DNA from: Planotetraspora sp. A-T 1434
Lineage (GTDB): Bacteria > Actinomycetota > Actinomycetes > Streptosporangiales > Streptosporangiaceae
Assembly (NCBI RefSeq): GCF_025420585.1
Contig: NZ_JAOEGB010000018.1
Location: 1-64,000, forward strand
Reading direction: 5' to 3'
Length of the DNA stretch: 64,000 bases
The notes under the pieces are model-generated. The model had not been told where the DNA came from. It was given only the letters and a program-made list of their open reading frames with translations, and did not search any database. This document shows, one piece after another, positions 1 through 64,000 of this stretch (position 1 is the stretch's first letter; each line of letters starts with the position of its first letter). The position numbers were made by a program, and so were the translations under genes.

Positions 1-41
1 ATCGGTCGGTTAGGACCCCCGTAGTTCCACAGGGAGCCACA

Positions 42-447
42 GTGACCGACACGGCCGCCCGGCTGACGCCGTTCGCCAAAGTACCCCGCGCCGCGGCGCT
101 CGATGACCGGCTGAGCTACCGGGCCCGCGGGCTGCTGGCCGAACGGTGGTGCGACCGGCCGGGGTGGACCTTCACTGTCGAGCACCTGGCCCGCACGCGC
201 GGCCCGGGGGTGGAAGGGCACACCGCGATCGGCCGCACGGTCGGCGAGCTGCGCGAGACCGGCTACGTCCATCTGACCGGCGTCCCTGGCCGGGGCGATC
301 GGATGCGGTCGGCCTTCACGCTGTACCGGGCCGCGATTCCGGGCGGGGTGGGCAACGCCGAGCCGTGGGTGTGGGCGCCGTACGCGACCGCCAGAGATGG
401 GCGGCTGTCGTACCGGGCGCGGGGGCTGCTGCTGGCCGGCGCCCCTT
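42..447 (+). pseudogene. Helix-turn-helix replication/plasmid-type protein, 3' truncated
   Basis: The GTG start at 42 follows an AGGGAG ribosome site at about 30-35. The first 130 residues contain two copies of the motif LSYRARGLL (about residues 24-32 and 123-131), as in helix-turn-helix proteins of actinobacterial integrative elements and plasmids, where each copy begins a winged-helix unit. The second unit breaks off after the motif, at about base 447, where the opposite strand starts to read as a Tn3 transposase. The open frame runs on to 575, but those residues are the antisense of the transposase fragment. I read it as a DNA-binding protein disrupted by a transposon end. Family assignment is moderate and truncation is likely. 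Confidence 0.55.
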
Positions 448-690
448 GCAGGTCCTCCGGAACGAACCCCAGCCATGGCAGCGTGCACAACTGCAGAGCC
501 AGCCCCATCCGGGCCTCAGGCCCCGACCGCGACCCCGGTTGTCGACGAACTCCAGATCCGCCCGCGTCAGCGTGAAGAACCGGATCAGTTCATCTCGCCC
601 AATATCCGGGAACGACCGCAACCGCTCAATCTGATCAACAGAGAAAGAACCGTGTCGCCAATCCCGCCAACCCCTACGAAGTACCGGAAC
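447..690 (-). pseudogene. Tn3-family transposase, N-terminal fragment
   Basis: Reading leftwards, the minus strand encodes DELIRFFTLTRADLEFVD and then, after a frame change near 500, MGLALQLCTLPWLGFVPEDL. This matches the conserved start of Tn3-type (DUF4158) transposases, whose N-terminus reads FTLS..DL..V.......LGFALQLCTLR.LGF. The piece is about 80 residues of a roughly 1000-residue protein, has one frameshift, and ends at the junction with the helix-turn-helix gene. Two more pieces of the same kind of transposase lie at 24817-25000 and 32110-32310. Confidence 0.7.
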
Positions 691-986
691 CGGCACGAAC
701 CGTAGCGACAGAGATCAACGCCAGTCAGGGAAACCGGAGAAATCCCAGCTCAAGACCAACTTCGTTGGATTCACGGCCGTTGCTCAGCTGACCCCTATAG
801 CGAACGCCTCCCGGAGGTCTCTCTGGTCGGCGTCCGCTGCCATCCTTCCCTAGCCGTCGCGGTGGTCGGCGGGCCCCCGATACCGCCCACCACCGCGAGC
901 AAGGCCGGGCCGCGGCTGGTCTCACCCCCAAGCAGGAACCTCCGCGCGCGGCCCACCCGTTCGATCCGCTGATCTACTCGTCGGGC
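691..986. other. Intergenic, no feature recognised
   Basis: About 300 bases between the Tn3 fragment and the lectin gene. Short open frames on both strands show no recognisable family, start signal or repeat. Confidence 0.5.
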
Positions 987-2189
987 TCAGCTGGCTTCCA
1001 GTGGTGCCCAGTCGCTCCAGCCGCCGTTCTTTGCGGTCTGCCAGATGTGGTAGGGCTGACCGTTGCCGCGAATGGCGACCACCTCAAGCCTGCCGTCTTT
1101 GTTGCGGCCCGCGCCGAGACCTGAGCGGGTGAATCCGGTAAAGGTACCGAGCCTGTCCCACCCGCTCCAACCGCCGTTCACTGCGGTCTGCCACATGTGC
1201 TGGATAGTGCCGTCACCGCGAACCGTGAACGCTTCGAGGCGTCCGTCCTCGTTGTCGGCGATCGCCACTGGGGCCGTCGTATCGATTTCGCCGTTACCGC
1301 GGTTGTCAAAGTTCGACCAGCCGCCGGTGGTCAGTTGCCACTGGTGGCAGAAGTCTCCCCTGTACACATTGTTGGTCGGCATTATCTCGATGAGTTCCAG
1401 TCTTCCATCCTTGTTTTTAGCGGTGGTTATCGACGCCAGAGTGGTCTCATTACAGTGACTCATCGGCAACCAGCCACTCCACTCACCACCAGGAGAGCGC
1501 TGCCACTTGTGGTAGATGCCCGGCATGCCGCACGAATTCGTCGGGGTTGCTATGCCGCAACCCACAGCGAACGCCTCCAGCCGGCCGTCACCGTTTTGGG
1601 CGGCGGCCACCGCGCCGTTGTTCAACCAGGTGAAGGTCGGCCTGCCGAGGTTGAGCGATGCCCAGGAGGTTCCCGACGTGGCCGAGGTCTGGAAGACCGA
1701 CCACAGGTCAGCGCCATCCGAGAGGAACACCTCGATGCGGCCGTCCAGGTTGGTGGTCACCGAGAGGCCGGTCATCAAATCCCACTTGCCGAGTTGTGCC
1801 CAGCCGCTCCAGCCGCCGTTGGGGGCGAGCTGCCACATGTGGTAGAGCCTGCCGTCCGCGGTCCCGGCGAACACTTCCATGCGGCCGTCTTTGTTCGACC
1901 TGACGATCGGCCCTTGGGTCACGACACCAGCAGGAACGTGGTCACGGCGCTGCCAGCCGTTCCAGCCGCCGCTGGGAAGCTGGAAGTTCGCGTAGAGAGT
2001 GTCATCGCCACTGAGGGCGAACACTTCCAGTCGCCCGTCTTCGTTCGAACCGATGACCGTACCCCACAGGGGCGTCGGTGCCGCCAACGCCGGTGTGGCC
2101 GTCGAAATACCTAACGCCGTCAGCATGACAGCAACGACGGACAGTCCCATGAATTCCTTCATGAGCCGTCTCAGACCCTTGTCCAGCAT
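987..2189 (-). CDS. Secreted seven-repeat PLL-like beta-propeller lectin
   Basis: This 400-residue protein starts at the ATG at 2189, which has GGAGGG just upstream; an in-frame ATG at 2243 has no comparable site. Residues 1-37 form a signal peptide (two basic residues, hydrophobic core, then TPALAA). The rest consists of seven repeats of about 50 residues, each with a core like NKDGRLEVFA followed by YHMWQ and GGWSGW. Seven copies suggest a seven-bladed propeller like the PLL/fucose-binding lectins and tectonin-type proteins. These bind sugars through pockets between blades. The third repeat is degenerate and the fourth and fifth carry insertions with cysteines. A role in binding glycans outside the cell is inferred from fold only. 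It stands alone, with no enzyme next to it. Confidence 0.75.
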   Translation of the reverse strand: MLDKGLRRLMKEFMGLSVVAVMLTALGISTATPALAAPTPLWGTVIGSNEDGRLEVFALSGDDTLYANFQLPSGGWNGWQRRDHVPAGVVTQGPIVRSNKDGRMEVFAGTADGRLYHMWQLAPNGGWSGWAQLGKWDLMTGLSVTTNLDGRIEVFLSDGADLWSVFQTSATSGTSWASLNLGRPTFTWLNNGAVAAAQNGDGRLEAFAVGCGIATPTNSCGMPGIYHKWQRSPGGEWSGWLPMSHCNETTLASITTAKNKDGRLELIEIMPTNNVYRGDFCHQWQLTTGGWSNFDNRGNGEIDTTAPVAIADNEDGRLEAFTVRGDGTIQHMWQTAVNGGWSGWDRLGTFTGFTRSGLGAGRNKDGRLEVVAIRGNGQPYHIWQTAKNGGWSDWAPLEAS

Positions 2190-2375
2190 CCAGCCCTCCA
2201 GTTCGTGCCAGCCGAAAATCGGCTCCGGGTGAGCATCGGACACGCCGGTATAGGTGAGGTATAGGACCTGGTAGAACGCGATTCCGCGCCAGGGGGGACG
2301 TACGGTTCACTGGACAGACCCCGGTGGGGTTGTGGGCCGCGATGCACTCCTCGAGTGACGCGTGGAGCTGAGAAG

Positions 2376-2418
2376 ACGACGGAGGGCCCGGATCGCGTTG
2401 ATCCGGGCCCTCCGTCGT
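2376..2418. terminator. Strong stem-loop terminator
   Basis: A perfect 18-base inverted repeat (2376-2393 with 2401-2418; arm ACGACGGAGGGCCCGGAT) encloses a 7-base loop. There is no long T run, which is usual for actinomycetes. It lies upstream of the lectin gene's start, so it probably ended a transcript from a gene that has since been lost or scrambled. Confidence 0.7.
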
Positions 2419-2493
2419 TCGGTGTCGGGGGTCAGCCGGTGACTGGGTCGGTCCTGGCTTAAATGCACAGGTGCTGAACGGGGTAGCCGGGTC

Positions 2494-2547
2494 AGCTTCA
2501 CCGACCCCCGCCTGTGCACGGCCATCGTCGACCGGCTCATCTTCTAA
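2494..2547 (+). pseudogene. IS21 IstB-like C-terminal scrap
   Basis: The frame at 2494 reads FTDPRLCTAIVDRLIF then a stop. This resembles the conserved C-terminal block TDPRLC.AIVDRLTFNAH of IstB ATP-binding helper proteins of IS21 elements. A one-base shift continues as NADTWTMSRL. Only about 18 residues are recognisable, so the call is tentative. The N-terminal scrap of an IS21-type transposase at 26993 is consistent with IS21 debris in this region. Confidence 0.4.
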
Positions 2548-2729
2548 TGCCGACACGTGGACGATGTCGCGACTCTGGGCCGGACATACCCGGCGGCTGG
2601 AGGCACTTTCGAAGCGGAGAGTCGACCAACACGATCCGGTCTCGACCATGGGCTGGCGGGGTTCTGGTTTGTACCGTCGAGGTGCGCGGCTCTGCCGAGG
2701 ACCGCGACCGGATGTCCGGCAGGGGTGGC

Positions 2730-3584
2730 ATGATCGGGAATGTGGTGGGACTCGCGGGGCGTGGGGATCTGAAGATGCTGTTCGGGCGGCGGTTTGCGCT
2801 GATGGGGATGATCCATCTGCTGCCGCTGCCGGGGGCGCCCGGGTATCGGGCGGAGGCCGGGATGGAAGCGGCGATCCGGCAGGCGATCCGGGAGGCGCGG
2901 ATCCTGGTCGATGCCGGGTTCGACGGGCTGATCGTCGAGAACGGCGGGGACATCCCGTTCCTCAAGCCCGAGGAGATCGGGCCGGAGACGCCGGCGGCGA
3001 TGGCCGTCGCGGTGGCCGAGGTGGGACGCGCTGTCTCCGTGCCGTTGGGGGTCAACTGCCTGGCGAACGCCGTGGACCGGTCACTTGCCGTTGCGGTGGC
3101 GGGCGGGGGGCGGTTCGTGCGGGCCAATCAGTGGGTGAACGCGTACGTGGCGAACGAGGGGTTCGTCGAGGGACGTGCGGGGGCGGTGATGCGGTACCGG
3201 CGGGCGATCGGCGCGGAGCACGTGACGGTATGGGCCGATGTGCAGGTCAAGCTCGGGGCGCACGCGATCACGGCGGACCGGTCGCTCGCCGAGCAGGCGA
3301 GGGACGCCGCGTGGTTCGGCGCGGACGTGCTCATTGGGACCGGCTCGCGGCTCGGGGACGTGCCCGACGCGGAGCATCTCCGGGTCATCCGGGAGGCGAC
3401 CGAACTGCCGGTGGTCGCGGGGTCGGGGGTGCGTACGGAGAACCTCGCCGGGATCTTCGCGCACACCGATGGCGCGATCGTCGGGAGCTCGATCAAGACC
3501 GGCGGGGTGTGGCACGGCGCTCTCGACGGTGCAGAGTGCGAACGGCTGTGCGCGGAGCGGGACGCCCTTGAGAGCCGGTTATAG
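2730..3584 (+). CDS. BtpA/SgcQ family TIM-barrel protein
   Basis: This 284-residue protein belongs to the BtpA/SgcQ family: GMIHLLPLPGAPGY near the N-terminus, DAGFDGLIVENGGDIPF, the FVRANQWVNAYVANEGF block and a C-terminal GSSIKTGGVWHG phosphate-binding-like end. BtpA was linked to photosystem I stability in cyanobacteria and SgcQ sits in a sugar operon of enterobacteria; the reaction is unknown, though the barrel suggests a sugar phosphate or nucleoside substrate. I prefer the ATG at 2730, which has AGGGG five bases upstream; an ATG at 2712 is possible. The open frame extends much further upstream but without the family's sequence. It ends 240 bases before the P450 operon, which has its own promoter, so common function is possible but unproven. 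Confidence 0.75.
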   Translation: MIGNVVGLAGRGDLKMLFGRRFALMGMIHLLPLPGAPGYRAEAGMEAAIRQAIREARILVDAGFDGLIVENGGDIPFLKPEEIGPETPAAMAVAVAEVGRAVSVPLGVNCLANAVDRSLAVAVAGGGRFVRANQWVNAYVANEGFVEGRAGAVMRYRRAIGAEHVTVWADVQVKLGAHAITADRSLAEQARDAAWFGADVLIGTGSRLGDVPDAEHLRVIREATELPVVAGSGVRTENLAGIFAHTDGAIVGSSIKTGGVWHGALDGAECERLCAERDALESRL

Positions 3585-3613
3585 CCCCTGGAGAAATTGC
3601 GCCATTCAGCCCA

Positions 3614-3643
3614 TTGCGAATATCGGTAAGGCGCTTGTATATT
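3614..3643 (+). promoter_or_regulatory. Predicted promoter of the P450 operon
   Basis: TTGCGA (3614-3619) and TATATT (3638-3643) are separated by 18 bases, a fair housekeeping-sigma promoter in the only AT-rich stretch here. It would give a leader of about 180 bases before the P450 start at 3828. Confidence 0.5.
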
Positions 3644-3648
3644 GAGCC

Positions 3649-3665
3649 GGTCAAATGATTTGACC
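3649..3665. promoter_or_regulatory. Perfect palindromic operator over the P450 promoter start
   Basis: GGTCAAATGATTTGACC is a perfect 17-base palindrome (8-base arms, one central G) placed just after the predicted -10 element, so a bound repressor would cover the transcription start. No regulator gene lies in the operon; the protein that binds is unknown. Confidence 0.6.
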
Positions 3666-3711
3666 GCAGCGTCGCGGAAGCATGGGGCTGGTGCTTGTTC
3701 ATCTCGGTGCT

Positions 3712-3729
3712 CGTTCATCTGGATGAACG
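3712..3729. promoter_or_regulatory. Second perfect palindrome in the P450 leader
   Basis: CGTTCATCTGGATGAACG is a perfect 18-base palindrome, different in sequence from the one at 3649. Half of it (GTTCATCT) is also present as a direct repeat at 3697-3704. It could be a second operator or an RNA hairpin in the long leader. Confidence 0.5.
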
Positions 3730-3827
3730 CATAAGGGGGAGCATGCCACCCATTCCCGCAAGGGATTCGCCTGTTCTCTCCTAGAGTGCCCGCCTGCCCG
3801 AAACCTTTTGGTGTTGAGGAGCAGATC

Positions 3828-5315
3828 ATGAGGCCTGTCGTCTATGTCCCCGTGGCGGCCGCAGGCGCCGCCACCCTGGCCCTGGCCGCGAAGGCCGCGC
3901 GCACGGTACGCGAACGCAGGTACTACGAGAAGCAGGGCGTCGTCTTCAGCAGGACCTATCCGCTCATCGGCTCCGAGACGGACGTGTCCAGCCTGATCAA
4001 CCGGAACAAGACCCGCGACTATCTGTACCTGGACCGGCCCGCCACCGACTTCATCGGCAGCATCCGCGGTTTCGACATCCAGCTTTACGGGGTCAACAGG
4101 AAAACCGCCGAGGTTCTTGTCAACCCCGCCATCACCGGGAAGAACATCGATCGGGACACGCCCGCGCTGTATTCCTTCGGCCAGCTGTCCCCGTCGGCGA
4201 TGACGTTCCAAAAAATAACTACCGAGCATTTCGGCGACCGGAAACGCAATCTCGGAAAGGGTTTTGACCAGGAGCGGATCGGCGGGATCGCCGCCAAGCG
4301 CTCGGCCGAGCTGTGCGCGTCGTTCGGCGGAGGCGCCCCGATCGACCTGAAGCGCATCGTGGGCGACTACACCCAGGACGTCATGGGCGAGTTCGTTTGG
4401 GGCCGGGACGCCATGCGCCTCACGGTCGCCTACAAGGACAAGGCGGGCCGGGTGTCGCGGGTCCCGTTCATGTTCGCGCTGAACGAGACCTTCACCCATC
4501 TGCGCTTCTACTCCAACCGGTTCTGGAACCGGGTCCACTTCCCGGCGGCCACCTGGCCGGTCACCCGCGAGGCGAGGCGGCTACAGCACAACATCCGGCA
4601 GCTGCAGAACCACCTGGCGGAGGTCCTGCGCGGCACCCCCGGCCCGGGGACTGTCTGGGAGCAGGTCGCGCTCGGCAACGAAAAGCTCGGCATTGCGACC
4701 GAGATCATCCGGGACGACCTGCTGACGGCGTCGATCGCCGGTCTGGACACCGTCCAGAACACCATCCTCGCGACCCTCTGGTATGTCCTCCAGCCGGACA
4801 ACGCCAAGTGGCGCCAGGCGATCGCCTACGCCGACGACGAGTCCCGCCGGAACGAGCTGGTCGAGGCGTGCGTCAGCGAGTCGCTGCGGCTCAGCCCGCC
4901 GGGGTCGGTAATCAACAACAAGGTGATCGAGGATCTCGCGATGGAGGTCGAAGGCCGCAAGTACGTGCTGCGCAAGGGCACCCGGGTGATGCCGAACATC
5001 CACGCGGTGCACGCCGAGTACGGCGACGCCTTCGAGCCGGAGCGGTTCCTGCCGGAGTCCAAGGGGGCCGAGCCGTATGTGATGCCGTTCGGCAAGGGCC
5101 GGCGCAGCTGCCCGGGACGCAACCTCGGCATGGTCATGGCGAAAACCTTCGTCGGCCGGTTCCTCACCACCCATCCGGACGCGTGGATCGCCAACACCGC
5201 GGACCGGGACGTCCACTTCAACAACCTGTCCCAGTCCCAGCTCATGATCGTGATCGGCGGGCGCTGGGAGCGGGACGACACCGCCGCGGGCGTCTGCCCG
5301 GTCATGCCCGCGTGA
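3828..5315 (+). CDS. Membrane-anchored cytochrome P450
   Basis: This 495-residue P450 has the I-helix oxygen-binding motif AGLDTV (about residues 304-309, with Val where a second Thr is common), the K-helix ExxR (E351, R354) and the heme loop FGKGRRSCPG with the thiolate ligand C428. The ATG at 3828 has GAGGAG seven bases upstream. Residues 3-22 are hydrophobic, followed by a basic stretch (RTVRERRYYEK), as in membrane-anchored eukaryotic-type P450s; most actinobacterial P450s are soluble and about 400 residues long. The stop overlaps the next gene's GTG, so translation is probably coupled. It should oxidise a substrate made or used by the neighbouring aminotransferase and cyclohydrolase, but substrate and redox partner are unknown. 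Confidence 0.85.
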   Translation: MRPVVYVPVAAAGAATLALAAKAARTVRERRYYEKQGVVFSRTYPLIGSETDVSSLINRNKTRDYLYLDRPATDFIGSIRGFDIQLYGVNRKTAEVLVNPAITGKNIDRDTPALYSFGQLSPSAMTFQKITTEHFGDRKRNLGKGFDQERIGGIAAKRSAELCASFGGGAPIDLKRIVGDYTQDVMGEFVWGRDAMRLTVAYKDKAGRVSRVPFMFALNETFTHLRFYSNRFWNRVHFPAATWPVTREARRLQHNIRQLQNHLAEVLRGTPGPGTVWEQVALGNEKLGIATEIIRDDLLTASIAGLDTVQNTILATLWYVLQPDNAKWRQAIAYADDESRRNELVEACVSESLRLSPPGSVINNKVIEDLAMEVEGRKYVLRKGTRVMPNIHAVHAEYGDAFEPERFLPESKGAEPYVMPFGKGRRSCPGRNLGMVMAKTFVGRFLTTHPDAWIANTADRDVHFNNLSQSQLMIVIGGRWERDDTAAGVCPVMPA

Positions 5316-6292
5316 GCGGGCACCTGTGGCTGCCCTCGGTCGCGGTCTCGCGCGGCGCCGATGACGGCTACGAGCGGCCGGCGCTGACCGGGAACGCCGT
5401 CGGGGACCTCGCCGAGTTCGGCGCGGACGGTATCCAGTTCGGGTTCTCGGTCTTCGAAGGCATGCGGGCCTACGCCGACGGCACGTCGGTCCTCGTCTTC
5501 CGGGCACGCGACCATCACGAGCGGCTGCGTGCGTCGTGCGCGGCGCTGGCGCTGCCGTGCCCGGACTACGAGGTTTTCACTGAGGCGATCGAGCATGCGG
5601 TGTGCGCCAACGACGATGGCGTCACCACGCGCCTGTACGTCCGGCCGATCGTGTTCGCGGCCAGCGGCGACGTCATGCCGCTGCGGGACGGCAGGTTCGT
5701 CTTCGCGGTGCTGGTGAAGGCGTTCGACCCGGTCATCGCGGACCTCGGCGTGCTCGTCGAGGAGCACATGCCGCGCACGGTCCCGATGTTCGCCGCCGTC
5801 AAGACCGCCGGAAACTACACGAGTTCCGCACTGGCGATGCGGGACGCCCACGAGGCGGGCTGCGACACGGTCCTGTGGCTCGACGGCGGAGGCAACATCG
5901 CCGAGTGCACGACCATGAACGTCTTCCTGTTCCTGGACGGCCGGATCGTCACCCCGGGGCTCGGCGCGATCCTGCCCGGCGTCACCCGCGGGACCGTCCT
6001 GGACCTGCTGGCCGAGGCGGGCGAGCCGGTCGAGGAGCGGGACGTCCCCCTCGCGGAGTTGGCCGATCGTCTCGCCGCCGGGGAAAGCGTCGGCGTGTGC
6101 ACGACGTCGACCGCGCTGGGGATCCGGCGCGTCTCCCGCCTGCGCCTCGGCTCCCGCGACCACCGGCTCGAGGCGAAGACGCCGGACGCGTGGCAGGCGA
6201 TGCGGGAGCGGTACGCCCAGGCCACGGAGCGTTTCGCGGAGGCCCCGCACCCGCTGGTCATGGCGCGGTCCCACCTGTTCCGCACCGGTTGA
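5312..6292 (+). CDS. Class IV (branched-chain-type) PLP aminotransferase
   Basis: This 326-residue protein is of the D-amino-acid/branched-chain aminotransferase fold. It has GIQFGFSVFEGMRAY near residue 45, the PLP lysine K164 in AAVKTAGNYTSSA, the block LWLDGGGNIAECTTMNVF after it, and the C-terminal phosphate-binding CTTSTALGIRRV. The start is the GTG at 5312, which overlaps the P450 stop in GTGA. It should move an amino group between glutamate and a 2-keto acid, or act on an aminodeoxychorismate-like substrate. Because it is coupled to a P450 and a cyclohydrolase rather than to ilv genes, it more likely serves a specialised pathway. Substrate unknown. Confidence 0.85.
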   Translation: MSGHLWLPSVAVSRGADDGYERPALTGNAVGDLAEFGADGIQFGFSVFEGMRAYADGTSVLVFRARDHHERLRASCAALALPCPDYEVFTEAIEHAVCANDDGVTTRLYVRPIVFAASGDVMPLRDGRFVFAVLVKAFDPVIADLGVLVEEHMPRTVPMFAAVKTAGNYTSSALAMRDAHEAGCDTVLWLDGGGNIAECTTMNVFLFLDGRIVTPGLGAILPGVTRGTVLDLLAEAGEPVEERDVPLAELADRLAAGESVGVCTTSTALGIRRVSRLRLGSRDHRLEAKTPDAWQAMRERYAQATERFAEAPHPLVMARSHLFRTG

Positions 6293-6316
6293 TCATCCAG
6301 ACAAGATGGGATCCAT

Positions 6317-6925
6317 GTGATTGTTCTTTTGGCGCAAGGGCCGCTGCACACGAAGTACGGCGATTTCACCGAGTACCTGTTCTACGACGGCAAGAGCGAG
6401 TCGATCGCGATCGTCAAGGGGGAGATCGCCGGACGCGAGAACGTGCTGTGCAGGGTCCACTCGCACTGCACGACCGCGCACGTCTTCAACGGCATCGAGT
6501 GCGACTGCCGCGAGCAGATGGCGATGGCACAGGAGAAGATCGACGAGGAGCGCGCCGGGCTCGTCATCTGGCTGGACCAGGACGGCAAGGGCAACGGCCG
6601 CATGGCCGAGCTGCTGACGGCGCGCCTGCGTGACGAGGGAGTCGCCCAGACCGAGGCCTACGCGCAGCTCGGGTTCCAGCGGGACGCCCGGTCGTTCGAC
6701 CGGGCCGCGGAGATCCTGGCTTTCCTCGAGGTCGCCTCGGTCACGCTGCTCACCAACAACCCGGAGAAGGCCGAGGGGCTGGCCGCGTGCGGGATCAAGG
6801 TGGCCGGAACCTTGAGCCTGGCGTTCCTCCCCGACGACAACCCGCTGCTACAGAAGACCTACCGCGACAAGGTCCGGTACCAGAACCACTCCGTCGAGCT
6901 GGCGGAGGACGCCCATGGCCGTTGA
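6317..6925 (+). CDS. Divergent GTP cyclohydrolase II (RibA-like)
   Basis: This 202-residue single-domain GTP cyclohydrolase II starts at GTG 6317. Zinc ligands C51, C62 and C64 are kept with the spacing of E. coli RibA (54, 65, 67), as are the catalytic-region Asp and Arg (D123, R125 in LGFQRDARSF) and LLTNNPEK. Other key positions changed: the position of RibA Tyr105 is Ala102, and the block normally reading YLRQEGRGIGL is WLDQDGKGNGR. In Streptomyces coelicolor a GCH II paralogue lacking this tyrosine releases the formamidopyrimidine intermediate instead of the usual product. So this enzyme may make a modified pyrimidine for a specialised metabolite rather than riboflavin. No other rib gene is nearby. 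It overlaps the Rieske gene by 11 bases. Confidence 0.85.
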   Translation: MIVLLAQGPLHTKYGDFTEYLFYDGKSESIAIVKGEIAGRENVLCRVHSHCTTAHVFNGIECDCREQMAMAQEKIDEERAGLVIWLDQDGKGNGRMAELLTARLRDEGVAQTEAYAQLGFQRDARSFDRAAEILAFLEVASVTLLTNNPEKAEGLAACGIKVAGTLSLAFLPDDNPLLQKTYRDKVRYQNHSVELAEDAHGR

Positions 6926-7274
6926 TCCGATCAAGGTCTGTTCCCTGTCTGACCTGTCCACGGACCAGGGCCGCCGGATCACGTCGGTGTCACCGCCGCT
7001 CGCGGTGTTCCTGACCGTGAGCGGCGAGGTGTACGTCCTCGACGACGTCTGCACCCACCAGGACGCCGCGCTGACCGACGGCTGGGTCGACGACTGCTTC
7101 GTGGAGTGCCCGCTGCACATGTCGCGGTTCGACCTGCGGACCGGAGCCGTCGACTCCTCGCCTGCCGAGCGATCGGTCCGGACGCACCGGGCCGAGGTTA
7201 TCGGCGGCGAGGTCTGGGTGACCCTGTCGGAGGAGGCTCCGAACCTGCCGCCGGGCGTCCGGTCCGGAGCCTGA
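6915..7274 (+). CDS. Rieske [2Fe-2S] ferredoxin-like protein
   Basis: This 119-residue protein is a single Rieske domain. The cluster ligands are C46 and H48 in VCTHQDAALTDG and C65 and H68 in CPLHMSRFDL. It resembles the small ferredoxin subunits of aromatic dioxygenases. A GGAGG site lies six bases before the ATG, inside the cyclohydrolase gene. As last gene of the operon it is the obvious electron carrier, perhaps for the P450, although Rieske proteins are not the usual P450 partners and there is no reductase gene here. Only six bases separate its stop from that of the convergent transporter gene. Confidence 0.88.
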   Translation: MAVDPIKVCSLSDLSTDQGRRITSVSPPLAVFLTVSGEVYVLDDVCTHQDAALTDGWVDDCFVECPLHMSRFDLRTGAVDSSPAERSVRTHRAEVIGGEVWVTLSEEAPNLPPGVRSGA

Positions 7275-7280
7275 TCCCGG

Positions 7281-8519
7281 TCAGGGCTTCGCCGATCCGT
7301 CCTGCGCCGGTGCCGACTCCGGGCTCGCGGCTCGCGCCCGGAACGCGAGCCGGACAGCGAGCCCGGCGACGAGCGCCCAGAAGGCCGAGCTGACGCCCGC
7401 GAGCGTCGTTCCGGAGGCGGCGACCAGGAATGTGACGGTCGCCGCCGTGCTCTCGGCCGGGCCACCGGTTCCGCTGAGCGCCGCGGTCAGGGAGTAGGTG
7501 AGCGTCCCGAGGAGGCCGAGCCCGGCGACGGTGCCGACGACCTCCACCGGGGCGACGGCGAGGAAGCTGGTGAGCGCGGTGGTGCCCGCGGCGATCCCCA
7601 GGTAGGTAATGCCGAACGCCTGGGACGCCTTCCACCGCCGCGCCGGGTCGGGGTGCGACTCCGGCGACGCCGGGAGGGCCGCGCTGATCGCGGCGAGGTT
7701 GACGGCGTGCCCGCCGAGCGGGGCAGCGAGGAGGCTACCAAGGCCGGTGACGCCCATGGCCGCCCGCCACGGCACCTGGTACCCGAACGAGCTCATGATC
7801 GCGACGCCGGGCACGTTCTGCGCGGCCATCGTCACGACGTACAGCGGCAGGGCGATGCCGATCAGCGCCGCCCAGGTTAGGCCCGGAGTCGTCCAAACAA
7901 GCTGTGGCAGCCACGGCCCGTGCAGCCCGTCGCCGGTGGCGGCGAGCACACCGACCACGATCACGGTGACGCCGAACGCAGCGAGGATGGCCCAGCGCGG
8001 TGCCGTCACCACGACGATCAGCCAAGTGAGGAGGATCGGCGCGACCTGCCAGGGATGGGACGCGAGCGCCTTCACCGGCACCAGGCAGAGCTCGACGAGC
8101 ACACCGGCGAGCATCGCCTGTGCGATCGTCGCCGGGATCGCCGACACCAGGGAGCCGAGCCGCGGCCAGAGCCCGGTCAAGGCCACCAGGACGCTCGCGA
8201 CCGCGAACCCGCCGACGGCCGCGGGCCAGCCGCCCGCCACCTGCCCCGCGCTCGCCAGCACGGCGGCACCCGGCGTCGACCAGGCCAGAGTGATCGGCAT
8301 CCGGGTGCGGCGGCTCAGCCAGAGGCTGCCGAGGCCAAGGAAGGCGCAGAGCGCGACCAGCCCGGAGGTCGCCTCGGCCGGGCTCGCGCCGGTCGCCCGC
8401 AGCCCCACGAGGACGACGCCGAAGGTGCTCGTGTAGCCGATGAACGCGATCGCGATCCCGGTGACGACTGGTTGTCCGCGTTGCTCCCGGAGTTCCTGCC
8501 GAAGTTCCACCCGAAGCAC
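7281..8519 (-). CDS. benE: BenE-family benzoate/proton symporter
   Basis: This 412-residue membrane protein has about 12 hydrophobic segments and the BenE signatures: GYTSTFGVVLVGLRATGASPAEA near the N-terminus, AWSTPGAAVLA, and FGYQVPWRAAMGVTGLGSLLAAPLGGHAVNLAAI. The family takes up benzoate with protons, but many actinobacterial members have no benzoate genes near them. Here no ben or cat genes are present; the nearest genes are the convergent P450/Rieske operon. It could therefore move an aromatic precursor or product of that operon. The start is a GTG at 8519, two bases after the stop of an upstream broken frame. Confidence 0.85.
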   Translation of the reverse strand: MLRVELRQELREQRGQPVVTGIAIAFIGYTSTFGVVLVGLRATGASPAEATSGLVALCAFLGLGSLWLSRRTRMPITLAWSTPGAAVLASAGQVAGGWPAAVGGFAVASVLVALTGLWPRLGSLVSAIPATIAQAMLAGVLVELCLVPVKALASHPWQVAPILLTWLIVVVTAPRWAILAAFGVTVIVVGVLAATGDGLHGPWLPQLVWTTPGLTWAALIGIALPLYVVTMAAQNVPGVAIMSSFGYQVPWRAAMGVTGLGSLLAAPLGGHAVNLAAISAALPASPESHPDPARRWKASQAFGITYLGIAAGTTALTSFLAVAPVEVVGTVAGLGLLGTLTYSLTAALSGTGGPAESTAATVTFLVAASGTTLAGVSSAFWALVAGLAVRLAFRARAASPESAPAQDGSAKP

Positions 8520-8520
8520 A

Positions 8521-8780
8521 CTAATCGAGCGCCTTGAGTCGCGCTCGAGCGATCTTCATATTGTCGGCCCAGTAGCCGCCGGAGACGCCGTCCGGTACCG
8601 CCCGCGCCCGATCGGGCGGCCCCAACGGACACCACTCAGCGAAGATCGCGAAAGCGAGGGCCAGAACCTATCTCGGCCGGGCGTAGCGCAGAGCGTCCGG
8701 GTCCACGGCGTCGACACGCTCGGCAGCGTACGGGCGGCTCTGGGAGGCCATGACCTCCAAGAGGATCCGGCCGTCGCGCT
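8521..8780 (-). pseudogene. Unidentified broken reading frame upstream of benE
   Basis: On the benE strand a frame reads SQSRPYAAERVDAVDPDALR, then an in-frame TAG, then AEWCPLGPPDRAR ... GGYWADNMKIARARLKALD and a stop that nearly touches the benE start. The spacing suggests the tail of an upstream gene in a former operon with benE, inactivated by the internal stop. I do not recognise the family. Confidence 0.3.
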
Positions 8781-8936
8781 GTAAGAGCGTAACTAAACAC
8801 CCACGGCTCTTTGTGTCGGCAGGACAGCCGGGCGGTGGCCGTGCCTAGACGATGACGTCGACCACCGGTCTAACGCAGATAAGCAGGGGGAGCCGCCCGG
8901 CCGCGGCGGGAAGTACCCCCAGGGCGGCACCGGCGC

Positions 8937-8967
8937 TATCGCAGATAATCACTCACTATCTGTGATA
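8937..8967. promoter_or_regulatory. AT-rich inverted repeat
   Basis: TATCGCAGATA (8937-8947) and TATCTGTGATA (8957-8967) are inverted repeats of 11 bases with one mismatch, around a 9-base spacer. This is an AT-rich island in a stretch with no intact gene (8520-9240). It could be an operator for the secreted protein gene at 9241 or a relic; no target is certain. Confidence 0.35.
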
Positions 8968-9240
8968 ACAACCCGTGATCATCGCTACCGCTAATTTCTG
9001 CACTCAGGCTCCTCGAAGGCTGTCTTCCCGGCTGAGGCCCCGCTGGTCACCGAACCCGTGGCCTGCAGACCCGTCACCACGCTTAGGGCGTCACAGGGCG
9101 GCCAACGCCTCGGCGTGAGTCTCGTCGGTGCGGACGTCGCGTCCGACTGGACCTGGCCCCCTTGAGGCAGGCCTGCACGCCCGATGAGTGTACGGCCCGA
9201 ACGCGGGCGTCCACTGTCTGACTTCGATGGACGAAAGGAA

Positions 9241-9618
9241 ATGGGAGAGATGCCCGGTCGGCGGATGATGGTCCTGGCTGCGCTGGTCGCGGGTTCGATG
9301 CTCGCGGGGGCCTCGGGAGCCTCAGCAGACGTGGAGCCGTGGGGAGCCCGGCTCATGAACGGAAACGGCTCGGTCGACGTCAGTGCTGACCGCAAGGACA
9401 TCACGGTCTGCGATCTGGAGGCCGACGACGATTTCGTGGGAGCCGAGTACGAGACGACGGCAGGGAGAACGATCAACGTGCAGGCGGGTCCGGGCCGGCA
9501 GTGCGTGAGCGACTCGGTTTTCTTCGGTCGCATCCGGTCGGTGATGCTCTGCCACGGCCCCGACGTCAACCCGGAGGGTGGCTCTTTGAGGTGGTGCGAC
9601 CCACGCACCACATTCTGA
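9241..9618 (+). CDS. Small secreted protein of unknown function
   Basis: This protein of about 125 residues has a signal peptide (MPGRRMMVLAALVAGSMLAG, then ASGASA before the mature part) and a mature chain with five cysteines spread over about 95 residues. It resembles the many small exported proteins of actinomycetes whose mature part reads VYVTVCDLEADDD...VGAEY, but I know no function for them. The start is uncertain: ATG at 9241 has AAAGGA very close, and ATG at 9250 is also possible. Confidence 0.6.
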   Translation: MGEMPGRRMMVLAALVAGSMLAGASGASADVEPWGARLMNGNGSVDVSADRKDITVCDLEADDDFVGAEYETTAGRTINVQAGPGRQCVSDSVFFGRIRSVMLCHGPDVNPEGGSLRWCDPRTTF

Positions 9619-9945
9619 TACCGCCGCACTGCGACAGCCGACGCCGAAGCGGAGCCCCGGCCTCGCAGGCGTCGGCGCGGTCGTTGCGCGCTCAAGAGGA
9701 GAAGCTGCAAGTCGTTCTCCGAGGACGCGATGAGGACGGAGACCGTGCCAGTCCCCGACCAGCACCGGCCCAGGGGGGTCCGTCCCACCACGAACGCTCT
9801 GGCCGTACTCGGCATGATGCTCTGAACCCCGAAGGCCCGTTCACCACGCTCGGGGAAACCTCCGGCGCGCGGGACCCAAGTACCAGGTCTCGGCTGTGAC
9901 GCTGTGAGCAGCTGCACCACTACGGCTGGTCGTGCGTTGTGGAGG
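9619..9945. other. Intergenic, no feature recognised
   Basis: Between the small secreted protein and the small minus-strand gene I see no conserved coding sequence, terminator or strong repeat on either strand. Confidence 0.5.
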
Positions 9946-10176
9946 TTACGGGCGCTCGGTCTGGACGAAACGTGCTTCCCAGCGGGCGAGCAGGGCCGCG
10001 TCCTCCTGCGGGTCGCCGGCCAGCCCGGAGAAGGTGATGGCGGTCGCGGCGTGGAGGTCGTAGTGCGGATCGCCTGGAGTCACGATGACGGCACCGTCGG
10101 CGTGCCAGCCCTCAGGGGTGCCGACGTGCACGGGCACCACGAGAGAGCCGTCGTCGCGCTTAACCGCTGACCACAT
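9946..10176 (-). CDS. Small hypothetical protein
   Basis: This is a 76-residue protein beginning MWSAVKRDDGSLVVPVHVG. The ATG at 10174-10176 has a clear AAGGAGG five bases upstream, which makes it more convincing than its length. It is acidic and soluble, with no membrane segment or known motif. It lies just downstream of the truncated alaS on the same strand. Function unknown. Confidence 0.5.
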   Translation of the reverse strand: MWSAVKRDDGSLVVPVHVGTPEGWHADGAVIVTPGDPHYDLHAATAITFSGLAGDPQEDAALLARWEARFVQTERP

Positions 10177-10226
10177 GACGACCTCCTTCACACCCCATAG
10201 TGCCTCCGATAGTTGCGCTCAATCCG

Positions 10227-11216
10227 TTAGGCGAACAGCCGTGCGGCATCCTGGAACGCAGTCATCAACGCCTGATCGAGAGCCTCGGGGCGGCGGCCTC
10301 CCGCTTGCGCCACGCCTGGCTTGCCTCCAGCTCCGCCTCCGACGACGCGCGCAGCTTCCGTGAGGATCTGCTGCGCCTCGATGCCGCTGTCCAGGACAGA
10401 GTAGGAGACGGCGGCGACCAGCACAGCTTTACCTTCGTGTTCCAGGCCGAGGACCACCGCGGAGTGGCCTCCATGGACGCGGGCCACCGTGTCGGTGGCC
10501 AGGGCTCGCAGTTCGTCAGGGGCGATGCCGGTGACCTTCTGCGCGACGATCCAGCCGCCGCCGGACTGCTGCGCGGTGTCGGCGAGTAGCACGGCCTGGT
10601 GTCGCAGTTCCTCGGCCCGGAGCCGTCCGAGCTCGTCCTGCGCTTCCGCCAGGGCGCCCAGCCGCTTGCGCAAGACATCCGGGGCGTCCTTGGGACGGGT
10701 GCCAAGGAGGGAGGCCACCTGTTGGAGCAGGCGGCGCTCGGAGTCGTAGTAGAGCAGGACGTCCCGCCCGGTCAGAGCCTCGATCCGGCGCAGATTGGAG
10801 CCGATGGACGATTCCCCCAAAACGCGGACGGGGCCGGCGCCGGCGCCGTGGCCGACGTGGGTGCCGCCGCAAAGTTCACGGGAGATATCGCCGATGTCAA
10901 CGATGCGGACCTGGTCGCCGTACTTCTCCCCGAACAGCGCGGTGGCGCCTGCGGCTTCGGCCTCGACGCGGGTGGTGTGCCAGATGCGCACCTCCGGGTC
11001 GTCCATCAGGTGGTCGTTGACCAGTGCCTCGACCGCGGCGAGCTGGGTGGGATCGACTGCGGAGAAGTGCGCGAAGTCAAACCGCAGCCAGCCTGCGTCC
11101 ACAAGGGAACCCTGTTGGCGGGCGTGCTCCTCTTCGGCGGTGACGACCTGTTCGATCAGCGAGGACTGGGCGGTCAGCTCGGGCCAGACGTTGCCGAGGT
11201 TGGCGATCACGCTCGC
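10227..11216 (-). pseudogene. alaS: Alanyl-tRNA synthetase with the catalytic core deleted
   Basis: The C-terminal 300 residues are clearly AlaRS: RFDFAHFSAVDP, the editing-domain CGGTHVGH, the IGSNLRRIEALTG block, a coiled coil, and the DHHA1 end with GGGAGGKPGVAQAGG. Ahead of this is a short piece of the domain that follows the catalytic core (NVWPEL ... TAEEE). The two are joined in frame near 11126, omitting about 200 residues, including the first half of the editing site (HxxxH). The aminoacylation domain is absent. The open frame upstream of 11216 belongs to other scraps. It cannot charge tRNA and probably cannot edit, so I treat it as a relic even though the frame is open. Confidence 0.75.
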
Positions 11217-11289
11217 GGTGGCGGCAGGCAGGACGGGCCCGGCACCCTCGGCGGCTACGTCGCGGGGGAGCCATCGTGTGTGCGCCAGC

Positions 11290-11363
11290 GTCGCCAGGGT
11301 GAATTCGCCGTCGTGGACGCCGCCGATGAAGGCGTCCCACTCCGCCGACGTGTACGGTTCTGC
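11290..11363 (-). pseudogene. DUF397-like C-terminal scrap
   Basis: The sequence PYTSAEWDAFIGGVHDGEFTLA matches the usual end of DUF397 proteins (FTPAEWRAFV.GV.DGEFDL), which accompany actinobacterial XRE regulators. It is fused in frame to the alaS relic and has no start of its own. Confidence 0.45.
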
Positions 11364-11548
11364 TCGTACGCGTGCTGGGTGCACGGGCAAATCTCGCTGG
11401 GCCGGTCGCCCCAGTGGAGGCCGTTGAGCGACCATTTGCGCAGAACGCCAGCTGCGCGCTCGCATCCGTCATAGAAGACGCCGAACGTCGCACGGAACTC
11501 GGCGCCGTCGCGGTTGCCGCAGAGATGGCACGCCCCTTGCTCCCTCAT
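11350..11548 (-). pseudogene. Small cysteine-rich protein, end lost
   Basis: Its ATG at 11548 overlaps the stop of the ThyX relic as ATGA, so the two were translationally coupled. The first 66 residues (ACHLCGNRDG ... YDGCERAAGVLRKWS ... CPC) contain CxxC and CxC pairs, suggesting a small metal-binding protein. The frame then runs antisense-like into the DUF397/alaS debris until 11255. It looks like a phage- or element-type gene; function unknown. Confidence 0.4.
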
Positions 11549-11770
11549 ACCTTCCGCCACTTCGACGGGACCCACGCCCCGGTCTCGGTCACCTCGAAGT
11601 CGCCGAACAGGGCGGCCACCTCGTCCCGCATGATCCGGGCGACCTGCCCGAACACGAGGCGGATCTCCTCCTCGGCGCCATCGGCGGTACGGGTCTCGAT
11701 CACGTGCCGCAAGGTGCGGATGTTCGCCGACCACACCATGCCCGTCGCGACACCTTCCGGGGTTGGAGTG
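11545..11770 (-). pseudogene. thyX: ThyX C-terminal fragment
   Basis: The last 75 residues of the frame 11545-11904 (MVWSANIRTLRHVIETRT, AEEEIRLVFGQVARIM, LFGDFEVTETG) match the C-terminal part of flavin-dependent thymidylate synthase. There the NxRxLRHxIExRT and AEEEIR segments contribute to the dUMP/FAD site. The 50 residues before them do not look like ThyX, so the N-terminal two thirds are gone. It would be inactive as thymidylate synthase. Confidence 0.6.
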
Positions 11771-11902
11771 GCAACCTGGGCAAGAACCGCGCCCGCCGCC
11801 GCGCCCAGCACCGGAGCGGTCGGCGGCTGCAGGCGCTGGACGCCCCCTCCGCATACCTGCCTGTCGCCGTGGGGAGGACGATCGTTACGGGTGGCAAACT
11901 CC

Positions 11903-11934
11903 ATACCGGACAGAATGAGGTTTCTGTCTGGTAT
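11903..11934. repeat. Inverted repeat at the edge of the thyX fragment
   Basis: ATACCGGACAGAA (11903-11915) pairs with TTCTGTCTGGTAT (11922-11934) with one mismatch and a 6-base spacer. It lies where recognisable thyX-strand sequence begins and could be an operator or the end of a lost element. Confidence 0.35.
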
Positions 11935-11964
11935 AGGACGCTCTGTCCATTTCCTGTCAGGGTC

Positions 11965-12201
11965 TCATACGTCGCTCTTCGCCTTCTCCACTCCCTGACG
12001 AAGGGTATCGGCTATCGCCGGTACCGAATCCGGCTCGTAGATGAGCAGGAGCCTTCGTTCCCGCCCCGTCTCCCGATCGATCCCGGTGACGTCCTGTACG
12101 ACCATGCGGGCGCTGATAGTGCCTTCCTCCGTGGGCACGTCCACGTTGGCGACCCCGACAACCACCTCGCGCGAAAAGATCTGCTCAAGCTCATCCGCCA
12201 T
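11965..12201 (-). CDS. Small hypothetical protein
   Basis: This is a 78-residue, acidic, soluble protein beginning MADELEQIFSREVVVGVANV. It has an amphipathic pattern and no family I recognise. The frame has actinobacterial third-position GC and convincing composition, but the ribosome site (GGAG about ten bases upstream) is only fair. Unknown function. Confidence 0.45.
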   Translation of the reverse strand: MADELEQIFSREVVVGVANVDVPTEEGTISARMVVQDVTGIDRETGRERRLLLIYEPDSVPAIADTLRQGVEKAKSDV

Positions 12202-12335
12202 ATCTCCGACGCTATTGCGCAGGCCAGCGGGGCACCACCCGCACCGGTTAATGTCCTGGCTCGTTATGCGTGGGCCGGGGCGGAGCTTTGGCGTGCACCA
12301 GCACGGCCAGCCTGGGAGGGTGCGGTGGTGATGGG

Positions 12336-12899
12336 GTGAGTTTTCGCAGGTCAGCGACGAACTACCGGTGCCGCTTGATCATCGCGGCGGCCCGGGAGCT
12401 GGCCGAGGCCGAAGGATGGGAGGCGGTGACGACCCGCCGCCTCGCTGAACGGGTCGAGTACAGCCAGCCCGTCCTCTACAGCCATTTCAACGGCAAGGAC
12501 GCCATCATGGCGGCGGTGGCGGTGGAGGGCTTCGCCGACCTCGCCGCCGAGCTGCGCGCGGCCCGCATGTCGGCGTCCGACCCCCGCCAGTCCCTCGCCG
12601 CCGTCAGCGCCGCCTACGCCGCGTTCGCCGAGCGGCGGGCCGCGCTGTACGACGCCATGTTCAACCAGACGGTGGACCTGCCGTTCGCCACCCCCGAAGC
12701 ACCGGCCGCCCTGCACGCGGCCTTTGACGAGCTGCGCGAAGCCGTACGGCCACTGGCCGCAGAGGACGACCTCGGCCTGCTCACCGAGACGTTCTGGGGC
12801 GGCCTGCACGGATTGATAACGCTCATGCGCGGCGGCAGGCTGCCGCGCGAGCACCACGAGCGGCGGCTGGCGCTGCTGCTCAGCCGCTTCTCACACTGA
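12336..12899 (+). CDS. TetR-family transcriptional regulator
   Basis: This regulator of about 187 residues has a typical TetR helix-turn-helix: AARELAEAEGWEAVTTRRLAERVEYSQPVLYSHFNGKDAIMAAV. The C-terminal ligand domain is normal in length, with an ETFWGGLHGLITLMRGGRL segment. The start is uncertain: the GTG at 12336 has no good ribosome site and the frame stays open upstream, so the N-terminus may have been lost in a rearrangement. It neighbours element debris on one side and the dnaK promoter on the other. Target genes unknown. Confidence 0.75.
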   Translation: MSFRRSATNYRCRLIIAAARELAEAEGWEAVTTRRLAERVEYSQPVLYSHFNGKDAIMAAVAVEGFADLAAELRAARMSASDPRQSLAAVSAAYAAFAERRAALYDAMFNQTVDLPFATPEAPAALHAAFDELREAVRPLAAEDDLGLLTETFWGGLHGLITLMRGGRLPREHHERRLALLLSRFSH

Positions 12900-13035
12900 C
12901 CCGCCGATCACACATGCCTTCCAAGGTCGCTGGGGCACGGCGGTGCCCGCCTGTGGGGGCACATCACGAGCTTCCCCACGCTGGGGTGGCGGCGAGCTAC
13001 AGGAGCGCCTGGCTGTATAGCCCAATCCGGACGTC

Positions 13036-13065
13036 TTGACCAGTCTCCCTTGGAAGTTTTATACA
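13036..13065 (+). promoter_or_regulatory. Promoter of dnaK-grpE with HspR-like half sites
   Basis: TTGACC (13036-13041) and TATACA (13060-13065) are 18 bases apart, a good housekeeping promoter. CTTG (13049-13052) and CAAG (13064-13067) form an inverted pair over the spacer and -10. These are the outer tetramers of the HspR operator (HAIR, CTTGAGT and ACTCAAG), but the inner bases and the total length (19, not 21) do not match, so HspR control is only a suggestion. Confidence 0.45.
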
Positions 13066-13218
13066 AGTTTCAGGGGGGGTTTGACCGTACTCGCAGGTCA
13101 CAGCGCTGCCCGCTGATGACGGTCCTCGGCGGAGGTGAGCGCGGTGGCCGCGCTGTATCCGGCACCACGGGCGGCCCACGGGGGAGGCGGTCAGGGGGAG
13201 CGACCAAGGAGGCCTGAG

Positions 13219-15087
13219 ATGGCACGAGCGGTCGGTATCGATCTCGGCACGACGAACTCGGTGGTGTGCGCGCTGGAAGGCGGTGAGCCGACCGTCATCG
13301 CCAACACCGAGGGATCGCGGACGACGCCTTCCGTGGTGGCGTTCGCGAAGAGCGGTGAGGTGCTGGTCGGCGAGGTCGCCAAGCGTCAGGCGGTGACCAA
13401 CGTGGAGCGCACCGCGCGGTCGGTGAAGCGCCATATGGGGGAGACCGCCTGGCGGTTCCCGGAGACCGGGAGCGTGGACGGCAAGCGGTACACGGCGCAG
13501 GAGATCTCCGCCCGGGTGCTGCAGAAGCTGAAGCGTGACGCCGAGGCCTACCTTGGAGAGGGCGTCCACGACGCCGTCATCACGGTGCCGGCGTACTTTG
13601 ACGACGCCCAGCGGACCGCGACCAAGGAGGCGGGCGAGATCGCCGGCCTGAAGGTCCTGCGGATCATCAACGAGCCGACGGCCGCGGCCCTGGCGTACGG
13701 ACTGGACAAGGAGAACGACCAGACCATCCTGGTCTTCGACCTTGGCGGCGGAACGTTCGACGTGTCGCTGCTGGAGATCGGCCAAGGCGTCGTCGAGGTG
13801 AAGGCCACCGCCGGTGACACCCACCTCGGTGGGGACGACTGGGACCAGCGGATCGTCGATCACCTGGTCAAGCAGTTCAAGAACGGCTACGGGGTCGACC
13901 TGTCCAAGGACAAGATGGCGGTCCAGCGGCTGCGCGAGGCCGCCGAGCGGGCCAAGATCGAGCTGTCGGCCGCCACGGAGACCACGATCAACCTTCCCTA
14001 CATCACGGCCTCGGCGGAGGGCCCGCTGCATCTGGACGACAAGCTGACCCGCGCGCAGTTCCAGCAGCTCACCCACGACCTGCTGGACCGCTGCAAGGGC
14101 CCCTTCCACCAGGCGGTGAAGGACGCCGGGATCGCGGTCTCCGACATCGACCACGTCATCCTGGTCGGCGGCTCGACCCGGATGCCGGCCGTGGTCCATC
14201 TGGTCCGGGAGCTGACCGGCGGCAAGGAGCCGCACAAGGGCGTCAACCCCGACGAAGTGGTTGCGGTCGGCGCCGCGCTGCAGGCCGGGGTGCTCAAGGG
14301 CGAGGTCAAGGACGTGCTGCTACTGGACGTCACGCCGCTGTCCCTCGGCATCGAGACCAAGGGCGGCATCATGACCCGGCTCATCGAGCGCAACACCACG
14401 ATCCCGACCAAGCGCTCGGAGGTGTTCACCACGGCGGACGACAACCAGCCGTCCGTGGCCATCCAGGTCTACCAGGGCGAGCGGGACATCGCCGCGTACA
14501 ACAAGAAGCTCGGCATGTTCGAGCTGACCGGCCTGCCGCCCGCCCCGCGCGGGATCCCGCAGATCGAGGTCACCTTCGACATCGACGCCAACGGCATCAT
14601 GCACGTGTCCGCCAAGGATCTCGGCACCGGCAGGGAGCAGTCGATAGCCATCACCGCCGGCTCGGCGCTGCCGAAGGAGGACATCGAGCGGATGGTGCGC
14701 GATGCCGAACAGCACGCCGACGAGGACCGCCGAAGGCGCGAGGCGGCCGAGACGCGCAACAGCGCCGAGACGCTCGTCTACACAACCGAAAAGCTGCTGC
14801 GGGACAACCCGGAGAAGGTGCCGGCGGATGTGAAGTCCGAAGTGGAGGCCGCGGTCGCCGACCTCAAGGACAAGCTGAAGGGCGAGGACGTCACCGCCAT
14901 CCGCCAAGCCACCGAGAAGGCCACCGCGGCCGCCCAGAAGGTGGGCCAGGCGATGTACGCGCAGGCGCAGGGAGCCGCCGCTGGAGAGGCGCGTGCGGAT
15001 GAAGGCGCGCAGCAGCGGACCGGCGAACAGGACGTCGTGGACGCGGAGATCGTCGATGAGGACAAACGACAGGGAGGCACCGGATGA
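13219..15087 (+). CDS. dnaK: Hsp70 chaperone DnaK (accessory copy)
   Basis: This 622-residue DnaK is complete: [12 protein letters not shown] at the N-terminus, the [15 protein letters not shown] and [13 protein letters not shown] blocks, the phosphate loop [20 protein letters not shown], the substrate-binding domain and a disordered tail ending in [12 protein letters not shown]. The ATG at 13219 follows AAGGAGG with ideal spacing; the frame is open further upstream but without DnaK sequence. Its stop overlaps the grpE start in ATGA. The usual dnaJ and hspR are absent, so this looks like a second, lineage-specific chaperone pair, sharing DnaJ with the main operon elsewhere. Confidence 0.95.
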
Positions 15088-15701
15088 GCCGCCCGTCTGA
15101 TTCCCGGCGCGGAGGCCGGCCGCGTGCCGGCCTGCCGCCGCTCCCTGAGGGGACCCGAGGACGTAAGGCCATCCTGGCCGGTGCGCCGGCACCGGCCGGC
15201 GGAGTGCCCGCTCCGGCGCCGCGGACCGCGGCGGGCAAGCCACCCGCGCGGTCGCTGACAGCGAAGCTGAAGGCGGAACTCGCCGAGCGCACCGCGGACC
15301 TGCAGCGGGTCAAGGCGGAGTACGACAACTATCGCAAGCGGGTCCAGCGCGACCGCCTGGCGGTCCGCGAGATCGCGGTGGCGAACGTCCTGCGCGGCCT
15401 GCTGCCCGTGCTCGACGCCATCGCCCGGGCCCGCGAGCTCGGCCAGGTCCACGACGGCTTCCGGCAGGTCGCCGAGGTGCTGGAAGCCGAGCTCGCGGCT
15501 CTCGGCCTGCGGTCCTTCGGCGAGCCCGGCGAGCTCTTCGACCCCGAACGCCACGAGGCGATCTTCCACGCGTACTCCACCGGGGTCGACCAGGCGATAT
15601 GCAGCGAGATCCTGGCCCATGGCTACCGGGTCGGCGACCTCCTCCTGCGCCCGGCCCAGGTGACGGTCACCGAGCCGGCCGCTCCCACCGGCGACGGGTG
15701 A
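15084..15701 (+). CDS. grpE: Nucleotide exchange factor GrpE
   Basis: This 205-residue GrpE starts at the ATG overlapping the dnaK stop. A proline/alanine/arginine-rich disordered N-terminus of about 60 residues precedes the long dimerisation helix ([22 protein letters not shown]). The beta-wing domain follows, with the conserved [17 protein letters not shown] and the end [16 protein letters not shown]. It should release ADP from the DnaK next to it. The N-terminus is basic rather than acidic, unlike most actinobacterial GrpE proteins. Confidence 0.93.
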
Positions 15702-16133
15702 CAGGCGGCCTCGCTCGGCGCGGCTTCATCTCGGCGAATCCCAGCGATCGGAGGCGTTGCGACCAGTACCACCTCGAAACAGCCACCCGCGCGGCCAGCT
15801 CTCGGTGAGGGTCGGGGTCAGGTCGGCGCGGAGACGCTCGCACCCGATCAAAAAGTCCTCCAGGGTACCGGTCTCCATGAAACGGGCCCGCACGACCGGG
15901 TCGAGCACCCGCTTCCTGCCCTGGCACGACCCCGAGTAGCCAGCACCGTCGACGCCGTGCAACGCGAGCTGTGCTGGCACGGCTTGCTGCTGCGCTACCC
16001 GCCCCAGGCCGGCGGCGTCGACGGCTTGATGAAGGCGGGCAGCCGCATCTCAACTCACTCTCACCTCGCGTCGTTACACCTCATAGAGATTCGTGGTATG
16101 TTCTACCTATTTCCAGTAGAGAAAGTGGGGATC
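15702..16133. other. Intergenic, no confident gene
   Basis: A minus-strand frame at 15726-15980 (84 residues, containing RFMETGTLEDFLIGCERLRADL) has a plausible composition but no family and no ribosome site, so I do not call it. The 60 bases before 16134 are AT-rich (TATTTCCAGTAGAGAAAG) and probably hold the promoter of the cupin gene. Confidence 0.35.
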
Positions 16134-16646
16134 ATGCGCGCCGAACTCGCCGCCCTCGCCACCACCCACCGGCCGTACAAGCCGGAGGAGTGCGCCGAGC
16201 TCGCCCGTCGGGCCGCGGAGTTCGTCGACATCGGCGAGCTGCCCCGGAGCGGGCCGGGGGGCTATGTGCTGCTGTGGTCGGACGAGCACTCCATTGCCTG
16301 GCTCAACACCTGGTGGGAGGCTCGCGACACCGGCTTCCACGATCACGACGGATCGGCGGTCGGCGTGTACGTGCTGGCGGGCAGGGTGTCCAACGAGGGG
16401 CTTTCGATCGCAGGCACGCGGCAGGTCGGGTTTTACGGAGCAGGCGAGTCGTTCTCCTTTCCCGGGACCGGCATCCACCGGATGGATCACGAGGCGGGTG
16501 CGGTCACGATCCATGTCTACTCGCCGCCGCTGCGCGGCATCGGGCACTACGAGGTGGTGGACGGGTTCCTGCGACGGACGCCCGGCTCTCCCGACGAGGC
16601 CTCGCCACCGAGCCCGGGGCTGCGCGAGGCGCTCGGCGTCGGCTGA
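16134..16646 (+). CDS. Cysteine dioxygenase-type cupin
   Basis: This 170-residue cupin is similar to bacterial cysteine dioxygenases. Iron ligands are predicted as H69 and H71 in GFHDHDGSAVGVYVLAG and H115 in FPGTGIHRMDH. The ATG at 16134 follows GTGGGG; the frame is open upstream but with no cupin sequence. The family oxidises cysteine or related thiols to sulfinates using iron and oxygen. It stands alone here, followed by a recombinase relic, so the actual thiol substrate is unknown. Confidence 0.75.
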   Translation: MRAELAALATTHRPYKPEECAELARRAAEFVDIGELPRSGPGGYVLLWSDEHSIAWLNTWWEARDTGFHDHDGSAVGVYVLAGRVSNEGLSIAGTRQVGFYGAGESFSFPGTGIHRMDHEAGAVTIHVYSPPLRGIGHYEVVDGFLRRTPGSPDEASPPSPGLREALGVG

Positions 16647-16649
16647 AAC

Positions 16650-16840
16650 CCTGTGGCGCACGCTGTACGAGACCGGTCGCCCGCGCTGCCGAGATCCTCT
16701 CCCTCAACACCGAAGACCTCGACCTGGAGAACCGGCGCGCTCCGCCGCGGTCCAAGGGCGGCGACACCCACTGGGTGCACTGGGATGCGGGCACACCGCC
16801 CTGGGTAACCGTCCTAGCGCGGAACGCCCGTCCGCCGCTG
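16650..16840 (+). pseudogene. Tyrosine recombinase fragment
   Basis: TLYETG in one frame and, after a frameshift, AAEILSLNTEDLDLENRRA, SKGGDTHWVHWDAGT match the catalytic-domain start of the actinobacterial integrase family (LLYETAARAEEVLALDVEDLDL.NRRA..RRKGG). No catalytic R-H-R-Y set is complete. A larger relic of the same family lies at 32310-33110. Confidence 0.65.
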
Positions 16841-16862
16841 GCGGCCACTCGTACATGAGCGA

Positions 16863-17882
16863 TCAGCGGCGGCGTAGCGATGGGTCGAGCAGGGCGGGCG
16901 GAGTGTCGAACTTCTCGTGTGCGGCAAGGTCGATGCCCGGCGCGACGATCGCGTCGATGGCGTCAAGGATGTCGGCGGAGAGCACCGTGTCTGCGGCGGC
17001 GAGCTGCGAGTGCAGGTGGTCCAGCGTGCGGGGGCCGATGATCGCGCTGGTCACGGCCGGGTGCGCGGTCACGAAACCGAGCGCGAGCTGGATCATCGTC
17101 AGACCGGCCTCGTCGGCGACCTTCGCCAGCCGCTCGACTGCGTCAAGCCTGGCGCGGTTGGACGGAATGGAGGTGTCGAAGCGCTGCGGCATGAACGTCG
17201 AGCGGCTGGTGGCGATTTCCCGGCCGTCGCGTATCGCGCCCGACAGCCAGCCCGAGGCCAACGGGCTCCACACCAGCACACCGAGCCCGTACTGCTCGGT
17301 CACGGGCAGTACGTGGGTCTCGATCCCGCGCTGCAGGATCGAGTAGCTGGGCTGCTCGGTGACGTAACGACTCAGGTGGTTTTCTCGGGCGGCCCATTGG
17401 GCTTGCACGAGGCGGTACGCCGGGAAGGTCGAGGAGCCGAAGTAGCGAATCTTTCCCGCGCGCTGCAGATCGGTCAGAGCCGACAGCGTCTCCTCGTCGC
17501 TGGTGCCCGGGTCCCACCGGTGGATCTGGTAGAGATCGACGTGGTCGACGCCGAGGCGGCGCAGGCTGTTGTCCAGCTCGGAGACCAACCAGCGGCGCGA
17601 ACTGCCCTGATGGTTGCGCTCGTCACCCATCGGCATGCTCGCCTTCGTGGCCAGCACGATGTCCTCGCGGCGACCGGCAATGGCCTTGCCGACCATCTCT
17701 TCCGACTCGCCGTCGCTGTACCTGTCGGCGGTGTCGATGAGGTTGATCCCCGCCTCGATGGCGGCGTCGACGATAGCGGTGACCTCGTCCTGGGTGGTGC
17801 GTCCGATTTTGCCGAAGTTCATCGCGCCGAGCACGAGGGAACTGACCTGCACACCTGTGCGGCCCAATGTGCGGTAATGCAT
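16863..17882 (-). CDS. Aldo/keto reductase
   Basis: This 339-residue protein starts MHYRTLGRTGVQVSSLVLGAM and has the family's catalytic tetrad: the Asp and Tyr in LIDTADRYSDGESEEMVG, the Lys in LATKASM and the His in LYQIHRWDP. NADPH binding is indicated by WSPLASGWLSG and GPRTLDHL. The ATG at 17882 has GGAGGAA upstream, and the frame is open further but without family sequence. It should reduce an aldehyde or ketone. It is divergent from a TetR gene with two palindromic operators between them, so it is probably induced by a ligand of that regulator. Confidence 0.9.
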   Translation of the reverse strand: MHYRTLGRTGVQVSSLVLGAMNFGKIGRTTQDEVTAIVDAAIEAGINLIDTADRYSDGESEEMVGKAIAGRREDIVLATKASMPMGDERNHQGSSRRWLVSELDNSLRRLGVDHVDLYQIHRWDPGTSDEETLSALTDLQRAGKIRYFGSSTFPAYRLVQAQWAARENHLSRYVTEQPSYSILQRGIETHVLPVTEQYGLGVLVWSPLASGWLSGAIRDGREIATSRSTFMPQRFDTSIPSNRARLDAVERLAKVADEAGLTMIQLALGFVTAHPAVTSAIIGPRTLDHLHSQLAAADTVLSADILDAIDAIVAPGIDLAAHEKFDTPPALLDPSLRRR

Positions 17883-17964
17883 GACCGTGTTCCTCCACTG
17901 TGGTGAAGCGTGGTGACAAGGCGTGGCTTGGTTGTCGGCCGCTGCTCTGGCATCATGAGCAATC

Positions 17965-18001
17965 GGAACCTTGTTCCGATAACGATAGGGAACGTTGTTC
18001 C
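17965..18001. promoter_or_regulatory. Tandem TetR operators between AKR and tetR
   Basis: Two near-identical palindromes, GGAACCTTGTTCC (17965-17977) and GGAACGTTGTTCC (17989-18001), lie 24 bases apart centre to centre in the 150-base divergent region. That is two DNA turns or a little more, as for pairs of TetR dimers. They should control both the reductase and the regulator gene. Confidence 0.75.
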
Positions 18002-18033
18002 GTTTGACAAGTTCGGTAGCGGAGGGAACCGCG

Positions 18034-18624
18034 TTGAAGGACAGCGACGGGGGCGCAGGGCATCCAGCCCCGCGCAAGCGGGCCGACGCCCGGCGGAACG
18101 AGAGGACGCTGCTCGACGCCGCCGCAGCAGTCTTCGTGACCTCAGGCGTCGAAGCGCCGGTGCGCGACATCGCGTCCAGGGCGGGAGTCGGGGTGGCCAC
18201 GATCTACCGCCACTTCCCGACGCGAGCGGCTCTCATCATCGCCGTCTACCGGCACCAGGTCGAGGCCTGCGCCGAGGCTGGTCCAGCCCTCCTGGCGAGC
18301 AGCGCGAGTCCTCACGCCGCACTAGCGCGATGGATCAACCTGTTCGTTGATTTCCTGGTCACCAAGCACGGACTCGCTGCCGTGCTGCAGTCCGACGACG
18401 CCGGCTTCGACACGCTGCACGCCTACTTCCTCGACCGGCTCGTGCCCGTGTGCGCCCAGCTGCTCGAAGCCGCAGCCGTGGCTGGCGAGATCCGCTCCGA
18501 CGTGGACGCCTACGAACTCATGCGCGGTGTCGGGAACCTCTGCATCGGTGCGGACAACAATCCCCGCTACGACGCACGTCGGCTGGTCGAACTCCTCATC
18601 TCAGGACTGCGCCTACCGCGCTAG
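18034..18624 (+). CDS. TetR-family regulator of the aldo/keto reductase
   Basis: This 196-residue TetR protein has the helix-turn-helix VRDIASRAGVGVATIYRHFPTRAALIIAVYRHQ and a C-terminal domain of the SbtR type (LCIGADNNPRYDARRLVELLISGLR). I choose the TTG at 18034 because GGAGGG lies seven bases upstream; a TTG at 17995 is inside the operator. It is divergent from the reductase, with two operators between. Similar palindromes also occur after its stop, near the broken hydrolase. Confidence 0.85.
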   Translation: MKDSDGGAGHPAPRKRADARRNERTLLDAAAAVFVTSGVEAPVRDIASRAGVGVATIYRHFPTRAALIIAVYRHQVEACAEAGPALLASSASPHAALARWINLFVDFLVTKHGLAAVLQSDDAGFDTLHAYFLDRLVPVCAQLLEAAAVAGEIRSDVDAYELMRGVGNLCIGADNNPRYDARRLVELLISGLRLPR

Positions 18625-18638
18625 CCGTTGCGCGTATC

Positions 18639-18686
18639 GGAACACCGTTCAGGGGCGTTCATCTGGTATATACGGAACTACATTCC
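18639..18686. promoter_or_regulatory. Further TetR-like operator copies
   Basis: GGAACACCGTTCA (18639-18651, one mismatch in the arms) and GGAACTACATTCC (18674-18686) resemble the operators at 17965 and 17989. An AT-rich TGGTATATAC between them could be a -10 element. They lie 15-60 bases after the tetR stop, where the only coding sequence left is a truncated hydrolase on the minus strand, so they may be the remains of another promoter of the same regulon. Confidence 0.5.
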
Positions 18687-18699
18687 GGATGTGTCCGTC

Positions 18700-18960
18700 G
18701 CGGTAGAACGCCGTGGTCGCAGACCATTTCGACGTGACGCTCTGTCGAGACGCGACAGCGGTATCGGCGCCCGACTGGTGGCCGGACGGCCGAAACCGCA
18801 AGTGGTCACGAAGCGGTGTGCGCGTCCGACCATTCCGGGTGCTCTCTTGTCTTGGCCGCCACCGTGACCCATCAGCATTAGAGGCGCGCTATCGGAGCCG
18901 GATGCGGGCGACCAGAGCACGCCGGGGACCTCACCCACAGTGAGTGAAGTCGCGTTTGAT
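18700..18960 (-). pseudogene. Alpha/beta hydrolase N-terminal relic
   Basis: The minus strand reads GEVPGVLWSP ... PLMLMGHGGGQDKRAPGM, then AHRFVTTCGF. This matches the start of dienelactone-hydrolase-like proteins in which LVLMGHGGG.HK forms the oxyanion region. The chain then turns into unrelated arginine/proline-rich sequence before the nucleophile, so it is a fragment. Confidence 0.55.
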
Positions 18961-19027
18961 TCGCCCCCGCGCCCTTGGCGCCGTGGTGAGGTTGTCCCGC
19001 ACAAGCTCGACGAGCTGTTGGCCGACG

Positions 19028-21175
19028 TCAGGAGCTTGTGAGGATGACGAGTCGCTGGGTCGCTCGGGTCATCGCGACATAGCGGTCGACCGCTCCTTCG
19101 ACGCCCTTGCCGTACGCCTCTGGGTCGATGAGGACGACCAGGTCGAACTCGAGCCCCTTCGACAGCTCCGGCGTCAGCGACCGCACGCGGGACGTCGACC
19201 GGAACGTGGGATCGCCGATGACGCAGGCGATTCCGTCGGCATGCGCGGCGAGCCACGTGTCGAGGATCGAGCCCAGATCCGAAACGGATCCGTGGACGAC
19301 GGGGACGCCGCTGCTGCGGATGGAGGTCGGCACGTTGGCGTCCGGGAGCACGGCCCGGATGACCGGCTCGGCTTCCGCCATGACCTCTTCCGGCGTCCGG
19401 TAGTTGATGCTCAGGGAGGCCAGGTTGATCCGGTCGAGTCCGATCCGCTCGAGCCGTTCCTCCCACGACTCCGTGAACCCGTGCCTGGCCTGGGCACGGT
19501 CCCCGACGATGGTGAAGCTCCGGGACGGGCAGCGGAGCAGCAACATCTGCCACTCCGCGTCGGTCAGTTCCTGAGCCTCGTCCACGACGATGTGCGCGAA
19601 CGGGCCGGCGAGCACATCCGGGTCGGTGCTGGGGAATGCGGTCTCGTCGACCAGGGCGTCCTGTATGTCCTGTCCTCGCAGCATCGTCACCACACCTTCA
19701 CCGTCGTCATCGGCCTGGAGCAGGTCGTCGACGACCCTGGCCATGTGCTCCCGTTCGGCGGCGACAGAGGCGTTGTGCCGACGCTTACGTCGTGACGACT
19801 CCGGGTCGCCGAGCCGCTGCCGTGCCGCGTCCAGGAGCGGCAGGTCGGACACCGTCCAGGCCTGGGCATCCCCGCGCTGCAGCGTCTGAACGTCATCGGG
19901 GCTCAGCCAGGGAGCGCACATCCGCAGGTAGGCGGGTACCGACCACAGGTCTCCGACGAGGTCAGCCGCTTCGATCAGCGGCCACGCGCGGTTGAAGGTC
20001 GTGAGCAGATTCCTGTCCTGCAGCAGCGACTTGCGGAGCAGGTCGGCCGGGGCGTCGCCGTCGTGCTTGTCCATCAGGATCGTGAGCAGCTCATCCCAGA
20101 TCTGGTCGCGCGCCTCGTTGTGCGGAGTACCGGGTTCTGGCGCTTCGAACGCCTCGGCCCAATCGTCGGCACTCAGCCAGATGTCGGACCAGTGGGTCGC
20201 GACCGTCATCCCCTTGGTGGGCGGGTTCTCGTAGAACCTTACGGCTGTCTCGATCGCCTTCACCAGGTTCGCGGACGACTTCAGGAGGGCTACGTTCGGG
20301 TCGGCCTCGATCGCTGCTGCGGCTCCCTCGGAGACGAGGTCCCGCAGGGTGCAGGTCTGTACGCCCTCCTCTCCGAGGCTGGGGAGTACGTCGGCGACGT
20401 AGGCCAGGTAGGGCTGGTGCGGACCGACGAACAGCACGCCGCCCCGGCGGTGACCGAGGCGAGGGTCGGAGTAGAGGAGGTAGGCGGAGCGGTGCAGAGC
20501 GACGACGGTCTTCCCCGTGCCCGGACCGCCGTCGACGACGAGAGCGCCGCGGGATCCCGCGCGGATGATGGCGTCCTGGTCGGCCTGGATCGTACCGAGC
20601 ACGTCTCGCATCCGGGCCGACCGGTTGCCGCCCAGACTGGCGATGAAGGCGGACTGGTCGTCGAGCGCGGCGTGCCCTTCGAACACGTCCGAGGTGAACA
20701 CCTCGTCCCAGTAGTCGCTGATCCGGCCGCGGGTCCAGCGATACCTGCGGCGGCTCGCCAGACCCATCGGGTTGGCGTGGGTCGCTCCGAAGAACGGCTC
20801 AGCCGCGGGGGAACGCCAGTCGAGCAGCAGCCGACGACCCGCGCTGTCCGTGAGGCCGAGTCGTCCGATGTACACGGGCTCGGGGTCGTCCGCGCTGACG
20901 ATGTGTCCGAGGCACAGGTCCAAACCGAAGCGACGCAGGGCGCGCAGGCGAGCGGTCAGCCGATGGATCTCCATGTCCCGGTCCATCGCCTGCCGGCCTT
21001 TGCCGCCGGGCGCCCTCCGCTCGGCATCGAGGCGGTCGGACAGGTCGGCGATCGACTGCTCGAGGCTCGCCGCGATGGCCGCGAAGTGCTGCTCATCGCC
21101 GGCGATCAGCGTCGGGTCGGCCTTGGCGGCAAGGTGGTCGGGAAGGTCAAACGCGCTGGTGGTCAGGGGGTTCAC
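19028..21175 (-). CDS. helR: HelR, HelD-like RNA polymerase recycling ATPase
   Basis: This 715-residue protein is a UvrD/HelD-type superfamily 1 ATPase. It has an N-terminal coiled coil (about residues 27-85), Walker A GGPGTGKT (216-223), IVVDEAQELTDAEW as Walker B, VGDRAQARHGF, INYRTPEE, and a C-terminal YVAMTRATQRLVIL. Actinobacterial HelR displaces rifamycin from RNA polymerase and rescues stalled enzyme, giving resistance. The start is a GTG at 21175 after GGAG. The context strongly supports HelR: upstream is a rifamycin-associated element and the relic of a glycosyltransferase, the enzyme class that inactivates rifamycin in other actinomycetes. Transcription probably begins near 21500 and reads through the relic. 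Confidence 0.9.
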   Translation of the reverse strand: MNPLTTSAFDLPDHLAAKADPTLIAGDEQHFAAIAASLEQSIADLSDRLDAERRAPGGKGRQAMDRDMEIHRLTARLRALRRFGLDLCLGHIVSADDPEPVYIGRLGLTDSAGRRLLLDWRSPAAEPFFGATHANPMGLASRRRYRWTRGRISDYWDEVFTSDVFEGHAALDDQSAFIASLGGNRSARMRDVLGTIQADQDAIIRAGSRGALVVDGGPGTGKTVVALHRSAYLLYSDPRLGHRRGGVLFVGPHQPYLAYVADVLPSLGEEGVQTCTLRDLVSEGAAAAIEADPNVALLKSSANLVKAIETAVRFYENPPTKGMTVATHWSDIWLSADDWAEAFEAPEPGTPHNEARDQIWDELLTILMDKHDGDAPADLLRKSLLQDRNLLTTFNRAWPLIEAADLVGDLWSVPAYLRMCAPWLSPDDVQTLQRGDAQAWTVSDLPLLDAARQRLGDPESSRRKRRHNASVAAEREHMARVVDDLLQADDDGEGVVTMLRGQDIQDALVDETAFPSTDPDVLAGPFAHIVVDEAQELTDAEWQMLLLRCPSRSFTIVGDRAQARHGFTESWEERLERIGLDRINLASLSINYRTPEEVMAEAEPVIRAVLPDANVPTSIRSSGVPVVHGSVSDLGSILDTWLAAHADGIACVIGDPTFRSTSRVRSLTPELSKGLEFDLVVLIDPEAYGKGVEGAVDRYVAMTRATQRLVILTSS

Positions 21176-21235
21176 GTCATCAGCTCCGATCTGAGGTGGA
21201 CGAGGCGCTTTCCCGGCTCGGGGATCCCGCGTGGT

Positions 21236-21446
21236 TCACGCGGACACTGGCGGCCTTTCTCGGCTGATCGCGTCGAGCAGTGGCTTCGCGGCCACCGTCG
21301 CCCCCTCGGTGCGGATCGCGCCGGCCACGGCGGCCGCTCGTGCACGCACACCCGCGCCCCCGCGCCGAGTTCCCGCAACCGCACCGAAAGTCCACCATCG
21401 GTTCGACGTCCCCGTGTAACCCATACGTCGACAGCAACACACGCAC
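21236..21446 (-). pseudogene. Collapsed GT1 glycosyltransferase (Rgt-like)
   Basis: From the GTG at 21446 the frame reads RVLLSTYGLHGDVEPMVDF. A shift gives VRLRELGAGARVCVH, and a second shift gives AAAVAGAIRTEGATVAAKPL then LDAISRERPPVSA and a stop. The first two parts are the N-terminus of GT1 enzymes (MRVLLSTYGSRGDVEPM..LAVRLRELGA.VRVCAP), and the last is their C-terminus. So about 350 internal residues are lost. It sits directly after a rifamycin-associated element and before helR, which is the arrangement expected for a rifamycin glycosyltransferase. It cannot be active. Confidence 0.75.
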
Positions 21447-21504
21447 TTCGCAACCCCCGTTTCCGCAGGTTCTGGCCTCGGCCAGCGATTCTGCGGCACG
21501 ACCC

Positions 21505-21523
21505 GGGTCTTGCCGCAAGCCCC
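21505..21523 (-). promoter_or_regulatory. Rifamycin-associated element (RAE)
   Basis: On the minus strand the 19 bases are GGGGCTTGCGGCAAGACCC, an inverted repeat (CTTGC, GCAAG) that agrees with the published RAE as I remember it, except perhaps one base. RAEs lie upstream of rifamycin glycosyltransferase, phosphotransferase and helR genes and mediate induction by rifamycins. This one lies about 60 bases before the glycosyltransferase relic's start. Confidence 0.8.
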
Positions 21524-21689
21524 CCGGTGCGCTATACGTTGAGAGTGGAAAGGAACGGGTAGCTTCCTCTTCCTCTAACGTCCGCTGTGGACGGACAACC
21601 TCCTCGCGAAGCGGCGGCGCGCCGCGTACGGCGGTGCCGTCGGCCCAGGAGGATCCCCTGTGAGCCTACGGATGCATCCGCGGAACGAG

Positions 21690-22090
21690 AAGTCTTATGC
21701 TGCGCCCGGGAAACGCGGGCGCCAATACGATCGCCGACCACATCGAGGTGCTGGCCGCGGCGATCGCGCAGATCCCGCCAAAGCACCGGCGCCGGATCCT
21801 GGTGACCGTGTACGGCGCCGGCGCGACGATCGACCTGCTGAAGTTCATCACCACGCTGAACACGCGGTTCGTCCGCTGCGGTAAGAACCCGGGCCGGCCA
21901 GCCCGCCCTCGTGGTCGCCGGCCATCAACCGGGCCTGGTGCGCCGCCGCCGCGATCGGCGGCGACCTGCTGGCCGGGCCTTGCTGTGCTGCGGCGGCGAC
22001 CCGGCCGCCGCCGAGCCAGGCACCTTGGGGGTTACTTGCTGCTGTACACCAGCGGCCGCCCTCGAAGGGTTTCACGTGCGGACGGCTGCC
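21690..22090 (+). pseudogene. IS1380-family transposase debris
   Basis: The frame at 21697 reads MLRPGNAGANTIADHIEVLA, AAIAQIPPKHRRRILVTVYG, as in the central part of IS1380 transposases. After a deletion and shifts, INRAWCAAAAIGGDLLAG and GDPAAAEPGTL match the C-terminal region (DQRAW...IGADLLAWLQLL, AAEPKTLRYRLLH). No complete catalytic DDE set remains. Confidence 0.6.
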
Positions 22091-22161
22091 GTGGTGGAAC
22101 CCCAAGTTTCCCGAGGACGCAGCTGGCTTCGTCTCACGGCTGTGACGATCGAGACGGCTGT

Positions 22162-22917
22162 CTATCCGTGGTCTGCACTTGGTTGGGCGGTGTCGTTTGA
22201 GGTTGTTCGGGGTTTGGTGTGGAGGACTTCGCGGGCCTGTTCGGCGGCGCGGGTGATGCTTTCGCTGATGAAGTCGAGGAAGCGGGCGATGTTCTCCAGG
22301 CGGGTGGCGGCGGGGGTGTGGGGGCCGAGGATGGCGACGCCTTGGCGTGCGGTTTCGACGAGCAGGTCGTTGGATCGGGCGCTGGCGATCGTCGCCTGGT
22401 AGTAGAGCTCGTCGTCGACCACGTAGCGGTCGCGGCGGCGTTCGTCGCGTTCTCGGCGGACGAGGCTCTGGCTCTCCAGGAAGGCGATCGCTTTGGAGAT
22501 GGACGCCGGGCTGACCTGGAGGCGCTGGGCGAGTTGGGACGCGGTGAGGCTGCCCGCGTCGGTGGTGAACAGGCAGGTCAGCACCCGGGCCGGCATCTTG
22601 GTCAGGCCCGAAGCCATGAGGACGGTGGTCAACGTCTCCTCGTACTCGGCCACGGCCTCGGCGTCGCGTCCGTGCGGCTGGGGGACTGACCCCGCCCCTC
22701 GGGAGGGGGCGGGCCTGCGCCGGTGGGCGCGGCGTTCGGTGGCGCGGTGGGCCAGGTCGGCGCGGTAGGCGGCGGGGCCGCCGTTGCGCATCACCTCACG
22801 CGTGACCGTCGAGGTCGGACGGTCGAGGCGCCGGGCGATCTCGGCGTAGGGGAGGCTGTCGGCCAGCCCCAGCGCGATCTGCTGTCGTTCCTGCTGGGTG
22901 AGCCTGCCTCCCGGCAT
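22162..22917 (-). CDS. GbsR/MarR-type regulator with extra N-terminal helix-turn-helix
   Basis: This 251-residue protein has two DNA-binding parts. Residues 4-45 (LTQQERQQIALGLADSLPYA, then IARRLDRPTSTVTREVMRNG) look like the IS30-type helix-turn-helix. Residues about 90-175 form a GbsR/MarR winged helix (LTASQLAQRLQVSPASISKA, AIAFLESQSLVRRERDE), followed by a dimerisation helix. The ATG at 22917 has AAGGAG upstream. It is divergent from a DUF4097 protein and an alpha/beta hydrolase and presumably controls them. The intergenic region 22918-23154 is AT-rich compared with its surroundings. Confidence 0.82.
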   Translation of the reverse strand: MPGGRLTQQERQQIALGLADSLPYAEIARRLDRPTSTVTREVMRNGGPAAYRADLAHRATERRAHRRRPAPSRGAGSVPQPHGRDAEAVAEYEETLTTVLMASGLTKMPARVLTCLFTTDAGSLTASQLAQRLQVSPASISKAIAFLESQSLVRRERDERRRDRYVVDDELYYQATIASARSNDLLVETARQGVAILGPHTPAATRLENIARFLDFISESITRAAEQAREVLHTKPRTTSNDTAQPSADHG

Positions 22918-23154
22918 CGCGATCTCCTTGGTGATCCTTCGTGGCGGTCCCTGATCCCCCCACTATAGCGTTCACTTCTCATCCATTGCAATGATCAAGC
23001 AGCTGACGTTGCGTTATCCTCAAGACCGTTGCAACAGTTTCTCGGTCTCTAACTGCTTAAATATCGATTCTGTGCAACAGGCATGTTGCCTGAATCTGGA
23101 AAGCAACGTAGCGTTTCCATCGTCAGAAACAACGAACGAGCACGGGAGAGCACG

Positions 23155-23820
23155 ATGCAGAAGTTCGACACCCCCGCCCCCATCTCCGCCGTCCTGGACA
23201 TCCCCGCCGGACGCATCCAGTTCATCGCCGCAGACCGCGCCGACACCACCGTCGAGGTCCTGCCCGCCAACCCCTCCAAGAGCCGCGACACCAAGACCGC
23301 TGAGCAGACCACCGTCGCCTATGCCGACGGCGTCCTGCGGATCACGGCCTCGACCCCCAACAACCAGCTCTTCGGCCCCTCCGGATCCCTGGAGGTCACC
23401 GTCCAGCTGCCCGCCGGCTCCCGCATCGAGGCCAAGGCCGCCAGCGCCGAGCTCCGCGGCGTCGGACGCCTCGGAGACGTCGCCTTCGAAGGCGCGCACC
23501 GCCAGATCAAGATCGACGAGGCCGCGAGCGTCCGCCTCGCTGCGATCGACGGCGACGTCGAGGTCGGCCGGCTCAACGGTCCCGCGGAGATCAGCACCGC
23601 AAGGGGCGACATCCGGATCACCGAGGCCGTGCGCGGCACGGTCGTGCTCCGCACCCAGTCCGGCGACATTTCGGTCGCCGCCGCCGCCGGCGTCTCGGCC
23701 ACCCTGGACGCCGGCACCGACTACGGCCGCGTCAGCAACGCCCTCAAGAACGATGGCACCGCCGAACTCGACATCCGCGCCACCACCTCCCACGGCGACA
23801 TCACCGCCCGCAGCCTCTGA
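23155..23820 (+). CDS. DUF4097 beta-strand repeat protein
   Basis: This 221-residue protein begins MQKFDTPAPISAVLDIPAGR and consists of short beta strands with motifs such as ELRGVGRLGDVAF, GDVEVGRLNG, ARGDIRITEA and SHGDITARS, the DUF4097 pattern predicted to form a beta helix. There is no signal peptide or membrane segment. The ATG at 23155 follows GGGAGAG. DUF4097 proteins in actinomycetes accompany MarR or HicB-like regulators and drug-export ABC genes; their function is unknown. The paralogue at 62216 has the same start motif and precedes an ABC transporter. Confidence 0.8.
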   Translation: MQKFDTPAPISAVLDIPAGRIQFIAADRADTTVEVLPANPSKSRDTKTAEQTTVAYADGVLRITASTPNNQLFGPSGSLEVTVQLPAGSRIEAKAASAELRGVGRLGDVAFEGAHRQIKIDEAASVRLAAIDGDVEVGRLNGPAEISTARGDIRITEAVRGTVVLRTQSGDISVAAAAGVSATLDAGTDYGRVSNALKNDGTAELDIRATTSHGDITARSL

Positions 23821-23975
23821 AAGAGCAGAACCAGGACTATCCGGCCGGGCCCACCGCGATCGAGATCCTGTCGGTCGTCGCCGAGGGCGCGGCCGTCCGT
23901 CCCGCGGAGCCTGCGATCCACGTGCAGGGCCCTGGAGAAGTCGTACAAGACGCCTAACGCGATCAGGTGGAACAC

Positions 23976-24791
23976 ATGACGAAGAACAGCACTTCCTCGA
24001 CCAGTTCGAAGTGGACCGGCATGGTGCAGGTTGACGATACGGCCCTGGCCGTCACCGACACCGGCGGTCCCGGTATCCCTGTGGTCTACCTCAATGGCCA
24101 GTTCGCCACCCAGGGGTACTGGCGGCGGGTCATCGCTGAACTGGGGACGGGGTGGCGGCACATCACCTACGACGAGCGGGCCCGCGGCAAATCGGAGCGT
24201 TCGGCGGACTATTCCTTCGAGGCAGCCGTCCGGGACGTCGATGCCGTTCTCGCGGCCAGGGGTGTGGACCGGGCGCTGATGGTGGGCTGGTCCTACGGGG
24301 CGTTCGTCGGGGCGCACTGGGCCAGCCGGAATCCGGAGCGTGCCTTGGGCGCGGTACTGGTCGACGGCGCGTTCCCGTACGACTGGCTGGACGAGGCCAT
24401 GGAGCAGCGGATCCGGAAGCTGTTCCGGCGGTTGGGCTGGTTCCTGCCGCTGCTGCGCCCGACGGGCCTGGCCCCGCGGATGACCGCCGAACAGCAGGCG
24501 AACAGCAACATCGAGCTCGGCAGGGTCTCCCGCGAGCGCGAGCTGGGCCCCGTGCTGGACAACATCACCGTCCCGGTGCGGTATGTGGTCGCTTCGGGGA
24601 CGTCCTTCGGAAGCCGCGGTGATGAGCAGGAACGGATACGCACCAGCCTCGATACGGTGACCGCCCACAACCCGAACATCCAGATCGGCGCGAAGGTCGC
24701 CAGCAACCACGGTGCGATCCTCAAAAAAGACTTCCGGGCCATCGCCGAGGCCGTACGCGAGGTCGCCGCCCTCGATCGCGGGGGGCACTGA
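23976..24791 (+). CDS. Alpha/beta hydrolase
   Basis: This 271-residue hydrolase has the nucleophile elbow GWSYGAF, an oxyanion region VVYLNGQF, DERARGKSERS, and a C-terminal His in SNHGAILKK. ATG 23976 has AGGTGG at a good distance; a GTG nine bases upstream is possible. It follows the DUF4097 gene by 155 bases and is on the same strand, so probably in the same regulon under the divergent GbsR regulator. Substrate unknown. Confidence 0.85.
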   Translation: MTKNSTSSTSSKWTGMVQVDDTALAVTDTGGPGIPVVYLNGQFATQGYWRRVIAELGTGWRHITYDERARGKSERSADYSFEAAVRDVDAVLAARGVDRALMVGWSYGAFVGAHWASRNPERALGAVLVDGAFPYDWLDEAMEQRIRKLFRRLGWFLPLLRPTGLAPRMTAEQQANSNIELGRVSRERELGPVLDNITVPVRYVVASGTSFGSRGDEQERIRTSLDTVTAHNPNIQIGAKVASNHGAILKKDFRAIAEAVREVAALDRGGH

Positions 24792-24816
24792 AGACACGGC
24801 CAGCGGACTGACGAAA

Positions 24817-25000
24817 CTACACGTCCTCGCCACCATCGTCATCATCGTCCAGCCCGACCGCGTCCGGGCCGCGCAGGGGCCGCAGTCCTCCGCGCGGGAC
24901 GGACGCGGTGAAGCTGTAGTGGCCGAGCACGTTGAGGTTGCGATGCTTGAGCGGGGGAGAGCCGGGCGACATCCTCGCCCGCCCGTGCAGGAACATGCGG
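24817..25000 (-). pseudogene. Tn3-family transposase C-terminal fragment
   Basis: The frame reads LKHRNLNVLGHYSFTASVP, then GGLRPLRGPDAVGLDDDDDG and a stop. This matches the conserved Tn3 transposase end (DVARLSPLKHANLNVLGRYSF.....LRPLRDP). One frame up, EDVARLSP precedes it, so there is a frameshift. Confidence 0.75.
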
Positions 25001-25124
25001 AACCGCCGCGGCACCCTCGCGCCGTTGTTGGAGTGGATCATCGGGCGACAGTCCAGAAAGTCGGCGCGAAGGCATGGCCGGCCGGGGCGCCGGCGGAGCC
25101 GAAGCCGCTGAAGCTGACCCGGTA

Positions 25125-26399
25125 TCAGCCGTCGGGGCCGCTCACCGTGCTGGGAAGGTCCCTTCCCAGGCGGGCGAGAGGGGACAGGGCCATGAACAGC
25201 GGAGACAGCGCCAGCATGACGGCGGTCAGCAACAGACTCCTGCGCAGCCCCAGCGCGCCGGCCAGATAGCCGCCGAGAAGAGAACCGAGTGGGGTCAGCC
25301 CCATGCCGGCGAAGTTGATCGTCGCCACGACCCGGGCCTGGATCGGGACGGGCGTGATGGCCTGGCGTACCGTCACGACGGTGACGTCGACCAGTTGGCT
25401 GAAGACGCCGAACAGGAAGTTGACCGCCATGAGCGCGGCAATCGTGACGGCGGAGGATCCGTGCAGCGCGGGGACGCAGAGCATCGCGCCATCGGCGAGC
25501 AACGCGGCGGACACCAGCACGACGCCGTAGCCGTACCGCGCCGGCAGCCTGGCCGATAGCAGCGAACCCACCAGCGCGCCCGGGCCCGTCGCCGCCAGCA
25601 CGAGCCCGACAGCGGCGCCCGGCAGGTGCAGTGTGCGCGGCAGGAAGAGCAGGTAGATGGTCATGAGGGCGGCGAAGGAGAACTGGAAGAGGGCCGAGGA
25701 GATCCCCACAGCGCGCAATGAGGCGTCGCTGACGACGAGGTGAAGACCTTCGTGGATCTGCCGCCAGACGCGCGCCTGCCGTACGGCGGCCCGGGGCATC
25801 GGCTCGGGACGGCGGATCCGCCGGATCGACAGGAAGGACAAGGCGAAGAAGAACGCACTCACCACGATGGCGATAGGTGCGGTGAGGAGCGACACCAGCG
25901 CGCCGCCGATCGCGGGGCCGGTGATCTGTGCGGCGGATCTGCCGCCTTCGAGCGCGCTGTTGCCCTGGGCGAGCCGGCCGCGTTCCACCAGTCGTACGAG
26001 GGAGGTCTGGTAGGCCACGTCGAAGTACACGGTGAGAGCACCGACAAGGAAGGCCACCAGGACAATCAGCGGAATGTCGAGCATGTCGAGGAGGTAGACG
26101 ACGGGCACGACGGCCAGCACCACGGTCCGGCCGAAGTCGGCCACCACCATCACCGTGCGGGAGCGCCGGCGGTCCACCCAGGCGCCGGCGAAGAGTGAGA
26201 GCAGCAGGATCGGCGCCTGCTGGACGGCGCGGAGGGCGCCGATCTGCTGGGTGTCGGCGCTGAGCGCGACCACGGCGATGAGCGGCAGGATGACCTGGCC
26301 GGCCTGGGCCCCCAGTTGGGAGGCGGTCTGGCCGATCCAGAGCCTGCGGAAGTCACCGTCCCGCCACAGGCTCGGCGCAGGTGAGACGGATGCCTTCAT
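25125..26399 (-). CDS. MFS exporter (12 TMS)
   Basis: This 424-residue major facilitator protein starts MKASVSPAPSLWRDGDFRRLWIG, a beginning typical of the MFS_3/enterobactin-exporter-like group that continues QTASQLGAQ. It has the loop 2-3 basic motif WVDRRRSRTVM and about 12 hydrophobic segments. The in-frame ATG at 26567 adds 56 residues without similarity, so 26399 is preferred. Function as a drug or siderophore exporter is inferred from the family. It has no partner gene next to it. Confidence 0.85.
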   Translation of the reverse strand: MKASVSPAPSLWRDGDFRRLWIGQTASQLGAQAGQVILPLIAVVALSADTQQIGALRAVQQAPILLLSLFAGAWVDRRRSRTVMVVADFGRTVVLAVVPVVYLLDMLDIPLIVLVAFLVGALTVYFDVAYQTSLVRLVERGRLAQGNSALEGGRSAAQITGPAIGGALVSLLTAPIAIVVSAFFFALSFLSIRRIRRPEPMPRAAVRQARVWRQIHEGLHLVVSDASLRAVGISSALFQFSFAALMTIYLLFLPRTLHLPGAAVGLVLAATGPGALVGSLLSARLPARYGYGVVLVSAALLADGAMLCVPALHGSSAVTIAALMAVNFLFGVFSQLVDVTVVTVRQAITPVPIQARVVATINFAGMGLTPLGSLLGGYLAGALGLRRSLLLTAVMLALSPLFMALSPLARLGRDLPSTVSGPDG

Positions 26400-26992
26400 C
26401 GACGGCCTCGCACTGACGGGCGCGCGAGCACGGCAGGAGAAACGAACGGCACAGGGGTCCTTGAGTCGCTGAGAACGGTGCCCGTCCCGCAGGATCAGGG
26501 CAGGGGAAGGTGTGCTGTGCCGCAGTTCGGATGCAGCACGCGGTGACAGGTCAGGAGTGACCTGCAACGTCAGCGCGTGCTCGGTTGGCCGGGCATCTCA
26601 GCTCCTCGTAAGGATCATTCGCCGTTCGGAGCCTAGCCGCCGACCATCGTGTCTCGTTGAGCCTGGAGTTAGGTTTCTCGCCGGGACGTTGACTGCCAGT
26701 GGCGACGTAGCTGCCCGACTCGAGGTTCGCGCGGAGATTTCAAGCTCCTCGGTGATCCACTTGATCACGGGTCCCACTTGTGACTCCAGGTGTGGGCGTT
26801 CCAGATACAGGTGGGCGCGACAGTGCGGATCAGCTCGTCGAAGAAGCGATCCCGGCCCCGATCGTCCACGGCGATTGATCGCCAGTGTGGTGTTGCGATC
26901 AGTCACACTAGGGCAATGATCTGCGGGTATTCGGATGCGAAGACTGGTTGCGGTGAAAGCATCGAGGTGCAACAGCCCGCAAGGGAGCCGTC
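26400..26992. other. Intergenic with probable IS left end
   Basis: No intact gene. AGTGTG (26884-26889) and CACACT (26903-26908) are inverted and precede the transposase scrap at 26993, so they may belong to the terminal region of an IS21-type element. A minus-strand stretch reading RDRFFDELIRTVAPT then IWNAHTW (about 26790-26870) may be part of a gene I do not recognise. Confidence 0.3.
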
Positions 26993-27055
26993 GTGCCTTG
27001 CAGGTCGAAGATCGAGCTGTACGCGGCCATCCGCCTGGTTCTCGCGCTGGCATAG
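26993..27055 (+). pseudogene. IS21-type transposase N-terminal scrap
   Basis: GTG at 26993 with AAGGGAG upstream starts PCRSKIELYAAIR, as in IS21-type transposases (MP.RSKIELYAAIRRD.RAG). It breaks into unrelated residues and a stop after 20 codons. Confidence 0.5.
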
Positions 27056-27120
27056 CCGGCCTTCAGCCCGCCACACATTCATCGGCTGACATGATCCATG
27101 CCGAAGCGGACTGAGTTAGG

Positions 27121-27921
27121 GTGACCCGCGTGACCCTACGTGAGGTGGCCGCCGGCCGGTTTTCACGCCTGGTCGCACGTGCCCGGTCAGCCGCACTTGC
27201 CGGGAGGATGGGTGGGCGCCCCGCACCACTCGTCGAAGCGGCAGGTCTGCTGCTCGTGATCCTTCTCTTCTCGCGGCTTCATGCCGCAGTCGGGAGAGAC
27301 GTCGCAGCCGCCACCGCCAACGCTCTGGCCCTGCAATCCATAGAACGGGCCCTCCACCTGGACATCGCACTGAGGGCGAACCAGTGGCTGACCGAGCATC
27401 CAGCCCTCATCCAGCCGGCGGTGTACTACTACCGCCTGTACTACCTCGCGATCATCGGTGTGCTGGTGTGGGTCTTCGTCCGGCACGCCGATGTCTACAT
27501 CAAAGTCCGCCGGACCCTCGTCGCGATGGCCGTCCTCGTGCTGCCCGTTTACTGGGCGCTGCCCATGTCGCCCCCACGGTTCGCCCTACCGGGCGTCGTC
27601 GACATCATTGCCGAGCACGACATCCTGGGCGGCCATGCCTCACGAGAGATCCAGAACGGCCAGAACCTGTCGGCGATGCCCAGCATGCACGTGGGGTGGT
27701 CGTTGTGGTGCGCGTATGCCGTATGGTATGCGCTGCGGGCCTCCCATCCGCGACTGGCGTTGCTGTCCTGGATCTTTCCGCTGGGCATGGCGGCAGTCGT
27801 GCTCATCACGGGGAACCACTACGTGCTCGACATCGCCGGAAGCGCTGTGTTGCTGGTCTTCTCCATCGCTGTCGTATCAGCGTGGGGCCACCTCGCCGAG
27901 CGCCGACCTGCTCGGGATTGA
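27121..27921 (+). CDS. PAP2-superfamily membrane protein (inositol phosphorylceramide synthase-like)
   Basis: This 266-residue protein has about six membrane segments. C-terminal motifs are AMPSMHVGWSLW (the SxxxH element) and ITGNHYVLDIAGS (HxxxD), the catalytic His/Asp pattern of the PAP2 family. The loop YYYRLYYLAIIGVLVWVFVR fits the Aur1/inositol phosphorylceramide synthase-like branch found in actinobacteria, which transfers phospho-head groups between lipids. The start is a GTG at 27121 or 27130, with no clear ribosome site. It is not in an operon. Confidence 0.8.
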   Translation: MTRVTLREVAAGRFSRLVARARSAALAGRMGGRPAPLVEAAGLLLVILLFSRLHAAVGRDVAAATANALALQSIERALHLDIALRANQWLTEHPALIQPAVYYYRLYYLAIIGVLVWVFVRHADVYIKVRRTLVAMAVLVLPVYWALPMSPPRFALPGVVDIIAEHDILGGHASREIQNGQNLSAMPSMHVGWSLWCAYAVWYALRASHPRLALLSWIFPLGMAAVVLITGNHYVLDIAGSAVLLVFSIAVVSAWGHLAERRPARD

Positions 27922-28209
27922 GCGCCTGCGGACAGTCACAGGGAAACCGCTGCCGCCCGGGCGCGGGCGGAGTGTGACACAGAATTTGCATCATCTGGGT
28001 CTGCGGCCGTCCTCCGCCCCAGCTTGCCCTCCAGCGCTTCGGAGGTGACTCGGCAACGTTCCTTGTTCGTGCTGTGAGTGGATGGCGGCCAGGTGCTGAA
28101 GAGTGGAGCGTCCAGCCGGTCCCGTGCGGGTCGAGGGCGGCGGTAGCGGTCTTGAGCAGATACACGCCCGTGGGTCGCCGTCTGGATCTTCTCCTCAAAC
28201 CGTGAACGG
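27922..28209. other. Intergenic, no feature recognised
   Basis: Between the PAP2 gene and the convergent gntR gene I see no conserved frame and no strong terminator. Confidence 0.45.
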
Positions 28210-28956
28210 TCAGCGCTGGGAGACCCAGTGCAGCGACAGGTCCGTGGTCTTGCGCTCGGCCCTGATCTCCATCCACTCGCCGAGGATCGTGGCGTGGTCG
28301 ATGACGACCAGGGCGCCCTGGTCGTCATAGGTCGCCCGTTCGCTGACGAAGACCGGGCTGCCCGCCGGGTGCTGCAGCCGCGCCGCGACCAGGGCGGTGA
28401 GCAGGGCCGGCCTGACCCGTTCAGTCGCCCGGTGCACTCGCGCGCCGACGTCGGCGAGCGCGGTGTACAGCGGGGTCTCGGCGAAATCGGTCCCCTTGAT
28501 CGCCGAGGCGTGCGGCTCGACGATCCAGGAGATCTGGTGGACGGCGGGCCGGCCCAGCAGATGCCGTACGCGTGCCAGCCGGAGGGCCCGGCGGCCGGTC
28601 GGCGCGTCGCCCACCAGCCGGGTGAGCGAGCGCGGGGCCTGCCGGATCACGGCCGACAGCACCTCGGTCCGCAGGGGGTAACCCTGCCTGCGTAGGTCGT
28701 CGCCGAGACTGCGCAGCGTGTCGAGGGGGTACTCCGCACTGGCCGGCGTCACATAAGTGCCGCGGCCGGCCCGCTGGACGATCAGACCCTCGCCGCTGAG
28801 GACCTGCAACGCCTGCCGCAGCGTCATCATCGTCACGCCGTAGAAGGCGCTGAGCTCACGCTGCGCGGGCAACGCCTCGCCCGCGCGGTAGTGGCCCGAC
28901 CTGATCTTGTGGGTCAGGTCGTCCGCGATGGCGCGGTAGCGGGGCGTACTGCTCAT
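28210..28956 (-). CDS. GntR/HutC-type regulator of the trpBA operon
   Basis: This 248-residue regulator has an N-terminal GntR winged helix (YRAIADDLTHKIRSGHYRAG, ELSAFYGVTMMTLRQALQVL, VQRAGRGTYVTP) and a C-terminal UTRA ligand domain with LGRPAVHQISWIV and VFVSERATYDDQGALVVIDH. Its ATG overlaps the trpA stop in ATGA, so it is the third gene of the operon and probably represses it through the palindrome at 30972-30987. The UTRA ligand could be tryptophan, indole or an intermediate; not known. Confidence 0.88.
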   Translation of the reverse strand: MSSTPRYRAIADDLTHKIRSGHYRAGEALPAQRELSAFYGVTMMTLRQALQVLSGEGLIVQRAGRGTYVTPASAEYPLDTLRSLGDDLRRQGYPLRTEVLSAVIRQAPRSLTRLVGDAPTGRRALRLARVRHLLGRPAVHQISWIVEPHASAIKGTDFAETPLYTALADVGARVHRATERVRPALLTALVAARLQHPAGSPVFVSERATYDDQGALVVIDHATILGEWMEIRAERKTTDLSLHWVSQR

Positions 28957-29738
28957 CTGGCTCCATGGTCGAGTGCGCGTCGAATGCTCGCCACATAGTC
29001 TCCCAGCTCGCGTGGCCGGGCGCCGTCGAGGAGCTTGCGCATCAGCGCCGAAGCCACCACGACGCCGTCCGCATGACCCGCCAGCTCGGCGGCCTGCGCC
29101 GGGTTGGAGACCCCGAAACCGAACAGGACCGGCCGGTCGGTGAGTCCCTTGAGCTCGCGGCCGAGCCGGACGGCCTGCTCGGGAATCTCGCCGCGCTCGC
29201 CGGTGGTGCCCATGCGGGTCAGGGCGTAGACGAAGCCCCGGCTGCGCTCGGTGATCTCGCGCAGTCTGGCCCGGGAGGAGGACGGGGCGGCGAGCAGCAC
29301 GAGATCCAGGCCCTCGGCCGCCGCGGCGTCCGCCAGCTCTCCGACCTCCTCCAGGGGCGAGTCGGGCACGATCAGCCCCCGCAGCCCGCTCGCGGTGAGC
29401 GCCGCACAGAACTCCGCGGTGCTCTGCTGCACCACCAGATTGCTGTAGGTCATCGCGATGAGCGGCACGTCGACGTCGAGCGTCGCGACCTCCTCGAGGA
29501 TCCCCTTGACCGTGGTCCCGGCCGCGATCGCCCGGTCGGAGGCCTCCTGGATCGTGACGCCGTCCAGCATGGGATCGGAGAAGGGGAAGCCCAGCTCGAC
29601 GGCGTCGGCTCCGGCGTCAGCGTAGGCGTGGACGATGTCCGTCCACCCGGGGGTGACCCCGGCGGTGACATAGGGCACCAGCAGGAGACGCCCCGTGTCA
29701 CGGCGTGCGATCAGGAATTCTTCCAGGGATTCGGTCAC
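28953..29738 (-). CDS. trpA: Tryptophan synthase alpha chain
   Basis: This 261-residue TrpA has the catalytic E48 in AVELGFPFSDP and D59 in MLDGVTIQEAS, the TYSNLV block and the C-terminal phosphate site GFGVSNPAQAAELAGHADGVVVASAL. Its start is the GTG at 29738, which overlaps the trpB stop as GTGA and has AAGGAG upstream. It cleaves indole-3-glycerol phosphate to indole for TrpB. It is part of a three-gene unit without trpC, trpE or trpD, so this may be a second copy for a special indole need. Confidence 0.93.
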   Translation of the reverse strand: MTESLEEFLIARRDTGRLLLVPYVTAGVTPGWTDIVHAYADAGADAVELGFPFSDPMLDGVTIQEASDRAIAAGTTVKGILEEVATLDVDVPLIAMTYSNLVVQQSTAEFCAALTASGLRGLIVPDSPLEEVGELADAAAAEGLDLVLLAAPSSSRARLREITERSRGFVYALTRMGTTGERGEIPEQAVRLGRELKGLTDRPVLFGFGVSNPAQAAELAGHADGVVVASALMRKLLDGARPRELGDYVASIRRALDHGAR

Positions 29739-30952
29739 AGCAGCTCCTTGATGGAGGCGATGTCCTTGTCTCCCCTCCCGGAGAGAGTCAGCATCACGGT
29801 CGACCCCGGCGCGATCTCGCCGGACTTGGCGGCCCGGATCACCCAGGCCACGGCGTGCGAGGACTCCAGCGCGGCCAGGATCCCCTCGGTGCGGGCCAGG
29901 CACAGCAGCGCCTGGACGACCTCTTCGTCGTTCACGGTCTCGTAGCGGGCGCGCCCCCCGTCGCGTAGATGGGCGTGCTCGGGGCCGATCCCCGGATAGT
30001 CGAGGCCGGCCGCGACCGAATGGGCCTCCGTCACCTGCCCGTCCTCGTCCTGGAGGACCAGCGAGCGGAAGCCGTGCAGCACCCCGACCCTGCCGAAGGT
30101 CGCCGCCGCGCCGCCCTCGGCCTCGACCCCGATGAGCCGGGCAGTGGTGTCGACGAAGCCGGCGAACGTGCCCGCGGCGTTGGAGCCGCCGCCGACGCAG
30201 GCGACCACGTAGTCGGGCACACCGACGGGGAGTTCGGCGGCGCACTGGGCGCGGGCCTCCTCACCGATCACCCGCTGGAACTCGCGCACCATCCACGGAT
30301 AGGGATGCGGGCCCATCACCGACCCGATGCAGTAGTAGGAGTTGTCCACCGACGACACCCAGTGCCGCATCGCCTCGTTGCAGGCGTCCTTGAGGGTGCG
30401 GCTCCCGGTCGTGACCGGCACGACCTCCGCGCCCAGCACGTTCATCCGCAGAACGTTGAGCTCCTGCCGTTCGATGTCGCGCTCGCCCATGAACACGGTC
30501 GCCTTAAGGCCCAGGAGCGCCGCGGCGGTGGCCGTTGCGACGCCGTGCTGGCCCGCGCCGGTCTCGGCCAGCAGCCGTTCCTTGCCCATCCGGTGAGCGA
30601 GCAGCGCCTGGCCGATCACATTGTTGATCTTGTGTGAGCCGGTGTGCGCGAGATCCTCGCGTTTGAGGAACAGGGTGATGCCGAGCTCATGGGAGAGCCG
30701 CCAGGCGGGGGTCAACGGAGTGGGGCGGCCGGCGTAGACCGCGAGCAGGGTGTCGAGCCTGCTGCGGAACTCGGGGTCGCTCCAGGCCTCACGGAACGCC
30801 GCCTCGATCTCGTGGCAGGCCGGGATCAGCGACTCCGGCACGTGCCGCCCGCCGTAGGTTCCGAACCGGCCGGTGGCGCCGGGGTCGTTCATCGCGCGGG
30901 TGGCGGCCGGCACCGTGACGCCCTGCCGACGGGACCAGGACATCTCGCCCAT
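29735..30952 (-). CDS. trpB: Tryptophan synthase beta chain
   Basis: This 405-residue TrpB has the PLP lysine K108 in EDLAHTGSHKINN, GAGQHGVATATAAALLGL, the phosphate loop CVGGGSNAAGTFAGF and LTLSGRGDKD. It is of the TrpB1 type that pairs with TrpA. I choose the ATG at 30952 (GAGAG upstream, directly after the palindromic operator); an ATG at 30943 is possible. The frame extends further without family similarity. It makes tryptophan from indole and serine. Carrying its own regulator behind trpA distinguishes it from the main trp cluster. Confidence 0.93.
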   Translation of the reverse strand: MGEMSWSRRQGVTVPAATRAMNDPGATGRFGTYGGRHVPESLIPACHEIEAAFREAWSDPEFRSRLDTLLAVYAGRPTPLTPAWRLSHELGITLFLKREDLAHTGSHKINNVIGQALLAHRMGKERLLAETGAGQHGVATATAAALLGLKATVFMGERDIERQELNVLRMNVLGAEVVPVTTGSRTLKDACNEAMRHWVSSVDNSYYCIGSVMGPHPYPWMVREFQRVIGEEARAQCAAELPVGVPDYVVACVGGGSNAAGTFAGFVDTTARLIGVEAEGGAAATFGRVGVLHGFRSLVLQDEDGQVTEAHSVAAGLDYPGIGPEHAHLRDGGRARYETVNDEEVVQALLCLARTEGILAALESSHAVAWVIRAAKSGEIAPGSTVMLTLSGRGDKDIASIKELL

Positions 30953-30971
30953 GATCGTCTTCTCTCTCTCG

Positions 30972-30987
30972 ACTGTTCTAGAACAGT
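30972..30987. promoter_or_regulatory. Perfect palindromic operator upstream of trpB
   Basis: ACTGTTCTAGAACAGT is a perfect 16-base palindrome 20 bases before the trpB start, where a bound protein would block transcription. The co-transcribed GntR/HutC protein is the natural candidate. Confidence 0.7.
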
Positions 30988-31054
30988 AGCCCAGGGCGCC
31001 GGTCGGCAAGCCCCGGATCCCGGGGCCCGGTAGCAATCGCGGAAATCCAACGAA

Positions 31055-31212
31055 CCCGGGTCTGCAGGAACAGTCGGCCGAACGGGTCGTTTCAGTCGTA
31101 GACAGAGCCGCCCAGCCCGAACAGGACACCGCGACCGGACAGTCCGGTCAGGATGTCGTTGGCCTCGGCCATGTTGGCGGGCGAACCGGTCGAACTTGGT
31201 GACCGTGAACAC
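31055..31212 (-). pseudogene. Serine recombinase (resolvase) fragment
   Basis: Three frames in order read FTVTKFDRFAR, NMAEANDILTGLSGRGVLFG and GGSVYD, then after an in-frame stop NDPFGRLFLQT. This matches the catalytic domain of resolvases (V.K.DRLARN..DA..I...L..RGV.........D...P.GRL.L). A TGG-to-TGA change and a frameshift inactivate it. It could be the tnpR that belonged to the Tn3 debris. Confidence 0.7.
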
Positions 31213-31227
31213 CGACCGGTCCCAGAC

Positions 31228-31430
31228 GGCGGCGAGGTGACCTGGCCGGGCCGCCTCATCGACGCCCTGCTGGCCGCGGCGCGCGGCGACATCCGGAAGG
31301 CGGCCGACACCGCCCGCGACATGGACGCCTGGGCCGCGCCGGGCTCATCGGCGCCTACGCCTGCCACATCCGCAGCCTCGCCGCCCTCGGCCAGGCCGAC
31401 TTCGAGACAACCGGATCAACCTTCTCTGTG
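31228..31430 (+). pseudogene. LuxR-type regulator fragment
   Basis: VTWPGRLIDALLAAARGDIR, KAADTARDMDAWAA and then, after a frameshift, GLIGAYACHIRSLAALGQAD resemble the TPR-like middle part of large LuxR/AAA regulators of actinomycetes. Neither the ATPase nor the DNA-binding end is present. Confidence 0.4.
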
Positions 31431-31522
31431 CCATCCGGAGAAGGCCGGTCAGCTGCGGCGCATTGTTGCCGTTTCGGCACGCATGGTTGGCACGGAGCGC
31501 CTGGTGCGGCCACGATGCACAC

Positions 31523-32143
31523 ATGAGGCTGACTACGATGACGCAGATCACCGTGGACGGTGTGATGCAGGGCAACGGTCACGCGACTCCCGAGGAACTG
31601 GCGAGCGGGTTCACGCGGGACGGCTGGGCGCTCGGGGCATTCGCCGATGACACTGGCGAGATGATCACCAGGACCTATCAGCGGGCGGATGCGTTCCTGT
31701 TCGGGCGGCGCACGTACGAGATGTTCGCCGAGACCTGGGGCACCCGGCCGGAGATGCAGGCGCACCCCATCGGGGTCGCGCTCAACGGGGCGCAGAAGTA
31801 CGTCGCATCCAACAGTCTCGAGAAGCCGTCGTGGGGACCCGCCACGCTGCTGTCCGGGGATGCGACCGCGGCGATCAGGGAACTGAAGGAATCGTCATCG
31901 GGCGAGATCCAGGTACACGGGAGCGCAACCCTGATCCGCTCGCTGCTCGCCGCCGGCCTCGTCGACGAACTGACGCTGCTGGTCGTCCCCGTGCTTCTCG
32001 GACAGGGCATGCGGCTGTTTCCTGACGATGGGCCCGCCGCCGCGCTCGAGGTCATCAGCTCCTATACCGACGCAAGGGGCGCCGGCGTGCACGTGTACCG
32101 GCCGGCCGGACAACCGGAGTTCCACCCGGCGCGGCCGACGTAG
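31523..32143 (+). CDS. Dihydrofolate reductase-family (RibD C-terminal-like) protein
   Basis: This 206-residue protein starts MRLTTMTQITVDGVMQGNG and has the family motifs ADAFLFGRRTYEMFAETWG, VHGSATLIRSLLAAGLVDEL and VLLGQGMRLFPD. It belongs to the single-domain RibD_C/DHFR-like proteins, NADPH reductases of unknown substrate that are abundant in actinomycetes. ATG 31523 is preferred over 31538; the ribosome site is weak. Its end abuts the Tn3 fragment on the other strand. Confidence 0.85.
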   Translation: MRLTTMTQITVDGVMQGNGHATPEELASGFTRDGWALGAFADDTGEMITRTYQRADAFLFGRRTYEMFAETWGTRPEMQAHPIGVALNGAQKYVASNSLEKPSWGPATLLSGDATAAIRELKESSSGEIQVHGSATLIRSLLAAGLVDELTLLVVPVLLGQGMRLFPDDGPAAALEVISSYTDARGAGVHVYRPAGQPEFHPARPT

Positions 32144-32310
32144 ACCGACCGGCGGCGTCCCCGCGCGATCGGCCCGCGCTGCCGGTCCTCCACCAGCTCG
32201 ACCGGGCAGACCTCCACGGCCAGCCACTCGGCCAGCACCTTCTCGTCCGCGACAGTCGACGGCCGGAACCCCAGAGCCTCGCGGATCTGCTTGCGGTGGT
32301 ACTCGGCAGT
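32110..32310 (-). pseudogene. Tn3-family transposase internal fragment
   Basis: The frame reads AEYHRKQIREALGFRPSTVA, DEKVLAEWLAVEVCPVEL, VEDRQRGPIARGRR. This matches the part of DUF4158-type Tn3 transposases that follows the N-terminal block (HR.QIREALGFR..TVADE..L..WLA.EVCP.EL....R...LARCR). It is fused directly to the end of the tyrosine recombinase relic. In an intact protein this piece would follow shortly after the piece at 447-690. Confidence 0.65.
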
Positions 32311-33110
32311 CCGGCCGGCATGGGCGAGCGCACTGTGGCGCAGCTTTGTGCAGCGTGTCCACGGCCCACCGGTCAGCTCAGCGGTGGCCTGCTCGAACAG
32401 CTCGGCGGCGCGGCGGTAGGACAGCCGGGCCCGGCAGGAGCCGGGGTCGACGTCGGCCGGCGGCAACGCAACGCGGGCGCGCCGGTCGGTGAGGAACACC
32501 GGGCCGGTGCGGCGCCCGTCCAGCAGGCGGGGCAGCAGCCGGGCGGTGGGCGTTTGCCAGACGATGACGTCGACCGCGCCACCCTTACGCCACACCTTGG
32601 CACGGCGGTTGCGCTGGTCGAGGTCGGCGATGTCGAGGGCCAGGACCTCCTGAGCCCGCGCCGCGCTTTCGTAGAGCAGCCGAAAAAGGTGCGCTCGCGC
32701 AAGACCAGGTTCCGCCGAGTGAGCAGGGCCTCGATCTGGACGCGGTCCAGGGCCCTGGTGCGGTCAGGGGTACGTGCCCGCCTGCGGATGCGGCGCAGCG
32801 GGTCACCGCTCAGCCAGTCCTGATCGCGCCACCAGGAGAGGCTGAGCGCAGCGCGTCCAGACGGGCGTTGAAGGTGCCTGCGGCCGCCTGGCCCCAGCGG
32901 GTCGGCGCCGGCCTCGCCTTCCAGGTGCATCAGCGGCGCCTGCTCGCCGAACTCGCCGAACTCGCCGACGAGCTCGCGCAGCGCGATCGCGTACGCCTTG
33001 GCCATGTTGTGGTTGCCGATCGTGGCCAGGAGCGCCTCGATGGCCGCGCCGAGAGCGGGCGCGCCCGGGCGGGGGATGCAGGGTCCACCCGAACGGGGGA
33101 CGGCCGGCAC
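32310..33110 (-). pseudogene. Tyrosine recombinase, frameshifted
   Basis: Parts in order are AKAYAIALRELVGEFGE, WWRDQDWLSGDPLRRIRRRA, TPDRTRALDRVQIEALLTRR, then in a second frame ARAQEVLALDIADLD, KGGAVDVIVWQTPTARLLP, LLDGRRTGPVFLTDRRARVA, RLSYRRAAELFEQATAEL and KLRHSALAHA. This is the actinobacterial integrase family that usually sits beside a KfrA-like gene. It has at least two frameshifts and lacks the C-terminal part with the catalytic tyrosine, replaced by Tn3 sequence. A lox-like inverted repeat lies upstream of its start. Confidence 0.75.
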
Positions 33111-33223
33111 GCCGACCGGGGTGGGACGGATCCTCAGATGACGCCAACTTCGGTGAGACGCACGTCAGTTCTCGTGAGAACAGGACACCAAGATCGTGCG
33201 CCTGCGGCACGCGGCCTGTACAG

Positions 33224-33257
33224 ATAACTTGCGAGAATTAGCAATCTCCCAAGTTAT
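33224..33257. repeat. lox-like recombination site (13-8-13)
   Basis: ATAACTTGCGAGA (33224-33236) and TCTCCCAAGTTAT (33245-33257) are inverted 13-base arms with one mismatch, around the 8-base spacer ATTAGCAA. One more outer base pair (G, C) extends it. Arm length, spacer length and the outer ATAACTT are exactly those of loxP. It lies between the divergent tyrosine recombinase relic and the KfrA-like gene, where a target of that recombinase family would be expected. Confidence 0.65.
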
Positions 33258-33331
33258 CCGTCGTCTCAGCTGCGCAACGGATCGCTGTTTTCAGATTTCT
33301 ATTTCCAGAAATCCAGAAAATCGCTACGATC

Positions 33332-34513
33332 ATGGGCGTGACGATGCCTGTGGGGACGACGGCGTGTAAGCACTGCGGCGCGGTGATCGAGCAGCGAGCC
33401 GGGCGGGGGAGGCCGAAGGAGTACTGCCCCGAGGGCGACTGCCAGGCGGCGGCGAAGCGGGAGCGCGAGATGCGCCGAGCCACCCCGGGCCTCGAGGGCG
33501 CGCTGGCCCGGGTCGAGGACCTCTACGAGCGCATGGAGAAGGGCCTCGCGGCGGCCATCGCGCCGCTGGCCCAGGTGCTGTCGGAGGAGCTGAGCCCGGC
33601 CGGCGTGGAGGCGAAGCTGAGCGCGATCCAGGCCGAGGCGCACACCCGCGTCGCCATCGCCCGCACCGAGCGTGAGCAGGCCATGGAGCAGGTACGGCTG
33701 GCCCGCGCGGCGACGGAGGAGGCCAGGCGCGAGGCTGAGGACATGCGGCGCCTGGTCGAGGAGGCCAACGCGGAGCGGGACACGGCGTTCACCGACGCCG
33801 AGACGGCGCGCGAGCAGGCACTCGCCGCGCTGCGAGAGGCGGCCACCACCGAACGGCGGGCCCGGCAGGAGGCGGAGGAATCCCACCGGAGGGCCGCTTC
33901 GGCCGAGGCGGCCCGCGACCGGGCCACGCGCGAACTCGCCGAGCGGACGGAGAAGGCCGCCGCCGAGGTCGGCGAGGCGACGGCGCAAGCCGTACAGGCA
34001 CGTCAGGAGCGGGACCGGGCACAGGCGGAGGCCGCGAGCGCCCGTGAGCAGGCCGAGCTGGCCCGGCGGGCACACCGCGAGGCCGAGCAGGCGAGCGCCG
34101 CCGCCGTGGCCCGCGCCCAGGCGGCCGAGGCGGAACGCGACCGCTCGGTGTCACGCGCCGAAACCGAACGGGACCGCGCCGTCGCGCTCGCCGAGGCCGA
34201 GCGTGATCGGGCGCTCGGCCGAGCGGAGGCGGCCGAGACGGCCCGCGCGGTGGCGGTCGCGGACGCGGCCCGGGCCACGGCCGAGGCGGCTCAGGCCGTG
34301 GCCCGGGAACAGGCCGCCGCCGACGAGGCGGAACGCGCGGCAGCCGAGGCCCGTACGGCTGCCGCGGCCCGGGAGCGGATCCAGGCGGAGCTGGCCCTGG
34401 AGCGCGCTCGCCTCGCCGACCTGCGGGCCCAGCTCGATGTGGCCAGAGGGGAGGCGGCCCAGCTCCGCGAGCGCGCGGTCACGGCCGAGTTGCGCCTGAA
34501 CGACCGTATTTAG
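33332..34513 (+). CDS. KfrA-like coiled-coil protein with zinc finger
   Basis: This 393-residue protein begins with a putative zinc finger (C12, C15, C32, C37) and continues as one long coiled coil rich in Ala, Glu and Arg from about residue 50 to 385 (patterns such as AEAERDRSVSRAETERDRAV). This layout, a small DNA-binding head plus a long alanine-rich coil, is that of KfrA-type plasmid proteins and of actinobacterial proteins encoded beside a tyrosine recombinase. The ATG at 33332 (or 33344) lies 75 bases from the lox-like site. Between them are AT-rich repeats (ATTTCCAGAAATCCAGAAAA) that may be its own operator. Possible roles: segregation or organisation of recombination sites. Confidence 0.7.
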   Translation: MGVTMPVGTTACKHCGAVIEQRAGRGRPKEYCPEGDCQAAAKREREMRRATPGLEGALARVEDLYERMEKGLAAAIAPLAQVLSEELSPAGVEAKLSAIQAEAHTRVAIARTEREQAMEQVRLARAATEEARREAEDMRRLVEEANAERDTAFTDAETAREQALAALREAATTERRARQEAEESHRRAASAEAARDRATRELAERTEKAAAEVGEATAQAVQARQERDRAQAEAASAREQAELARRAHREAEQASAAAVARAQAAEAERDRSVSRAETERDRAVALAEAERDRALGRAEAAETARAVAVADAARATAEAAQAVAREQAAADEAERAAAEARTAAAARERIQAELALERARLADLRAQLDVARGEAAQLRERAVTAELRLNDRI

Positions 34514-34704
34514 GCCGCCGACATCCGCCGCAGGACGCCGCTGCGATGCCAGTATCAACCGGCGTGAGTAGTCGAGGCACAGGAGGTCCCGGTGCCGACC
34601 CGAGCGGGCGGACCCCCGCCAGCCATACACGGGAAGATCACGCTGTGACTTTGGCCCCGACGCCCTCCGGCTGTGAATACGGGAGGGCTGCGGCCGATGC
34701 CGTC
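34514..34704. other. Convergent intergenic region
   Basis: Between the KfrA-like gene and the convergent ArsR-SRPBCC gene I see no strong terminator; TTTAGG and GC-rich short repeats only. Confidence 0.4.
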
Positions 34705-35493
34705 TCAGGCCTGTGCGGGGGATATCTCCCATGGCGCCTGTGGGAGGACGTCGCCGGTCTCAAGCAGCGACTTGAGGTTCGCCAACACGGCTGGCCATCC
34801 GTGCGAGACGCCGCTGTGCATCTCCTGGTTGGGGAGATTTTCGTGGGTCACGGTGAGGCGGACGATGTCCTGGTGTGGTTCGACGAGAAAGGTGACAACC
34901 GACGGTTCTCTTGGCGATTCGGCGTCGGGGGCGTCGTCGAAGGTGATGACCAGGCGCGTTGGGGGATCGGCCTTGATCACTCGACCGGCGACATCGACGA
35001 CGCCTGATCCGTCGACGCGTTGGTGCTCCCAGGTCGAGCCCGGCTGCCAGTCCGAAACGTTGGCGTGTCCCCAGTAGCGCGCCGTCAGGTCTGCGTCCGT
35101 CAGGGCTTGCCACACCTGTTCCGCGCGTGCGCGGATGTAGGTGACATAGACGTAGGTCGGCACGGACGTGCGTCCGTTGGTCATGGCGTACTCCTCTGCC
35201 TGGTTCTTGATGGCACTGATCGCTTGCAGGCGGGGCTTGTCGAACCCCGAGATCCAGCGCTCCTCGATCTCGTGAATGGGTGTCGGGTTGAGGTAGTGAA
35301 GCCGTTCCCGTCCGCGTCGTACGACGGTCACGAGGTTGGCCCGCTCAAGGATGTCGAGATGCTGTGTCGCCGACTGGCGCGCCATGTCCAATCGTTCGCA
35401 CAGCTCGCTCAGTGTCTGGCCGTTGTGCTCACGCAGACGGTCAAGCAGGAGTCGTCGGGTGGGGTCGGCCAGCGCTTTGAAGACCGAGTCCAT
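34705..35493 (-). CDS. ArsR-type regulator fused to SRPBCC (AHSA1) domain
   Basis: The 262 residues hold an ArsR winged helix (MDSVFKALADPTRRLLLDRL, LDMARQSATQHLDILERANL) followed from about residue 110 by an SRPBCC/AHSA1 domain (VYVTYIRARAEQVWQALTDA, ARYWGHANVSDWQPGSTW, HGWPAVLANLKSLLETG). In most genomes these are two adjacent genes, as at 57606-58968. The ATG at 35493 has GAGGG close by; a GTG at 35514 would coincide with the predicted transcript start, giving a leaderless message. The ArsR part probably represses its own gene through a palindrome between -35 and -10. The SRPBCC domain may sense a hydrophobic ligand. Confidence 0.85.
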   Translation of the reverse strand: MDSVFKALADPTRRLLLDRLREHNGQTLSELCERLDMARQSATQHLDILERANLVTVVRRGRERLHYLNPTPIHEIEERWISGFDKPRLQAISAIKNQAEEYAMTNGRTSVPTYVYVTYIRARAEQVWQALTDADLTARYWGHANVSDWQPGSTWEHQRVDGSGVVDVAGRVIKADPPTRLVITFDDAPDAESPREPSVVTFLVEPHQDIVRLTVTHENLPNQEMHSGVSHGWPAVLANLKSLLETGDVLPQAPWEISPAQA

Positions 35494-35520
35494 CGCCCTC
35501 GCTTCGAGGCTCACGCCTCC

Positions 35521-35551
35521 ATTATGCAGGTATTTGCCTGCCTAATGTCAA
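35521..35551 (-). promoter_or_regulatory. Promoter and operator of the ArsR-SRPBCC gene
   Basis: On the minus strand TTGACA (35551-35546) and CATAAT (35526-35521) are 19 bases apart. The spacer holds the inverted repeat GCAGG (35526-35530) and CCTGC (35537-35541), a typical ArsR operator position. The predicted start of transcription falls at about 35514. Confidence 0.55.
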
Positions 35552-35639
35552 TGACGATCGACTAAGTCGCAATCGCCTGTTTCGCAGGTGGCCTACGAAA
35601 CAGGCGAGAGACGCGCCTAGATCGCCATGGCCACGGTTT

Positions 35640-35918
35640 CACCGGGTGACGGCCGCCCGGCGGGGCAGACGGCGCTTGCCGAGGACGGGCGAGTAGACGT
35701 GGCGGTAGCCCGCCCGGCGCTCGGCCCTCGCGGATGTACTCCTCCAGGGTGTGCCGTACGGCCGCGCCCGCGGGCAGCCAGTACGGCAGGCCCGCGCCGA
35801 TCAGCGGGTCGGTGTCGAACAGGTCCAGCTCGCGGCCGAGCCTGCGGTGGTCGTGCCCGGCGGTCGCCGCGGTGTTCGCCGCACTGGTCGAGGCGGTGTG
35901 GAAGACGGTGGTCTCCAT
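35640..35918 (-). pseudogene. thrS: Threonyl-tRNA synthetase, short N-terminal relic
   Basis: From the ATG at 35918 (AGGAGA upstream) the frame reads [44 protein letters not shown] and, after a frameshift, [12 protein letters not shown]. This is the start of the ThrRS catalytic domain. TGS and editing domains are absent from the beginning, so it derives from a short ThrRS paralogue like those that give resistance to ThrRS inhibitors. After about 90 residues the gene stops, lacking motifs 2 and 3. The attenuator-like leader upstream is still intact. Confidence 0.7.
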
Positions 35919-35980
35919 GGGTGGGTCTCCTCGCGATCTGGTGAGGCGAGTGACCCTGGCCGACGATGCCGACTGTACGG

Positions 35981-36012
35981 CGAAGCCCCGGGGCACTCGC
36001 CCCGGGGCTTCG
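35981..36012 (-). terminator. Attenuator hairpin upstream of thrS
   Basis: A perfect 13-base stem (CGAAGCCCCGGGG at 35981-35993 with its complement at 36000-36012) and 6-base loop lie 11 bases after the stop of the Thr-rich leader peptide and 62 bases before the thrS start. On the thrS strand this is where a terminator of a ribosome-mediated attenuator would be. Confidence 0.6.
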
Positions 36013-36023
36013 GACAAAGACAG

Positions 36024-36059
36024 TCAGCGCGCCGGGACGAACTCCGGCGTCGTCGTCAT
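36024..36059 (-). CDS. Leader peptide with three Thr codons (thrS attenuator)
   Basis: The 11-codon frame reads MTTTPEFVPAR and then a stop. Three successive ACG codons follow the start, and a strong hairpin follows the stop. This is the layout of an attenuation leader sensing charged threonyl-tRNA, upstream of a threonyl-tRNA synthetase gene. The ribosome site is weak (GTGAAG about 12 bases upstream), so translation is not assured. Too short for ordinary gene finding. Confidence 0.55.
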   Translation of the reverse strand: MTTTPEFVPAR

Positions 36060-36127
36060 GGCGGCGCGCTTCACGCGGGCAGACTAACAGACCTCCCACC
36101 CGCCCATGAGGGCCGGCGAATCAGGAG

Positions 36128-37255
36128 TCAGCGCAGCGCGCCGTAGAAGGCGCGCAGGTCGTCGGCGAGAACCTCCGGGACGATGTGGGCGGCGTAGTGC
36201 CCGCCCTTCTCGTACGACTTCCAGTGCACGATGTTCTTGTGGTCTCGCTCGGCGAACGTCCGCATGGAGACGAAGTCGCCGCCGAACATCGCCAGGCCGA
36301 TCGGGACGGTCGTGGGCTCCGTGGGGTGCTCGGCGTGCGCGTCCTCGTAGTAGAACCGGGTCGCCGACGTCGCGGTGCCGGTCAGCCAGTAGAGCATCGT
36401 GTTGGTCAGGATGAAGTCGTCGTCGATGTCGACGGTGTCGCCGAACAGCTGCGAGTTCCACCCCAGCAGCCCGGCGGGCGAGTCGTAGATCGCGTACGAC
36501 AGGGTCTGCGGCTGCTGAGAGTGCAGGATGTTGAACGACATCTTGTTGTCGTAGAACCACTGCAGGACTTCCAGGCCCTTCTTCTCCTCCTCGGTGATCT
36601 GTTCGAACTCGGCGGGGTCTCCGGAGGGGAAGGAGAAGATCTGTGTGACGTGCACGCCGACGACGTGCTCGGGATCGACCCGGCCCACCTCTGGTGAGAC
36701 GAACGAGCCGCCGTCGTTGCCGGCCGCGCCGTAGCGGCCGTAGCCGAGCCGTCGCATGAGCTCGGCCCATGCTCTGGCGGTGCGGTACCGGTTCCAGCCC
36801 CTGCCCCTGGTCGGGCCGGAGAAGCCGAAGCCGGGAAGCGACGGGATCACGAGGTGGAACGCCTGCGCCGGGTCCTCGGGGTTGGTCAGCGGCTCGATGA
36901 CCTTGAGGTACTCCACGATCGAGCCGGGCCACCCGTGGGTGAGGATCAGCGGCAGCGCGTCCTCATGCGGCGACCGGACGTGCAGGAAGTGGATGTTCTG
37001 CCCGTCGATCTCGGTCGTGTACTGCGGGTACCGGTTGAGCTCCGCCTCCTTGGACCGCCAGTCGTACCCGTCGCGCCAGTATTCGGCGAGCCTCTTCACG
37101 TACTCCACGGGAACCCCGTAGTCCCAGCCCGCTCCGGGGATCTCGTCCGGCCAGCGGGTATGGCCCAGCCGGTCGCGGAGGTCATCGAGGTCGGCCTGCG
37201 GAACGGCGATGCGGAAAGGGGTGATCAGCGGAGTGATTTCGGTGTTCTCGCTCAT
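36128..37255 (-). CDS. Epoxide hydrolase (microsomal type)
   Basis: This 375-residue protein starts [20 protein letters not shown] with the EHN lid domain ([25 protein letters not shown]). The hydrolase core follows, with HGWPGS for the oxyanion hole, nucleophile D181 in GNDGGSF and the C-terminal His in KGGHYAAH. The family opens epoxides to diols through an ester intermediate. The minus-strand frame is open far upstream, but that is antisense of the divergent WYL regulator gene, so the ATG at 37255 is the start. The regulator probably controls it. Confidence 0.9.
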
Positions 37256-37296
37256 GACCACAACGCTACGGACCCTTCCGGTCAGGTCCTGTCCTG

Positions 37297-37312
37297 AAGT
37301 CTGGGCAGACTT
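37297..37312. promoter_or_regulatory. Palindrome in the epoxide hydrolase/WYL intergenic region
   Basis: AAGTCT (37297-37302) and AGACTT (37307-37312) around GGGC form a perfect inverted repeat, seven bases before the WYL gene start in the 63-base divergent region. It is a candidate operator for that regulator. Confidence 0.5.
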
Positions 37313-37318
37313 GAAGCC

Positions 37319-38365
37319 ATGTTGGAGACCTCGGCGCGGTTGCTGCGTCTGCTGTCGCTGTTGCAGGCCAGGAGAGACTGGCCGGGCGCGGCCCTTGCGG
37401 AGCGGCTGGAGGTGAGCGAGAGGACGGTCCGCCGCGACGTCGAACGGCTTCGCGACCTCGGATATCCGGTGCACGCGACGAGGGGCACCGACGGCGGCTA
37501 CCGCCTGGGAGCGGGCGCCGCGATGCCGCCGCTCCTGCTCGACGACGAGGAGGCGGTGGCCGTGGCGGTCGGGCTGCGGACCGCCGCCGGAGGTACCGTC
37601 GCCGGCATCGAGGAGACGTCGGTGCGGGCGCTCGTCAAGCTCGAACAGGTCCTGCCGTCCCGGCTGCGGCATCGGGTCAACGCGGTGCAGGCCTACACCG
37701 AGCCCGTGCCGGCGGACCGTCCGGGCCCGAAAGTGGACCCGGCCGTGCTGACCGCGCTCGCGGCCGCGTGCCGGGACCGGGAGCGGCTGCGGTTCGACTA
37801 CCGGGGCCACGACGGGTCGGCCGGTCTCCGCACGGTCGAGCCGCACCGACTCGTCTCCTGGGGCCGCCGGTGGTACCTGGTGGCCTGGGACGTCGACCGC
37901 CAGGACTGGCGGACCTTCCGGGTGGACCGTGTGGAGCCGCGAACGCCCACCGGCCCGCGCTTCCCGCCCCGCGAACCGCCCGAGGGCGGCGCCGCCGCGT
38001 ACGTCGCGCGCGGGGTCTCGGCGGCGGCGTGGCGTCATCACGCAAGGGTCGTCGTGCACGCGCCCGCCGAGGTCGTGTCCGAGCGCGTCAACCCCGCGGT
38101 CGGCGTCGTGGAGGCGCTGGACGGGCGGACCTGCGTCCTGGTCACGGGCGCGGACAGCGTGCACACGCTCGCCGTCCATCTCGGCCTGCTCGACCTCGAC
38201 TTCGAGGTGACCGAACCCGCGGAGCTCGTGGAGCACATCCGCGCGCTGGCGGCTCGCTACGTCCGCGCGACCCCCGGCGCGCCGGAGAAGGCGGCCCCCG
38301 CTGCGCCGGACGCCGGCCTCGACTGCGCCGGAGAAGGCGAGTCCGGCGCGCTCAACGGGGCATGA
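37319..38365 (+). CDS. WYL-domain transcriptional regulator
   Basis: This 348-residue regulator has an N-terminal DeoR-like helix-turn-helix ([39 protein letters not shown]) and a WYL domain ([30 protein letters not shown]) followed by the C-terminal WCX part. Such proteins bind a nucleic acid or small ligand through the WYL barrel. It is divergent from the epoxide hydrolase and 47 bases before an SRPBCC gene on the same strand, with which it may be co-transcribed. Confidence 0.9.
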
Positions 38366-38412
38366 TGGTGGCCCTGAGGCCGCAGCCACAACGGGAACAA
38401 AGGAGTTTTGAG

Positions 38413-39177
38413 ATGGGCCGCGCGTTCGAACTGCGCAAGGAAGTCGAGCTGGAGGCCAGCCCTGAGCAGGTGTGGGAGGCGATCGCCACCGGCCCGGGAG
38501 TGGACTCCTGGTTCATGGGACGCAACGTGGTCGAGCCCGGCGAAGGCGGCATCGTACGGCTGACCCTGGGCGGCCAGAGCCAGGAGAACACCGTGACCGC
38601 CTGGGAACCCGGGAAACGACTCGCGCACCGCGGCGCCGAGCCCGACGACGGAAGCTTCATGGCGATCGAGTACCTCCTTGAAGGACGCGACGGCGGCGGC
38701 ACCGTGCTACGGATGGTCCAGAGCGGCGTCCTCGGCGACGACTGGGAGACCGAGTACGAGGCCATGAAGACCGGCTGGGACATGTACCTGCACAAGCTGG
38801 TCCAGTACCTCACCTACTTCCCCGGCCGGAGCGCGACGCCGGTCTTCGCGATCAGGCAGCAGGGGACCGACCCGGAGCGGGCATGGGAGGCTTTCACGCG
38901 TGAGCTCGGGCTGTCCGGCACCGTGGCCGAGGGAGATAAGGCGCGGATCACGCTGGACGGATCGGACCCCGTGGGAGGGGAGGTCGAAGGGGTCGTGGAC
39001 TACGTCGACCACCCGATTTTCCTCGGCGTGCGTACTCCCGACGCGTTGTACCGGTTCATCCATTCGGGCCCGGCCCGGGGCAATGTGGTCGTCCTCGGGC
39101 ACCATCTCTTCTTCGACGCGGACCAGCACAAGGCCGAGGCCTCCTGGCAGTCCTGGCTCGACGCCGTACTCACCTGA
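38413..39177 (+). CDS. SRPBCC (START/Bet v1-like) domain protein
   Basis: This 254-residue protein begins [20 protein letters not shown] and has the AHSA1-type pattern [17 protein letters not shown] and [13 protein letters not shown], plus a second half (residues 145-254) that looks like another such fold. AAAGGAG precedes the ATG by eight bases. It is a close paralogue of 58219-58968, which lies behind an ArsR gene instead of a WYL gene. Ligand unknown. Confidence 0.85.
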
Positions 39178-39270
39178 CAGGGCCCGGCCCGTCCGGAGCG
39201 CACACCGAGGGCCCGCGTCAGCCTGCCCTTCGGCCGCCGCGAAACCCACCCACCCCCGAGAGGAACCGCT

Positions 39271-39762
39271 ATGACCGAGACGTCGAACGAATCCGCGCCG
39301 ACCGCGGAGTTCACGATCACCCGGGTGTTCGACGCGCCCCGCGAGCTCGTCTTCCAGGCGTGGACGGACCCCGCGCACTTCACGCACTGGTTCGGCCCGC
39401 GCGCCTTCACCACGCCGCTGTCGAAGATCACGATGGAGCCGGCGCCGGGCGGCGAGTGGCGGGCGATCCTGGTCTCCGGCGACGGGATGGAAATCCCGCT
39501 GTACGGGACCTATCGCGAGGTGGCGGGGCCCGCCCGGCTGGTGTTCACCACCGGCGATCCGGACAACACGGCCGGAGACCTGGCCTCGGTCGTGACCGTC
39601 GACCTGGCCGACCTCGGCGGCAAGACCGAGATGACGTTCCACCAGGCCGGGGTCAACACCGACGAGGCGCACGCCGAGCAGTCCAGGGCCGGGTGGATCG
39701 AGTTCTTCGACCGGCTCGCCGAGCATCTGACCGGGCACCTCGCCGGCGACACCACCGCTTGA
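39271..39762 (+). CDS. SRPBCC (AHSA1) domain protein
   Basis: This 163-residue protein reads FTITRVFDAPRELVFQAWTD, FTHWFGPRAF and HAEQSRAGWIEFFDRLAEHL, the standard AHSA1/YndB pattern. GAGAGGAA precedes the ATG. It follows the larger SRPBCC gene by 93 bases on the same strand and is followed by a strong terminator. Small hydrophobic ligand binding is inferred from fold. Confidence 0.9.
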   Translation: MTETSNESAPTAEFTITRVFDAPRELVFQAWTDPAHFTHWFGPRAFTTPLSKITMEPAPGGEWRAILVSGDGMEIPLYGTYREVAGPARLVFTTGDPDNTAGDLASVVTVDLADLGGKTEMTFHQAGVNTDEAHAEQSRAGWIEFFDRLAEHLTGHLAGDTTA

Positions 39763-39805
39763 CCGGTGCTCGCAGGCGACATCCTTCGGGTGCCTCCCGG
39801 CTGAA

Positions 39806-39842
39806 CGAAACGCGCCCGGACTGTTCGTCCGGGCGCGTTTCG
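39806..39842. terminator. Strong bidirectional terminator
   Basis: A perfect 16-base stem (CGAAACGCGCCCGGAC at 39806-39821 with 39827-39842) and a 5-base loop lie between the SRPBCC gene and the convergent CHAP gene. Confidence 0.8.
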
Positions 39843-39899
39843 GTGGGAGGGCGAAAAGTGTGTGCCGGGTGCCGGCCGTACTGCGGAGATAAGGCGAGG

Positions 39900-40577
39900 T
39901 CAGGCCTTGTCGGTCGCGGTGTAGTAGGGGTAGCCGTATCCGACGACGGAGTCGGTGGACCGGGTCCGGACCTCGACGGCGCCGTTGCCGGTGTTGCCCT
40001 CGACGGTCTGGATGGTGCCGTCACCGTTGTCGCGGATGACGAAGCCGACATGGTCGATGTCGTCGAAGGACTTGCCGCCGCTCCAGCCGAAGAAGACCAC
40101 GGCGCCGGGCGTGGCAGCGGTGCCCCAGCGGTTGTTGGCGGCGAACCACCGGGCGTGCTGCACGGTGTAGGAGTCGGAGCCCAGGACGGGCGTGATGCCG
40201 AGCCTGTCGCCGACCCAGGAGACGAACATGTCGCACCAGGCGGCGTTGGCGTAGCCCGAGAGGGTGCCGCCGTCGCGGGCGAGGGTCTGCTGGGCGCGGG
40301 GGGTGGACATGTACCAGGCCTGAAACTTGGTGCCCCCGCCGAGGCTGTTCTCCCTGATGCCGACCTGGCTCTGGGCGAGCCTCAACAGCTGGGACGGGCT
40401 GACCTTGGGCAGTCCGACGGCCGCCTGGGCGAGGGGGGTGACGTTCGAGTAGCCGACTTCGGTGACTTGCGGTGTGTCGGCGACGTCCGCGTGGGCCGCC
40501 GTGGTTCCTGCCAGCACCGCCGAAGCGAGTGCGCCGCTGACAAGGGCAGCACGAATACAGGTGTTGAGGGCTCGCAT
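39900..40577 (-). CDS. Secreted CHAP-domain cell-wall hydrolase
   Basis: This 225-residue protein has a signal peptide (RAALVSGALASAVLAGTTAA, cut after AHA), a short linker with LLRLAQSQVGIREN, and a CHAP amidase/peptidase domain. The domain shows the catalytic Cys in NAAWCDMFVSWVGDRLG and the His in DDIDHVGFVIRDN. GGGAG precedes the ATG at 40577. The c-di-AMP riboswitch in its leader fits a wall-remodelling enzyme, since this riboswitch often controls resuscitation and wall-lysis genes in actinobacteria. Confidence 0.88.
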   Translation of the reverse strand: MRALNTCIRAALVSGALASAVLAGTTAAHADVADTPQVTEVGYSNVTPLAQAAVGLPKVSPSQLLRLAQSQVGIRENSLGGGTKFQAWYMSTPRAQQTLARDGGTLSGYANAAWCDMFVSWVGDRLGITPVLGSDSYTVQHARWFAANNRWGTAATPGAVVFFGWSGGKSFDDIDHVGFVIRDNGDGTIQTVEGNTGNGAVEVRTRSTDSVVGYGYPYYTATDKA

Positions 40578-40597
40578 GGTGGGGTCTACTCCCTTGC

Positions 40598-40760
40598 TTC
40601 CATGCCGCCTACCGGGTTAGCTGACGGGTTCGGGCTGGAAGACGCCCTACGGCACTAGGTGCCGATTCACCCCAGGAGAGGTGGGTCCCCGGCTCCGCGC
40701 GGACGCGGACTCGGCGGCCGGGCGGCCATCCGGCTGGATGACCGCGTCGGTCTGAGGCTG
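40598..40760 (-). promoter_or_regulatory. Cyclic di-AMP riboswitch (ydaO-yuaA type)
   Basis: On the minus strand the conserved blocks occur in order: CCGCCGAGTCCGCG, GAGCCGGGGACCCA, GGGGTGAATCGGC, TAGGGCGTCTTCCAGCCCGA, ACCCGTCAGCTAACCCGGTA and GGCGG, ending about 20 bases before the CHAP gene start. These are the hallmarks of the ydaO family, which turns expression off when c-di-AMP is high. Confidence 0.88.
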
Positions 40761-40845
40761 GCACCCTTGACCAGAGATTTGGACAGGTATGCCCGAGTTG
40801 CCTAAAAGGTAATAGACAGACCGAAACCGGTCAAGTAAGGACAAG

Positions 40846-41421
40846 TCAGGTTTTACTTGTCACGTCCTCGTTAAAGCCGCTGATGATCGGGGTAGGGAAC
40901 CCCTCTCGCGGGCCCGGGCCGTACGGCGCCGCCCGCCGGTGGCGGCCGACCCGGCGGCCCGGTGAGCCGTGCCGAAGGCCGTCACGTCGGGGACTCCGGC
41001 ACACGGCCGGGCCGCTCCGGATCCCCGCGCTGGGCGGCGATTGAGCGCGCCCCGGCGGCAGTGACGTCCCGCCGCCGATCCCTGAGCCGCGATCTCGCAG
41101 GTCACCGCCCCGTGCGGGGGCCGTACGGCGACGCCACCGGCCGCCGGCGAGCGCCGGAGCGTCTGGATCGGGACGCGTCCGGAGCAGCAGGCCGTTGGCC
41201 GGGTTTCGCTCCCAGCGAACTCCGACCGGCCCCGCGCGGCCCCGAAAGGTCCCGCACGGTCCCCCTGGCCAGGGCGGCGGACGCACCCCTCCGGCGAGGC
41301 GCTTCCTTAAGGGGTCCCGATGTCCGTGTTAAAGGTAAGGAAATCTTCCTCGTCCGGTTGACGGGCATTTTGGTAGATCGCTTTGATTGGGGCATTTACG
41401 GTCCCCCAAAAGGAGTGTCTC
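40846..41421. other. Divergent intergenic region with a palindrome
   Basis: About 570 bases without a recognisable gene. The right part is AT-richer and holds AGGAA (41338-41342), ATC and TTCCT (41346-41350), a 13-base palindrome about 70 bases before the alginate lyase start, and TTGACG at 41358. They are probably its operator and promoter. CCTTAAGG (41305-41312) is another short palindrome. Confidence 0.45.
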
Positions 41422-42651
41422 GTGCCCCGATCGGTGCGCGGATCCGTTACCGCCGCGGCCCTGGCCGTCCTCACCGGCCTCGCCCTGCTGCCCGGCATCG
41501 CCTCGGCCTCCGACGCGAAGTCTTCGAGAGCGAAGGCCGCCCCCGGGGCGCACGCCGCCCTCAGGGCCCCGGCCGCGTTCACGCATCCGGGTGTGCTGGT
41601 GAGCAGGGCGCAGCTCGACTTCGTCCGCGCCAAGCTGACGGCGGAGCCGTGGAAGTCGGCGTTCGCACAGGTCAAGGCCAGCCCGCTGGCCTCGCTCTCC
41701 TACAAGGCCAAGCCGCGGGCCGTCGTCGAGTGCGGGCCGAGCTCCAACCCCAACTACGGCTGCTCCGACGAGCGGGGCGACGCCCTGGCCGCCTACACCG
41801 ACGCGCTGCTGTGGTATCTCACCAGGAACGCGGCCTACGCCAAGAAGGCGATCGAGATCATGGACGCCTGGTCGGCCGTGATCACCAGTCACACGAACTC
41901 GAACGCGCCGCTCCAGACCGGGTGGGCGGGGGCGTCGTTCTCCCGGGCCGCGGAGCTGATCAAGCATACGTATTCGAGCTGGCCCAACGCCGCGAGGTTC
42001 GCCACGAAGCTGCGCACGGTCTATCTGCCGGTGGTCGGCGGCACGGCCGCGCGGGACAAGAACGGCAACTGGGAGCTCATCATGACGGACGCGGCGATCG
42101 GCATCGCCGTGTTCCTCGACGACAAGACGGCCTTCGACAAGGCGGTCTCCACGTGGCGGGGCCGCCTGCCCGCCTACATCTACCTCAAGTCTGACGGGCC
42201 GCTGCCCAAGCAGGCGCCGGGCAGCAAGTACGACACGTCAGCGGAGATCATCAACTATTGGGAGGGTCAGACGACCTTCGTCGACGGTCTGGCGCAGGAG
42301 ACCTGCCGCGACTTCGGCCACACCGGCTGGGGCATCGAGGCGGCCATCCACGTCGCCGAGACGGCCCGCATCCAGGGCCTCGACCTGTACGCCGAGGGCA
42401 AGGAGCGGCTCAGGCTGGCCATGGGCTTCCACTCGCAGTACGAGCTGGGCGCGGCCGTCCCCTCGTGGCTGTGCGGGGGGAAGCTGAACACGGGCATCGG
42501 CCCGGTGTTCGAGGTCGGCTACAACGCGCTGGCGGGCCGGCTGGGCTACAGCATGCCGCGCACCCTGCAGGTCGTGCAGAAGTACCGGCCCGCCGGGGCG
42601 AACTACTTCCTGGCCTGGGAGACCCTCACCCACGCGGGCAACCCGAACTGA
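41422..42651 (+). CDS. Secreted alginate lyase-family polysaccharide lyase
   Basis: This 409-residue protein starts at GTG 41422 with AAAGGAG eight bases upstream. A signal peptide (VRGSVTAAALAVLTGLALLP, then SASD) precedes an alginate lyase/PL5-like alpha-barrel: FTHPGVLVSRAQLDFVRAKL, RGDALAAYTDALLWYLTRN, NGNWELIMTDAAIGIAVFLD, CRDFGHTGWGIEAAIHVAET. The conserved NWE and RD.GH blocks carry the catalytic residues. It should cleave uronic-acid polymers outside the cell. Its stop lies inside a 20-base tandem repeat. Confidence 0.85.
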   Translation: MPRSVRGSVTAAALAVLTGLALLPGIASASDAKSSRAKAAPGAHAALRAPAAFTHPGVLVSRAQLDFVRAKLTAEPWKSAFAQVKASPLASLSYKAKPRAVVECGPSSNPNYGCSDERGDALAAYTDALLWYLTRNAAYAKKAIEIMDAWSAVITSHTNSNAPLQTGWAGASFSRAAELIKHTYSSWPNAARFATKLRTVYLPVVGGTAARDKNGNWELIMTDAAIGIAVFLDDKTAFDKAVSTWRGRLPAYIYLKSDGPLPKQAPGSKYDTSAEIINYWEGQTTFVDGLAQETCRDFGHTGWGIEAAIHVAETARIQGLDLYAEGKERLRLAMGFHSQYELGAAVPSWLCGGKLNTGIGPVFEVGYNALAGRLGYSMPRTLQVVQKYRPAGANYFLAWETLTHAGNPN

Positions 42652-42700
42652 GCGGGGGCTACCCGAACTGAGCGGGGGCTACCCGAGCTGGGCGGGGGCT
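42641..42700. repeat. 20-base tandem triplicate across two stop codons
   Basis: The unit ACCCGAACTGAGCGGGGGCT occurs at 42641-42660 and 42661-42680 and, with two changes, at 42681-42700. The first copy holds the lyase stop and the last copy holds most of the stop of the convergent hydrolase gene. So both genes end in the array. Confidence 0.85.
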
Positions 42701-44051
42701 ACCGCCAGCCCTCCGGGTCGACGCCGCCCGGCACGGCGGCCGCCGTGCCGTACGGCTCGCGCGTGAAGACGAACGTGTTGACGTCGAGGTGCACGCCCGC
42801 GGGGGAGCGGACGACCTGGAGGGTCTCGCCGGCGTAGTAGCCGTCGAGGCCGAGCCAGGTGCCGTCGGCCTGGGCGGCGAAGCGGGAGGCCCGGCCGTGG
42901 CCGTTGACGGGGCTCAGCGACAGCCCCCGCCTCGGCAGGACCCGCAGCACGTACGCGGTGGGCCCCCAGTACCACGGCCCGGTCAGCGCCAGCAGGTCCT
43001 CGTCGACGGGGGAGGGCGCCCACTCGGCGGGCAGCGGCGGCTCGTGCTGGGCGAGGATGTCGAGCAGGTCGGTGTCGAGCGGGCCGCGGATCCCGGACGT
43101 GGCGTTGGCCAGCCACAGCACGGCGACGCCGTCGGCCGGGTCGGCCCAGAACGTGGACAGGAAGCCGGGCATCGACCCGCCGTGCCCGGCCAGCCGGCGG
43201 GCGCCGCCCGGGCCGGTGTGCCGTACGAGCTGGAGGCCGAGGCCGTAGCCGCGCGTCCAGGCGTCGCCGTCCTCGACGATGGCGGGCTCGCGCATCTCGG
43301 CGACGGTCTCGGGCCGCAGGACGCCGCGGGTCTCCCCGGCGACGAAGGCCGCCCAGCGGGCGAGATCGGCGGCGGTCGACCACAGCTGCCCGGCGGGGGC
43401 CATCGCCCCGTGGTCGTTCTCCGGCTCGGGGAGCAGCACGTCGGCCCAGGGATGCACGGCGTAGCCGGTCGCGTGCGGCGCTCGTGGGCGCGGCGTGGTG
43501 TCCCGCATGCCGAGCGGCTGGAGGATCTCCTCCCGCACGGCCTCCTCCCAGGGCGCCGTCCGCTTGCGCGCGACGAGCTCGCCGAGCAGGGCGAAGCCGA
43601 CGTTGGAGTAGTGGTAGCGGCGGCCCGGGCGGTGCCTGGCCGACTCCGGCCCGAGGGCGGCCAGCAGCGCCGGCACGGAGACGCCGGGCGTGCGCTCCCA
43701 CCAGTCGCCGGGCGATTCGGCGGTCAGCCCGCCGGTGTGGGAGAGGATCTGCGCGATCGTCACGTCGCCGACCGGGGTGCCGGGCACGTGCTTGTCGAGA
43801 GGATCGAGCAGGTCGAGCTGGCCCTCGTCACGCAGCCGCATCACCATGGTCGCCACCATGGTCTTGGTGAGGGACCCGATGCGGTACTGGGTCGTCTCCT
43901 CCGGGGGCTTGGCCCCGACCCGCCCGCGGGCGCCGAACCAGCTGATCTCGCCGCCCCGGACCAGCGCCGCGACCAGCGAGGGCACCCTCGCGTCCGCCTG
44001 CTCGATCGCCAGCCTGCGCAGCAGCGCGCGGGCCGTCCCTTCCAGAACCAT
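42699..44051 (-). CDS. Serine hydrolase, class C beta-lactamase/esterase family
   Basis: This 450-residue protein has the SxxK motif with S60 and K63 in YRIGSLTKTM, the YxN motif Y148 to N150 in RYHYSNVG, and HGGSMPG in place of KTG. These are typical of class C beta-lactamase-like esterases and peptidases. GGAGGGG precedes the ATG. No signal peptide is evident, so it probably acts in the cytoplasm on an ester or peptide rather than on beta-lactams. The C-terminal 90 residues form an extra beta domain. Confidence 0.88.
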   Translation of the reverse strand: MVLEGTARALLRRLAIEQADARVPSLVAALVRGGEISWFGARGRVGAKPPEETTQYRIGSLTKTMVATMVMRLRDEGQLDLLDPLDKHVPGTPVGDVTIAQILSHTGGLTAESPGDWWERTPGVSVPALLAALGPESARHRPGRRYHYSNVGFALLGELVARKRTAPWEEAVREEILQPLGMRDTTPRPRAPHATGYAVHPWADVLLPEPENDHGAMAPAGQLWSTAADLARWAAFVAGETRGVLRPETVAEMREPAIVEDGDAWTRGYGLGLQLVRHTGPGGARRLAGHGGSMPGFLSTFWADPADGVAVLWLANATSGIRGPLDTDLLDILAQHEPPLPAEWAPSPVDEDLLALTGPWYWGPTAYVLRVLPRRGLSLSPVNGHGRASRFAAQADGTWLGLDGYYAGETLQVVRSPAGVHLDVNTFVFTREPYGTAAAVPGGVDPEGWR

Positions 44052-44179
44052 TACCCCTCCAGAGCCATTGCCGCAGTCCCTCCGCGTCGCGATCGCACCA
44101 GGCTAGCGCCCGATCATCGGTGAGTTCGCTGATGCCGGGGATGGCGCGGCGACGCACGGGCTGGGGCAGAATGCCACCC

Positions 44180-46417
44180 ATGACCACCCCTCCCGGCGGC
44201 TCTTCAGGCGATCCCGCGGGCAGGCCGCCCGGTGCCCTCCTCGACTGCGTGCTCGAACGGATCACGTACGCCAACGAGGAGACCGGCTACACGATCGCGC
44301 GGGTGGCGACCGAGCGCGGCGGCAACGAGCTGCTGACCGTCGTCGGGCCGCTGCTCGGGGCGCAGGTGGGCGAGTCGCTGCGGCTCACCGGCCGGTGGGG
44401 GTCTCATCCCCGGTACGGCAGGCAGTTCGAGGTGTGGTCCTACACCACCGTGCTGCCGGCGACCATTCAGGGCATCCAGCGCTACCTCGGCTCGGGGCTG
44501 ATCAAAGGCATCGGCCCGAAGATGGCGGAGCGGATCGTCGACCACTTCGGCACCGACACACTGCGGGTGATCGAGGAGGAGCCCGCCCGGCTGGTGGAGG
44601 TGCCGGGCCTCGGCCCCAAGCGCACGAAGATGATCGCGGCGGCCTGGGAGGAACAGAAGATCATCAAAGAGGTGATGATCTTCCTGCAGGGCGTCGGGGT
44701 GTCCACGTCGATCGCCGTGCGAATCTTCAAGCAGTACGGCGAGGAGTCGATCGACGTCGTCCGCAAGGAGCCCTACCGGCTGGCCGACGACGTGTGGGGC
44801 ATCGGCTTCAAGACGGCCGACACCATCGCGCAGGCGGTGGGCATCCCGCACGACAGCCCCGAGCGGGTGAAGGCGGGCCTGCGCTACACCCTGTCGCAGG
44901 CGGCCGACGACGGCCACTGCTACCTGCCCGCGCCCAACCTCGTGGCCGACGCGGTCAAGATCCTGGAGGTGTCGGCCGAGCTGACGGCCGCCTGCCTGGA
45001 GGAGCTCGTCGCCGAGGAAGGGGTGGTCCGGGAGGAGGTCCCCGCGGGGGAGAGCACCGTCCCGGCCGTCTATCTCGTGCCGTTCCACCGGGCCGAGCGG
45101 TCCCTGGCGGGCACCCTGCTCGGGCTGCTGTCCTCCGGGCACGACCGGCTCAAGGTCTTCACCGACGTCGACTGGCCCACCGCCCTCGACTGGCTGCGCG
45201 GCCGGACCGGCGCCGACCTCGCCCCAGAGCAGGCCCAGGCCGTACGGCTCGCGCTGTCCGAGAAGGTCGCCGTCCTCACGGGCGGGCCGGGCTGCGGCAA
45301 GAGTTTCACCGTCCGCTCGATCGTGACGCTGGCCAGGGCGAAGCGGGCCAAGGTCATTCTCGCCGCGCCGACCGGCCGGGCCGCCAAGCGGCTCGCGGAG
45401 CTGACCGGCCACGAGGCGACGACCGTGCACCGGTTGCTCCAGTTGCGGCCCGGCGGCGACGCGACCTTCGACCGGGACAACCCCCTCGACGCCGACCTGG
45501 TCGTGGTCGACGAGGCGTCGATGCTCGACCTGCTGCTGGCCAACAAGCTGGTCAAGGCCGTCGCCCCCGGTGCTCATCTGCTGTTCGTGGGCGACGTCGA
45601 CCAGCTTCCCTCGGTCGGCGCCGGCGAGGTCCTGCGCGACCTGCTCGCCGCTCCCGAGATCCCGCGCGTACGGCTGACGCAGATCTTCCGCCAGGCCCAG
45701 GAGTCCGGGGTGGTGGTCAACGCCCACCGGGTCAACACCGGGCAGCAGCCGCTGGTGCGGGACTTCCCCGACTTCTTCCTGTTCCCCTGCGAGGAGCCCG
45801 AGGAGATCGCCGCCCTCACGGTCGACGTGGTGGCCCGGCGGATCCCGGCCAAGTTCGGGCTCAACCCCCGGCGCGATGTGCAGGTGCTGGCCCCGATGCA
45901 CCGCGGGGCCGCCGGGGCGGGCGCGCTCAACATCGCCCTGCAGGAGGCCCTGACGCCGTCCCGGGAGGGCATGCCCGAGCGGCGCTACGGCGGGCGGGTC
46001 TTCCGCGTGGGCGACAAGGTCACCCAGCTTCGCAACAACTACGACAAGGGCGCGGCGGGAGTGTTCAACGGCACGGTCGGCGTGGTCACCGGCCTGTCGC
46101 TGGAGGAGAGCAAGCTGACCGTGCTCACCGACGAGGACGAGGACGTCGACTACTCCTTCGACGAGCTCGACGAGCTGGCCCACGCCTACGCGGTCAGCAT
46201 CCACCGCTCCCAGGGCAGCGAATATCCCGCCGTCGTCATCCCCCTGGCCACCAGCGCGTGGATGATGCTGCAGCGCAACCTGCTCTACACCGCCATCACC
46301 CGGGCGAAGAAGCTCGTGGTCATCGTCGGGTCCCGGCGAGCGCTCGCGCAGGCCGTACGCACGAGGGGAGCGGGCCGCCGCCACACGGGCCTCACCCACC
46401 GGCTCCACACGTCCTGA
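44180..46417 (+). CDS. recD2: RecD2 (RecD-like) ATP-dependent DNA helicase
   Basis: This 745-residue superfamily 1B helicase has the RecD2-specific N-terminal region (GYTIARVATERGGNELLTVV) with an OB part, helix-hairpin-helix repeats (VPGLGPKRTKMIAAAWEEQ), Walker A with K374 in LTGGPGCGKSFT, VVVDEASMLDLLL, VGDVDQLPSVGAGEVL and the C-terminal AVSIHRSQGSEYPAVVIPL. ATG 44180 is chosen; 44171 is possible. It unwinds DNA 5' to 3' in repair, independently of RecBC. Fifteen to twenty residues at the N-terminus are disordered. Confidence 0.93.
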   Translation: MTTPPGGSSGDPAGRPPGALLDCVLERITYANEETGYTIARVATERGGNELLTVVGPLLGAQVGESLRLTGRWGSHPRYGRQFEVWSYTTVLPATIQGIQRYLGSGLIKGIGPKMAERIVDHFGTDTLRVIEEEPARLVEVPGLGPKRTKMIAAAWEEQKIIKEVMIFLQGVGVSTSIAVRIFKQYGEESIDVVRKEPYRLADDVWGIGFKTADTIAQAVGIPHDSPERVKAGLRYTLSQAADDGHCYLPAPNLVADAVKILEVSAELTAACLEELVAEEGVVREEVPAGESTVPAVYLVPFHRAERSLAGTLLGLLSSGHDRLKVFTDVDWPTALDWLRGRTGADLAPEQAQAVRLALSEKVAVLTGGPGCGKSFTVRSIVTLARAKRAKVILAAPTGRAAKRLAELTGHEATTVHRLLQLRPGGDATFDRDNPLDADLVVVDEASMLDLLLANKLVKAVAPGAHLLFVGDVDQLPSVGAGEVLRDLLAAPEIPRVRLTQIFRQAQESGVVVNAHRVNTGQQPLVRDFPDFFLFPCEEPEEIAALTVDVVARRIPAKFGLNPRRDVQVLAPMHRGAAGAGALNIALQEALTPSREGMPERRYGGRVFRVGDKVTQLRNNYDKGAAGVFNGTVGVVTGLSLEESKLTVLTDEDEDVDYSFDELDELAHAYAVSIHRSQGSEYPAVVIPLATSAWMMLQRNLLYTAITRAKKLVVIVGSRRALAQAVRTRGAGRRHTGLTHRLHTS

Positions 46418-46669
46418 GAGCGGCCGCGCGGACGTGTCCGAGGTGCCGGGCTCTTGTGTCCTGACGTGCCGTTTCCACGTGGCCTGACCGGCAGGGGATA
46501 AATCACTGACTGGGGGATTGATCCTTTTTGGCGCGGACCTTACCCTGTCTAAACGGGTTCTACCCACTTCGGGACCGAACTGTGATCTAACTCATCCTGA
46601 AATAGCACAAATAATAGGCATCCCCTAATAGGGTCTTGAGGTGCCCTTTGCGCCCATGGGGGAGAGGTT
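46418..46669. promoter_or_regulatory. AT-rich upstream region of the L,D-transpeptidase gene
   Basis: The 120 bases before 46670 are AT-rich for this genome and contain the palindrome CCCTA A TAGGG (46623-46633). They probably hold the promoter; I cannot fix the -35 and -10 elements. Confidence 0.4.
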
Positions 46670-47878
46670 GTGCTGAGCGCTCACTTTGGTTCGAGGTTGC
46701 CGATCGCCGGAGTCGCCGTGGCCATGGCCGCGGTTCTGACGGCATGTTCCGGCGGATCCGCCACGCCCGGGTCGCCGGGGGGCGGCGGACCCGGTGACGC
46801 GACGACCCAGAGCCCGGCCGGGCCCTCCATAAAGATCAGCCCCGTCAAGGGCAGCGCCAAGGTCCGCCCGGACAAGTCCGTGGTCGTCACGGCGGCCAAC
46901 GGCTCACTCGAAGAGGTCACCGTCCAGGCGGGCGGTGAGTCGGTCGAGGGCGAGTTCGACTCGGCCCACGCCAAGTGGACCTCCAAGCAGCCGCTCAAGC
47001 CGTCGACCACCTACACGGTGTCGGCCAAGGCCAGCGGCGCGGGCGGCCCCACCACGGCGACCAGCCAGTTCAGCACGCTCAAGCCCAAATACGAGCTGGC
47101 CGTCGCCGACGTGACGCCCGGCATCAAGGGCGAGACCGTCGGCGTCGGCATGCCGATCATGGTGACCTTCAACCAGGCGGTCACCGACAAGGCCGCGGTC
47201 GAGCAGGCCCTCGAGATCGAGGCCGAAAAGCCCGTCACCGGCGCATGGCGCTGGATCAACGACCGGCTGGTCATGTACCGGACCGCCAAGTACTGGCCCG
47301 CCCACCAGAAGGTCACCTTCACCGCGCACCTCGCGGGCGTCCACGGCGGCAAGGACATGTACGGCACCGAGGACCACACCACGACGATCAAGATCGGCGC
47401 GGCGTGGATCAGCACGGTCAACACCAAGACCCACATCATGGTCGTCAAGCGGGACGGCAAGACCGTGCAGACCATGAAGATCAGCGCGGGTAAGGCGACG
47501 ACCCGCGAGTACACCACGACCAGCGGCATCCATCTCACGATGGAACGCGGCAACCCCGTGACGATGATCTCCCCAGGCAAGAAGGAGGGCGACCCCGGGT
47601 ACTACAAGGAGGTCGTCAACCACGCCGTGCGCATCTCCAACAGCGGCGAGTACGTCCACAGCGCCCCGTGGTCGGTCGGGTCGCAGGGCCGTGCCAACGT
47701 CAGCCACGGCTGCGTCAACGCCCGGCCCGACCAGGCCAAGTGGTTCTACGAGAACTTCCACCGCGGCGACGTCGTCAAGATCGTCGGTACGACCCGCATC
47801 CTGGAGTGGAACAACGGCTGGGGCTTCTGGCAGATGCCGTTCAAGCAGTGGAAGAAGGGCAGCGCCCTGGAGTCGTAG
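46670..47878 (+). CDS. Lipoprotein L,D-transpeptidase (Ig-like plus YkuD)
   Basis: This 402-residue protein has a lipoprotein signal with C26 in AVLTACSGG, a Gly/Pro-rich linker, two Ig-like domains (IKISPVKGSAKVRPDKSVVV; ITVTFNQAVTDKAAVEQALE-like) and a YkuD domain with catalytic C348 in HSAPWSVGSQGRANVSHGCV. This is the layout of mycobacterial LdtMt2-type enzymes that make 3-3 cross-links in peptidoglycan. GTG 46670 follows GGAGAGG. It stands alone. Confidence 0.93.
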   Translation: MLSAHFGSRLPIAGVAVAMAAVLTACSGGSATPGSPGGGGPGDATTQSPAGPSIKISPVKGSAKVRPDKSVVVTAANGSLEEVTVQAGGESVEGEFDSAHAKWTSKQPLKPSTTYTVSAKASGAGGPTTATSQFSTLKPKYELAVADVTPGIKGETVGVGMPIMVTFNQAVTDKAAVEQALEIEAEKPVTGAWRWINDRLVMYRTAKYWPAHQKVTFTAHLAGVHGGKDMYGTEDHTTTIKIGAAWISTVNTKTHIMVVKRDGKTVQTMKISAGKATTREYTTTSGIHLTMERGNPVTMISPGKKEGDPGYYKEVVNHAVRISNSGEYVHSAPWSVGSQGRANVSHGCVNARPDQAKWFYENFHRGDVVKIVGTTRILEWNNGWGFWQMPFKQWKKGSALES

Positions 47879-47924
47879 GCGCCGGGGGACCGGCTTGCGC
47901 GGCCGACGCCGATGATGTGAGCCG

Positions 47925-48680
47925 TCAGCCCAGTGCCAGCCGTACGGCCCGGCCCAGCGGCGTGGGAGCGCCGGGGTGCAGCGGCTCGGCGAGGAAGAAC
48001 GGCACCTGGGACATGAACCGCGGCCGGGCGCCCCGGTGCGGCTGCGCGGCATGGACGAGAAACGGGTGACACAGGTACACGTCGCCGGGAAGCCCGGTGG
48101 CGTACGCCAGGGGCCGGTGGGCGCTGGCCTCGTCCAGGATCGGGCCCGAGGTGAAGAACGGCAGCCCCTCCTCGCCGTACGGCTCCAGCGCCCGGGCGGC
48201 GTCGAAATGCGACCCGACCCGGATCCGCGTCGGCGCGTCGTCCGGGCCGACCTCGGAGAACAGCAGCAGGGCCAGCATGGTGCGCGGCCTGCCGGTGACC
48301 ACTCCCCACGCGCCTTTCGGGCCGGGGTCGTTCTGGTCGATGTGCCAGCCGGTGTCCCCGGCGTCCGACGGGTGCGGGAACCGGATCGGCGCGTTGCCCA
48401 CGCTGCCGCGCGGCGCCCAGCCACCCCGTCCGGCGAGCTGATCCAGCGCGGCGGAGAGCCGGGGGCTGCGGATCGCCTCACCGAACGGGCCCGCACCGGT
48501 GTGGTCGGTGGCCCAGATCACGGGCTTCGTCCACTCCGACGGCCTGTCCGGGGACAGCCCGATCATGTCCCACATGAGGGCGCGGGCGCGGTCGCCGGCC
48601 TCCCGGGGAAACGCCTCCTCGATCTTGAGGAATCCATCCGTGACGAAGCGGTCGAGGTCCGCGTCGCTGAAGAGCTCCAT
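47925..48680 (-). CDS. Phytanoyl-CoA dioxygenase (PhyH) family oxygenase
   Basis: This 251-residue iron/2-oxoglutarate oxygenase has the metal-binding H113 and D115 in TGWHIDQND and the distal His and 2-oxoglutarate Arg in LCHPFLVHAAQPHRGARPR. The first 35 residues (FSDADLDRFVTDGFLKIEEA) are the family's usual start. It hydroxylates a small molecule; the substrate is unknown. It is convergent with the L,D-transpeptidase gene and alone. Confidence 0.88.
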   Translation of the reverse strand: MELFSDADLDRFVTDGFLKIEEAFPREAGDRARALMWDMIGLSPDRPSEWTKPVIWATDHTGAGPFGEAIRSPRLSAALDQLAGRGGWAPRGSVGNAPIRFPHPSDAGDTGWHIDQNDPGPKGAWGVVTGRPRTMLALLLFSEVGPDDAPTRIRVGSHFDAARALEPYGEEGLPFFTSGPILDEASAHRPLAYATGLPGDVYLCHPFLVHAAQPHRGARPRFMSQVPFFLAEPLHPGAPTPLGRAVRLALG

Positions 48681-48845
48681 GCCGCCGACGCTAGCGATCT
48701 CCCGTCGTCCCGGTCGACCGGTTTTCCCCGCACCGCCGTGAGGTGACCGGACGAGGTCAGCGGCCGCCAGGTCGGCGCGCCGCAGGCTGGGCCCCGAGGT
48801 GCCGGCGCAGCCCTCGCGCCGGCGAGCTCGGCGACGTACCGGCCA

Positions 48846-49883
48846 TCAGACGAGGGCGAGCTGCCTCGCCGGGGAGCGGCGGCGGCGCCAGCGGCGGGTG
48901 TCCTGGCCGATGCCGTAGGCCGCCGCCAGGCCCCGGACCTGCTCGGCGATCCGGCTCCGATAGTCGGGGTCCGCCGTGGGGCCCTTGCCGTACAACGCCT
49001 GATAGCGGGGCACCAGCCCGGGGTGCTCGCGTTCGAGCCAGCCCAGGTAGGACTCGCGGGCGCCGGAAGGCAGGCGAAGCACGACGGGCGTCACGCTGAC
49101 CGCGCCCGCCTCGGCGGCCCGTCGCACGGTGGACCGCAGGTGATCGGCCGAGTCGGTGATCAGGGGCAGGATCGGCGCCATCAGAACACCGCACGGGATG
49201 CCCGCGTCGTTCAGCGCGGCGCAGACCTCCAGCCGCCGCTGCGGGGTGGCCGCGCCCGGCTCGACGGCCCGGCGGATGCGGTCGTCGACGAACCCGACCG
49301 ACACGGCGGCGCCGACCTGCGTCACCTTGGCGGCGTCGCGCAGCAGGTCGAGGTCGCGCAGGACGAGAGGGCTCTTGGTCAGCACGGTGAACGGGTTCCC
49401 GGCGTCGGCCAGGGCCCGGACGATGCCGGGCATCAGCCGGTAGGTCTCCTCAGCGGGCTGGTAGCAGTCGCCGCTCAGGCCGAGCGCGACCGGATCGCCG
49501 TCCCAGCGCGGGGCGGCCAGCTCGCGGCGTAACCGGTCCGCCAGGTTGGTCTTGACGACGATCCGGGAGGCGAAGTCCTCTCCCGCGTCGAGCCCGAGGT
49601 AGCGGTGACCACGCCGGGCCGCGCAGTAGCGGCACCCGGCCTCGCACCCGCGGTAGGGACTCACCGCCCACCGGTAGGGGAGCTCGGCGGCCTCCGGCAC
49701 GCGGTCGATCGCGGTCCGCGCCGGCACCTCGTAGCACGTGATGTCGCCGAAGACGCGGGTGACGGCCTGCCGTTCGATCCGGGGCCGCGCGGGTCCTCCG
49801 TCGAGGAGCGACTGCTGGACCCCGGGGGCGGCCCCGGAGCCGGAAGAGGCGTCGCGACGCATGGAGATCAGTAGAACACGCAT
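48846..49883 (-). CDS. Rv2578c/SplB-like radical SAM protein
   Basis: This 345-residue protein has the radical SAM cluster C80, C84, C87 in YRGCEAGCRYCAAR, preceded by ITCYEVPARTAIDRVPEAAE, and GLSGDCYQPAEETYRLMPGI and VLTKSPLVLRD further on. It belongs to the Rv2578c/SplB-related group common in actinobacteria, whose reaction is unknown. ATG 49883 has GGGGG upstream; ATG 49862 is closer to where homologues start. No partner gene is adjacent. Confidence 0.87.
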   Translation of the reverse strand: MRVLLISMRRDASSGSGAAPGVQQSLLDGGPARPRIERQAVTRVFGDITCYEVPARTAIDRVPEAAELPYRWAVSPYRGCEAGCRYCAARRGHRYLGLDAGEDFASRIVVKTNLADRLRRELAAPRWDGDPVALGLSGDCYQPAEETYRLMPGIVRALADAGNPFTVLTKSPLVLRDLDLLRDAAKVTQVGAAVSVGFVDDRIRRAVEPGAATPQRRLEVCAALNDAGIPCGVLMAPILPLITDSADHLRSTVRRAAEAGAVSVTPVVLRLPSGARESYLGWLEREHPGLVPRYQALYGKGPTADPDYRSRIAEQVRGLAAAYGIGQDTRRWRRRRSPARQLALV

Positions 49884-50113
49884 TCGACCCCCACGCCAAG
49901 TGGCCACGCCGTACGGCAGGCCCCCACGCCCCCCACCGCGGAGGCGGCCGGGAGACACCGGGCTCCGGCGGCGCGCACGGCGGCACGTCTCCCTGGCAGA
50001 CGCGACCACTGGGCCGATTGGCATGTTGGGGCACCCGCTGGGGCCGGTTCTGTCGCCCGCGAAGCTCAACCTCTAATCTGGGACAAGCGTACCGTTTTTA
50101 TGGAGGATCCCCC

Positions 50114-50437
50114 ATGGCCTGGCTCTTGCTCGCCGCCGCGATCGCCTCGGAGGTCCTGGCCACCTCCGCCCTGAAGCTGAGCGACGGGTTGTCTCATGTC
50201 GCCTGGACCGTGGTGGTCGTCGCCGGATACGTCGCCTCGTTCATCCTGCTGGCCTGGACTCTGAAGCTGCAGATGCCGGTCGGCATCGCCTACGCGGTGT
50301 GGGCGGGCATAGGCACCGCGGCGATCGCCCTCATCGGCACGCTGTTCCTCGGCGAGGGGATGAACCTCACCAAAGTCGCCGGTATCGTGCTGATCATCTG
50401 TGGCGTCGTGGTGCTCAACTTGGCCGGGTCGCACTGA
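50114..50437 (+). CDS. SMR-family multidrug/guanidinium exporter
   Basis: This 107-residue protein has four membrane segments and the essential Glu in LAAAIASEVLATSALKLSDG. AYAVWAGIGTAAIALIGTL is the family's third-helix signature. GGAGGAT precedes the ATG. SMR proteins exchange protons for cationic drugs or guanidinium; there is no guanidine riboswitch upstream, so a drug substrate is more likely. The TetR gene follows within 15 bases and probably controls it. Confidence 0.92.
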   Translation: MAWLLLAAAIASEVLATSALKLSDGLSHVAWTVVVVAGYVASFILLAWTLKLQMPVGIAYAVWAGIGTAAIALIGTLFLGEGMNLTKVAGIVLIICGVVVLNLAGSH

Positions 50438-50451
50438 GGCGTCGTCGCGAT

Positions 50452-51234
50452 ATGAACGCACAGCAAAGCAACCGGGCCGTGCCCGAACAGGCCAACTCGC
50501 CGCCCGTACCGCCCGGCACGCCGGTCCGTGACCCGGTCCGTGACCCGGTCCGTGACCCGGTCCGTGACCCGGCCAGGGAGCCTGTTCGCACGGCGGGTCC
50601 CGAGGCAGGCAGTGGCCCGGGAGGCGCGACAGCGCGTGAGGCGGTCGGCGGGGATCCGGCGGCTCTTGGAAGGCGGCGGCAGGAACGGGCGCTGCGCCGC
50701 CGGGAGGCGCTGCTGGACGCGGCGGTCGCGCTGCTCGCCGAAGGCGGCTTCGCGGCGGTGACGCACCGGGCGGTCGCCCGGCGGGCCGGGATCCCGCTCG
50801 CGGCGACGACGTACTACTTCTCCTCCCGCGACGAACTGGTCGCCCAGGCGTTCGGCCTGCTCGTGGACCGGGAGCTCACTTCGATGCGCGCCTCCCTCGA
50901 CTCCGTGCGCGACCGCTCGCCGGAGCGGCTCGCCGAGGTGCTGGCCGACGTGTACGCGCTCGACCGGCCGAGGCAGCTCGGCCTGTGGGAGCTCTATCTG
51001 CAGGCGGGCCGCGACCCGGCCCTGCAGGGCATCGCGCGGGGGTGGACGGACGGCTGTGAGGAGATCGTCGCGTCCGTGCTCGGGCGGGCGGGCTACTCCT
51101 ACGGGCGGTCCGAGGTCCGTTTCGTCACCACCGTGCTGTCGGGCCTATGGCTGGAGGACGTCGTGGAGGCGCGCCCGGAAGGGCGTGATCGGGCCAGGGA
51201 TGTGGTGGCCCGCGCGCTCAGGGCGATCAGCTGA
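50452..51234 (+). CDS. TetR regulator with repetitive N-terminus
   Basis: This 260-residue protein has a TetR helix-turn-helix (EALLDAAVALLAEGGFAAVT, HRAVARRAGIPLAATTYYFS) and a normal ligand domain. Before these are about 75 disordered residues that include VRDPVRDPVRDPVRDP, encoded by a 12-base tandem repeat at about 50522-50570. It follows the SMR gene by 14 bases and likely represses it. If translation starts downstream of the repeats the protein would be about 190 residues. Confidence 0.82.
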   Translation: MNAQQSNRAVPEQANSPPVPPGTPVRDPVRDPVRDPVRDPAREPVRTAGPEAGSGPGGATAREAVGGDPAALGRRRQERALRRREALLDAAVALLAEGGFAAVTHRAVARRAGIPLAATTYYFSSRDELVAQAFGLLVDRELTSMRASLDSVRDRSPERLAEVLADVYALDRPRQLGLWELYLQAGRDPALQGIARGWTDGCEEIVASVLGRAGYSYGRSEVRFVTTVLSGLWLEDVVEARPEGRDRARDVVARALRAIS

Positions 51235-51260
51235 CCCCGTAAGGTCGGTAGGGTCGAGCC

Positions 51261-51584
51261 ATGATTGTGCACCTCGCACTGGCCGAAGACTGGGCCGAGG
51301 CGGAAAATACGGGCGAATACCGGGTGTCAACGCTGGGCCGGACGCTGGAGGAGGAAGGGTTCATTCACGCCTCCGCCGACCTGGAGCAGGCCGAGGGCGT
51401 AGCGCGCCGTTTCTACCGCCACGTCACCGAGCCGCTGGTGCTCCTGACGATCGAAGAGGACCGCCTCGGATGTCCGGTGAAGTATGAGGTTCCCGAGGGG
51501 ACGACCGAGGCGTTCCCGCATATCTACGGCCCCGTGCCCGTGACAGCCGTCGTCGCCGTCACCCCGTTCACCGCTCCTGCCTGA
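51261..51584 (+). CDS. DUF952 protein
   Basis: This 107-residue protein reads IVHLALAEDWAEAENTGEYR, EEEGFIHASADLEQAEGVAR and FPHIYGPVPVTAVVAVTPF, the complete DUF952 pattern (related to glutathione S-transferase-like or ADP-ribosyl folds; function unknown). It is 26 bases after the TetR gene on the same strand. Confidence 0.88.
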   Translation: MIVHLALAEDWAEAENTGEYRVSTLGRTLEEEGFIHASADLEQAEGVARRFYRHVTEPLVLLTIEEDRLGCPVKYEVPEGTTEAFPHIYGPVPVTAVVAVTPFTAPA

Positions 51585-51649
51585 TCACTCGCGTCGGTCG
51601 TGACCGCCATGAGGGCGGGCCGTGGGAGCTTGCCGTACCGCTCATGGGC

Positions 51650-51785
51650 CGGCCATCCCGGTGAGCAGGCTGGCGACGAGCGTCTCGGCGAACCGGCGGG
51701 TCAGAGGCTGGCCGGGGATGAGCATCCGGTGATATCAGGCCCCCCAGAGCTGATCGACGACGACTTCCGGATCGACATCGCCCCG
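51650..51785 (-). pseudogene. TetR C-terminal fragment
   Basis: The frame reads DPEVVVDQLWGA, a stop, YHRMLIPGQPLTRRFAETLV, ASLLTGMAG and a stop. This matches the C-terminus of TetR proteins (DP.VVVDQL.GA.YYR.L..G.PL...FA..LV). The internal stop and missing N-terminus make it a relic. Confidence 0.5.
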
Positions 51786-51856
51786 TGGCCGGCCGCGCCG
51801 TGGAGTGTCCGATTCGTTCAAGACGGCGGTACGGCGAGGCCCCTAGCGTGGGCTTC

Positions 51857-52255
51857 ATGGCACCTTCCTTCGATCTGATCGGCCTCGTGGTGGCCGACCT
51901 GAGCAAGTCACTGGCGTTCTACCGCCGCCTGGGCCTGGACATCCCGGCGAGCGCCGACACCGAGCCCCATGTAGAGGTGACTCTGCCCGGCGGGCCGCGG
52001 CTCGCTTGGGACACCACTGAGACCATCCGTTCCTTCGACCCCGGGTGGACGCCCCCCAGCGGGAGTCCCCGGATCGGGCTCGCCTTCCGCTGTGACGACC
52101 CCGCCGAGGTGGACCGCGTCTACACCGACCTCGTCGGCGCGGGTTACGAAGGGCACCGGCAACCGTGGGACGCGTTCTGGGGCCAGCGGTACGCGATCGT
52201 GCACGACCCGGACGGCAACAGCGTCGAACTCTTCGCGGCACTGCCGACCACCTGA
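51857..52255 (+). CDS. VOC-family (glyoxalase/bleomycin resistance-like) protein
   Basis: This 132-residue protein starts MAPSFDLIGLVVADLSKSLA and ends RYAIVHDPDGNSVELFAALP, with two beta-alpha-beta-beta-beta units as in glyoxalase I-like proteins. Metal ligands cannot be assigned with certainty (E near the C-terminus in VELF is one). Resistance or isomerase activity is possible. It is followed by a hydrolase relic and a convergent AraC gene. Confidence 0.85.
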   Translation: MAPSFDLIGLVVADLSKSLAFYRRLGLDIPASADTEPHVEVTLPGGPRLAWDTTETIRSFDPGWTPPSGSPRIGLAFRCDDPAEVDRVYTDLVGAGYEGHRQPWDAFWGQRYAIVHDPDGNSVELFAALPTT

Positions 52256-52420
52256 GCCCGCCGTCCCGGCCCCGGACTCCTATCTGCTGCGCAGCGTCCG
52301 GCTATGGAAGCGATACCTCGACCACGCCTTCCCGGGTGCCAACCCCGCCGGTTTCGGCGACTACGTCGCCGCGATTGAAGCGGACTTGCGCCGGCCGGGC
52401 AGGATAGCCGTTGTCGGCAA
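52256..52420 (+). pseudogene. Alpha/beta hydrolase fragment
   Basis: Directly after the VOC stop the sequence APDSYLLRSVRLWKRYLDHA, FPGANPAGFGDYVAAIEADL, RRPGR resembles the lid region of an alpha/beta hydrolase. Neither nucleophile nor start is present. Confidence 0.35.
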
Positions 52421-52511
52421 GCTGGGCAGGGCCGCCCCGACTGATGCGGGAGCCCCGTTTGCCGAAGTCCGATGCCCGTGTGGGACGGCCCGATCGATGA
52501 GGGTAGGGGCA

Positions 52512-53198
52512 CTAGCTGAGGAGGGTGCTGAGCGGCACTCCGGCCAGCGCCTTCACCTCCCGGGCGAGATGGGCTTGGTCGGCGTATCCGGCGGCTACCG
52601 CCACGTCCGCGAACGGCATACCGGTGCGGGCCATGTCGACCGCGCGGTTCATCCGCAGGATCCGCCCCAGGGTCTTCGGGCCGTAGCCGAACACGGCCAG
52701 GCAGCGCCGGTGCAGCTGCCGCTCACTGATGCCGGCCTCGGCGGCCATGTCTGCCACGGGTGCACCGGCCACGACACCCGCCGCGACGCCGGCCATCACG
52801 GGGTCAGGGGAGGCTGCCTCACGGAGCCTTCCGGCGGAGGCCCACTCCAGGGCCGCGCCCGGGTCCGCGACCGCGCCGGCCTGATCGGCCAGGCGCCGGA
52901 CCCGCACGGACGGCCAAAGATCCGACAGCGGAACCCGGCGGTCGCGGAGCTCGTGCGCAGGCACTCCCAGGACGGCCGGACCCCTGCCGGGGGCGAAGCG
53001 CAGCCCGACATACCGAGCGCCCGGCGAGCCCGGCACCAAGTGCGCCTCGGTGTCGGGCCCGGCCACGAGCAGTTCGCCGTCGGCCCAGATGAGATCCATG
53101 CAGCCGTCCGGCAGCACCCGCTGCGCCGAGCCCGACGCCGGCAGGGTCAGCCGCCACAGGACCGCGCCCGGCACCCGCGACGCCCGCTCCTGATACAT
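52512..53198 (-). CDS. AraC-family regulator (DUF6597-like sensor)
   Basis: This 228-residue protein starts MYQERASRVPGAVLWRLTLP with a short sensor domain (LPDGCMDLIWADGELLVAGP, PGARYVGLRFAPGRGPAVLG) and ends in the AraC DNA-binding domain (ISERQLHRRCLAVFGYGPKT, LGRILRMNRAV, DVAVAAGYADQAHLAREVKA). ATG 53198 begins the conserved part; the frame is open further upstream but GC-rich and unconserved. It may control the VOC gene facing it. Confidence 0.88.
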   Translation of the reverse strand: MYQERASRVPGAVLWRLTLPASGSAQRVLPDGCMDLIWADGELLVAGPDTEAHLVPGSPGARYVGLRFAPGRGPAVLGVPAHELRDRRVPLSDLWPSVRVRRLADQAGAVADPGAALEWASAGRLREAASPDPVMAGVAAGVVAGAPVADMAAEAGISERQLHRRCLAVFGYGPKTLGRILRMNRAVDMARTGMPFADVAVAAGYADQAHLAREVKALAGVPLSTLLS

Positions 53199-53412
53199 GC
53201 CTGCAGTATCCCGCGCCGGTGAGCCATGGCGGCCCGCCGCATGTCGCCCCACGGCCCCCGGGCCGGCCACCCCCGGAGCGCCCCTCGGGCACCCCGCTTG
53301 TCCGGTCAGGAGCCGGTCGCCGATCGCGGCCGGGCGCCAAGGGGGGCGCCACCGCGTGGCAGGGCCGCCGACCACCGGGGCGAGCTGCCCCACAGAACCC
53401 TTGCTGGTGCGT

Positions 53413-54135
53413 TCAGGAGCCGATAGAGGATCGGGGCCGGGCGCTGAGGCGGCTGCCACCGAGGTCGGCGCGGTCACCGGCGGCCCGGCCGCTGGACCAG
53501 CCGGCCCAGTCCGAGAGCGCCCGCCGTCCCGCCTTGCGAACCTGCGGGAACATCTGCTGGTACACGCGGCTCACCTCGGCCCTGCGGTCGAGCAGCACCA
53601 GGTCGGTCGACCGGCCGGTGACCGGCTCCGCCTCCTGCGCCGCTCTGCGCTCGGCGGCGCGCAGCCGTTCGCAGACCCGGTTGACGTATCCGGCCATCCA
53701 GCTCTTGCGGTAGCTGATTGTCGTGTGCCCGGGCGGCGCGGCGACCCGCAGCACTCCCGACGCCATCTGAAGGCACAGCGAGGTGAACAGCATCTCGACG
53801 AGGGCCAGGTCGGATCGGTAGCCGACGACCTGCACCTCCGACACCTGCCCGATCTTGCGGTAGATCGACTGACAACGCAGCGCGGCCGCCACACCGGCGA
53901 GCAGGGTCCGCCGGTCCGGCTGGTAGGGGTTGCCCACCCGGATGGTGATGCACCCGACCTCGTCGGCCACCTTCCCGGCATCGGCGAGCATGGCCTGCTC
54001 GATTCCGTAGGCGGCCATGATGCCGCAGGCTCTCTCCAGGTAGATGGCCGCCTCGGTCTCGCTGGTGTTGGGATGCTCGGCCACCGCGAGCAGCTTGCGC
54101 ACCAGTTCGAGCTTGCGCTCGGGGATCTCGGTCAT
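53413..54135 (-). CDS. DUF2786 protein
   Basis: This protein of about 240 residues starts MTEIPERKLELVRKLLAVAE, HPNTSETEAAIYLERACGIM. That is the DUF2786 N-terminus, followed by a predicted zinc-less protease-like or DNA-interacting domain (SYRKSWMAGYVNRVCERLRA). Alternative starts at 54144 and 54153 are equally possible. Function unknown; the family is common in actinobacteria and phages. Confidence 0.8.
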   Translation of the reverse strand: MTEIPERKLELVRKLLAVAEHPNTSETEAAIYLERACGIMAAYGIEQAMLADAGKVADEVGCITIRVGNPYQPDRRTLLAGVAAALRCQSIYRKIGQVSEVQVVGYRSDLALVEMLFTSLCLQMASGVLRVAAPPGHTTISYRKSWMAGYVNRVCERLRAAERRAAQEAEPVTGRSTDLVLLDRRAEVSRVYQQMFPQVRKAGRRALSDWAGWSSGRAAGDRADLGGSRLSARPRSSIGS

Positions 54136-54300
54136 CCGGGCCATCCCTTCCATGCGGACGACAGCGCCGCCGGCACACGCCGGTCGGGCGACGGGGCGCC
54201 GGCCACCACCGACCGGCGTCAGACGCAACCGTACGACCTGCCACCGACAGTTACGGATCCGTCTCTGATCGTCACAGACATCGGCCGCCCGGAACGGGAC

Positions 54301-55101
54301 TCAGACGCACAGCCTCTTCTCCATGCGGCGGGCGGCCAGCCACAGCCCGCCCACGGCCATGACGGCCAGATAGGCGGCGTGGCCGGCCAGACCCACCCCG
54401 AGCACGCCGGTGCACAGCCCGCGGACCAGCTCGACCGCGTGGTAGAGCGGCGTCAGCTGGATCAGGATCTCCACGCCCAGCGGATAGTTCTGCACGGGGG
54501 AGAAGGTGCCGGAGAACAGGAACAGCGCGAACTGGCCCGTGCTCATCAGGTCGAAGTCCTGCCAGCCGCGCATGAGCGTGCTGATCCACATGCCGACCGC
54601 CCCGAAGGCCAGCCCCACGAGCGCGGTGGCGGGGAAGGCCGCCAGCGCCCAGCCGGGCGTGGTCAGCCCCAGCGCCACCATGACGCCCAGGAAGATCCCG
54701 GTGTAGACCGAGCCGCGGACCATCGCCCAGGTCAGCTCGCCCATCGCGACCTCGATGGGCCGCACAGGAGTGGCCAGCACCGCCTCGAACGTCTTCATGT
54801 ACTTCAACTTGAAGAAGAAGTTGAACGTCGTCTCGGCCAGCGCGCCCGACATCGCGGACACCGCCAGCATCGCGGGGGCCACGAACGCCGCGTATGACAT
54901 GGTCCGCCCGCCGACCGTCAGGTCGCCGACCAGCGCGCCGACGCCGACGCCGATCGACAGCAGGTACAGCAGGGGCTCGAAGAACCCGGACACCAGGACG
55001 ATCCAGTAGGACGGTCCGGAGCGCAGCGCGCCCACATTGCGGCTGATCACGGCGCTCACCCTGCCGGGCGAGACCCGGGACGCCACCAGCGTGGTCATCA
55101 T
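54301..55101 (-). CDS. ABC-2 type permease
   Basis: This 266-residue membrane protein has about six membrane segments and the ABC-2 signatures FEPLLYLLSIGVGVGALVGD, FEAVLATPVRPIEVAMGELT and LFSGTFSPVQNYPLGVEILI. Its ATG overlaps the preceding permease stop as TGATG. With the other permease and the ATPase it forms a NodIJ/drug-exporter-like heteromeric ABC-2 transporter. Substrate unknown. Confidence 0.9.
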   Translation of the reverse strand: MMTTLVASRVSPGRVSAVISRNVGALRSGPSYWIVLVSGFFEPLLYLLSIGVGVGALVGDLTVGGRTMSYAAFVAPAMLAVSAMSGALAETTFNFFFKLKYMKTFEAVLATPVRPIEVAMGELTWAMVRGSVYTGIFLGVMVALGLTTPGWALAAFPATALVGLAFGAVGMWISTLMRGWQDFDLMSTGQFALFLFSGTFSPVQNYPLGVEILIQLTPLYHAVELVRGLCTGVLGVGLAGHAAYLAVMAVGGLWLAARRMEKRLCV

Positions 55102-55871
55102 CAGTCTTCCAACCTCCGGTGGAACGCCCTGACGGCCAGGAAGACACCCACGGCCGAACACGCGAGCAGATATCCGGCATGCGCCGCGACCGGCCAGGCC
55201 GGCGCGCGCCCGAGCGTGGCCGCCCGGCACAGCTCGACCGCGTGCCACAGCGGCGACACGTACGCCACGGGCCGCACCACCGCCGGGAGCTGCTCCACGG
55301 GGAAGAACACGCCCGCGAAGAGCGTCGAGGGAATCACCACGAACCGGAAAAGCAGCGCGAAGTAGCTGTCATGGTCGATGCTGGCGGCGAACGCGGTCAC
55401 CGGCGCGGCCGCCGCCACCGTGAGAAGAGCGCAGACGAGCGGGGTGACGAGCGCCCACGGCGAGTGCAGCCCACCGAAGAACACCACGACCAGCAGAAAC
55501 GCGAGAACGGCCCCCTCGACCCGGAACACCAGATACAGCAGGTGCCCACCGATCATGTCGGCCGGCCGTACCGGTGTGGCCCGCATCGCGTGGTAGCCCC
55601 GCACCCACTTGAAGTCGCCAAGCACCGAGAAGGTCGACTCAGCGATGGCGATCTGAAACGCGGTCGAGGCGAGCACGCCCGGCACTATCCACGACAGGTA
55701 ATCGACATCTTGAATAGATCCGACATATCGGCCCACGCCGATGCCGATGCTGATGAGGAACAGCACCGGCAGGACGAACGAGGAGAACACCGACGCCTGC
55801 CACAGCCGCCGGTAGAGGGTCAGATGACGCTCCAGCACGGCGACCGTGGGATGCACAGCTCCAGCGGTCAT
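55101..55871 (-). CDS. ABC-2 type permease
   Basis: This 256-residue permease is paralogous to the next gene (YRRLWQASVFSSFVLPVLFL, ISIGIGVGRYVGSI, YHAMRATPVRPADMIGGHLL, FAGVFFPVEQLPAVVRPVAY). It starts at the ATG at 55871, one base after the ATPase stop codon, and overlaps the following gene, so the three genes are translationally coupled. Confidence 0.9.
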   Translation of the reverse strand: MTAGAVHPTVAVLERHLTLYRRLWQASVFSSFVLPVLFLISIGIGVGRYVGSIQDVDYLSWIVPGVLASTAFQIAIAESTFSVLGDFKWVRGYHAMRATPVRPADMIGGHLLYLVFRVEGAVLAFLLVVVFFGGLHSPWALVTPLVCALLTVAAAAPVTAFAASIDHDSYFALLFRFVVIPSTLFAGVFFPVEQLPAVVRPVAYVSPLWHAVELCRAATLGRAPAWPVAAHAGYLLACSAVGVFLAVRAFHRRLED

Positions 55872-55872
55872 G

Positions 55873-56820
55873 TCAGTCCACCAGCGTCCGGCCGGTCAGG
55901 TGAAGGAACACGTCCTCCAACGTCGAGCGGCGCACGAGCACGCTCGCGGGCGTCAGGCCCCGCCGGTGCACCTCGGCCACGGCCGAATCCCCGTCGTCGG
56001 CGTAGACGAGCACCCGGTCGGGCAGCGGGTCGACCCGCTCACCCACCCCATCGAGCTTGGCCGCGTAACCGGCGTTGCCGTCCAGCCCGTCCGGGAAGCG
56101 CAGCTCGACCACCTCGGCCGTGGAGTAGCTCTGGATGAGAGAGCGCGGCGACCCCTCGGCGACGATCTTCCCGCCGTCCATGACGACGAGCCGGTCGCAC
56201 AGCTGCTCGGCCTCGTCCATGTAGTGCGTCGTCAGCACCAGCGTCGTCCCGCGCTGCTTCAGCCGGAACAGCCGCTCCCACAGCAGATGGCGGGCCTGCG
56301 GGTCGAGGCCCGTGGTCGGCTCGTCCAGCAACACCAGGTCGGGCTCGTTCACCATCGCCCGCGCGATGGTCAGGCGCCGCTTCATGCCGCCCGACAGCGG
56401 CTCGACCTTCCCGTTGGCGCGATCGGACAACTGCACGAACTCCAGCAGCTCGTCGGCCCGCCTGCGGCCCTCGGCCCTCGACAGTCCGAAGTAGCGCGCG
56501 TAGGTCGTGAGGTTCTCCCGGACCGTCAGGTCGGGGTCGAGATTATCGAGCTGCGGGCACACCCCCAGCCGACCCCGGATCGTGGCCCCGTCACGCACCG
56601 GATCCATCCCGAGGATTCGCAACTCGCCAGACGTGGGCGCGGACACGCATCCGATCATTCGCATGGTGGAGGACTTCCCCGCCCCGTTGGGCCCCAGGAA
56701 GCCGAACGCCTCACCCGGCGCCACCTCCAGGTCGATCCCATCGACGGCGGTAAAGTCCCCGAAGCGTTTGACCAGGCCACGAGCGAAAATCAAAGGTTGG
56801 TCAGCCACACGTCGAGACAC
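55873..56820 (-). CDS. ABC transporter ATPase (NodI/DrrA type)
   Basis: This 315-residue ATPase has Walker A GPNGAGKSS, the signature LSGGMKRRLTIARAM, Walker B LVLLDEPTTGLDP, the switch His in LTTHYMDEAEQL, and a C-terminal domain of about 80 residues ending STLEDVFLHLTGRTLVD, as in DrrA/NodI. GTG 56820 is preferred because the residues before it are not conserved. It drives the two permeases downstream. Confidence 0.93.
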   Translation of the reverse strand: MSRRVADQPLIFARGLVKRFGDFTAVDGIDLEVAPGEAFGFLGPNGAGKSSTMRMIGCVSAPTSGELRILGMDPVRDGATIRGRLGVCPQLDNLDPDLTVRENLTTYARYFGLSRAEGRRRADELLEFVQLSDRANGKVEPLSGGMKRRLTIARAMVNEPDLVLLDEPTTGLDPQARHLLWERLFRLKQRGTTLVLTTHYMDEAEQLCDRLVVMDGGKIVAEGSPRSLIQSYSTAEVVELRFPDGLDGNAGYAAKLDGVGERVDPLPDRVLVYADDGDSAVAEVHRRGLTPASVLVRRSTLEDVFLHLTGRTLVD

Positions 56821-56918
56821 TAACGAACCGCCCCGACATTTCCGCAAGCGATTATTCAGCCCGTACGGCAGGCACCCCCGGCTCGGGCCGCGAGCCGGGC
56901 CGCCATAGGCTCACGGAC

Positions 56919-57368
56919 ATGAGCGCCTTCGAGCTGGGTACGGACGGTCCCAAGGTCATCGTCGTCGGCGTCGACGGCTCCGACAACTCGCTCCGCGCCG
57001 CCGCCTACGCCTGGGGACTCGCCCGCCGCCAGGGCTCCGAGGTGATCCTCGTCCACGTCACCGACCTCGGAACGCTCAGCGCCCTGGTGCCCGACGCGTC
57101 GGCGTCCGCCGCCGCGGCGGGGGAGCAGGTGGCAACCGAGCTGCGCGAACGGTTCGCCCAGTTCGCGAGGTCGAGCGCCAGCCCGGTCCAGTACACGTTC
57201 AGAACTGAGCGCGGCGAGGCCTCGGCCGCCCTTGGACGTGTCGCCGACGAGGTCAGAGCCGACGCCGTGGTCGTGGGCGCCTCCGCACAGGCGGGGCACC
57301 GTCTGATCGGCTCGGTCGCGGTCCGCCTGGTCCGCGCCGGCCGCTGGCCCGTCACCGTCGTCCCCTAA
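56919..57368 (+). CDS. Universal stress protein (UspA fold)
   Basis: This 149-residue protein has VIVVGVDGSDNSLRAAAYAW at the N-terminus and VVVGASAQAGHRLIGSVAVR, RAGRWPVTVVP at the C-terminus. The phosphate-binding glycine motif (GA..G.....GSV) fits an ATP-binding UspA. It is divergent from the ABC operon, 98 bases away. Confidence 0.92.
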   Translation: MSAFELGTDGPKVIVVGVDGSDNSLRAAAYAWGLARRQGSEVILVHVTDLGTLSALVPDASASAAAAGEQVATELRERFAQFARSSASPVQYTFRTERGEASAALGRVADEVRADAVVVGASAQAGHRLIGSVAVRLVRAGRWPVTVVP

Positions 57369-57570
57369 GCCGCACGGCCAGAGCCATCCCCTGCCGAAGC
57401 GCCATTCCCGGCCGGGCGTTCCCGCCCGGGGGTTCGGTTGCGCGTTCCCGTCGCCGTTCCCAGCCGTACGGCACCAGCCACTTTTCCCGTGCCATCCGTT
57501 CCCCACAGCGCGCTGGCGGCTCTGCGCGCCCTGAGCCCTTAAGCCGATCTCGCCGACAACTTCCAGAGTC

Positions 57571-57597
57571 TTGACAATAACTCTTGTCGGTGAGAGT
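57571..57597 (+). promoter_or_regulatory. Promoter and operator of the arsR/SRPBCC pair
   Basis: TTGACA (57571-57576) and GAGAGT (57592-57597) are 15 bases apart, with better -10 matches nearby. GACAA (57573-57577) and TTGTC (57584-57588) form an inverted repeat over the -35, a likely ArsR operator. Transcription would start close to the ATG at 57606, so the message may be leaderless. Confidence 0.45.
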
Positions 57598-57605
57598 GTT
57601 GCGGC

Positions 57606-58217
57606 ATGTTCGAAGTGGCGGTGATCGAGGACCCGGCCGCGGCCGAGGTCTCGCTGGACCCGGTGCGGGCCCGGCTGCTGGCCGAGCTGGCCGAGCCGGC
57701 GTCGGCCACGATGCTGGCCGCGAAGGTCGGCCTGGCGCGGCAGAAGGTCAACTACCACCTCAAGGCGCTTGAGCAGCACGGGCTCGTCGAGCTGGTGGAG
57801 GAGCGCCGCAAAGGCAACGTCACCGAGCGGGTGATGCGCGCCACGGCGGCGTCCTACGTGATCTCGCCGACCGCGCTCGCCGCCGTGGCCCCGGACCCAG
57901 ACCGCTCGCCTGACCAGCTGTCGGCACGCTGGCTCCTGGCGGTCGCCTCCCAGCTCGTCCGCGATGTGGGCGCACTCATCACCGGCGCGGCCAAGGCGAA
58001 GAAGAGGGTCGCGACCTTCGCGATCGACGGCCGGGTGCGTTTCGCCACGGCCGCCGACCGGGCCGCCTTCGCCGAGGAACTGGCCAGCGCGGTGACCACG
58101 CTCGTCGGCAAGTACCACGACGACGCCGCCCCCGGCGGACGGGACCACCGCGTGATCGTCGCCGTCCACCCGAGCATCACCCACGACATGACCCAGACCG
58201 AAACCAAGGAGTTCTGA
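57606..58217 (+). CDS. ArsR-type winged-helix regulator
   Basis: This 203-residue protein has the helix-turn-helix LDPVRARLLAELAEPASATM, LAAKVGLARQKVNYHLKALE, QHGLVELVEERRKGNVTERV and a C-terminal alpha domain without metal-binding cysteines. The ATG follows the promoter by only about ten bases. It sits one base before an SRPBCC gene; such pairs often respond to a ligand of the SRPBCC protein or to membrane stress. Confidence 0.88.
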   Translation: MFEVAVIEDPAAAEVSLDPVRARLLAELAEPASATMLAAKVGLARQKVNYHLKALEQHGLVELVEERRKGNVTERVMRATAASYVISPTALAAVAPDPDRSPDQLSARWLLAVASQLVRDVGALITGAAKAKKRVATFAIDGRVRFATAADRAAFAEELASAVTTLVGKYHDDAAPGGRDHRVIVAVHPSITHDMTQTETKEF

Positions 58218-58218
58218 T

Positions 58219-58968
58219 ATGCCGCACGAGTTCGAAGTCCGTGAGGAGATCGTCCTGGAGGCCACGCCCGAGCAGGTGTGGGACGCGATCGCCAAGGGAC
58301 CGGGAATCGACTCCTGGTTCATGGGGCGCAACGAGGTCGATCCCGGCGAGGGCGGCGCGGTCCGGATGACCCTCATGGGCGTCACCAGCGAGTCGACCGT
58401 CACCGCCTGGGAGCCGTCCAAGCACCTGGCCTACCGGGGGGTCGGCAACCCCGACGGGACGTTCATGGCGTTCGAATACCTGATCGAGGCCCGCGACGGG
58501 GGCAGCACCGTGCTCCGGTTCGTCCACAACGGCTTCCTCGGCGACAACTGGGAGGCGGAGTACGACGCGCTGTCCAAGGGCGACGGCATCTACCTCAAGA
58601 AGCTCGCCACTTACCTCAAGCACTTCCCCGGCAGGACCTCGACGTTCAACCTGTTCCTTCCCGGCCCGCAGCTCACCGACAAGGAGCGCGTCTGGGCGGC
58701 GTTCGGGGGCGCGCTCGGGCTGACCGGCACGGCTGCCCCGGGGGACCAGGTGCGGCTCACGGTCGAGGGGCTGCCGGCGTCAAGCGGGGTCGTGGAGTTC
58801 ACCGACTCTCACGAGTTCGTCGTCGCCCGCACGACCGACTCGCTGCTCACCTTCGGCCACGGATATCAGGACATGGTGTTCGTGGAGCAGCACAACTTCT
58901 CCGCCGACGCGGACGAGAAGGAGACCGAGCAGGCCTGGCAGACCTGGCTCGCCCACTCCCTCGCCTAA
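58219..58968 (+). CDS. SRPBCC domain protein paired with ArsR
   Basis: This 249-residue protein ([54 protein letters not shown]) is a paralogue of the one at 38413, with the same two-part layout. AAGGAG lies just before its ATG, inside the arsR end. It should bind a hydrophobic ligand or act with the ArsR protein. Confidence 0.9.
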   Translation: MPHEFEVREEIVLEATPEQVWDAIAKGPGIDSWFMGRNEVDPGEGGAVRMTLMGVTSESTVTAWEPSKHLAYRGVGNPDGTFMAFEYLIEARDGGSTVLRFVHNGFLGDNWEAEYDALSKGDGIYLKKLATYLKHFPGRTSTFNLFLPGPQLTDKERVWAAFGGALGLTGTAAPGDQVRLTVEGLPASSGVVEFTDSHEFVVARTTDSLLTFGHGYQDMVFVEQHNFSADADEKETEQAWQTWLAHSLA

Positions 58969-59307
58969 CCGCCGCACGACCAACCGCACGACCAACCGCG
59001 CAACGACGCGGAAGACGAGCGACCGTCCCGACCCGCAACCGTCGACCTCCAACCGTCGACCTCCAACCGTCGACCTCCAACCGTCGACCTCCAACCGTCG
59101 AGCGGCAATCGCACGCGGCCCCGCCGCGCCGGACCGGGCACATCCGACCAGACCAGACCAGACCACGCCGACGCAGGCGGCCAGGTCGGCCAGGTCGGAC
59201 GATGTCCCGACCCGTGTCCCGACCCGTGTCCCGACGCGCGGTGCGGCCGCCCACAAACCTCGTTGGCGGGGCTATCAGGAACCCCCCCACCAAGCCCCGC
59301 CAACGAG
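58969..59307. repeat. Run of five different short tandem repeats, then a hairpin
   Basis: Within about 270 bases there are a 12-base repeat (CCGCACGACCAA, from 58975), AACCGTCGACCTCC in 4.6 copies (59037-59100), a 5-base repeat of GACCA (59150-59166), GGCCAGGTC twice (about 59180) and CCCGACCCGTGT in 2.5 copies (from 59204). A 15-base perfect stem follows (CTCGTTGGCGGGGCT at 59259-59273 with 59293-59307), a probable terminator. No gene is supported here. Confidence 0.75.
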
Positions 59308-59668
59308 CCACTCCCGGCGAAGCCCCACCGCGACTACGCGTCAACCCGGCGACCGCGGTGACAGTCCGCTGAGGCTCACTACGCCGCCCTGCGACTCCCG
59401 GTGCGGCCACCGAACCGGCGAACCGGATCGTTCGCGTCCAGCACCGCCGAACGACCGCTGAAAGCCGCCAAATCTGCGAAACCCGCACCCGCGAAACCCG
59501 TGAAAAACGCCGAAGCAGCAGAAAACTCGGCGAAAGATCGGCGAAAGGCCACCGCAGAGGTTCCGTACGGCCCGCCCGCCCGGCCGTTCTCACTCACGCA
59601 TCGCCGCCCGCGCGCGGCTGACCACCAGGAATCAACGATCATCCGTAGCCCACCATAGGGAGTTCCAA
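59308..59668. other. Intergenic, no confident gene
   Basis: A plus-strand frame at 59401-59658 (85 residues, rich in Lys/Ala: AERPLKAAKSAKPAPAKPVK) is possible but has no ribosome site or family. AGGGAG at 59657 belongs to the next gene. Confidence 0.4.
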
Positions 59669-61279
59669 ATGACTGCGACGACTGTCGACGCCGGCCCACG
59701 GGCCGGGCGACGGGAGTGGATCGGGCTGGCCGTGCTGGCCCTGCCGACCCTGCTGCTGTCCCTGGACGTCAGCGTGCTGTACCTGGCCCTGCCCCACCTC
59801 AGCGCAGGCCTCGGGGCCGACTCCACCCAGCAGCTGTGGATCATGGACATCTACTCGTTCATGCTCGCGGGATTCCTCGTGACGATGGGCACGCTGGGGG
59901 ACCGCATCGGGCGTCGCAAGCTCCTGCTGATCGGCGCGGTGCTGTTCGGCGCCGCCTCGGTGGCGGCGGCCTACTCCACCAGTCCCGGAATGCTCATCGC
60001 CACCCGGGCACTACTCGGCATCGCCGGAGCCATGCTGGGCCCCTCGACCATGGCCCTGATCAGGAACATGTTCAAGAACCCGCAGCAGATGGCCATCGGC
60101 TTCGCCGTGTGGTTCAGCTGCTTCATGGGCGGCATGACCCTCGGCCCCCTGGTCGGCGGGCTGCTCCTGGAGCACTTCTGGTGGGGCTCGGCGTTCCTGC
60201 TCGGCGTGCCGTTCATGGTGCTGCTCCTCGTGATCGGCCCGGCGATGCTGCCGGAGTACCGTGACTCCAGCGCCGGCAGGCTCGACCTGACCAGCGTGGC
60301 CCTGTCACTCGCCGCGATCCTGCCGATCATCTACGGCCTGAAGGAGGCCGCCAGGCACGGCTGGCAGGTCATACCCGTCACCGCCATCGTCGCCGGCGCC
60401 GTCTTCGGAGTGGTGTTCGCCCGGCGGCAGCGCAAGCTGACCAGCCCGCTGCTCGACCTGCGCCTTTTCACCAACCGCGGCTTCAGCACCTCGCTGGCCA
60501 TCATGCTGCTCAGCGGGATCGTCATGGCCGGCGCCTCGCTGCTGTCCGCCCTCTACCTGCAGATGGTCGTCGGACTCTCCCCGCTGAAGGCCGGGCTCTG
60601 GCTGATCCCACAGAACATCGCGATGGTCCTCGGATCCCTGCTGTCCCCGGCCCTCGCCCGCCGCCTCAACCCGGCGTACATCATGGCGATCGGCCTGGCC
60701 ATCGGCGGCACCGGACTTCTCCTGCTCACCCAGGTCCACAGCGTCGGCGGCGTCGGCGTGCTGGTCACCGGGCTCGTCCTCGCCGCCGGCGGCATCGCGC
60801 TTCCGATGGCGCTGGTCGCCAACCTCATCATCGGGTCCGCGCCTCCGGAGAAGGCGGGATCCGCGGCGTCCATCATGGAGACCGGCGGCGAGTTCGGCGT
60901 CGCCCTCGGCGTGGCCTCCCTCGGCACCCTCGGCATCGTCGTCTACCGCAGCCGGCTCGCCGACACCATCCCGGCGGGCGTTCCCGACCACGTGGTCGAC
61001 GTCGCCCGTGAGAGCATCACGGCGGCCGTGACCGCGGCGGCGCAGCTGCCCGGCCAGCTCGGCACCGCCCTGCTCGACGGCGCACGCGCCGCCTTCACCA
61101 GCGGCCTGAACGTCGTGGGCGGCGTCGGAGCCGTCGTCTTCGTCGGCCTCGTCATCGCGGCGGCCGGGCTCCGCAACAGCAGCCTGCCCGTACAGCCGGC
61201 CCCGCAGGCAGATCCCGCTCAGGCCGACGCGGACGCGGAGACGGCGCTGGCCGGCGCTCCCGAAACCCGCCCCGTCTAA
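59669..61279 (+). CDS. DHA2-type (14-TMS) MFS drug exporter
   Basis: This 536-residue protein has about 14 membrane segments and the QacA/SmvA pattern: LLLSLDVSVLYLALPHLSAG with the family's Asp in the first helix, TMGTLGDRIGRRKLLL as motif A, and ATRALLGIAGAMLGPSTMAL as motif C. AGGGAG precedes the ATG. It exports cationic drugs or antibiotics with protons. It is followed by a strong terminator and is alone. Confidence 0.92.
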   Translation: MTATTVDAGPRAGRREWIGLAVLALPTLLLSLDVSVLYLALPHLSAGLGADSTQQLWIMDIYSFMLAGFLVTMGTLGDRIGRRKLLLIGAVLFGAASVAAAYSTSPGMLIATRALLGIAGAMLGPSTMALIRNMFKNPQQMAIGFAVWFSCFMGGMTLGPLVGGLLLEHFWWGSAFLLGVPFMVLLLVIGPAMLPEYRDSSAGRLDLTSVALSLAAILPIIYGLKEAARHGWQVIPVTAIVAGAVFGVVFARRQRKLTSPLLDLRLFTNRGFSTSLAIMLLSGIVMAGASLLSALYLQMVVGLSPLKAGLWLIPQNIAMVLGSLLSPALARRLNPAYIMAIGLAIGGTGLLLLTQVHSVGGVGVLVTGLVLAAGGIALPMALVANLIIGSAPPEKAGSAASIMETGGEFGVALGVASLGTLGIVVYRSRLADTIPAGVPDHVVDVARESITAAVTAAAQLPGQLGTALLDGARAAFTSGLNVVGGVGAVVFVGLVIAAAGLRNSSLPVQPAPQADPAQADADAETALAGAPETRPV

Positions 61280-61306
61280 CCCGCAAGAGAGCAGCACGAA
61301 CCATGA

Positions 61307-61346
61307 GGAGCCGGGTGTCCACGACCCAACGTGGCCACCCGGCTCC
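61307..61346 (+). terminator. Terminator after the MFS gene
   Basis: GGAGCCGGGTG (61307-61317) pairs with CACCCGGCTCC (61336-61346), and CCACG with CGTGG inside it, giving a 16-pair stem with one mismatch and a 6-base loop. Confidence 0.75.
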
Positions 61347-61613
61347 TTCGCATCCGCACCCAGGTACGGCAAGCCACAGCGCCGTCCCCCGAATGCGGGG
61401 CGCCGGTGATCAATGCGGCTGCGATCCGGAAGGCTTCGGCTCCGCCCCGCGCATCTGAAGGGCATTGGCGCGACGACCGCACCCCTCTGACGTGCGAGTT
61501 CGGGAGTCCGTCTGTCGTGTAGTGATCAGCTGAACATCCAGCCTGAGCCAGAGTGGTGCCAATCTGAGCCAATATGGCTTGCCGATGGCACCATGGCGTG
61601 CCATAGTGATGCC
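61347..61613. promoter_or_regulatory. Upstream region of the hicB-like gene with a palindrome
   Basis: TGGCAC (61586-61591), CATGGC and GTGCCA (61598-61603) form a perfect inverted repeat just before the gene start at 61614, and a direct repeat CTGAGCCA lies upstream (61551-61570). Probably an autoregulatory site. The rest of the region shows nothing recognisable. Confidence 0.45.
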
Positions 61614-62132
61614 ATGGACCTGACCCCGTATGTGGCCTCCCTCGGTCGCGAGCTGCTAACCGCCGTCGAGACCGGTGAGGGTGACGCCAGTGTGCTGATC
61701 GAGCGGTTGACCGTGACGATGGAGTCGGCGATCCGGCTCACCCTGCTCGAGGCGTTGTCGGCGGCCGCCGACGAGATCACCCGAGACCTGGCTCCCGGTT
61801 CGGTCCAGGTGCACCTGCGTGGACGTGACCCGAACTTCGTCGTGACGGTTAGGCAGGCGGAGCAGCCACTCGATGACACCCCCGATCTGGCCGCGGTGTC
61901 GGCTGATGACGCCGCGGCGAGCTTCGAGGACGGCCCAGTGGCACGGATCAACGTCCGCCTCCCGGAACAGCTCAAGGCCGCGATCGAGGAGGCGGCGGGC
62001 AAGGAAGGCCGCTCACTCAACGCCTGGCTGGTGCGGGCCGCCTCGACCGCGCTACGTGCCCCGGAGCGCGACCACGGCTCCGACCGGCGCGGCAAGCGCA
62101 GCGCTCAGCGTTACACCGGCTGGGCTCGCTAG
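61614..62132 (+). CDS. HicB-like ribbon-helix-helix regulator
   Basis: This 172-residue protein ends in a ribbon-helix-helix (ARINVRLPEQLKAAIEEAAG, KEGRSLNAWLVRAASTALRA) and starts with a 100-residue part (MDLTPYVASLGRELLTAVET) seen in actinobacterial proteins annotated as HicB antitoxins. No HicA toxin is present. It precedes a DUF4097 gene and an ABC transporter, so it is more likely their repressor, binding the palindrome before its own start. Confidence 0.8.
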   Translation: MDLTPYVASLGRELLTAVETGEGDASVLIERLTVTMESAIRLTLLEALSAAADEITRDLAPGSVQVHLRGRDPNFVVTVRQAEQPLDDTPDLAAVSADDAAASFEDGPVARINVRLPEQLKAAIEEAAGKEGRSLNAWLVRAASTALRAPERDHGSDRRGKRSAQRYTGWAR

Positions 62133-62215
62133 CCCACTCCGACACCCAGAACCACCTTCTTCGTACATCTCCGACCAGCGGAGATGTTCCTCTGACTCAT
62201 TCCGAGGGGATAGCC

Positions 62216-63064
62216 ATGCCTGTTTTCGCCACGCCTGAACCGATTACCGCCACGATCGAGCTCTCCGTCGGCGACGTGCAGATCATCGCGAGCGACCGGA
62301 CCGACACCGTCGTCGAGGTGCGGCCCAGCGACGAGTCCGACGAGTCCGATGTGGACGCCGCGCAGAAGACGCGAGTCGAGTACGCCAACGGCACGCTGAC
62401 GGTCCGTGGGCCGAAGGCCCGCCTGCTCGACTTCTCCAAGAAGACCAGGTCGGTCGACGTGCTGATCGAACTTCCCACCGGCTCGCACGTGCACGCGGAC
62501 CTGTCGGTAGCGGACCTGCGCGGCGTCGGCACGCTGGGGGAGTGCCGGCTCAAGGCGTCGGTCGGGCATTTCCGCCTCGACCGGACCGGACCGCTTCGAC
62601 TGGCCACCTCCGGCGGCGACATCACCGTCGAAACGGTCGCGGGCAACGCCGACGTCTCCACCGGCACCGGGCGCGTGCACATCGGCGAGATCGGCGGCAC
62701 CGCCGTCATCAAGAACTCCAACGGCAACACCGGCATCGGCACCGTCACCGGCGAACTGCAGGTGCGCTCGGCCAACGGCGACATCTCCGTCGACCGGGCC
62801 GACGCCATGGTGGAAGCCAGGACCTCCAACGGAACCATTCGCGTCGGCCAGGTCACGCGCGACACCGTCACGCTGCACACCTCGACCGGCCACCTCGAAA
62901 TCGGTGTCGCCGCCGGCACCGCCGCATGGCTCGACCTGAACACCTCGCACGGGCGGGTGGACAACTCGCTGGACGGTCTCAGCGAAGCACCGGAGAAGTC
63001 CGAGCAGACCGTCGAAGTCCGCGCGCACACGTCGTTCGGCGACATCACCGTCCGCCGTTCCTGA
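62216..63064 (+). CDS. DUF4097 beta-strand repeat protein
   Basis: This 282-residue protein begins MPVFATPEPITATIELSVGD and is made of repeated strands (LRGVGTLGECRLKASVGHFR, TSGGDITVETVAGNADVSTG, SANGDISVDRADAMVEARTS, TSFGDITVRRS). It is longer than its paralogue at 23155 by about two repeats. GAGGGGAT precedes the ATG. Located between a ribbon-helix-helix regulator and a drug-type ABC ATPase; it may sense or organise something for the exporter. Confidence 0.87.
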   Translation: MPVFATPEPITATIELSVGDVQIIASDRTDTVVEVRPSDESDESDVDAAQKTRVEYANGTLTVRGPKARLLDFSKKTRSVDVLIELPTGSHVHADLSVADLRGVGTLGECRLKASVGHFRLDRTGPLRLATSGGDITVETVAGNADVSTGTGRVHIGEIGGTAVIKNSNGNTGIGTVTGELQVRSANGDISVDRADAMVEARTSNGTIRVGQVTRDTVTLHTSTGHLEIGVAAGTAAWLDLNTSHGRVDNSLDGLSEAPEKSEQTVEVRAHTSFGDITVRRS

Positions 63065-63086
63065 CCAGACCTCGAAAGGGGTTCTC

Positions 63087-64000
63087 ATGACCATGCCATC
63101 CCAATCCGCGATCACGGCGACCGGACTGCGCCGGTCGTACGGCGACCACGTCGTGCTCGACGGCGTCGACCTGAACGTGCCACGTGGCACCGTTTTCTCG
63201 TTACTCGGCGCCAACGGCGCCGGCAAGACCACCACAGTCAAGATCTTGTCCACCCTGATCCGCGCCGACGGGGGCAGCGCGCGGATCGCGGGTCACGACC
63301 TGTCCGCCGAGCCGGACGCGGTGCGTGCCGCGATCGGCGTCACCGGCCAGTTCTCGGCGGTCGACAACCTGCTGACCGGTCAGGAGAACCTGACCCTGAT
63401 GGCGGATCTGCACCACCTCGGCCGGAAGGCGGGCAGGCGCAGGACCGCCCAGCTGCTCGAACAGTTCGACCTCGTCGACGCGGCAAAGAAGACGGCGGCG
63501 ACCTACTCCGGCGGGATGCGGCGGCGGCTCGACCTCGCGATGACGCTGGTCGGCTCACCGCAGGTGATCTTCCTTGACGAGCCGACCACCGGGCTGGACC
63601 CGCGCAGCCGCCGCGCCATGTGGCAGATCGTGCGGGAGCTCGTGGCGGGTGGCGTCACCATCTTCCTCACCACCCAGTACCTGGAGGAGGCCGACGAGCT
63701 CGCCGACCGAATCGCGGTGCTCGACCACGGGAAGATCGTCGCCGAGGGCACCGCGGACGAGCTCAAGCGGCGCATTCCCGGCGGCCACGTCCTGCTGCGG
63801 TTCGCCGACGAGCGCGACCTCGAATCCGCCGCGCGCGCCGTGGGCCAGGTGTCCCGCGACAGCGACACGCTCGCCCTGCGCGTACCGCACGACGGCAGCC
63901 TCAGGTCGCTGAAGGCGCTGCTCGACCGGCTTGACCAGAACGGGGTCGAGGTCGACTCGCTGAGCGTGCACACCCCCGACCTCGACGACGTCTTCCTCGC
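63087..64000 (+). CDS. DrrA-like ABC transporter ATPase (partial, runs off the window)
   Basis: The 304 residues present start MTMPSQSAITATGLRRSYGD and include Walker A GANGAGKTT, the signature YSGGMRRRLDLAMTL, Walker B VIFLDEPTTGLDP, the switch LTTQYLEEADELAD (Gln in place of the usual His), and the DrrA-type C-terminal end STPDLDDVFLA-like. AAAGGGG precedes the ATG. The stop and the permease gene must lie beyond 64000. It forms an operon with the DUF4097 gene 22 bases upstream. Confidence 0.92.
   Translation, partial: MTMPSQSAITATGLRRSYGDHVVLDGVDLNVPRGTVFSLLGANGAGKTTTVKILSTLIRADGGSARIAGHDLSAEPDAVRAAIGVTGQFSAVDNLLTGQENLTLMADLHHLGRKAGRRRTAQLLEQFDLVDAAKKTAATYSGGMRRRLDLAMTLVGSPQVIFLDEPTTGLDPRSRRAMWQIVRELVAGGVTIFLTTQYLEEADELADRIAVLDHGKIVAEGTADELKRRIPGGHVLLRFADERDLESAARAVGQVSRDSDTLALRVPHDGSLRSLKALLDRLDQNGVEVDSLSVHTPDLDDVFL

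Follow-up and report, generated by a model that had tools for sequence, protein, structure and literature searches.

A rare, conserved actinomycete operon with a GTP-cyclohydrolase-II-like protein, a cytochrome P450 and a Rieske-type ferredoxin: a candidate purine-opening pathway

To our knowledge, few natural products start from the chemistry of GTP cyclohydrolase II (GCHII). Loss of Tyr105 from Streptomyces coelicolor GCHII, an observation attributed to Spoonamore 2006, reportedly leaves a formylamino intermediate, and the Streptomyces paralogue SCO6655, which we take to carry Met at this position, presumably stops at the formylamino product as well. The formylamino intermediate of the GCHII reaction is described in PMC9478397. 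The nearest described kind of gene cluster is that for pseudoiodinine, where the GCHII-like PsdD occurs with other partner genes: RibD-like, methyltransferase, WD-40 and sulphatase-modifying-factor genes (PMC9911603). With respect to electron transfer, the Rieske-type ferredoxin SpFdx4 of S. peucetius has been described as a native redox partner of the P450 DoxA (PMC12979805).

Here, we analyze a four-gene locus in a 64-kb stretch of DNA, referred to in its full length as the window. A sequence-only reading knew of no described pathway that combines the four genes, and our search agrees: judging by titles and the openings of abstracts among the open-licence papers listed, no paper on a biosynthetic gene cluster with GCHII, Rieske, P450 and aminotransferase genes was found. 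The partner genes named in the accessible part of the pseudoiodinine report were found neither in the operon and its two neighbours nor among ten other proteins of the window. As judged by sequence comparison, the set is a conserved, rare and orphan operon.

Organization and conservation of the gene set

The four genes lie on the same strand and overlap or nearly touch (Table 1): the P450 and aminotransferase genes overlap by 4 bases, the GCHII-like and Rieske genes by 11 bases, and a gap of 24 bases separates the aminotransferase gene from the GCHII-like gene. In a profile search, all four proteins score above the curated Pfam cut-offs. The earlier assignment of the four genes to a single operon at this place stands, as does its placing of the end of benE at a distance of six bases; benE is encoded on the opposite strand.

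Table 1. Positions of the operon genes, neighbouring genes and putative control elements in the window
Feature	Position	Strand	Remarks
P450 gene	3828-5315	+	495 aa; divergent cytochrome P450, weakly hydrophobic N-terminal segment
Class IV aminotransferase gene	5312-6292	+	Branched-chain type
GCHII-like gene	6317-6925	+	Separate clade
Rieske-type [2Fe-2S] ferredoxin gene	6915-7274	+	Dioxygenase-ferredoxin class
btpA	2730-3584	+	BtpA/SgcQ-family phosphate-binding TIM barrel; start at ATG 2730 or close to it, conservation beginning near 2760
benE	7281-8519	-	BenE-family transporter, convergent neighbour
Promoter-like site TTGCGA-N18-TATATT	3614-3643	+	Sigma-70-like
Palindrome	3648-3666		8-base arms; possible operator just 3' of the -10 box

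Transcription of the operon probably begins in the interval that separates btpA from the P450 gene, because the promoter-like site is located there and its TATATT box recurs. One sigma-70-like site is present in 3500-3900 versus a mean of 0.0 in shuffled sequence, and TATATT occurs a single time in the window, counting both strands. The box is found 166-270 bases 5' of the P450 start in three of the related loci described below (L038, L039 and L040), and was not found 5' of the P450 gene in the fourth (L041). The palindrome, CGGTCAAA-TGA-TTTGACCG, was not found as such in any of these four loci; L038, L039 and L040 have a GGTC-containing, non-palindromic sequence after the -10 box, and three tandem 19-base repeats extend over and beyond the -10 box 5' of the P450 gene in L038 (L038:7747-7803), forming a possible operator array. 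A comparison of positions 2300-9100 with known RNA families gave four matches at E values up to 1, none of which reached the gathering score of its family. Across the six genes, dN/dS values between the window and the other loci are 0.12-0.56 (NG86, partly saturated).

Relatives were sought by scanning genome contigs with the P450 alignment and two short peptide patterns, an approach that distant relatives may escape. Of the 64 pattern matches obtained with the P450 alignment, four code for a relative; these belong to Nonomuraea lactucae (L038), Herbidospora galbida (L039, the same locus as L033), Herbidospora yilanensis (L040, identical to L034) and a strain of the Nocardiopsaceae (L041, identical to L035). 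The four genes recur in an unchanged order in each of them, and with the window this amounts to five of the five genomes found to carry this P450. The pairwise identities of the four operon proteins correlate at 0.90-0.98 (ten genome pairs, which are not independent).

In the samples searched, close copies of the P450, GCHII-like and aminotransferase genes were found only together with the set. For the P450, one of 396 genomes of the phylum sample matched at E 1e-30, namely the window's own (at most three candidates were scored per genome), and a profile search at E 1e-8 detected it in 3 of 80 genomes, each of which carries the set. The aminotransferase matched 3 of 60 genomes at E 1e-30, again all with the set. 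Some GCHII match at E 1e-20 is present in 295 of 297 genomes of the order, and identities above 70% were seen in only four of the 297, all of which carry the set; the next protein by score is 46% identical (G270). The exact pattern of the changed GCHII loop (see below) occurs in 4 of 341 family genomes and 3 of 68 genera, a count from which N. lactucae is absent, presumably because it lies outside that sample. Among the 396 genomes of the phylum sample, a looser version of the pattern matched two, the one containing the window and G483; the G483 locus has no GCHII-like start in its list of open reading frames and was taken as a chance match. btpA at an identity of at least 79% was found in 2 of 80 genomes, both with the set, and at E 1e-20 any match was found in 11 of 80. 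Plasmid records contained GCHII matches in 206 cases and P450 matches in 73, all below 60% identity, with none of the P450 matches covering 80% of the query. The P450 and GCHII-like genes have a GC content below that of their own locus in five of five cases, which fits transfer between hosts without proving it.

The sequence-only reading had allowed that the operon could be accidental if close homologues of each gene were scattered over unrelated neighbourhoods and the four were together only here; the samples gave the opposite picture. The GCHII-like protein and the aminotransferase do come from large families, which would make a chance juxtaposition of unrelated genes easier, but the shared order in four of four other genomes and the restriction of close copies to the set in the samples searched rule out such an accidental neighbourhood, to which we assign next to no probability.

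The compounds reported from H. yilanensis include a labdane-type diterpenoid and a benzodioxole lactone; the available part of that report does not mention an alkaloid, pyrimidine, pteridine or pyrazine, and we draw no connection between these compounds and the operon.

The encoded proteins

The GCHII-like protein scores 143.1 bits against PF00925 (GTP_cyclohydro2; cut-off 23.3), but stays below the cut-off of the RibA equivalog TIGR00505 (131.4 versus 205.85 bits). The alignment of the five operon copies included chain 2bz0 from Escherichia coli as well as 26 RibA-type sequences, of which 25 were the best-scoring other GCHII loci and one was the window's own paralogue. All five operon copies keep Arg49, Cys54, Cys65, Cys67, Asp126, Arg128 and Lys154, and all five carry the same replacements: Glu92 to Asp, Arg94 to Lys, Lys101 to Glu and Tyr105 to Ala, whereby the E-G-R loop becomes DGK. 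The EGR loop is present in 26 of the 26 RibA-type sequences and in 2bz0, and Tyr105 in 25 of the 26 and in 2bz0; the RibA-type paralogue L013 (G248:C205) has Met at the Tyr105 position, the residue also ascribed to SCO6655. The roles of these residues are said to go back to Ren 2005 and Spoonamore 2006, and we take the three cysteines to be zinc ligands and Asp126 and Arg128 to be catalytic.

In a phylogenetic tree, the operon copies group at a support of 0.99 and join the G270 protein, which was entered twice (as L007 and L036), at 1.00. Each of the four host genomes G000, G029, G100 and G031 holds a second GCHII match, and riboflavin is therefore probably served elsewhere. An ordinary riboflavin GCHII is ruled out by the loop, the TIGR00505 score and the second GCHII in the four hosts, and the earlier suggestion of a non-riboflavin enzyme is thereby strengthened, given the loss of the loop and of Tyr105 in five of five copies and the separate clade. 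The E92D and R94K changes may indicate a substrate other than GTP.

Two further roles for the GCHII-like protein were weighed. Since GCHII is the entry enzyme of the flavin and related coenzyme pathways, the operon might produce a modified coenzyme, such as a flavin, deazaflavin or pterin analogue, for internal use. This is improbable, because the set is scattered very thinly over the family (4 of 341 genomes) and a scan of 16 proteins detected none of the RibB, RibH and FbiC families. A nucleotide-depleting defence or signalling module is brought to mind by the nearest relative outside the set, which is 44-47% identical and belongs to a cluster with STAND/TPR, caspase and PfkB proteins. We consider such a module very unlikely, given that P450, Rieske and branched-chain-aminotransferase-type enzymes are ill-suited to this task and that none of the six window proteins had a PADLOC match at E 0.001. 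The cluster of the relative itself (L036:6187-12749; G270:C44), in which the sister-clade GCHII is located between a 924-aa STAND/TPR protein and PfkB, caspase and NTPase_1 genes, is probably a conflict-type system using a GCHII-like enzyme, as judged by its gene content; a word search of a paper on conflict systems (PMC7159879) found no mention of cyclohydrolase, GTPCH, GCYH, PfkB or THEP1.

The aminotransferase matches PF01063 (Aminotran_4) with 132.4 bits (cut-off 28.5). Its best solved relative is 3ht5 (1.2e-40), presumably the mycobacterial IlvE, with which the lysine region and the Tyr-x-Arg region align; we take the aligned lysine to be the PLP lysine. The scores are below the branched-chain equivalog cut-offs: 150.3 versus 307 bits for NF009897, and 141.3 versus 250.05 bits for TIGR01123.

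The P450 matches PF00067 with 84.2 bits, and the match is confined to residues 355-461 of the 509-residue frame. The I-helix motif AGxDT, the ExxR motif and the heme-binding motif FxxGxRxCxG are found in five of five copies, and the orthologues are 68-78% identical. Translation probably starts at ATG 3828, located 243 bases 3' of the btpA end, rather than at the first GTG (3786), because the first start codon of the frame falls at the matching place in L033, L034, L035 and L038; in the window, this ATG is preceded by GAGGAG. The assignment is not certain since tblastn similarity extends about eight codons 5' of the ATG in L038 and L040, perhaps reflecting a conserved ribosome-binding stretch. 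The N-terminal hydrophobicity peak is 1.33-1.75 in the five copies, versus 1.11-1.32 elsewhere in the proteins (Kyte-Doolittle, 19 residues), which hints weakly at the membrane anchor that the sequence-only reading had assigned to the P450. The structure model of the P450 (pLDDT 37) was too poor for use.

The Rieske protein (PF00355, 62.6 bits) carries the CxH...CxxH ligands in five of five copies, and its seven solved-structure matches at E 1e-12 are all named as dioxygenase or CarAc ferredoxins. Our search for a client of the ferredoxin covered the PF00848 oxygenase family: no such dioxygenase alpha subunit is present in the operon; G000, G029 and G100 each have one match, on another contig; and G031, which is 99% complete and keeps the Rieske gene, has none. 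A ferredoxin reductase (PF14759) was found in four of the four genomes tested (G000, G029, G100 and G031). From the precedent of SpFdx4 and DoxA, and from the lack of PF00848 in G031, we infer that the simplest client of the ferredoxin would be the P450 of the same operon. In G000, G029 and G100, the PF00848 protein could use the ferredoxin instead.

The btpA and benE neighbours

The BtpA protein scores above the thresholds of the BtpA/SgcQ family (PF03437, 212 bits versus a cut-off of 30; TIGR00259, 195.9 versus 153.4), and below that of the equivalog for Photosystem I biogenesis, NF045918 (158.4 versus 400 bits). A structure model built from nine sequences has a pLDDT of 84.6, and Foldseek matched it to the phosphate-binding TIM barrels ThiE, TrpA, HisF, phosphoribosyl isomerase A, ribulose-phosphate epimerase and KDPGal aldolase. 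Alignment with VIA-align gave: hexulose-phosphate synthase, Z 20.2, rmsd 2.8, 202 aligned residues; MJ1099 with PRPP, Z 19.6, rmsd 2.8, 213 aligned; and dihydropteroate synthases, Z about 19, rmsd 2.9-3.5, 218-231 aligned. The top profile matches in the PDB, namely TrpA, geranylgeranylglyceryl phosphate synthase and HisF, align with residues in the C-terminal half of the protein. The structural matches are ties within a common barrel, and we therefore claim no reaction from them; action of BtpA at the ribose 5-phosphate that the GCHII step would leave in place is a reaction that would fit. Beside five BtpA relatives elsewhere, PfkB-like genes were found in one of five cases, ABC-type ATPase genes in two and LacI-like genes in three, as judged from the starts of the open reading frames.

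In three of the four other loci (L038, L039 and L040), and thus in four of five with the window, btpA and benE flank the set, with tblastn identities of 69-80% for btpA and 79-82% for benE, the latter in the same place; a further comparison put the btpA orthologues at 73-77% identity. The distance between btpA and the P450 gene is about 800 bases in L038, as compared with 231-243 elsewhere. Neither gene lies beside the set in L041, whose genome (G031) gave no benE match at all and has a btpA relative of only 52% identity on another contig. It had been suggested that both neighbours may belong to the operon. They do travel with it in three of the four other loci. However, btpA lies 5' of the recurring promoter-like site and, in the same orientation as the operon, probably forms a unit of its own, and benE, being on the opposite strand, is a conserved neighbour outside the transcript.

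BenE exceeds the TIGR00843 cut-off (209.1 versus 203.4 bits). Together with the closeness of the Rieske protein to dioxygenase ferredoxins, this would suit an aromatic-acid module in which a benzoate-like acid enters through BenE and is oxidized by the P450 and Rieske proteins, with the aminotransferase acting on a keto acid and the GCHII-like protein co-opted for some other hydrolysis. Such a module appears unlikely, as Pfam assigned none of the 26 proteins scanned from the sets and their flanks to a dioxygenase alpha subunit, ring-cleavage or CoA-ligase family, the catalytic residues of the GCHII-like protein are kept, and G031 lacks a benE match.

Other genes were noted around the sets. In N. 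lactucae, a PALP-family gene with a TrpB-like start and a tryptophan-synthase-alpha gene follow directly after benE (L038:13202-15219), and in H. galbida a gene with a methyltransferase domain is located about 2 kb 5' of btpA (L033:2667-3449). On the minus strand of the window, positions 10230-11904 hold a frame with tRNA_SAD and DHHA1 domains that lacks a matched synthetase catalytic domain. The short frame next to it matches only the last part of the ThyX (Thy1) profile; both look like partial or decayed genes.

Proposed pathway and comparison with known systems

Several functional residues are kept in the operon proteins: the zinc ligands and catalytic Asp and Arg of the GCHII-like protein, the aminotransferase lysine, and the P450 and Rieske ligands. 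Based on these observations, we propose, at about an even chance, that the locus is an orphan specialised-metabolite operon whose pathway would start with a purine nucleotide, GTP or a related one, and with the hydrolysis of its imidazole ring; the substrate, product and order of steps are those that we infer as follows. The GCHII-like protein would open the ring and, because Tyr105 is lost, would tend to stop at a formylamino-pyrimidine ribosyl phosphate without deformylation, by analogy with what is reported for the S. coelicolor enzyme. BtpA would then isomerise or remove the ribose 5-phosphate. The aminotransferase would either act on the ring product, with an exchange of amino and keto groups, or provide a 2-keto acid for condensation with the amines of that product, and the P450 would oxidize the product with electrons from the operon's Rieske ferredoxin and a BphA4-type reductase encoded elsewhere in the genome. 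BenE, for its part, would serve as the membrane transporter of either a precursor or the product.

Counted against the purine-opening reading are L041, with neither btpA nor benE beside the set, and the distant btpA of L038. Among the operon, neighbour and flanking proteins scanned with Pfam, no RibD-like gene was found and the only methyltransferase, detected among ten flanking proteins, is the one 5' of btpA in L033; the genes for a more complete pathway are thus not apparent. An apparent set for purine opening, amino-group change and oxidation that is intact in only a handful of actinomycetes suggests that the operon probably makes a small molecule. More tentatively, the product may represent a new natural-product class: a ring-opened purine whose ribose phosphate is stripped or rearranged by BtpA, and which is processed by a dedicated aminotransferase and oxidized by a P450 with its own Rieske ferredoxin. 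If this is true, BtpA-family proteins would gain a role in purine-derived biosynthesis.

Several features make the locus worth pursuing: (i) it is very small, with four genes, or six with the neighbours, and testable; (ii) it offers a dedicated Rieske-P450 pair; (iii) the changed loop of the separate GCHII clade amounts to a clear biochemical prediction; (iv) the operon context could give BtpA-family proteins a reaction; and (v) it dispenses with every partner gene named in the available part of the pseudoiodinine report.

Compared with RibA, the operon GCHII keeps the fold, the zinc cysteines, Arg49, Asp126, Arg128 and Lys154, but is without E92-G-R94, K101 and Y105, scores 131 bits against a cut-off of 206 and forms a separate clade. 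It shares the loss of Tyr105 ascribed to SCO6655, but has Ala at position 105 and further loop changes. The operon aminotransferase has its best solved relative in 3ht5 and keeps the lysine, whereas its score lies under the branched-chain equivalog cut-off (150 versus 307 bits). As with DoxA and SpFdx4, a Rieske-type ferredoxin would serve a P450, but SpFdx4 comes from the suf cluster, whereas here the ferredoxin gene lies within the P450's operon (PMC12979805). Finally, the operon would resemble the toxoflavin and pseudoiodinine systems (PMC9911603) in having a GCHII-like enzyme for a specialised metabolite and not for riboflavin, and differs from them in that a P450, an aminotransferase and a Rieske ferredoxin take the place of their partner genes.
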